Source of the DNA: a virus
Virus record (IMG/VR): IMGVR_UViG_3300028415_000034
Span: 1-20,425 of that record
Length of the DNA: 20,425 nucleotides
Strand: one strand, 5' to 3'
Positions 1 to 20,425 of the stretch are shown here, piece by piece; positions within the stretch are counted from its first letter, which is position 1; every line of letters begins with the position of its first letter. The position numbers and the translations under genes were made by a program. The notes beneath the pieces were generated by a model. That model was not told the DNA's origin. It saw only the letters and a list, made by a program, of their open reading frames with translations, and did not search any database.

Positions 1-609
1 ATAAGTGGTGCCGCCTTCAGCTACGTGACGAGCCATTGCTCTTGCGCCTGCTAGGTGCTTGTATGGATATTTGAACCTTTCACCTTCTGGGCTTTCAATG
101 TAAATTGTTCCAATGTTTCGTGTGCGCCCTGACGGTGTTTCAGTGTCAATGTTTTCAGTATGCTTAATCACTAGTCTGGCACTGTCTATATTTTGGTAAC
201 TTAATTTTGAAGTACCATATAACTTCGATTCATTCATGCTGCTGTCTCCGGAATTCGTTGCGAGATATTGATAGTCTCGTTTCTCTAAGTTTGATTTTGT
301 AATATTACGAACGTCAAAGTTAAGCATTCTCTTCTTTGAAAACATTCTCATTCCACGTAAAAATTCATACCACTTGCCTTTAGCTATTTCGTTTTCTGTA
401 ACACGGTCGGCGAACATAATAACGACGCCGTCCTCTTCGTCTAGTGATATACTAATCTTATCGTCATTAGTTTTATCAAAAGTAAATTCGAAGTAGCGTG
501 CTTCAGTTGGTTCGTTAGTGACATTACCTTCACTGTCGCCAATAGTTACGCTCGGAAATCTTCCGCGTACCTTTGAAAATAACTCTTCTGCAATTGTATT
601 TAAGTCCAT
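1..609 (-). CDS. Conserved phage protein of unknown function, C-terminus cut off by window edge
   Basis: An open frame runs from ATG at 609 to the left edge with no stop, giving the first 203 residues (begins MDLNTIAEELFSKVRGRF). I do not recognise a catalytic domain. The later visible part has a conserved-looking stretch (ESKLYGTSKLSYQ, then RTRNIGTIYIESPEGERFKYP and KHLAGARAMARHV) that I remember from large uncharacterised proteins of marine T4-like phages; this is recall, not a search. It starts 7 nt after the gp17 stop. No SD is visible; a late promoter motif ends only 3 nt before the ATG, so the mRNA is probably leaderless. Since it follows gp17 and has a late promoter, a virion or assembly role is likely but unproven. 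Confidence 0.8.
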   Translation of the reverse strand, partial: MDLNTIAEELFSKVRGRFPSVTIGDSEGNVTNEPTEARYFEFTFDKTNDDKISISLDEEDGVVIMFADRVTENEIAKGKWYEFLRGMRMFSKKRMLNFDVRNITKSNLEKRDYQYLATNSGDSSMNESKLYGTSKLSYQNIDSARLVIKHTENIDTETPSGRTRNIGTIYIESPEGERFKYPYKHLAGARAMARHVAEGGTTY

Positions 610-612
610 AAC

Positions 613-621
613 GTATTTATC
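613..621 (-). promoter_or_regulatory. T4-type late promoter, upstream of the truncated 1-609 gene
   Basis: On the minus strand the motif is GATAAATAC, matching the T4 late consensus TATAAATA in all but the first base. It contains the TAA stop codon of gp17 (617-619). Only GTT separates it from the ATG at 609. With the T4 rule of starting about 6 nt after the last A of the core, the transcript would begin at 608-609, the start codon itself. Confidence 0.7.
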
Positions 622-2194
622 CGTTGCTACTCATAAAGATGGGCATCGGAGGATCGTAGTCGTCATCCTCGGCCTGTGTAAACGTGTTGTAAATCTTAGG
701 ATCCCAGTCTTTGAGTACAGCCATCATTCTTATAGTTAAGAGTAGCGCCGAAACTAAGTCGTCTGCGTGTCCTTGTTTTGCTTGAAAGCTAGAGCCTGTT
801 GCAATAAAGCCTTTAAGTTCCGATATTAACGGTTTTGAGTGCACTTCCATTTTACTGTTTTCTATCATAGTCTTTAGTCGACTACAAGCGGTAATCTTTG
901 CACCGTGAGTTGTGTTAAATCCTCGACGGAATTTCCTTACGTGCCCTTTACGCATTGGTTCTGATATAAACAGTCCCGGGATATTCTCTTCTCCTACGTC
1001 TTGTATGACTAGTAGAGCAGCTTCGCCTATGCTGTTATTTTCCACGCTCCAGTAAATGCTGTTAGGAGCTTTGATTTCGTCTTGTATGTATGCACAGATA
1101 TCTTTGAGTATTCGTATCTGGCCAGGAATAGATGTCTGGTTGTGGAACCATTCTGCTACTTGTACATAGGTAGGAAGTTCAATTACCTGTATAGCAGCGT
1201 TGTCGCCGCCTGTGCCCATACTCGGGTCAAGTGCTACAGCATACGTATAACCTGCCTTAGGCTTCTTATACCAGCGTGTTTGCCCCATGTTAATTATCGG
1301 GGTCATCCCCTCCATCTCGGACAGTTTGATTGCATTAATTAACGTCTCGTCGAATATTAGGAATTCGCAGCCGTACTCACGACGAAAGCGTTCTTCACCA
1401 ATACGTCCTACTTCAGCAACCTTCCATTCTTCGTCACGATCTGGGTGAGCATCCCACGGCACTGTAAATGCGTGAAAGCCGTTTATGCCTAGCGTTTGTT
1501 CGTTGCCGTGTTCGTCGAATTTCTTTTCAGCATCCTTCCAAATTGTTGCGAACGTGTCTTCGTCCGAGTTTGGTGTAGATGTTATAATAGCTCTACCACC
1601 TGTTGCTAGTGTAGGTGATATTGAAGTCCAGAATTCTTCAGCAATGTTTGGCTGTACAAACGCAAATTCGTCACAGTACAGTAGTGATATACTCATACCA
1701 CGTCCCGTGTTGCCTGTAGTTGCCTGTGACACAATACGCGAGCCGTTTTCGAATTCTATACTACCTTTGTTATACGAGGTTACGCCTGCACGAATATGAT
1801 CAGGACATAATTCATAGATATAGCGAATACGCTGCATAATCTCTTGCGCGCCTGAATACTTGTGTGCAGCAATTAGGATTGTTTGGTCCGGGTGGAACAT
1901 TGCATACCAAGAAAGGTATACCGCAGCACATGTAGTCTTACCTGTCTGACGAGGCAACATGTTTATGTTAAAGCGATATCCGTGATAACTGGCCATCAAC
2001 TCTTCTTGATAGTCATAAGGTTCAAAGAGTAGTTTGCCTTTTACCGGATGCTGTATGTATGCAAAGTTTTTTGCGAAGTAGAAATACCCCTCGTCAGGAT
2101 CCATACATTTAACAAGTTGTCCTATTTGTTTTTCTGTATAGGTTTCCTGCTGGTTAGCTTTTTTGGTTAGTACGCCGTCAAGTGATTTGCTCAT
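617..2194 (-). CDS. 17: Terminase large subunit (gp17), DNA-packaging ATPase and nuclease
   Basis: This is the motor protein that pumps DNA into the prohead and cuts the concatemer. 525 residues from the ATG. N-terminal ATPase: Walker A-type loop PRQTGKTT (81-88; T4 has SRQLGKT), Walker B LLYCDEFAFV (171-180, D175 and E176), coupling motif TSTPN (205-209). C-terminal RNase H-like nuclease: acidic residues D323 (ALDPSMGTGGD), E385 (VENNS) and D478/D479 (HADDLVSALL). The layout fits T4 gp17, although that protein is longer (about 610) at the N-terminus. A TTG at 2209 in frame would add five residues, but it lies inside the promoter core, so ATG 2194 is preferred. There is no SD; the late promoter ends 3 nt upstream. 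The partner gp16 lies upstream, separated by two genes of unknown function, whereas genes 16 and 17 are adjacent in T4. Confidence 0.96.
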   Translation of the reverse strand: MSKSLDGVLTKKANQQETYTEKQIGQLVKCMDPDEGYFYFAKNFAYIQHPVKGKLLFEPYDYQEELMASYHGYRFNINMLPRQTGKTTCAAVYLSWYAMFHPDQTILIAAHKYSGAQEIMQRIRYIYELCPDHIRAGVTSYNKGSIEFENGSRIVSQATTGNTGRGMSISLLYCDEFAFVQPNIAEEFWTSISPTLATGGRAIITSTPNSDEDTFATIWKDAEKKFDEHGNEQTLGINGFHAFTVPWDAHPDRDEEWKVAEVGRIGEERFRREYGCEFLIFDETLINAIKLSEMEGMTPIINMGQTRWYKKPKAGYTYAVALDPSMGTGGDNAAIQVIELPTYVQVAEWFHNQTSIPGQIRILKDICAYIQDEIKAPNSIYWSVENNSIGEAALLVIQDVGEENIPGLFISEPMRKGHVRKFRRGFNTTHGAKITACSRLKTMIENSKMEVHSKPLISELKGFIATGSSFQAKQGHADDLVSALLLTIRMMAVLKDWDPKIYNTFTQAEDDDYDPPMPIFMSSNG

Positions 2195-2197
2195 AGT

Positions 2198-2205
2198 GTA
2201 TTTAC
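2198..2205 (-). promoter_or_regulatory. T4-type late promoter of gp17
   Basis: The minus strand reads GTAAATAC, followed by ACT and then ATG of gp17. This is the TAAATAC core with the second base of the consensus changed. The 3-nt spacing to the ATG matches that at 613-621. A transcript starting at the T4 position would begin at the ATG, so it would be leaderless. Confidence 0.6.
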
Positions 2206-2213
2206 TCAAGACA

Positions 2214-2233
2214 ATAGCGCCCGGTGGCGCTAT
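2214..2233 (-). terminator. Perfect stem-loop between the 416-residue gene and gp17, possible terminator
   Basis: ATAGCGCC, a 4-nt loop and GGCGCTAT form a perfect 8-bp stem, starting 6 nt after the stop codon at 2240-2242. In the minus-strand transcript it is followed by TGTCTTG, a weak U-tract, so it may be a leaky terminator or an RNA-stabilising or processing hairpin. The gp17 late promoter follows 8 nt later. Confidence 0.55.
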
Positions 2234-2239
2234 GCGAAG

Positions 2240-3490
2240 TTACTTCTTCTTTTTGTCTTTTGGTAAATTGCCTTTTTCTTTAGCTGCTTTGATTTTCGAG
2301 CCTTGATACTCTGCTTTTGGAGTTTCAATTTTTCCGTCACCGTCGTAATCTTTATCGGCTTTCTTCTTTTCAGAAAGTTGCGCGTATAGTCTGTCTTTGA
2401 CACCCTCGACGGCCATTGCGTTGTCGCCGTCTTGCGCTTTTGCATACGCTCTCTTCTGACGGTTTAGGCCGCCTGACAAGTCTTTGGTCATATACTGGTG
2501 GTCTTGCTGCTCTTCGTCTGGCTCGTTATCGTAGCCTTCGTCGGTACTGCCTTGGATGATTTCTTGAACCTCGTTAGCAAGGGCTTCGTCAACTGATTGC
2601 CCTGCAATGGTCGCTAGATCGTCGACCATTCCATCAGAAATTGGAGCTACGTCCCAGAACTTGTCAAGTTCTTCGTCTCCCCAGTCGTCAAGGTCTTTCC
2701 CGAAGTATTTTTCAGCCTTGGCCATTTCGCCAACTTCCATCATATCCTGTGATGCACCAGAATCAAGGAAAAAACGTACCAATCCATCTGGCAATGCATC
2801 TCCTAGGTCGTTTTTGTATTTAGAATACTTGTTATACCACTCACGTACAGCTTCTTCCTTGCCACCAAGTGCTCCTTCTTCGTTGTCTTCGAACGTTGGT
2901 TCTTTCATGCTTGCACTTGACTTACTAACTACCTGGCGCTGACCACGCTTGACCAACTCTTCGATTACCTCGGCTTGTTTACGACTATCCATTTTGCTAA
3001 GTTTCTGAAGAAGTCGGCCAGCATCTACGCCTGTGAACTCGTTGCTGACTGTATCTTTAAACTCGCTTTGGGCTCTGCGATCGCCTTGGGCTACTTGTTT
3101 AACCAACCCAAGTAACTTCTCGACTTCTTGGCCGCTACCTGATGACATTTCATCTACGCTTTCACCGCCCGGCGGTAGTCCGTGAACTTTTTTTTCAATT
3201 CCGCCTATGTCGTCTTCGCCTGTTACCATTGGTTCTGGATCGCCCATAATGCCTGCTAGACGTTCCATGTCTTGACGTGCTGGCATAGGTTGCGCTGATT
3301 GCGCAGACTGATCGTTCATGCCTGCGTTACCTAGCATCTTAGCAAGGCTAGCAAGTTCGTCGGCTGTGTCAGCAGTTACGCTAATTGCTTCGTCTAACTG
3401 TTGCTTCTTGCTTTCGTCTGACGCACCTGAACCTTCTAGTTCTGTCATGCGCTGAATCATATCTTTTAAATTCTTTGTGCTGCTATCCAT
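2240..3490 (-). CDS. Acidic, mostly helical phage protein of unknown function
   Basis: 416 residues, rich in Asp, Glu, Lys, Gln and Ser. The N-terminal region (about 1-60) looks coiled-coil-like (MDSSTKNLKDMIQRMTELEG), and there are several low-complexity acidic stretches. Near the C-terminus DKDYDGDGKIE (379-389) resembles a calcium-binding EF-hand or dockerin loop, but the twelfth position is not acidic. The last 30 residues are strongly basic and end in a Lys run. No catalytic motif is recognised. Start ATG 3490 is supported by GGGAG about 7 nt upstream, which overlaps the end of the preceding gene; only 2 nt separate the two genes, so they are co-transcribed. Its place between gp16 and gp17 suggests a packaging, assembly or virion role, which is inference. 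Confidence 0.85.
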   Translation of the reverse strand: MDSSTKNLKDMIQRMTELEGSGASDESKKQQLDEAISVTADTADELASLAKMLGNAGMNDQSAQSAQPMPARQDMERLAGIMGDPEPMVTGEDDIGGIEKKVHGLPPGGESVDEMSSGSGQEVEKLLGLVKQVAQGDRRAQSEFKDTVSNEFTGVDAGRLLQKLSKMDSRKQAEVIEELVKRGQRQVVSKSSASMKEPTFEDNEEGALGGKEEAVREWYNKYSKYKNDLGDALPDGLVRFFLDSGASQDMMEVGEMAKAEKYFGKDLDDWGDEELDKFWDVAPISDGMVDDLATIAGQSVDEALANEVQEIIQGSTDEGYDNEPDEEQQDHQYMTKDLSGGLNRQKRAYAKAQDGDNAMAVEGVKDRLYAQLSEKKKADKDYDGDGKIETPKAEYQGSKIKAAKEKGNLPKDKKKK

Positions 3491-3492
3491 TG

Positions 3493-4056
3493 TTAGCTCC
3501 CTATTGGACTTTTTGTGTTTGCGCTATCAGAGATGTCTTCTGATTCTCCTACAGGTGCTCCCGCAGTCGGTTCATGATCACGCTCTTTACGAGCACTCTC
3601 AAGTTCTTTCAGTAGATCCATAACTCTGTTACCACCTGCACTTTCCTGGGCGCTTTCGCTGGCCATTTCTTCTGTGTCAAGTAGTGCTTCGTACGGTTCG
3701 TTTTCGTCTATTACGCCTTCTTGGTATCTTTCTAAAGGCTCGTCTGCTCTGCGTACTACAAAACAAGATTCGTGTACTGAGCATGCGTGTGCTAAGTAGC
3801 CTGCTAGTACTTGTGATGTTGTTGGGTATGTTAAATCTGCTTCAAAATACGTCACTTCGGTATTCTGTTTCTGAGGAAAGTCTAGCGGGCGTTCCTGAAT
3901 AGGAGTTTTTTTTCCTGCTGTAAGTTTGTCGACGCCAAACTTCTTCAAAGCAGTTTCCATGTGTGTTGTAAATTCTTCAGGCAGTTCGCCGGCTACACCT
4001 ATCTTAAAAGTGTAGACTTTTTTAGATTCGTTTAAAATGTCTGTAAAAGATCTCAT
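3493..4056 (-). CDS. Conserved phage protein of unknown function, between gp16 and gp17
   Basis: 187 residues, beginning MRSFTDILNESKKVYTFKIG. The first 110 residues look like a compact alpha/beta domain, with a stretch (KKTPIQERPLDFPQ, then EVTYFEADLTYPTTSQVL) that I remember as conserved in marine T4-like phages without known function. The C-terminal part (about 115-187) is acidic and low-complexity and ends TKSPIGS. ATG 4056 is preceded by AGGA at a good SD distance and, further upstream, by a late promoter that overlaps the end of gp16. No signal peptide or membrane segment is seen. Confidence 0.87.
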   Translation of the reverse strand: MRSFTDILNESKKVYTFKIGVAGELPEEFTTHMETALKKFGVDKLTAGKKTPIQERPLDFPQKQNTEVTYFEADLTYPTTSQVLAGYLAHACSVHESCFVVRRADEPLERYQEGVIDENEPYEALLDTEEMASESAQESAGGNRVMDLLKELESARKERDHEPTAGAPVGESEDISDSANTKSPIGS

Positions 4057-4078
4057 CGCAGTATCCTAAGTTATATTC

Positions 4079-4087
4079 TTATTTATC
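4079..4087 (-). promoter_or_regulatory. T4-type late promoter for the 187- and 416-residue genes
   Basis: The minus strand reads GATAAATAA, which also encodes the last two residues and the stop of gp16 (Asp-Lys-stop). The ATG at 4056 lies 22 nt downstream, leaving a short leader that carries the SD AGGA. Confidence 0.6.
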
Positions 4088-4603
4088 ATTCTCGGAGCCT
4101 TTATCCATGGCTTTTAGCTTCTCTAGCAAGCTGTTACGGTCTGTTATAACCTCGCCTTCGCCATGTAAAAACCCATCGTCTCCGTCGCCTTTAGGTTTAC
4201 TTTCTTTGTCCTGCTTCTCTTTCTTGAGCTGCAATTCAACCATTTTTAACTTCTTTTCTAGTTTAGAAGTTTTCGCATCTAGATTCGTTTTAAGCATACT
4301 ACTTGCTACTTCAAATATTCTAGCAGAGTAACGTGCTTCCACGTTCATACCTAAGTCCATTAGATCGTCGTATGCATCCATAGCCTTTTGAGCAACTTCA
4401 TTTAGTTCATCGTCGCCAAGTTCGCCTAGCCCTTTTACAGTAGGCAATGCTGCTGTAATTTTATCGAACTCAGCAATCTCTCTAAGAGTTTCCTTTTCTT
4501 GGGCTCTCTTTACTTTTGCTGCTGATTCCTCTTGTTTTTCGGCTTTGTTAATAATCTCTTTTGACGATTCTAGGTCAAGTAGCTGTTCTAATTTTTTTGT
4601 CAT
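4079..4603 (-). CDS. 16: Terminase small subunit (gp16-like)
   Basis: 174 residues; the small terminase regulates gp17 and recognises DNA at the start of packaging. The central region (about 70-135) is a long helical hairpin (DDELNEVAQKAMDAYDDL, then EARYSARIFEVASSMLKTNL and a Lys-rich heptad-like helix). This fits the oligomerising helical core of T4-type gp16. The C-terminus carries a short conserved-looking motif (VITDRNSLLEKLKAM) after a charged linker, as gp16 proteins end in a motif for contact with gp17. The length is close to T4 gp16 (about 164). The ATG has a modest SD (AAGGCGA) and its own late promoter, which overlaps the gp4 stop. Identity rests on fold pattern, length and neighbourhood rather than strong sequence identity. 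Confidence 0.75.
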   Translation of the reverse strand: MTKKLEQLLDLESSKEIINKAEKQEESAAKVKRAQEKETLREIAEFDKITAALPTVKGLGELGDDELNEVAQKAMDAYDDLMDLGMNVEARYSARIFEVASSMLKTNLDAKTSKLEKKLKMVELQLKKEKQDKESKPKGDGDDGFLHGEGEVITDRNSLLEKLKAMDKGSENDK

Positions 4604-4629
4604 ATAGTCGCCTTAATAAAGTGCTAGTA

Positions 4630-4638
4630 TTATTTATC
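4630..4638 (-). promoter_or_regulatory. T4-type late promoter of gp16
   Basis: The minus strand reads GATAAATAA and is followed by TACTAG, as at other late promoters in the window. The core includes the TAA stop of gp4 (4634-4636). The gp16 ATG lies 26 nt downstream, leaving a leader of about 20 nt with AAGGCGA as SD. Confidence 0.65.
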
Positions 4639-5074
4639 TTCTTTTCTTGCCAGTGTGAAAGATGTCCTCTTCGGTCACAACTCTAAAGAAAATTCCTTTT
4701 TGTTTGCACCATGCGCGGGCGCTTTCCCACTTGGCTTGATTAACTACCCAAGCTGCTTGATTAGCTTTTGACCGGCCCGTCCTTTCTTTAACGGATTGAT
4801 TTGATGGTTTTACTTCTATTAGCTCTACTTTACTTTTACCGCTTTTGTTTGCGTATGCTATAAAAAAGTCTGGTACGTAAATTGTTTGTTTGCCGGTAAG
4901 AGGATTTCTGTAAGGTATGCGTACTGCTTCGCTAGCCCATTGTGATACACTTGGATGTTCGTCACAGAATTTCATGAATGTAAACTCCCAACCGCTTCGA
5001 TAAGTTGGTGTTTTTGTACCTATGTACTTTTCAGGATTCTTTGGCGTGAACTTGCCTTGTGCGAATCTAGCCAT
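4634..5074 (-). CDS. 4: Head completion protein (gp4), PD-(D/E)XK nuclease fold
   Basis: 146 residues, close to T4 gp4 (about 150). In T4, gp4 acts on the filled head before tail joining. The N-terminus (GKFTPKNPEKYIGTKTPTYR, then SGWEFTFMKFCDEHPSV) closely matches the T4 pattern as I remember it. Nuclease-fold residues are in place: E30 in the GWE motif, D69 in VPDFF, and E87-V-K89 in LIEVKP. The C-terminal GIFFRVVTEEDIF is also typical. The start lies 1 nt after the stop of the 121-residue gene (TAATATG) and has no clear SD, so translation is probably coupled. Confidence 0.93.
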   Translation of the reverse strand: MARFAQGKFTPKNPEKYIGTKTPTYRSGWEFTFMKFCDEHPSVSQWASEAVRIPYRNPLTGKQTIYVPDFFIAYANKSGKSKVELIEVKPSNQSVKERTGRSKANQAAWVVNQAKWESARAWCKQKGIFFRVVTEEDIFHTGKKRR

Positions 5075-5075
5075 A

Positions 5076-5441
5076 TTATGAGATTATGTTTCTTGCTTCA
5101 AAGAAGTTAGCTGTGTTTGGGTCACGATAGCCCAATACACTTGATTTAATTCTTGAAAAGTTTAAGATTTCTGTTACAAGTGCACTTAGCTGAGTATCAT
5201 CAAGACCTTTTAGGGTGTCTAGTAATTTAAAAGTACCAACACCGTCGGTTTTTGCCTGACGCAGAAGTGTTGCTGCAATGCTTGAACTTGACGTTTCGCT
5301 AAACCCACGTTTGTCGAAAAAACCTAGAACAGCATCAACTTCGCTTGCTGTATATTCAACTCTGTTTTGATAATATCTGTCAAAGAAGTCGCGTACTGGT
5401 CGGTCAGTATTTCTTGGGCCGTTTGTAGGAAAATTACTCAT
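5076..5441 (-). CDS. Conserved small phage protein of unknown function, next to gp4
   Basis: 121 residues, predicted mostly helical: TDRPVRDFFDRYYQNRVEY, then EVDAVLGFFDKRGF, IAATLLRQAKTDGV and LLDTLKGLDDTQLSALVTEI. I remember this family as a conserved hypothetical in marine T4-like phages beside gp4; it is not similar to T4 gp53, which holds the comparable place next to gene 4. The start overlaps the stop of the preceding gene as ATGA (5438-5441), indicating translational coupling. Context suggests a virion or baseplate-assembly role. No catalytic residues are evident. Confidence 0.86.
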   Translation of the reverse strand: MSNFPTNGPRNTDRPVRDFFDRYYQNRVEYTASEVDAVLGFFDKRGFSETSSSSIAATLLRQAKTDGVGTFKLLDTLKGLDDTQLSALVTEILNFSRIKSSVLGYRDPNTANFFEARNIIS

Positions 5442-6574
5442 GGTGTATTAAGTCCTCGTGCTGATGCTACTTTCTGTTCTCTTGACACGCTAGGCGATGA
5501 TGATCCTGCGGTGCCTGAGCCAGGAGCTAACGCTATAGTTGTATTGTTTTCGTTTGCGCCTAGACTTGGAATAATCGAGCCTGCCAAGCCCGCCGAGCCA
5601 GTGCCACCAGGATTTGCAAGTCCGGCTATTGCTCCTGTTGCTACGCCTATGCCTTCTGCTGTAATGTTTCTAGTGTCTAGCTTCTTAGCGTTCTTGATAG
5701 TGTTGGCTGTTGCCAACAAGGTACCTACGCCGATATCACCTGACGCAATGTCGCCGATCACCGAGCTGCCGCCGTCTAGAACGCCGCCTGCGCCGAACAA
5801 GTTTGCAACGCCGCCACCTTCAACAGACAATGGACTTGGCACTGTATCATAGTGCGTCTGAGCAAATGTAGCAGGCGAATCTTCTTCGATTATTCCTCGG
5901 TCATAAAGCACAGTCTCGTAATTTAGAACCATTGTGTTTTCTGACGTTCCAGTACCGTCAGAATAGTCCATTGAATCATGCCCCCATCGCTCGATCATTG
6001 GATTAACTAGAGTGTATTCTGTGAACTGTTGTCTTGATAGCTGATACAGCCTAATGTTCTTAAAGAAAGGAACGACTGTGCCGTTATCAAGGCCATATCT
6101 GTATTTTCTTACACCACTGTAAGTATTTCTAGAACCGTATGCATCTTCGCGCGATTCGCCGCGGCCATCTCTATAGTAGTATTTGTAATATGCTTCTAAA
6201 AGAAAAGTAGTAATACCTTGATTATCATCATGCATTGTGATGTTTATAGGAGTATAATCAATAGCGGTTTGAATTACCTTCTTTCTGTTGTACTGATTCT
6301 TAACGTCAACACTTGCAGAATATTGTGGCAAATCCGCAGTTTTACATAACATGTTTATTTCTGGTAAATGTCGTTCTTTTAATTGGGGGTATAGATCAAG
6401 TGCTTGTTGGTTTATTTCAAAGTTTACAAAGAAAAGAAACTTTTGTTTAGGTGCTAATCTAAACGTGTCGTCAATAAACATCCTGGCAGCATGTCGAAAG
6501 TCACCAAGATTACCTTTGGGATTTGTTAATCCTTGTCCAACGTTGTTTAGAAAGCCGTTTAATTTATTTGCCAT
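5438..6574 (-). CDS. Tail-tube-fold structural protein, possible tube cap or initiator (gp48/gp54-like)
   Basis: 378 residues. The N-terminal part (about 30-250) resembles tail-tube-type folds: LAPKQKFLFFVNFEIN, then EINMLCKTADLPQYSASVDV, QYNRKKVIQTAIDYTPINIT and TFLLEAYYKYYY. About 250-378 is Gly/Ala/Ser/Thr-rich low-complexity sequence (for example GGGVANLFGAGGVLDGG), perhaps flexible or membrane-associating. It lies directly after tail tube gp19. By analogy with T4 it could be the tube initiator (gp54) or cap (gp48) on the baseplate, but sequence similarity does not decide between them. ATG 6574 has no SD and sits 4 nt after a late promoter core. Confidence 0.85.
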   Translation of the reverse strand: MANKLNGFLNNVGQGLTNPKGNLGDFRHAARMFIDDTFRLAPKQKFLFFVNFEINQQALDLYPQLKERHLPEINMLCKTADLPQYSASVDVKNQYNRKKVIQTAIDYTPINITMHDDNQGITTFLLEAYYKYYYRDGRGESREDAYGSRNTYSGVRKYRYGLDNGTVVPFFKNIRLYQLSRQQFTEYTLVNPMIERWGHDSMDYSDGTGTSENTMVLNYETVLYDRGIIEEDSPATFAQTHYDTVPSPLSVEGGGVANLFGAGGVLDGGSSVIGDIASGDIGVGTLLATANTIKNAKKLDTRNITAEGIGVATGAIAGLANPGGTGSAGLAGSIIPSLGANENNTTIALAPGSGTAGSSSPSVSREQKVASARGLNTP

Positions 6575-6578
6575 AATA

Positions 6579-6587
6579 GTATTTATA
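6579..6587 (-). promoter_or_regulatory. Perfect T4 late promoter (TATAAATAC)
   Basis: The minus strand reads TATAAATAC, an exact match to the T4 late consensus, followed by TATT and ATG. Counting 6 nt from the last A of the core puts +1 on the A of the ATG at 6574. It should drive the operon of the tube-fold protein, the 121-residue protein and gp4. Confidence 0.8.
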
Positions 6588-6612
6588 CAAAACTATTAAC
6601 TGCGCACATAAT

Positions 6613-6640
6613 AAAAAAGGAGCCGAAATCGACTCCCTTT
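6613..6640 (-). terminator. Rho-independent terminator after tail tube gp19
   Basis: On the minus strand an 11-bp stem (5' arm 6640-6630, 3' arm 6625-6615, two G-T wobbles) encloses the loop ATTT. It runs directly into a U-tract of six T, then A and T. It lies 23 nt after the gp19 stop and about 26 nt before the next late promoter. Confidence 0.88.
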
Positions 6641-6663
6641 ATTGGGTTTAATTAATCTATGTA

Positions 6664-7302
6664 TTAACCGTTGCTGCCTGAACCTGCACCAGTGATAAGT
6701 GTGTTCACAGAACGTCCAACGTTTGTACCAACACCAGTACCTTGCGGTGTCTGTACTGCGTTGTCAAATCTAATTGCCAATGTTACAGTAGCTGGTTCAT
6801 TAGTTGCATAGTTTAGTGAGTTATAGTTTGCATTTTGTACAAAGCAACCATAGCACTCCCATGTTTCTAATATAGTTGGTTCAAAAGAACCGTTACCGCC
6901 GTCTAGTATCTCAATACGTGTTAAGAACTTGTAATCAACACCTGAAGCTGCGCTTGACTGCTCGAAGAAGTCGAACTGCTTCTGTAGCTGCTCACCGACT
7001 TGTTTCTGAACAGAGCCAGTAACATCGTCACGCAAGTTAAGTGTAAGTGGATCCCAAGTGTGCTTACCTGCTAGGTATGCTTTTGAGTTGTAAATCGGAA
7101 TTTCCATTTCCTCAAACGTTACGTTAGGGCGCGTTACGTCAACCACTTGCTTTGTTAATTCAGTTGTACCTGAGCTTACGCCAAAGTTTTCAAGTGATAC
7201 CCTGAAACGATATTGTAGCTTAGGCATTAACAGACCCTGACTAGTAGCCGACTGGTCACTAGCTAGTGGTACTGTAATTTTCGATAATGATGAAATTGCC
7301 AT
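6664..7302 (-). CDS. 19: Tail tube protein (gp19)
   Basis: 212 residues, longer than T4 gp19 (about 163). It forms the inner tube of the contractile tail. Typical features: MPKLQYRFRVSLENFG near the N-terminus, VTRPNVTFEEMEIPIYNSK, then HTWDPLTLNLRDDVTGSV and ETWECYGCFVQNANY followed by YATNEPATVTLAIRFDNAV. The C-terminus is Gly/Ser/Thr-rich. ATG 7302 has a strong SD (AGGAG, 9-nt spacing), and a late promoter lies about 22 nt upstream. The gene is a single unit between two terminators, with sheath gp18 upstream as expected. Confidence 0.95.
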   Translation of the reverse strand: MAISSLSKITVPLASDQSATSQGLLMPKLQYRFRVSLENFGVSSGTTELTKQVVDVTRPNVTFEEMEIPIYNSKAYLAGKHTWDPLTLNLRDDVTGSVQKQVGEQLQKQFDFFEQSSAASGVDYKFLTRIEILDGGNGSFEPTILETWECYGCFVQNANYNSLNYATNEPATVTLAIRFDNAVQTPQGTGVGTNVGRSVNTLITGAGSGSNG

Positions 7303-7323
7303 TTATATATTCTCCTGTTGCTA

Positions 7324-7332
7324 GTATTTATC
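7324..7332 (-). promoter_or_regulatory. T4-type late promoter of gp19
   Basis: The minus strand reads GATAAATAC followed by TAG. The predicted start is near 7319, giving a leader of about 17 nt with the SD AGGAG. It lies immediately downstream of the gp18 terminator. Confidence 0.8.
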
Positions 7333-7358
7333 AAAAAGTGGGCTCTATAAAAGAGCCC
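7333..7358 (-). terminator. Rho-independent terminator after tail sheath gp18
   Basis: The minus strand forms GGGCTCT, loop TTTAT, AGAGCCC (7-bp perfect stem), followed by AC and a run of five T. It begins 11 nt after the gp18 stop codon and directly abuts the gp19 late promoter. Confidence 0.85.
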
Positions 7359-7369
7359 TAACCTTTTGC

Positions 7370-10300
7370 TTATAGACCTGCAATCTCTCCTGTGTTCTTG
7401 AGTCTCAACGGTATGTAGATAAACTCAATCGCTTTAACAGGTTCAATAGCTACGTCGACGTAGAGTTCGTTACGATCGATTCTTGCAGGTGTGTTGTTTG
7501 ATTCGTCACACACAACAATATAATCGTAAAGTGCTCTTTGCCCTACTAGTTCTAGCATCAAGCTCTCAACTGCGCCTTTGATCTCGTCACGTGTAATCTT
7601 GTCGTTTGGCTCGAACAAGTATGGCTTAGCCAATCTGTTCAACTGCGAACGCAAGTAAATTACAAGACGTGCTACGTTGATTCTGTCTAGTGAACTTGCG
7701 TTTCTTGCGCGAGTCTTCTGACCAAATACAACAAGTCCGGCGCCGTTCAAGAAAGTAATCGGGTTAATACTGTTTGAGTACAACGTGTTACGCTGGCCTT
7801 CGTTCAAGCTCACGCTTACAAACTCGCCTTCGCTGTTAATGTAACCTGACGAAGTTGCGTTTGTAACACCGCCACGTCGTGTACCAGCTGGAGCAAACCA
7901 TGGGTAGCTAACTTGATCACTTAGTGCGATAGTACGCAGTGCCATGTGACTTGGTGGAACAACAACGTTGTTACCTAGGTTGTCACTTGTAAAGCCTGCT
8001 GGGTAATATACACCCATATACTCATCAAAGCTCACTAGACCTTGCTTATTATCTTCAACTGCGTTACGAACGTTCTGTCCCCACTCGTTAAGTGAAGTAG
8101 CATCCGGAGTCAATGTCATTGGGCTGTCGCCTACAATGAATGCACTAATTCCTCTATCAAAGTTAAGAGTGATCATCTCACCAATAAGCTCTGGATAGTT
8201 TGGCGTTGCCATTACGTTGAACACACGTGACTCATCATCACGGATCTGGTCGTTGCTGTTAACCATTGCTTGCAGTGATTGAACAACTACAATACGCTGA
8301 GCTGCTGCGCCAAAGCTACCTGAACCATCGTTCTGGTTACGTGATTCTGTAACCCAACGGTTTGGATAGTAATCTGCCATAGCCTGGCCGCCAAAACGAT
8401 CATTGTCTAGTGTTAGATCAATGTAGCCACGCTCGAAACGCTTAACGTTAAAGCCGCTTCTACGTAGGTTGTACAGCAACATGCCACGTGGGTATAGTGC
8501 TGGATCCGGAGCGTCCGGGTCAAGGAAGTTGCTGCTTAATAGCTCTGCAATAGTTCCTGATGGTTGTGAAGTTGGAGTGCCACCATCTGTACCATAACGT
8601 GCATCAGCAAACAGTATACCAGTGTCTGATGTTTGATCAGTTGTATCAACAAGAACAAATCTTGCTGCCGGTCCGTCATAACGATAAATTGTTGGATAGT
8701 TCTCAATGTCTGAAGTATCAATCCAAAGATCGTTATCAACAAACTGTGCACCGTCTGAACGCTGTGTTGGCTCGCCTGCGCTAACGATTGGGCCAGCTGT
8801 ATCTGTGTCTGGAAACTCTGTTCTGTAACCAACCCATGTGCTGCCGTCGTGTACCATGATGTCAACTTCGTCAACAACACTGCTGTACCAAAGCTCACCT
8901 TGTGATGCAATGTTCTGCGGTGGATCTTCTTGTGCAACCAGGTCCGCTTCTGCCCAAATACTTGCAACATACAAGCCTGGATTTTCGCCAGTAACAAGGT
9001 AGAAGTTTCTATTTGTACTTGTAACGTTGTCTGCATCAAATGGAACAAAAATGTCGCCTAGTACGTCTGCTGTATCATCACCGTCTGCACCAAAGCGGAT
9101 GTCGCCACCTAGTTCATGAGTGATTGTAATACGGTTCTGTGCGTCAACACTTGCAACTACGTTTTCAAAACCTGCTGCGTTAATTGCGCCAGCGATAGCA
9201 TCTGCATCTTCTGCTGGATCAGTTACGCCAGAGAATGTAATATCAACCGGAACACCTGCTGAAATAGTACGCTCGCCTAGCTGTGTTTCCCAGATAGTGA
9301 TAGTTTTAACACCACTGTCTTGAGTAGTTGTTAATGGCTGACTTACAATGTTAGTTGGTCCAAAAGTAGTTCTGCTATAAATTTTGAACTCAGCTTGTTT
9401 TGGAGTGATACCTTCTGAGTTATAACGAACATAAGTAACACCTTGTGCAAGGTTTAGACCGCCACCACTTCTATCTAACGAGAATAATGCTTCAGCGTTT
9501 GATGTAAACAACGGTGCTTCAACTGCGTCAAACAGTTCAACGTCGCTGTTGTAACGGAAGTACCTCCAACGTGCGCCTGCGTTTGGCTCGGTTGATTTGA
9601 TCCATACACTGCCTGTTGGACGATCGTTGTCTGCTGATCTGAACAGAGGAACGTCTGTGTGTGGGCTGATTTGCAGAGCTGGTGCATAATATACATTGCC
9701 TGCTGTAACTTCTGGAATGTTTAGGTTATCAGCACTTAGTAAGTTGCCAGCGCCAAATGTAACAAAATCAGAAACACTGCCGTCGTTGTAAAATGCAACA
9801 CGACCGTTATCAAGCTGTACAGTTACACCACTGCCAACAAGTGCAGCGTCTAAGCCGTCGACTTGATCTGCTAGATCGCCGTCTGCAATCTCTAGGAACG
9901 AGTAAAGTGTGCTACCAACAGTAATATCAATACTGTCGTTGCCGTTACCTAGATCTGATCCGCTGCCTGGAGTTCTGCCTACTAGGAAAGGAATACTTGC
10001 CTTCCACTCTGGGCTGCCAAGTAGCTGCCAAGCGCCAGTCTTGTCTTTTACGTAAACAGTAAACTTGTTAGTTGTTGCTTTTACAGCGTATTGGCCGATT
10101 GCACCAACACTTGCTTTTGGTACGCCTGACAGCTGGTCAATGCGAGTAGAGTCAGTAATTACAATAGGAGTCTGAGAAGAAAAAGTCTGCCCGCCTGCTG
10201 TGCTCGATGGTTCGCCGTTCCACTCAGCAATGCCCCAACGTGTAATCTGTGTGTCTAACCAGTTAGTGCCGTTGTCTGGTGCAGCGCCTGGCTCTTCAGC

Positions 10301-10666
10301 TTGCGGCTGTAGCGAAGCTAGGTCAATGTCTGCTCTTGTAACATATACTCTGCTGCTAACACCTAGCAGAGAATAAGCAGCTTGCAAACCATATTCGTTT
10401 AGTTCGCCGCCGTTAATTGGGTTGTTGTTTGCGTCTGTGTAGAAGATCGGATCACCAAAAGTCTCTACAAGCTCACGCTGTGATGTTAGCAGGTATGGGT
10501 TGCCTGCGTTTGCTGCTAGTGTACCTGGTGCAATACCAGTGCCACTACCATTACTCTTATTCTGCGCAGAAGCAACAAAAATCATTGGGACTGTGCCCGG
10601 TGCTGCTGGCGTGTAGAACGATTCGTCAATTACCGTAACTTCTACACCTGGTGAGGTTAGTGCCAT
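7370..10666 (-). CDS. 18: Tail sheath protein (gp18), enlarged
   Basis: 1098 residues; the contractile sheath that drives the tube through the envelope. The N-terminus is typical (MALTSPGVEVTVIDES, ETFGDPIFY, AYSLLGVSSRVYVTRADI). So is the C-terminal 370-380 residues (GMLLYNLRRSGFNVKRF, TRARNASSLDRINVARLVIY, EPNDKITRDEIKGAVESLML, then VDVAIEPVKAIEFIYIPLRL). Roughly residues 115-720 between them are extra relative to T4 gp18 (659 residues in all). They contain repeated beta-type modules such as GELWYSSVVDEVDIMVHDG and DNDLWIDTSDIENYPTIYRY. The insertion probably forms domains exposed on the outside of the sheath. ATG 10666 has a strong SD (AAAGGAG) and a late promoter. Confidence 0.95.
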   Translation of the reverse strand: MALTSPGVEVTVIDESFYTPAAPGTVPMIFVASAQNKSNGSGTGIAPGTLAANAGNPYLLTSQRELVETFGDPIFYTDANNNPINGGELNEYGLQAAYSLLGVSSRVYVTRADIDLASLQPQAEEPGAAPDNGTNWLDTQITRWGIAEWNGEPSSTAGGQTFSSQTPIVITDSTRIDQLSGVPKASVGAIGQYAVKATTNKFTVYVKDKTGAWQLLGSPEWKASIPFLVGRTPGSGSDLGNGNDSIDITVGSTLYSFLEIADGDLADQVDGLDAALVGSGVTVQLDNGRVAFYNDGSVSDFVTFGAGNLLSADNLNIPEVTAGNVYYAPALQISPHTDVPLFRSADNDRPTGSVWIKSTEPNAGARWRYFRYNSDVELFDAVEAPLFTSNAEALFSLDRSGGGLNLAQGVTYVRYNSEGITPKQAEFKIYSRTTFGPTNIVSQPLTTTQDSGVKTITIWETQLGERTISAGVPVDITFSGVTDPAEDADAIAGAINAAGFENVVASVDAQNRITITHELGGDIRFGADGDDTADVLGDIFVPFDADNVTSTNRNFYLVTGENPGLYVASIWAEADLVAQEDPPQNIASQGELWYSSVVDEVDIMVHDGSTWVGYRTEFPDTDTAGPIVSAGEPTQRSDGAQFVDNDLWIDTSDIENYPTIYRYDGPAARFVLVDTTDQTSDTGILFADARYGTDGGTPTSQPSGTIAELLSSNFLDPDAPDPALYPRGMLLYNLRRSGFNVKRFERGYIDLTLDNDRFGGQAMADYYPNRWVTESRNQNDGSGSFGAAAQRIVVVQSLQAMVNSNDQIRDDESRVFNVMATPNYPELIGEMITLNFDRGISAFIVGDSPMTLTPDATSLNEWGQNVRNAVEDNKQGLVSFDEYMGVYYPAGFTSDNLGNNVVVPPSHMALRTIALSDQVSYPWFAPAGTRRGGVTNATSSGYINSEGEFVSVSLNEGQRNTLYSNSINPITFLNGAGLVVFGQKTRARNASSLDRINVARLVIYLRSQLNRLAKPYLFEPNDKITRDEIKGAVESLMLELVGQRALYDYIVVCDESNNTPARIDRNELYVDVAIEPVKAIEFIYIPLRLKNTGEIAGL

Positions 10667-10702
10667 GTTTATTTCTCCTTTAAGCGGTATATTCCGTTAC
10701 TA

Positions 10703-10711
10703 GTATTTAGC
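10703..10711 (-). promoter_or_regulatory. T4-type late promoter of gp18
   Basis: The minus strand reads GCTAAATAC followed by TAG, one change from the more common GATAAATAC in this window. The predicted leader is about 30 nt and contains the gp18 SD AAAGGAGA. Confidence 0.7.
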
Positions 10712-10743
10712 GGACATCACTTAAAATACCCTTGTTATATGCG

Positions 10744-11118
10744 GTGAAAAGGGGGAGAAAAGGTGCTAAATATAAACCTATGCGTCCTTTATGTAAAATC
10801 TGCAGAAGAAAACCGTGTGCACTAAATTATTATAAGAACAACAAGGCTTATTATAGGACAAGGTGCGAAAGTTGCTCAAACGACAAAAAGAAAGCAAGGA
10901 GTCCGAGGTGGTTTTATAGAGGGTATACGAAGAAAGATTTTTGTGAGAAGTGCGGGTTTAAGAGTAAACACTGTGAACAGTTTGATGTTTATCATGTGGA
11001 CGGCGACTTAGAAAACTGCCGTCCGAATAACTTAAAGACTATATGCGCTAACTGCCAGCGTATCCTGCAGAAGACAGGCTCTAAGTGGCGACAGGGCGAC
11101 TTAACGCCTGATTATTAA
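10744..11118 (+). CDS. HNH-like zinc-binding protein
   Basis: 124 residues from GTG 10744. Cys pairs that would bind zinc: CKIC, CESC, CEKC and CANC. The end of the protein has an HNH-like core, YHVDGDLENCRPNNLKTICA, with His, then Asn residues; the usual last His is replaced by the CANC pair. It is predicted to bind DNA and possibly nick it, though loss of the last His leaves activity uncertain. I remember similar proteins in marine T4-like phages with a basic RGRK-KYKP N-terminus, which is why a start upstream of ATG 10780 is preferred; TTG 10732 is also possible, and none of the three has a good SD. It lies on the opposite strand to its neighbours and ends tail to tail with the kinase gene, sharing the bases TTAA (11115-11118). 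Confidence 0.75.
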   Translation: MKRGRKGAKYKPMRPLCKICRRKPCALNYYKNNKAYYRTRCESCSNDKKKARSPRWFYRGYTKKDFCEKCGFKSKHCEQFDVYHVDGDLENCRPNNLKTICANCQRILQKTGSKWRQGDLTPDY

Positions 11119-11660
11119 CGAGCTAAGACCTCTAATGCATCGTAACCTAAGTGCGTTACAAGTATGTTATCGATTAGGTCTGTAGTGTTGCGTTTAGTTT
11201 CCTCTAGCAGTCCGTTATTGTCAATTACAAAATCAGCCATCCAAGGCTCAAGCGACATGCTGGTCTTGTCTTCTGGCGGCAAGTGATCGCTTCTGTCAAC
11301 CCAAATTACGTAGTCAAATACACCTTGGTTCTTCATACTGTGGAATTCACGCTTGTGACGCAGACCACAATAGATATCGTTTTCAACATACAGTTCCTTG
11401 CCAAGTCGAGCAGGGTCATTACTGTTATAATCAGCAATCATGTTATACCAAAGTTCTCTATGATTAACTCTGTCAGCTAAACATTCTTCTACAGTTTGGT
11501 AGTTAAATCGAACTCTAAGTTCGTCGAAGATAAAATGTCGAGCAGCAAAATGACTGCTGGATTCGTATTCAAAGTTGTATTTGTTGACAATATACTCACA
11601 GACAGTGTCCTTGCCGTGTCGAGCGTGTCCTATTATCATCAGTTTGGGTGGGATTGTCAT
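11115..11660 (-). CDS. Deoxynucleoside monophosphate kinase-like P-loop protein (T4 gp1-like)
   Basis: 181 residues. P-loop GHARHGKDT (11-19) at the N-terminus fits the GxxxxGKDT loop of the T4 gp1 and phage dNMP kinase group. A later stretch, GVFDYVIWVDRSDHLPPEDK, fits the lid or base-binding part of such kinases, followed by FVIDNNGLLEET. The role would be phosphorylating dNMPs for phage DNA synthesis in the cytoplasm. ATG 11660 has an SD (GGAG, 6-nt spacing). Unlike its neighbours it has a strong sigma70-type promoter, so it is probably expressed early. Exact substrate cannot be read from sequence; general adenylate-kinase-like activity is the alternative. Confidence 0.8.
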   Translation of the reverse strand: MTIPPKLMIIGHARHGKDTVCEYIVNKYNFEYESSSHFAARHFIFDELRVRFNYQTVEECLADRVNHRELWYNMIADYNSNDPARLGKELYVENDIYCGLRHKREFHSMKNQGVFDYVIWVDRSDHLPPEDKTSMSLEPWMADFVIDNNGLLEETKRNTTDLIDNILVTHLGYDALEVLAR

Positions 11661-11682
11661 TCATGTCTCCAGTTATATAGAT

Positions 11683-11711
11683 AGTATAACTGAAGAACTA
11701 CTAGATGTCAA
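11683..11711 (-). promoter_or_regulatory. Consensus sigma70-type promoter of the kinase gene
   Basis: On the minus strand: perfect -35 TTGACA (11711-11706), a 17-nt spacer, then TATACT (11688-11683; consensus TATAAT). The start would be near 11676, with a leader of about 16 nt that includes the SD GGAG. It fills the gap between gp13 and the kinase gene. Confidence 0.88.
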
Positions 11712-11717
11712 CCTAAA

Positions 11718-12500
11718 TCAACCGATTAGAAAAGAAAAACCAACCCCGCCGGCCACTTGCTGGATGACGTCTTGTTCAAGTTTTTCCATCTCAGCTTGCG
11801 CTTCTGCCTTTAGCGTGTCGCCATTAAGACTAGTGCCGCCTTGTGGTCCTGCGATAGTTGCGAACTTCGAACGTGCTTCGCCTAGCATATATTTGCATGA
11901 TGCAAGTGTGTAGTCTTTGATCCATTGTGAAGCTAGATAGTCTTCTAACAATTGACTGTCTGGACGATAGTTGTACGCTTCAATAAGAATCTCTTCTGTG
12001 TCAGCTCGTGGTCGTTGTAAAATAGTAAGTTTCTTTGTAGTTGAGTTCCATTGGAATTCTATAAAGCTACCAAACATTCTGCCTACTAGTTCTTGATGCT
12101 GTGCAAAGAAATCGTAAGTAGCAAGACCGCCCATTTGGCTAGACCCACTAAGGAGATAGGTATTTGTATATGCTAAGTTAAACGGTTCGAACACTGTGCC
12201 GTTGCCGCCGCCGCCGGAGCGAGAACCAACACCTCTTCGATACAGCTTGCGCACTTCAATAACTTCTTTAGGCAGAATGTATTGGTTCTGATCCTGCACT
12301 AGCGGAAGAAAGAGATACGATTCTTCTACTGCGTGGTCCGATCGTTGTCGAAATTTTGTTAAAGCCTTTTTAAGCCCTGTCTCGTAGTGGATCGGGTCGA
12401 GTTCTACATCAACCATGCCGCCGCCTAAAAAGGCTTTAACATAATCAAATACTTCCTGTTTTTGTGTTGCTAATTGGTCTTGCATTGATGTATCAGTCAT
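11718..12500 (-). CDS. 13: Neck protein (gp13)
   Basis: 260 residues. In T4, gp13 and gp14 form the neck that closes the filled head and takes the tail. Features match marine T4-like gp13 as I recall it: HYETGLKKALTKFRQRSDHA, EESYLFLPLV, LPKEVIEVRKLYRRGVG, ATYDFFAQHQELVGRMFG, then GEARSKFATIAGPQGGTSLN and a C-terminus ending GVGFSFLIG. The frame can be opened to a TTG at 12527, but that codon overlaps the late promoter; ATG 12500 has an SD (GGAG, 7-8 nt spacing), so it is the start. It is transcribed away from gp14, an unusual split since genes 13 and 14 are co-linear in T4. Confidence 0.82.
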   Translation of the reverse strand: MTDTSMQDQLATQKQEVFDYVKAFLGGGMVDVELDPIHYETGLKKALTKFRQRSDHAVEESYLFLPLVQDQNQYILPKEVIEVRKLYRRGVGSRSGGGGNGTVFEPFNLAYTNTYLLSGSSQMGGLATYDFFAQHQELVGRMFGSFIEFQWNSTTKKLTILQRPRADTEEILIEAYNYRPDSQLLEDYLASQWIKDYTLASCKYMLGEARSKFATIAGPQGGTSLNGDTLKAEAQAEMEKLEQDVIQQVAGGVGFSFLIG

Positions 12501-12516
12501 TAAAGTTCTCCGTATT

Positions 12517-12525
12517 GTATTTATC
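12517..12525 (-). promoter_or_regulatory. T4-type late promoter of gp13 (divergent pair, left-facing)
   Basis: The minus strand reads GATAAATAC. The predicted start is near 12512, giving a leader of about 12 nt with the SD GGAG. It forms a palindrome with the gp14 promoter only 4 bp away. Confidence 0.8.
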
Positions 12526-12529
12526 AATG

Positions 12530-12537
12530 GATAAATA
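12530..12537 (+). promoter_or_regulatory. T4-type late promoter of gp14 (divergent pair, right-facing)
   Basis: The plus strand reads GATAAATA followed by TG. The predicted start is near 12543, which excludes the ATG at 12537 and supports ATG 12561 as the gp14 start, with SD AAAGG in an 18-nt leader. Confidence 0.75.
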
Positions 12538-12560
12538 TGTTTACAATAAAGGTAAAGCTG

Positions 12561-13820
12561 ATGCCAAGACTAAGTTTATACAAACCAACCCGTGGAAATG
12601 ATTATTATTTCTTAGACAAAACAATTTTAGAATCCTTCACAGTGGGCGGAACAGATGTCCTAGTGCACAAGTATCTAGGAACCGACGACGGCGAAGTTGT
12701 CAAAGACAATACTCAAATACAAGACCTGCTGTTTCTAGAAAACAGAGACAGGAAGTACGACAACGACATATACAGAATTCGGGGTGTGTACAGTGTACAA
12801 GATTTAGACTTTGATCTGTCACAATTTGGGTTGTTCCTTAGTAACGATACAATCTTTATGACCATTCATATTACTAGTTCAGTGAAAACTATCGGGCGTA
12901 AAATTATGAGCGGAGACGTAATCGAGTTACCACACCTTGAAGACGAATACGCTGCTAACGATTTTCAGACTGCGCTAAAGCGGTTTTATGTAGTAGAAGA
13001 CGTTAACCGTGCTGCCGAAGGCTTTACACCTACTTGGTATCCACATTTGTACAGACTCAAGCTCAAGCAGCTCACAGACACACAAGAGTTCAGCGATATA
13101 CTTAACAAGCCAGAAGATGAGGACTTGTTCGAAGGCGAATACGACGAAACTATCACATATCAAGTAGGTCAAGTTGTGCGTTATGAAGGCGTACTATACG
13201 AAGTAATAGTCGAAACCACAGGTAATCTTCCAACAGATACTGACTTTTGGAAGGAGTATCAAGACAATACACTAAGAGACTTGTTGAGTACATACGAACG
13301 TGAAATGCAAATTAATGCAGGCACTCTTGCAGAAGCTGATGCAGATGCAAAGCAAAGTGGCTATGACGTTTCGCACCTTTATACTGTTGCTCTTAACCAC
13401 GACGGTAGTGTAGAACTACAAACTGTAGACGAGTCTGATATTGATGCAAGTGCATTTACAGCAACCGCAGACGGAATTTACGGTAAGCCCGACAGACTAG
13501 GATACACAGGTTATTTGATTACAGATTCACAAGCACCTAACGGCGAAGCATTTGGAATGGGCATTCAATTTCCTGAAGATAACGTTGAAGGCGATTACTT
13601 CTTAAGAACAGATTTTATTCCTAATAGAATGTTCCAGTTTACTGGAGACAGATGGAAGAAGATGTATGACGATGTTAGAATGACTATGACAAACGGCAGT
13701 GATAGACTTACACAGAAAGGCACGTTTGTTAACAACGATAATACAACAACAGTAGCAGGTGAAACATTCCCAGAGAAGCAGAGTCTGTCTAAAGCTCTTA
13801 AACCCAAGGCTGACAATTAA
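12561..13820 (+). CDS. 14: Neck protein (gp14) with an extra beta-rich insert
   Basis: 419 residues from ATG 12561 (T4 gp14 is 256). The start is typical, MPRLSLYKPTRGNDYYFLD, followed by VGGTDVLVHKYLG, IQDLLFLENRDRKYD, VYSVQDLDFDLSQFGLFL, GRKIMSGDVIELPHLEDEY and RFYVVEDVNRAAEGFTPTWY. This is the pattern of marine T4-like gp14 as I recall it. Residues 192-233 form an inserted module (ETITYQVGQVVRYEGVLYEV, then LPTDTDFWKEY) similar to small carbohydrate-binding modules of the CBM5/12 type. The in-frame ATG 12537 lies in the promoter core and is rejected; AAAGG supports 12561. It is the first gene of a rightward operon with the NUMOD3-like protein, gp15 and probably Nudix. Confidence 0.87.
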   Translation: MPRLSLYKPTRGNDYYFLDKTILESFTVGGTDVLVHKYLGTDDGEVVKDNTQIQDLLFLENRDRKYDNDIYRIRGVYSVQDLDFDLSQFGLFLSNDTIFMTIHITSSVKTIGRKIMSGDVIELPHLEDEYAANDFQTALKRFYVVEDVNRAAEGFTPTWYPHLYRLKLKQLTDTQEFSDILNKPEDEDLFEGEYDETITYQVGQVVRYEGVLYEVIVETTGNLPTDTDFWKEYQDNTLRDLLSTYEREMQINAGTLAEADADAKQSGYDVSHLYTVALNHDGSVELQTVDESDIDASAFTATADGIYGKPDRLGYTGYLITDSQAPNGEAFGMGIQFPEDNVEGDYFLRTDFIPNRMFQFTGDRWKKMYDDVRMTMTNGSDRLTQKGTFVNNDNTTTVAGETFPEKQSLSKALKPKADN

Positions 13821-14014
13821 TGCATATTTACAAATGGACACGCGGAGCAACGAAAGGTAAGAAGTTTTCCGAAGAGCACAAACAAAAGATAGGTGCTGCA
13901 AACAAAACTCGCTATACTGGAAAGACTTGGGAGGAAATGTACGAGGTTGAAGGTGCAAGACTGCGTAGAGAAGCTCACAAGTTAAGGGCACAACAACGAA
14001 AGGCAGAGGTGTAA
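13820..14014 (+). CDS. Small NUMOD3-like DNA-binding-motif protein
   Basis: 64 residues, very basic. GKKFSEEHKQKIGAANK (about 13-29) is the NUMOD3 pattern found as a DNA-binding motif in homing endonucleases. It is followed by GKTWEEMYEVEGARLRRE, which also occurs beside NUMOD3 motifs in phage proteins. There is no GIY-YIG or HNH catalytic domain. It may be the remnant of a homing endonuclease or a stand-alone regulator. The start overlaps the gp14 stop as TAATG; its last codons contain the SD for gp15. Confidence 0.72.
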   Translation: MHIYKWTRGATKGKKFSEEHKQKIGAANKTRYTGKTWEEMYEVEGARLRREAHKLRAQQRKAEV

Positions 14015-14017
14015 ATT

Positions 14018-15478
14018 TTGGACTTTTTTTATGATAAACAGATACGACGATATCTTACTCAAACAATTCGACTATTGAGTAACTTTTCGCATCAAGACGC
14101 AAACGGTAACCTCAAACAGGTTCCTGTAATGTACGGTGATCTAACACGACAGGTTGCAAACATTATTAGAGATAATTCTGAGAATAAAATCCCCAGTGCA
14201 CCGAGGATGGCTGTTTACATTACTGGTCTCGAACAGGACAGGACACGAACTGCTGACCAATCATTAGTTAGCAAAGTGAACGTTAGAGAACGAGCTTATG
14301 ACGACCTTAATAACGAATATCTAAACACACAAGGGCAGAACTATACAGTTGAGCGTCTAATGCCTAGTCCGTATACTCTACGAATTAGTGCAGACATTTG
14401 GGCTTCTAATACTGACCAGAAGTTGCAAATTCTTGAACAGATCTTAGCATTGTTTAATCCAAGTTTTGAAATTCAAACAACAGATAATTACATTGACTGG
14501 ACTAGTTTGACAGTTGTTAATCTTGAAGGTATTGTGTTTAGTTCAAAATCTATCCCGGTTGGCGTAGACAGCGAGATTGATGTTGCTCAGCTTACATTTA
14601 GTATTCCTATCTACTTGTCTAGCCCTGTTAAGGTCAAGAAGCTAGGTGTTGTACAAAAGATTATCAACAGTATTTACGACGAAGCAAACGGTACTGTTGA
14701 ACTAGGACTTAGTGGTCCGGAGTTAGCAGCGTGGGCAGACACTGCTCCACCTGTTAATACTACCGGTAGCATACAAGATAACCTAGAAGGCAACGAAACT
14801 AACACCACTGCTAACATTACTAGGAATAATAGGTCAGTGGTTACTACAACCTGGCAGGACTACGGACTGTTTGTGAACGGCAACCAAGCCCAAATTGTTG
14901 ACGGCCAAAGCGTTGGAACAATTAATTGGCAGGCATTATTTCAAGCATATCCAGGACGGTACCAAGCAGGCTCAAGCAGAATCTTTTTACAGTCGTCTGA
15001 AACTAACAACTACATTGTAGGTACAATTGCGTTAGATGATATGGACTCGACTATTGTTAATATTACTTGGGACGGTGATACAATTCCTGAAGATACTATT
15101 ATCCAAGGAAGAACGAACTTAGATTACATTATTGATCCAACTAGGTTCAACCCATCAAGTGTCAAGACGCCAGGTGCACGACTATTGCTTTTAGCTGACA
15201 TTGGTAATACAGATAATGTCGACGGTGCAGATGCTTGGAAAAATCAAGACGGTACTGACTTTGTTGCTAGTGAAAATGATATAGTTGAATGGAACTTAAA
15301 TTCTAACTCAAGTCTTTATGAATGGCGTATCGTGTTTGATGCCAGCGAAGAGACTAATGTTGTTTACACTTCGAATCTAAACACAGGGTATCAATACAAG
15401 TGGACAGGCGATTACTGGATCAAGAGTTGGGAAGGCGAATATTCAAGTAGTGCTTGGAGCTTAGACCTTCTAAGCTAA
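14018..15478 (+). CDS. 15: Tail completion / sheath stabiliser protein (gp15) with C-terminal extension
   Basis: 486 residues (T4 gp15 is 272). In T4, gp15 caps the tail top and joins tail to neck. The N-terminal part, about 1-235, has the gp15 pattern: MDFFYDKQIRRYLTQTIRLL, QVPVMYGDLTRQVANII, PRMAVYITGLEQDRTRTADQ, VERLMPSPYTLRISADIWAS, QKLQILEQILALFNPSFEI, then FSIPIYLSSPVKVKKLGVVQ. Residues about 236-486 are an extra domain of unknown function, beta-rich, with many Asn, Thr and Asp. TTG 14018 is taken as the start because GAGGTG lies 7-8 nt upstream, the next in-frame ATG is far inside the conserved region, and other gp15 proteins begin just before the same FFY-IRRY motif. Confidence 0.85.
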   Translation: MDFFYDKQIRRYLTQTIRLLSNFSHQDANGNLKQVPVMYGDLTRQVANIIRDNSENKIPSAPRMAVYITGLEQDRTRTADQSLVSKVNVRERAYDDLNNEYLNTQGQNYTVERLMPSPYTLRISADIWASNTDQKLQILEQILALFNPSFEIQTTDNYIDWTSLTVVNLEGIVFSSKSIPVGVDSEIDVAQLTFSIPIYLSSPVKVKKLGVVQKIINSIYDEANGTVELGLSGPELAAWADTAPPVNTTGSIQDNLEGNETNTTANITRNNRSVVTTTWQDYGLFVNGNQAQIVDGQSVGTINWQALFQAYPGRYQAGSSRIFLQSSETNNYIVGTIALDDMDSTIVNITWDGDTIPEDTIIQGRTNLDYIIDPTRFNPSSVKTPGARLLLLADIGNTDNVDGADAWKNQDGTDFVASENDIVEWNLNSNSSLYEWRIVFDASEETNVVYTSNLNTGYQYKWTGDYWIKSWEGEYSSSAWSLDLLS

Positions 15479-15486
15479 CTATTAGT

Positions 15487-15948
15487 ATGGACCAAATAGT
15501 TTGCAGTGGTGCACTGTTTTATGCACTAGACACACATAGATTCCTATTCATTCACCGGACCCAAGGTCGTCACAAAGATCACTGGGGGCTAGTTGGTGGC
15601 ACTACTGAAGGAATCGAAACTCCTTGGGAAGGTCTACAGAGAGAAATACAGGAAGAAATAGGCAAAGTTGAGATTTTAAAGACAATGCCGCTTGAAAGTT
15701 TTGTCTCTAACGATCAGCATTTTCACTTTCACACTTATCTAACTTTGGTTACTGAAGAGTTTATTCCTAAGCTAAATCACGAACACAATGGATACGCTTG
15801 GGTCAGCTTTGGCAAGTGGCCAAAGCCTGTTCATCATGGATTGCGTAATACTTTACAAAATAAGACAATTCAAAGTAAACTTCAAACTGTCTTACAAGTT
15901 ATTGACTGGATGGATCTCAGTTCCAAAACGGGTCAAACTGATAGCTAA
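15487..15948 (+). CDS. Nudix hydrolase
   Basis: 153 residues. A complete Nudix box lies at 38-59 of the protein: G38, five residues, E44, seven residues, R52-E53, two residues, E56-E57, one residue, G59. These acidic residues bind the metal used to hydrolyse nucleoside diphosphate-linked compounds. The N-terminus (MDQIVCSGALFYALDTHRFL) and C-terminal half (NHEHNGYAWVSFGKWPKPVH) match Nudix proteins I remember from marine T4-like phages. The substrate cannot be read from the sequence. ATG 15487 follows the gp15 stop by 8 nt and has no clear SD; the in-frame TTG 15454 lies inside gp15. The last 32 bp overlap the end of the opposing PagL-like gene. Confidence 0.92.
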   Translation: MDQIVCSGALFYALDTHRFLFIHRTQGRHKDHWGLVGGTTEGIETPWEGLQREIQEEIGKVEILKTMPLESFVSNDQHFHFHTYLTLVTEEFIPKLNHEHNGYAWVSFGKWPKPVHHGLRNTLQNKTIQSKLQTVLQVIDWMDLSSKTGQTDS

Positions 15949-16414
15949 CAGTAACATAGTCTATGCCTGTGTTAACTTCGTGAATACTTGCAGAACTATG
16001 ATGTGACCATTCAAGACGCCAAACTTTATTGAAGTCGACTCCTAGACCTAATCGAAAGTTTGTCGGACCAACTAGATTACTTCCGCTATTAGCACTTACG
16101 CCTAAACGAAAATACGGTTCTACTCCTTTGTAGCCCCATAATGGTTCTGTAACGTAAGACACAGAATAGATCTCCAAGTTATCTTCTTGTACACCATTTT
16201 TAGTATCACCTTGCTTCATAATCAGAGCCTGAACTTCCCAATTGTTATACACAAAGCCAACTTCGCCTACTCTTAGTGTAGAATTTATTAGTGTTGAGCC
16301 TAGACCAATATTAAACATTCCGTGATCGTCTGCATTTGATTTAGCAGAATAACCTGCTGCTAAAAGCAAGATTACAAATAAGATAACTCCTGCTACTGTT
16401 TTGTTAAATTTCAT
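15917..16414 (-). CDS. PagL-like outer-membrane beta-barrel (putative lipid A 3-O-deacylase)
   Basis: 165 residues. N-terminal signal peptide: basic MKFNK, hydrophobic VAGVILFVILLLAAG, likely cleavage after SNA (26-28). The rest alternates hydrophobic and polar residues with many aromatics, as in small outer-membrane barrels. Near the C-terminus SHHSSASIHEVNTGIDY contains His138-x-Ser140, with Asp152 twelve residues after the Ser. This is the spacing of His126, Ser128 and Glu140 in Pseudomonas PagL, with Asp in place of Glu. The function would be removal of an acyl chain from lipid A in the outer membrane. The SD AAGGTGA precedes ATG 16414, 8 nt after the stop of the fibre gene, so it should be expressed late with it. 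Confidence 0.78.
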   Translation of the reverse strand: MKFNKTVAGVILFVILLLAAGYSAKSNADDHGMFNIGLGSTLINSTLRVGEVGFVYNNWEVQALIMKQGDTKNGVQEDNLEIYSVSYVTEPLWGYKGVEPYFRLGVSANSGSNLVGPTNFRLGLGVDFNKVWRLEWSHHSSASIHEVNTGIDYVTVSYQFDPFWN

Positions 16415-16422
16415 ACGTCACC

Positions 16423-19275
16423 TTATAAGTTCGCTATACGAGTCTGGAAGTCTGTGAAGTCTGCAGAAGCTGCTGTTACGTCTTTAAGAGTTTGAAGACT
16501 TACGTAGCCTGGTATAGTATTGTTGATACCATCTACAAGAATTGTACTATCGTCACCAAATACCGATCCTGACATCTCACCTTCCAATGTGCCTACTACA
16601 TTACCTTGCACATTACCAAAGAACGTGCCTGTGGCCGTAATGTCGCCTGCTGTGATAGCATTAGTTGTTGTACTGCCGTTGCCGGTAACGTAATCAAGAG
16701 TAAAGTCAGTTGCTGCCTGCGTGCCTACTGTTGCTGCGTTGCCGCCGTCAACAGAAACAGTTAGTGTAGCATTGCCTAGATCTGTAAACGTTGCAGAACC
16801 AGTTGCGTCACCGTCTAAGGTCAGCGTCGGGTCACTTGCTGCTGTTGTTGCAATGTCAACGTTGCCTGTACCGTCTACTGACACGCTACCAGTAACTGCT
16901 CCAGAGACGCTAATAGTTCTTGCTGTAGCCCACGCCGCTGCTGTGTCTGCATTACCTGTTAGTGCACCAACAAACGTAGTTGCTTCAACGTTTTTGTCGA
17001 ATACAAAACGGTCGGTTGCAGAAGCGTATGCCAGTGTAGCTGTGCCATCTGTGCCTAAGTCTACAACAATACCTGCACCATTAGCTGCCGTTGCGTCTGC
17101 TACGCCGTCTGCAAGAATAAGTGTGGTTGACGTTGTAGTCAGCGAAGCCGAGTTAATGTTTGTGTTACCGTTAACAGTTAGATCGCCTGTGATGGTTGCA
17201 TTGCCACCTACGTAAAGGTTCTGTGCAATACCTGCACCGCCGTCAGTAATGATTGCACCTGTGTCTACAGAAGTTGACTGAGTTGTGTCGGTTTGAGTAA
17301 TTACACCAGTTACGTCAACAAGCCCACCTACGTAAAGGTTCTGTGCAATACCTGCACCGCCGTCAGTAATGATTGCACCTGTGTCTACAGAAGTTGACTG
17401 AGTTGTGTCGGTTTGAGTAATTACACCAGTTACGTCTAGTGTACCGGCTAGATTTAGTGAAGTACTCCAAGCTGGCGCGGAGCCATTACTTGTTAGTACT
17501 GTATTTGCTGCGCCTATAGTCAGTGGCCCTAAGCTGTCTGCTCCGTTGCCAATCAGAATGTCACCTTGGGTGGCTGTATCAAGACCAGTACCGCCGCTGG
17601 TCACTGGAAGTGCAGACGTTAACGACATTGTGTCTGATGTTACGTCACTAGCAACTACGTTACCTCTAAATGTAGTAGCTTGAATGTCACCTTGTGTGCC
17701 TGATGCTACTTCTGTTGTAATCGTTGCATCAGGTACAAATGTGAAGTAACCGGTTGAATCATCAAAGCCAAAGAAGCCGTTCTTTGCAGTAGATCCGTCG
17801 TGCCATTTAAAGTTTATACCACGGTCTTGATTGTCATCGCCAGTTGGTGCTGAACCACTGTTTCCTGTACCAATTGATACAATTCTGTCAGTTGTGTTAA
17901 CTGGCCCGTTAAAAACAGTATTGCTGCCGTTAATAACACTAAAGTTGCCGTCTACAATTATACCGCCTTCGAACGTGCCGCCTGTGCTTTTTGCAACAAC
18001 ATCACCAACTCTAAAGACACCTAACACTATAACATTAACATCAGTATCAAAGTCTACAGGATCAACTAGTGTTAATGAAGTAGCGTCAGTGGTATACTCT
18101 TCACCTTCTTCAAGAACAATACCATTTCTGATTACAATTTCTGTGCCGCCTGAAACGGTACTAAATGTATTACCATTGTCGTCAATGCCTGAGAATACTT
18201 GCTGTCCTGAATCAGCAGTAAACTGATATCTAACCAGTGCACTTCCTAAAGGCAGAACTGCCCAGTCGTCAATGCCCGGCGTTGCGTTATATACTTCGTA
18301 GCTGTTGTTTGTAGTGTTCCAGCGAATAGCACCTGTTGTATCTGCTGGTCTTTCTGCGGAAGTACCAATCGGAAGTACCAACGACTTGTTTGTGTTCATA
18401 ACAACGTTGCCAGTACCCGTTGGGGTAATGCTAATACTAGTGTTGGCTATTGTAGTAGTAATATCGTTAGATGACAATAGTAAGTCGCCCAAGTATCCGT
18501 TGTCTGAATAAGCATTAAGCCAAGTCTGCGACGATGTACCAAGGTCGTATGTTCCGGTTGAGTTCGGAACAAGATTTGATTCAAATTCTGCACCAATTGT
18601 GATACCGTCTGTGGTTTCGTCACCAATTGTAATATTACCATCGACTCTTAGGTTACCGGTAACGATAAGATTCTTAATATTACCAGTTGTACCAATCTGC
18701 GTAGCACTATTGGTTATAACTGAACCGCTTGTTCCTGCTTGTAATTCTAAATTTTGACCGGCCAAGGTAGACTCTATCAGTCCTGAGCCTGCTGTTATAG
18801 CTGGATCGCCGTTAATTGATATTGTACCGTATGATAGTTTTGTATCTGTGTTTGCTGCGTCGTTGATTGTCAGCCTGCCGTTAATGATAACACTGCTATC
18901 AGTATTAGTATCGATAAGAATATCGGAACCATCTGCGGCTGTAGTTGTAGTAACTTGGTTCTGGGTGAAAAGTAAATCGTTAGCTTCGACACCTGCTGCG
19001 GCATCAAAACCAGTTAGCCTAAGGTTACTAGATAGTACTGTAATGTCGTTTCCGTTAATGTCAACATTGTCTACAGTTGCTTGATCTGCTAATAGTAAAG
19101 TTGTTTGAGTGGTGCCGGTAACATCTAGGTCAACGCCTGGTGTTCCGTTGTTTACGCCTATGCGGCTATTGGTAACATCAAAGTACAGGAGATCTGTTTC
19201 TACTGCTATGTCTATGCCATTTCTTACTAGGTTCGCCTTGAGTAGCGGACCCGATATACGACCTGTTGCAGCCAT
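16423..19275 (-). CDS. Large fibre-like virion structural protein with tandem repeat
   Basis: 950 residues, rich in Thr, Gly, Asp, Asn, Val and Ala, built from repeated beta-type segments, as expected of a tail fibre or long virion surface protein. The N-terminus (MAATGRISGPLLKANLVRNG, then ETDLLYFDVTNSRIGVNNGT) is of a type I remember from marine T4-like phages. About residues 295-335 carry an AERPA-containing module (GTSAERPADTTGAIRWNT), and 343-430 a beta module with IVIRNGIVLEEGEEYT; both also occur in the neighbouring 187-residue protein. Residues about 613-690 hold two 40-residue copies of a repeat (QSTSVDTGAIITDGGAGIAQ). No C-terminal S74 peptidase is seen. ATG 19275 has a strong SD (AAGGAGAG). 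Confidence 0.88.
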   Translation of the reverse strand: MAATGRISGPLLKANLVRNGIDIAVETDLLYFDVTNSRIGVNNGTPGVDLDVTGTTQTTLLLADQATVDNVDINGNDITVLSSNLRLTGFDAAAGVEANDLLFTQNQVTTTTAADGSDILIDTNTDSSVIINGRLTINDAANTDTKLSYGTISINGDPAITAGSGLIESTLAGQNLELQAGTSGSVITNSATQIGTTGNIKNLIVTGNLRVDGNITIGDETTDGITIGAEFESNLVPNSTGTYDLGTSSQTWLNAYSDNGYLGDLLLSSNDITTTIANTSISITPTGTGNVVMNTNKSLVLPIGTSAERPADTTGAIRWNTTNNSYEVYNATPGIDDWAVLPLGSALVRYQFTADSGQQVFSGIDDNGNTFSTVSGGTEIVIRNGIVLEEGEEYTTDATSLTLVDPVDFDTDVNVIVLGVFRVGDVVAKSTGGTFEGGIIVDGNFSVINGSNTVFNGPVNTTDRIVSIGTGNSGSAPTGDDNQDRGINFKWHDGSTAKNGFFGFDDSTGYFTFVPDATITTEVASGTQGDIQATTFRGNVVASDVTSDTMSLTSALPVTSGGTGLDTATQGDILIGNGADSLGPLTIGAANTVLTSNGSAPAWSTSLNLAGTLDVTGVITQTDTTQSTSVDTGAIITDGGAGIAQNLYVGGLVDVTGVITQTDTTQSTSVDTGAIITDGGAGIAQNLYVGGNATITGDLTVNGNTNINSASLTTTSTTLILADGVADATAANGAGIVVDLGTDGTATLAYASATDRFVFDKNVEATTFVGALTGNADTAAAWATARTISVSGAVTGSVSVDGTGNVDIATTAASDPTLTLDGDATGSATFTDLGNATLTVSVDGGNAATVGTQAATDFTLDYVTGNGSTTTNAITAGDITATGTFFGNVQGNVVGTLEGEMSGSVFGDDSTILVDGINNTIPGYVSLQTLKDVTAASADFTDFQTRIANL
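17204..17436. repeat. Perfect 113-bp direct tandem repeat, period 120 bp, inside the fibre gene
   Basis: Copies at 17204-17316 and 17324-17436 look identical base for base, separated by 7 bp. The period of exactly 120 bp keeps the frame and encodes two 40-residue units of the fibre protein. Identity at synonymous positions implies a recent duplication, gene conversion, or an assembly effect. Confidence 0.95.
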
Positions 19276-19364
19276 TATCTCTCCTTATACGGGGATCCTG
19301 TCCCTCTAACCACATTACCTCGCGGGTTAACCACGGTTTGTTCCTGCAAAGTTCCTCTTTGCAT
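19275..19364 (-). CDS. Possible 29-residue leaderless ORF upstream of the fibre gene
   Basis: ATG 19364 opens 29 codons ending with TAA, which overlaps the fibre-gene start as TAATG. The peptide begins MQRGTLQEQTVVNPRGN and ends SPYKER. The ATG lies 5 nt after a late promoter core, so the transcript would start at or next to it. It accounts for nearly all of an otherwise unusually long leader. No homologue can be checked here; it may instead be only a structured 5' leader, since GCAAAG and CTTTGC near its start could form a hairpin. Confidence 0.45.
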   Translation of the reverse strand: MQRGTLQEQTVVNPRGNVVRGTGSPYKER

Positions 19365-19369
19365 CAGTA

Positions 19370-19378
19370 GTATTTATC
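19370..19378 (-). promoter_or_regulatory. T4-type late promoter of the fibre / PagL-like operon
   Basis: The minus strand reads GATAAATAC followed by TACTG and ATG. The predicted start is near 19365. It follows the terminator of the 187-residue gene by about 10 nt. The distance to the fibre start is about 90 nt, longer than at any other late promoter here. Confidence 0.78.
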
Positions 19379-19388
19379 GTTGCACAAA

Positions 19389-19413
19389 TAAAAAGCTGCT
19401 TGGGTAGCAGCTT
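19389..19413 (-). terminator. Rho-independent terminator after the 187-residue structural gene
   Basis: The minus strand forms AAGCTGCT, loop ACCCA, AGCAGCTT (8-bp perfect stem), followed by TTTAT. The stem overlaps the stop codon of the 187-residue gene (19412-19414). Confidence 0.82.
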
Positions 19414-19975
19414 ATTTGTCAAAGTTATGAATTGCAACAACAGGCCTGTCGGCGTCTGGGGGTGATTCAAACACAATATATGATCCGTCTGCATACGGAG
19501 CATTTGGTCCTGCAAGACTTCCACTTGTACTTGTTTGAAGAGTGTAGTTTTGTATTTCTACAGTTAAGTCATCAAGTAACGGTCCTGGAATTTGGAACAC
19601 GTTTTCTACATAAACCATAACGTTCTGAGCTGCCAGCGGTACCGGAAAGTCTGTGTCTCCTGAATCTAACGGTCCAAACACAGTTTCTGTAGCGTCACCG
19701 TCAGCAAGATACTGCACTACAATACCTGGGTCTTGATTAGGCTCTTTGAAGCGTATCTCTCTCCAGTCACCGTTTTGATATACTTCAAACTGATTGTCGT
19801 CGGTATTGTATCTTAGATGACCGTTGTTTGCTGTAGCCGGGCGCTCAGCTAATGTACCTTTAGGCACTAGCAATACATTATTGCTGTCAAGAATTACTTG
19901 ATCATCAACATCGTACTTTACGCCGTTGCCTCTAATGCTTCTTAAGTTTGTGTTCTGTGCTTTTATTAGCCTCAT
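19412..19975 (-). CDS. Virion structural protein sharing modules with the 950-residue fibre-like protein
   Basis: 187 residues. About 36-75 hold the module VPKGTLAERPATANNGHLRY, then FEVYQNGDWREI. About 85-187 form a beta module, AQNVMVYVENVFQIPG, then NYTL and IVFESPPDADRPVVAIHNFD. The same two modules in the same order occur in the adjacent 950-residue protein. Such modules are common in phage fibre and attachment proteins; the exact role is unknown. The start overlaps the stop of the upstream gene as TAATG, indicating coupled translation; the gene ends inside a terminator. Confidence 0.83.
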   Translation of the reverse strand: MRLIKAQNTNLRSIRGNGVKYDVDDQVILDSNNVLLVPKGTLAERPATANNGHLRYNTDDNQFEVYQNGDWREIRFKEPNQDPGIVVQYLADGDATETVFGPLDSGDTDFPVPLAAQNVMVYVENVFQIPGPLLDDLTVEIQNYTLQTSTSGSLAGPNAPYADGSYIVFESPPDADRPVVAIHNFDK

Positions 19976-20425
19976 TAGACCTCCAAGTAACTCACTGTTG
20001 CTACTAGGTTTTCAGCGCCTGTTGAGTAGCCGTCAATTACGATTCTGTCAAACTCGCCTAGGATAATCTTTTCCGAATCAAAAGTAAAAGTTTCACCTGC
20101 CGGAAGTGATAGTTTTCTAACTACGACGGTTGTACCAAAACTTGCGGTGCTACCGTCCGGAACTATGTACATATCAAACTCTTCTGCCGGGTCTGCTCCG
20201 TCAGGATCAGCACTGTTACATATCATAATTGTTGTTACAGCCCACGCTTTATTGTCTGGTACTGATAACAAGGTGTGTCTGTAAGACGTCGATGCGCTTG
20301 GTACTACTGCATATTGCGCATCAACAAGCTGCCCGTTTTCATTAATAAATTCGCCACCGCCATTAACTAAAAACCCGTCGCCGTCAGTTGACCACCCCGC
20401 ATTGGATATGTCAGTTGGCGTAAGG
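19975..20425 (-). CDS. Structural protein, N-terminus cut off by window edge
   Basis: The frame is open from the right edge to the TAA at 19975-19977; 149 residues are visible. The TTG at 20269-20271 is an internal codon, because the coding sequence continues upstream (TPTDISNAGWSTDGDGFLVN, GGGEFINENGQLVDAQYAVV, SASTSYRHTLLSVPDNKAWA). The later part (FDMYIVPDGSTASFGTTVVV, LSLPAGETFTFDSEKIILGE, then ATVSYLEV) looks like a beta-sandwich of the kind found in phage virion proteins. It is operonic and coupled with the 187-residue structural gene. I do not recognise a specific family. Confidence 0.82.
   Translation of the reverse strand, partial: LTPTDISNAGWSTDGDGFLVNGGGEFINENGQLVDAQYAVVPSASTSYRHTLLSVPDNKAWAVTTIMICNSADPDGADPAEEFDMYIVPDGSTASFGTTVVVRKLSLPAGETFTFDSEKIILGEFDRIVIDGYSTGAENLVATVSYLEV

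What the first reader, a model, noticed from the sequence alone, without database searches (positions are those of the whole stretch)
15917..16414. Phage-encoded PagL-like lipid A deacylase candidate in the fibre operon
A signal peptide plus the His-x-Ser and acidic residue spacing of PagL suggests an enzyme that changes lipid A. Expressed with a fibre gene, it could alter the host surface late in infection, blocking superinfection or stopping progeny from binding debris, or it could weaken the outer membrane for lysis. Asp replaces the usual Glu, so activity is uncertain.
Basis: partly seen in the sequence, partly recalled or inferred. Interest (0 to 1): 0.75.

Follow-up and report, generated by a model that had tools for sequence, protein, structure and literature searches.

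The report
Phage-borne PagL-like lipid A deacylase
A T4-like jumbo phage, and many unrelated phages from metagenomes, carry a small outer-membrane enzyme gene of the PagL family that probably clips a fatty acid off the host's lipopolysaccharide; it was slotted in right behind the phage's (putative) fibre gene, which suggests phages use it to remodel the cell surface late in infection.

Summary
Window 15917-16414 (-) encodes a 165-aa protein with a signal peptide and the exact His-x-Ser-(11)-acid spacing of PagL (H138, S140, D152 against H126, S128, E140). Pfam PagL matches above its curated cut-off (E 8e-6). A profile of the phage family finds one PDB chain, PagL 2erv (weakly, E 0.044), with all three residues aligned. 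AlphaFold predicts a signal helix plus an eight-strand barrel (pLDDT 80) whose best PDB match is 2erv.

At least 28 IMG/VR contigs carry the gene. The family is one phage-only clade under purifying selection; H, S and D never vary. Asp for Glu is not a defect: 12 of 70 bacterial PagL relatives have it.

The gene is a moron (inserted cargo). Close relatives of this phage have an empty site, with the NUDIX and structural-gene stops about 15 bp apart. In other phages it sits behind tail fibres, fibre-assembly genes or diversity-generating retroelements, often before lysis genes.

Most likely it is a late-expressed lipid A deacylase that remodels the infected cell's surface. Deacylation itself, and the benefit to the phage (less re-adsorption, or easier lysis), are inferred. 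Lipid A deacylases in prophages are known (LpxR), so this is a new variant of a known kind.

The parts
15917..16414 (-). PagL-like outer-membrane lipid A deacylase gene, 165 aa
   Evidence: Pfam PF09411 above cut-off; AlphaFold barrel with PagL 2erv as top fold match; 28 related viral loci
16331..16414 (-). signal peptide, residues 1-28 (cleavage A28/D29 proposed)
   Evidence: hydrophobic helix 5-25 in the model; conserved A28 followed by D or E in nearly all relatives
16001..16003 (-). codon of H138, aligned to PagL H126
   Evidence: 23 of 23 distinct phage proteins; 70 of 70 bacterial relatives
15995..15997 (-). codon of S140, aligned to the PagL nucleophile S128
   Evidence: 23 of 23 distinct phage proteins; 70 of 70 bacterial relatives
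15959..15961 (-). codon of D152, aligned to PagL E140
   Evidence: 22 of 22 phage proteins complete there; bacterial relatives E 31, N 22, D 12, other 5
16418..16425 (-). Shine-Dalgarno-like TAAGGTGA overlapping the stop of the upstream structural gene (probable translational coupling)
   Evidence: sequence read directly
16423..19275 (-). 950-aa repetitive structural protein, putative fibre, upstream in the same direction
   Evidence: PHROG structural / head decoration matches; orthologue directly abuts the NUDIX gene in PagL-less relatives
15454..15948 (+). NUDIX hydrolase, convergent, overlapping the 3' end of the PagL gene by 32 bp; left border of the insertion
   Evidence: Pfam NUDIX 1.9e-15; present next to the structural gene in L304-L308 without PagL
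14018..15478 (+). T4 gp15-like tail sheath stabiliser, marks the locus as T4-like
   Evidence: Pfam PF16724 1.3e-22

Best explanation
The gene is a moron (inserted cargo gene) that encodes a PagL-family outer-membrane enzyme. Made with the late structural proteins, it is exported by its signal peptide, folds as an eight-strand barrel in the outer membrane, and uses a His-Ser-Asp triad to hydrolyse an ester-linked acyl chain of host lipid A. The result is an infected cell, and later its debris, with remodelled lipopolysaccharide. This most likely lowers adsorption of rival phages and of the phage's own progeny to the dying cell or its fragments, which would explain why the gene travels with receptor-binding modules. 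Shown by sequence: family, triad, predicted fold, insertion behind the structural gene, conservation. Inferred: late expression, deacylase activity, lipid A as the substrate, and the anti-adsorption benefit.
For: Pfam PagL above cut-off in this protein and in 14 of 15 related phage records. The family profile's only PDB match is 2erv, at E 0.044, with the triad aligned. AlphaFold barrel with 2erv as best solved-structure match, E 1.4e-5, ahead of OmpA, Ail and OmpX. hhalign 95-97% against bacterial PagL, reversed control under 8%. H138, S140 and D152 invariant while H139 is not. Purifying selection, median dN/dS 0.13. Insertion shown by empty sites in L304-L308. Behind fibres, DUF4376 or other fibre-associated genes, or diversity-generating retroelements in most other phages. 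Published work shows the aligned His and Ser are essential in Salmonella PagL (PMC4958258).
Against: Sequence similarity to PagL is concentrated in the C-terminal half (Pfam covers residues 81-160). TM-score to 2erv is only 0.54-0.60. Triad distances were not measured. PagL Asn129 is Ser here, a position that is Asn in 61 of 70 bacterial relatives. No expression or lipid A data exist. A fibre neighbour does not prove a receptor-related role: the slot behind fibre genes may simply tolerate insertions, and lysis genes are also near in many loci.
Confidence: 0.6

Rival explanations
1. The enzyme is a PagL-type deacylase whose benefit is lysis: late deacylation loosens or bends the outer membrane (as PagL does when it drives vesicle formation), helping spanins and endolysin release progeny.
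For: Holin, endolysin, amidase or Rz/Rz1 genes lie downstream in many loci (L006, L009, L012, L014, L019). PagL activity raises outer membrane vesicle formation in Salmonella (PMC4958258).
Against: In the window, and in L004, L018, L020 and L021, no lysis gene was recognised beside it; a baseplate gene follows in L021. Fibre-then-lysis order is ordinary in late operons, so proximity may be incidental.
Confidence: 0.2
2. It is a non-enzymatic outer-membrane barrel, like Lom/OmpX/Ail-type proteins, that blocks receptors or decorates the surface; the PagL resemblance is inherited but catalysis is lost or irrelevant.
For: Many phages encode small outer-membrane barrels of unknown function. Asn129 is replaced by Ser.
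Against: His, Ser and Asp are strictly kept under purifying selection while the adjacent His varies. PagL outranks OmpX and Ail in fold search.
Confidence: 0.12
3. It is an active serine esterase of the PagL fold whose substrate is another outer-membrane lipid, for example outer-leaflet phospholipid, or a non-standard lipid A of the unknown host.
For: The phage clade lies on a long stem branch. The host is unknown. The N-terminal half, with part of the presumed acyl groove, is weakly similar to PagL.
Against: All characterised members of the family that I know of act on lipid A 3-O-acyl chains (established knowledge).
Confidence: 0.08

Closest known systems
PagL, lipid A 3-O-deacylase (Pfam PF09411; P. 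aeruginosa structure 2erv; Salmonella PagL)
   Same: Eight-strand outer-membrane barrel, signal peptide, His-x-Ser-(11)-acid catalytic set, C-terminal N-x-G-[IL]-acid motif
   Different: This branch was found only in phages; Asp instead of Glu; Ser instead of Asn after the catalytic Ser; little sequence similarity in the N-terminal half; activity untested
Classical PagL carried by Pseudomonas lambda-like prophages (found here, L221-L300)
   Same: Lipid A deacylase family gene carried as phage cargo
   Different: Recent capture from Pseudomonas pagL (75-79% identity), lies behind NinG and an adjacent unidentified gene, Glu-type triad; a separate origin in the tree
LpxR of E. coli prophages (near antiterminator Q, PMC13192938)
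   Same: Outer-membrane lipid A deacylase carried by phages
   Different: Unrelated 12-strand, Ca-dependent enzyme that removes the 3'-acyloxyacyl group
Phage outer-membrane barrels such as lambda Lom (OmpX/Ail type)
   Same: Small barrel placed in the host outer membrane
   Different: No His-Ser-acid set; different family (fold search)

Membership tests
PagL lipid A 3-O-deacylase | Match to the curated family model | tested here: met
   26.5 bits against cut-off 23; 14 of 15 relatives pass. NCBIfam and PHROGs have no match
PagL lipid A 3-O-deacylase | Catalytic His and Ser in H-x-S | tested here: met
   H138, S140 invariant in 23 phage and 70 bacterial proteins
PagL lipid A 3-O-deacylase | Acidic third residue 12 after the Ser | tested here: met
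   D152, same spacing as E140; Asp in 12 of 70 bacterial relatives
PagL lipid A 3-O-deacylase | Eight-strand outer-membrane barrel | tested here: met
   AlphaFold, eight barrel strands, pLDDT 80.4; best PDB match 2erv
PagL lipid A 3-O-deacylase | Sec signal peptide | tested here: met
   By inspection: hydrophobic helix 5-25 and conserved A28/D29; no dedicated predictor was available
PagL lipid A 3-O-deacylase | Triad clustered in three dimensions | tested here: inconclusive
PagL lipid A 3-O-deacylase | Removes the 3-O acyl chain of lipid A | not testable with these tools
   Needs expression and mass spectrometry
LpxR lipid A 3'-O-deacylase | Match to LpxR family, 12-strand barrel | tested here: not met
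   No LpxR match in Pfam at E up to 10; eight barrel strands predicted
OmpX/Ail/Lom barrel | Closest by sequence or fold | tested here: not met
   PagL ranks above Ail and OmpX in fold search; no OmpX/Ail match in Pfam

The most novel reading that the evidence does not exclude
Phages have their own long-standing branch of lipid A deacylases that moves as a cassette with receptor-binding modules, including fibres diversified by retroelements, so that a phage can both choose a receptor and later disable adsorption to that surface by rewriting lipid A: an enzymatic, lipid-level form of superinfection exclusion and progeny release in lytic phages.
Probability: 0.35. Interest if true: 0.8.

Novelty: new variant of a known kind. 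Interest (0 to 1): 0.6.

Why it matters
Phages are known to change O-antigen and core sugars; altering lipid A, the membrane anchor of lipopolysaccharide, is barely discussed for lytic phages. If active, this family would add an outer-membrane enzyme to the late-infection toolkit, offer a testable link between receptor choice and surface remodelling, and show that lipid A deacylases have been taken up by phages more than once (this clade, Pseudomonas prophage PagL, E. coli prophage LpxR).

Tried and rejected
No relative in 50,697 isolated phage genomes, none by pattern scan in species-representative genomes, and none at E<=1e-6 in 369 genomes of the gammaproteobacterial class, so host assignment by shared gene failed. 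IMG sample numbers were not found in any paper, so the habitat is unnamed. A T4-type late promoter TATAAATA occurs only at chance level and not upstream of this gene. A folded leader upstream of the start was tested and is not special. Prior reports of a phage-encoded PagL were sought in the paper library; none seen in the search results or the papers opened. PHROGs has no family for this protein. The original PagL structure paper is not held. The idea that the second His (H139) is catalytic was rejected because one relative (L209) has Asp there.

Full report
WHAT IS THERE. The reported span is an intact ORF, 15917-16414 on the minus strand, 165 aa. It begins 8 nt after the stop of a 950-aa repetitive structural gene (16423-19275, same strand), and TAAGGTGA overlaps that stop, so translational coupling is likely. 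Its 3' end overlaps by 32 bp a convergent NUDIX gene (15454-15948 +), which follows a T4 gp15-like sheath stabiliser. The window is a 20.4-kb virus record. Its terminase is nearest to jumbo T4-like Pseudomonas phages of the PA5oct group (55% identity), and the order terminase to sheath matches PA5oct, which itself has no PagL. The 950-aa protein matches PHROG structural and head-decoration families, so 'fibre' is a reasonable but unproven name here.

IS IT PagL-LIKE. Pfam PagL scores 26.5 bits against a curated 23 (E 8e-6). The same family is found in 15 of 15 related phage records, 14 above the cut-off, and not in PA5oct. A profile of seven phage sequences searched against all PDB sequences up to E 10 returned one chain, 2erv, P. 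aeruginosa PagL; the score alone is weak (E 0.044) but the catalytic residues align exactly. AlphaFold with 16 related sequences gives a signal helix and an eight-strand barrel, pLDDT 80.4. Foldseek ranks 2erv first (E 1.4e-5), then OmpA, NspA, Ail and OmpX. TM-scores are modest (0.54-0.60), partly because the query includes the signal helix and the loops are uncertain. Profile-profile comparison with two sets of bacterial PagL gives 95-97% probability; the column-reversed control gives 7% and 0.6%.

THE TRIAD. H138-x-S140 and D152 match H126, S128 and E140 in spacing. In 23 distinct phage proteins H138 and S140 never vary, and D152 is present in all 22 that reach that far; the neighbouring H139 is Asp in one. 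To test whether Asp is unusual I drew PagL-family proteins from 398 Pseudomonadota genomes (113 carry one) and aligned 70: His 70/70, Ser 70/70, acid position Glu 31, Asn 22, Asp 12, other 5. Asp is therefore a natural variant. Published mutagenesis shows that His and Ser are essential in Salmonella PagL (PMC4958258). In the model H138 and S140 are in strand 7 and D152 in strand 8, opposed across the hairpin as in PagL; distances could not be measured.

FAMILY AND SELECTION. Scans of IMG/VR give 28 contigs with the gene from one alignment query, and a few more from other queries. None was found in isolated phage records or by pattern scan in species-representative genomes. Locus G+C runs from 36 to 61% and the gene G+C broadly follows it, so carriers probably infect different hosts. 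The median pairwise dN/dS is 0.13. In a tree with bacterial PagL the phage proteins form one group (100/100) on a long stem; the exact attachment point is unsure because long branches meet.

AN INSERTED CARGO GENE. Relatives of this phage found through the sheath stabiliser show the empty site. In L304-L307 (stabiliser 88% identical, NUDIX 85%, structural protein 73-80%) the NUDIX and structural-gene stops lie about 15 bp apart with no PagL; L308 is similar, with a short hairpin between them. In ten records tested, including several of these relatives and more distant ones, the gene is not found elsewhere either, though most are fragments. So the PagL gene was gained, or lost by relatives, as a single-gene unit at the end of the structural gene.

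CONTEXT IN OTHER PHAGES. Gene order differs but the position recurs: after a tail fibre and a DUF4376 or other fibre-associated gene (L005-L013, L021, L208, L211, L216), or after a diversity-generating retroelement with its fibre (L004, L022, L023). In L004 and L023 the template-to-variable differences are only at adenines, 13 of 13 and 21 of 21, which confirms the retroelement signature. L017 is an exception: the nearest fibre-like gene lies downstream. Downstream genes are often holin, endolysin, amidase or Rz/Rz1. The fibre-side link is the more constant one.

HOW IT PROBABLY WORKS. Shown: family, triad, predicted fold, conservation, insertion. Inferred: it is made late, exported, and removes an acyl chain from lipid A. 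I rate family membership about 0.93, esterase activity on lipid A about 0.7, and the anti-adsorption purpose about 0.45. The lysis-aid purpose is a serious rival, because PagL activity is known to drive outer membrane vesicle formation (PMC4958258) and lysis genes are nearby in many carriers.

WHAT IS KNOWN. LpxR, an unrelated lipid A deacylase, is a regular neighbour of antiterminator Q in E. coli prophages (PMC13192938). I also found classical PagL in 116 viral contigs; those examined look like Pseudomonas lambda-like prophages, several with the gene behind NinG, a separate origin in the tree. No paper seen in the held library describes a phage-encoded PagL; absence from this library is weak evidence. 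The finding is a new variant of a known kind: a phage-only PagL branch used as cargo by lytic and other phages.

Noticed in passing
L004:2551-4445 and L023:3199-4670: Diversity-generating retroelements beside the PagL gene: variable repeat at the 3' end of the fibre gene, template repeat, (in L004) Avd, and reverse transcriptase; all 13 and 21 differences are at template adenines.
   Followed up: partly
L221-L300 (for example L227:4329-6231): Classical pagL (75-79% identical to P. aeruginosa) sits in Pseudomonas lambda-like prophages, in L227 behind NinG; 116 viral contigs matched. Possible lysogenic conversion gene.
   Followed up: partly
L016:5497-5733, L019:5480-5725, L022:4197-4421, L196:6493-6735, L208:1147-1377: A conserved 74-81 aa single-membrane-span protein directly follows or overlaps the PagL gene in several phages; no Pfam or PHROG match for the copy tested. 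It may be a partner; it is absent from the window.
   Followed up: no
window 10732-11118 (+): HNH endonuclease ORF on the opposite strand between the sheath gene and the 181-aa ORF at 11115-11660 (PHROG 9.7e-10); looks like a homing insertion.
   Followed up: no
window 12537-13820 (+): Virion structural protein with a carbohydrate-binding module 5/12-like stretch just under the Pfam cut-off (25.3 against 26.2).
   Followed up: no
L308 about 3830-3870: The empty site contains a perfect hairpin between the two convergent stops, likely a two-way terminator that the PagL-bearing window lacks at this spot.
   Followed up: no
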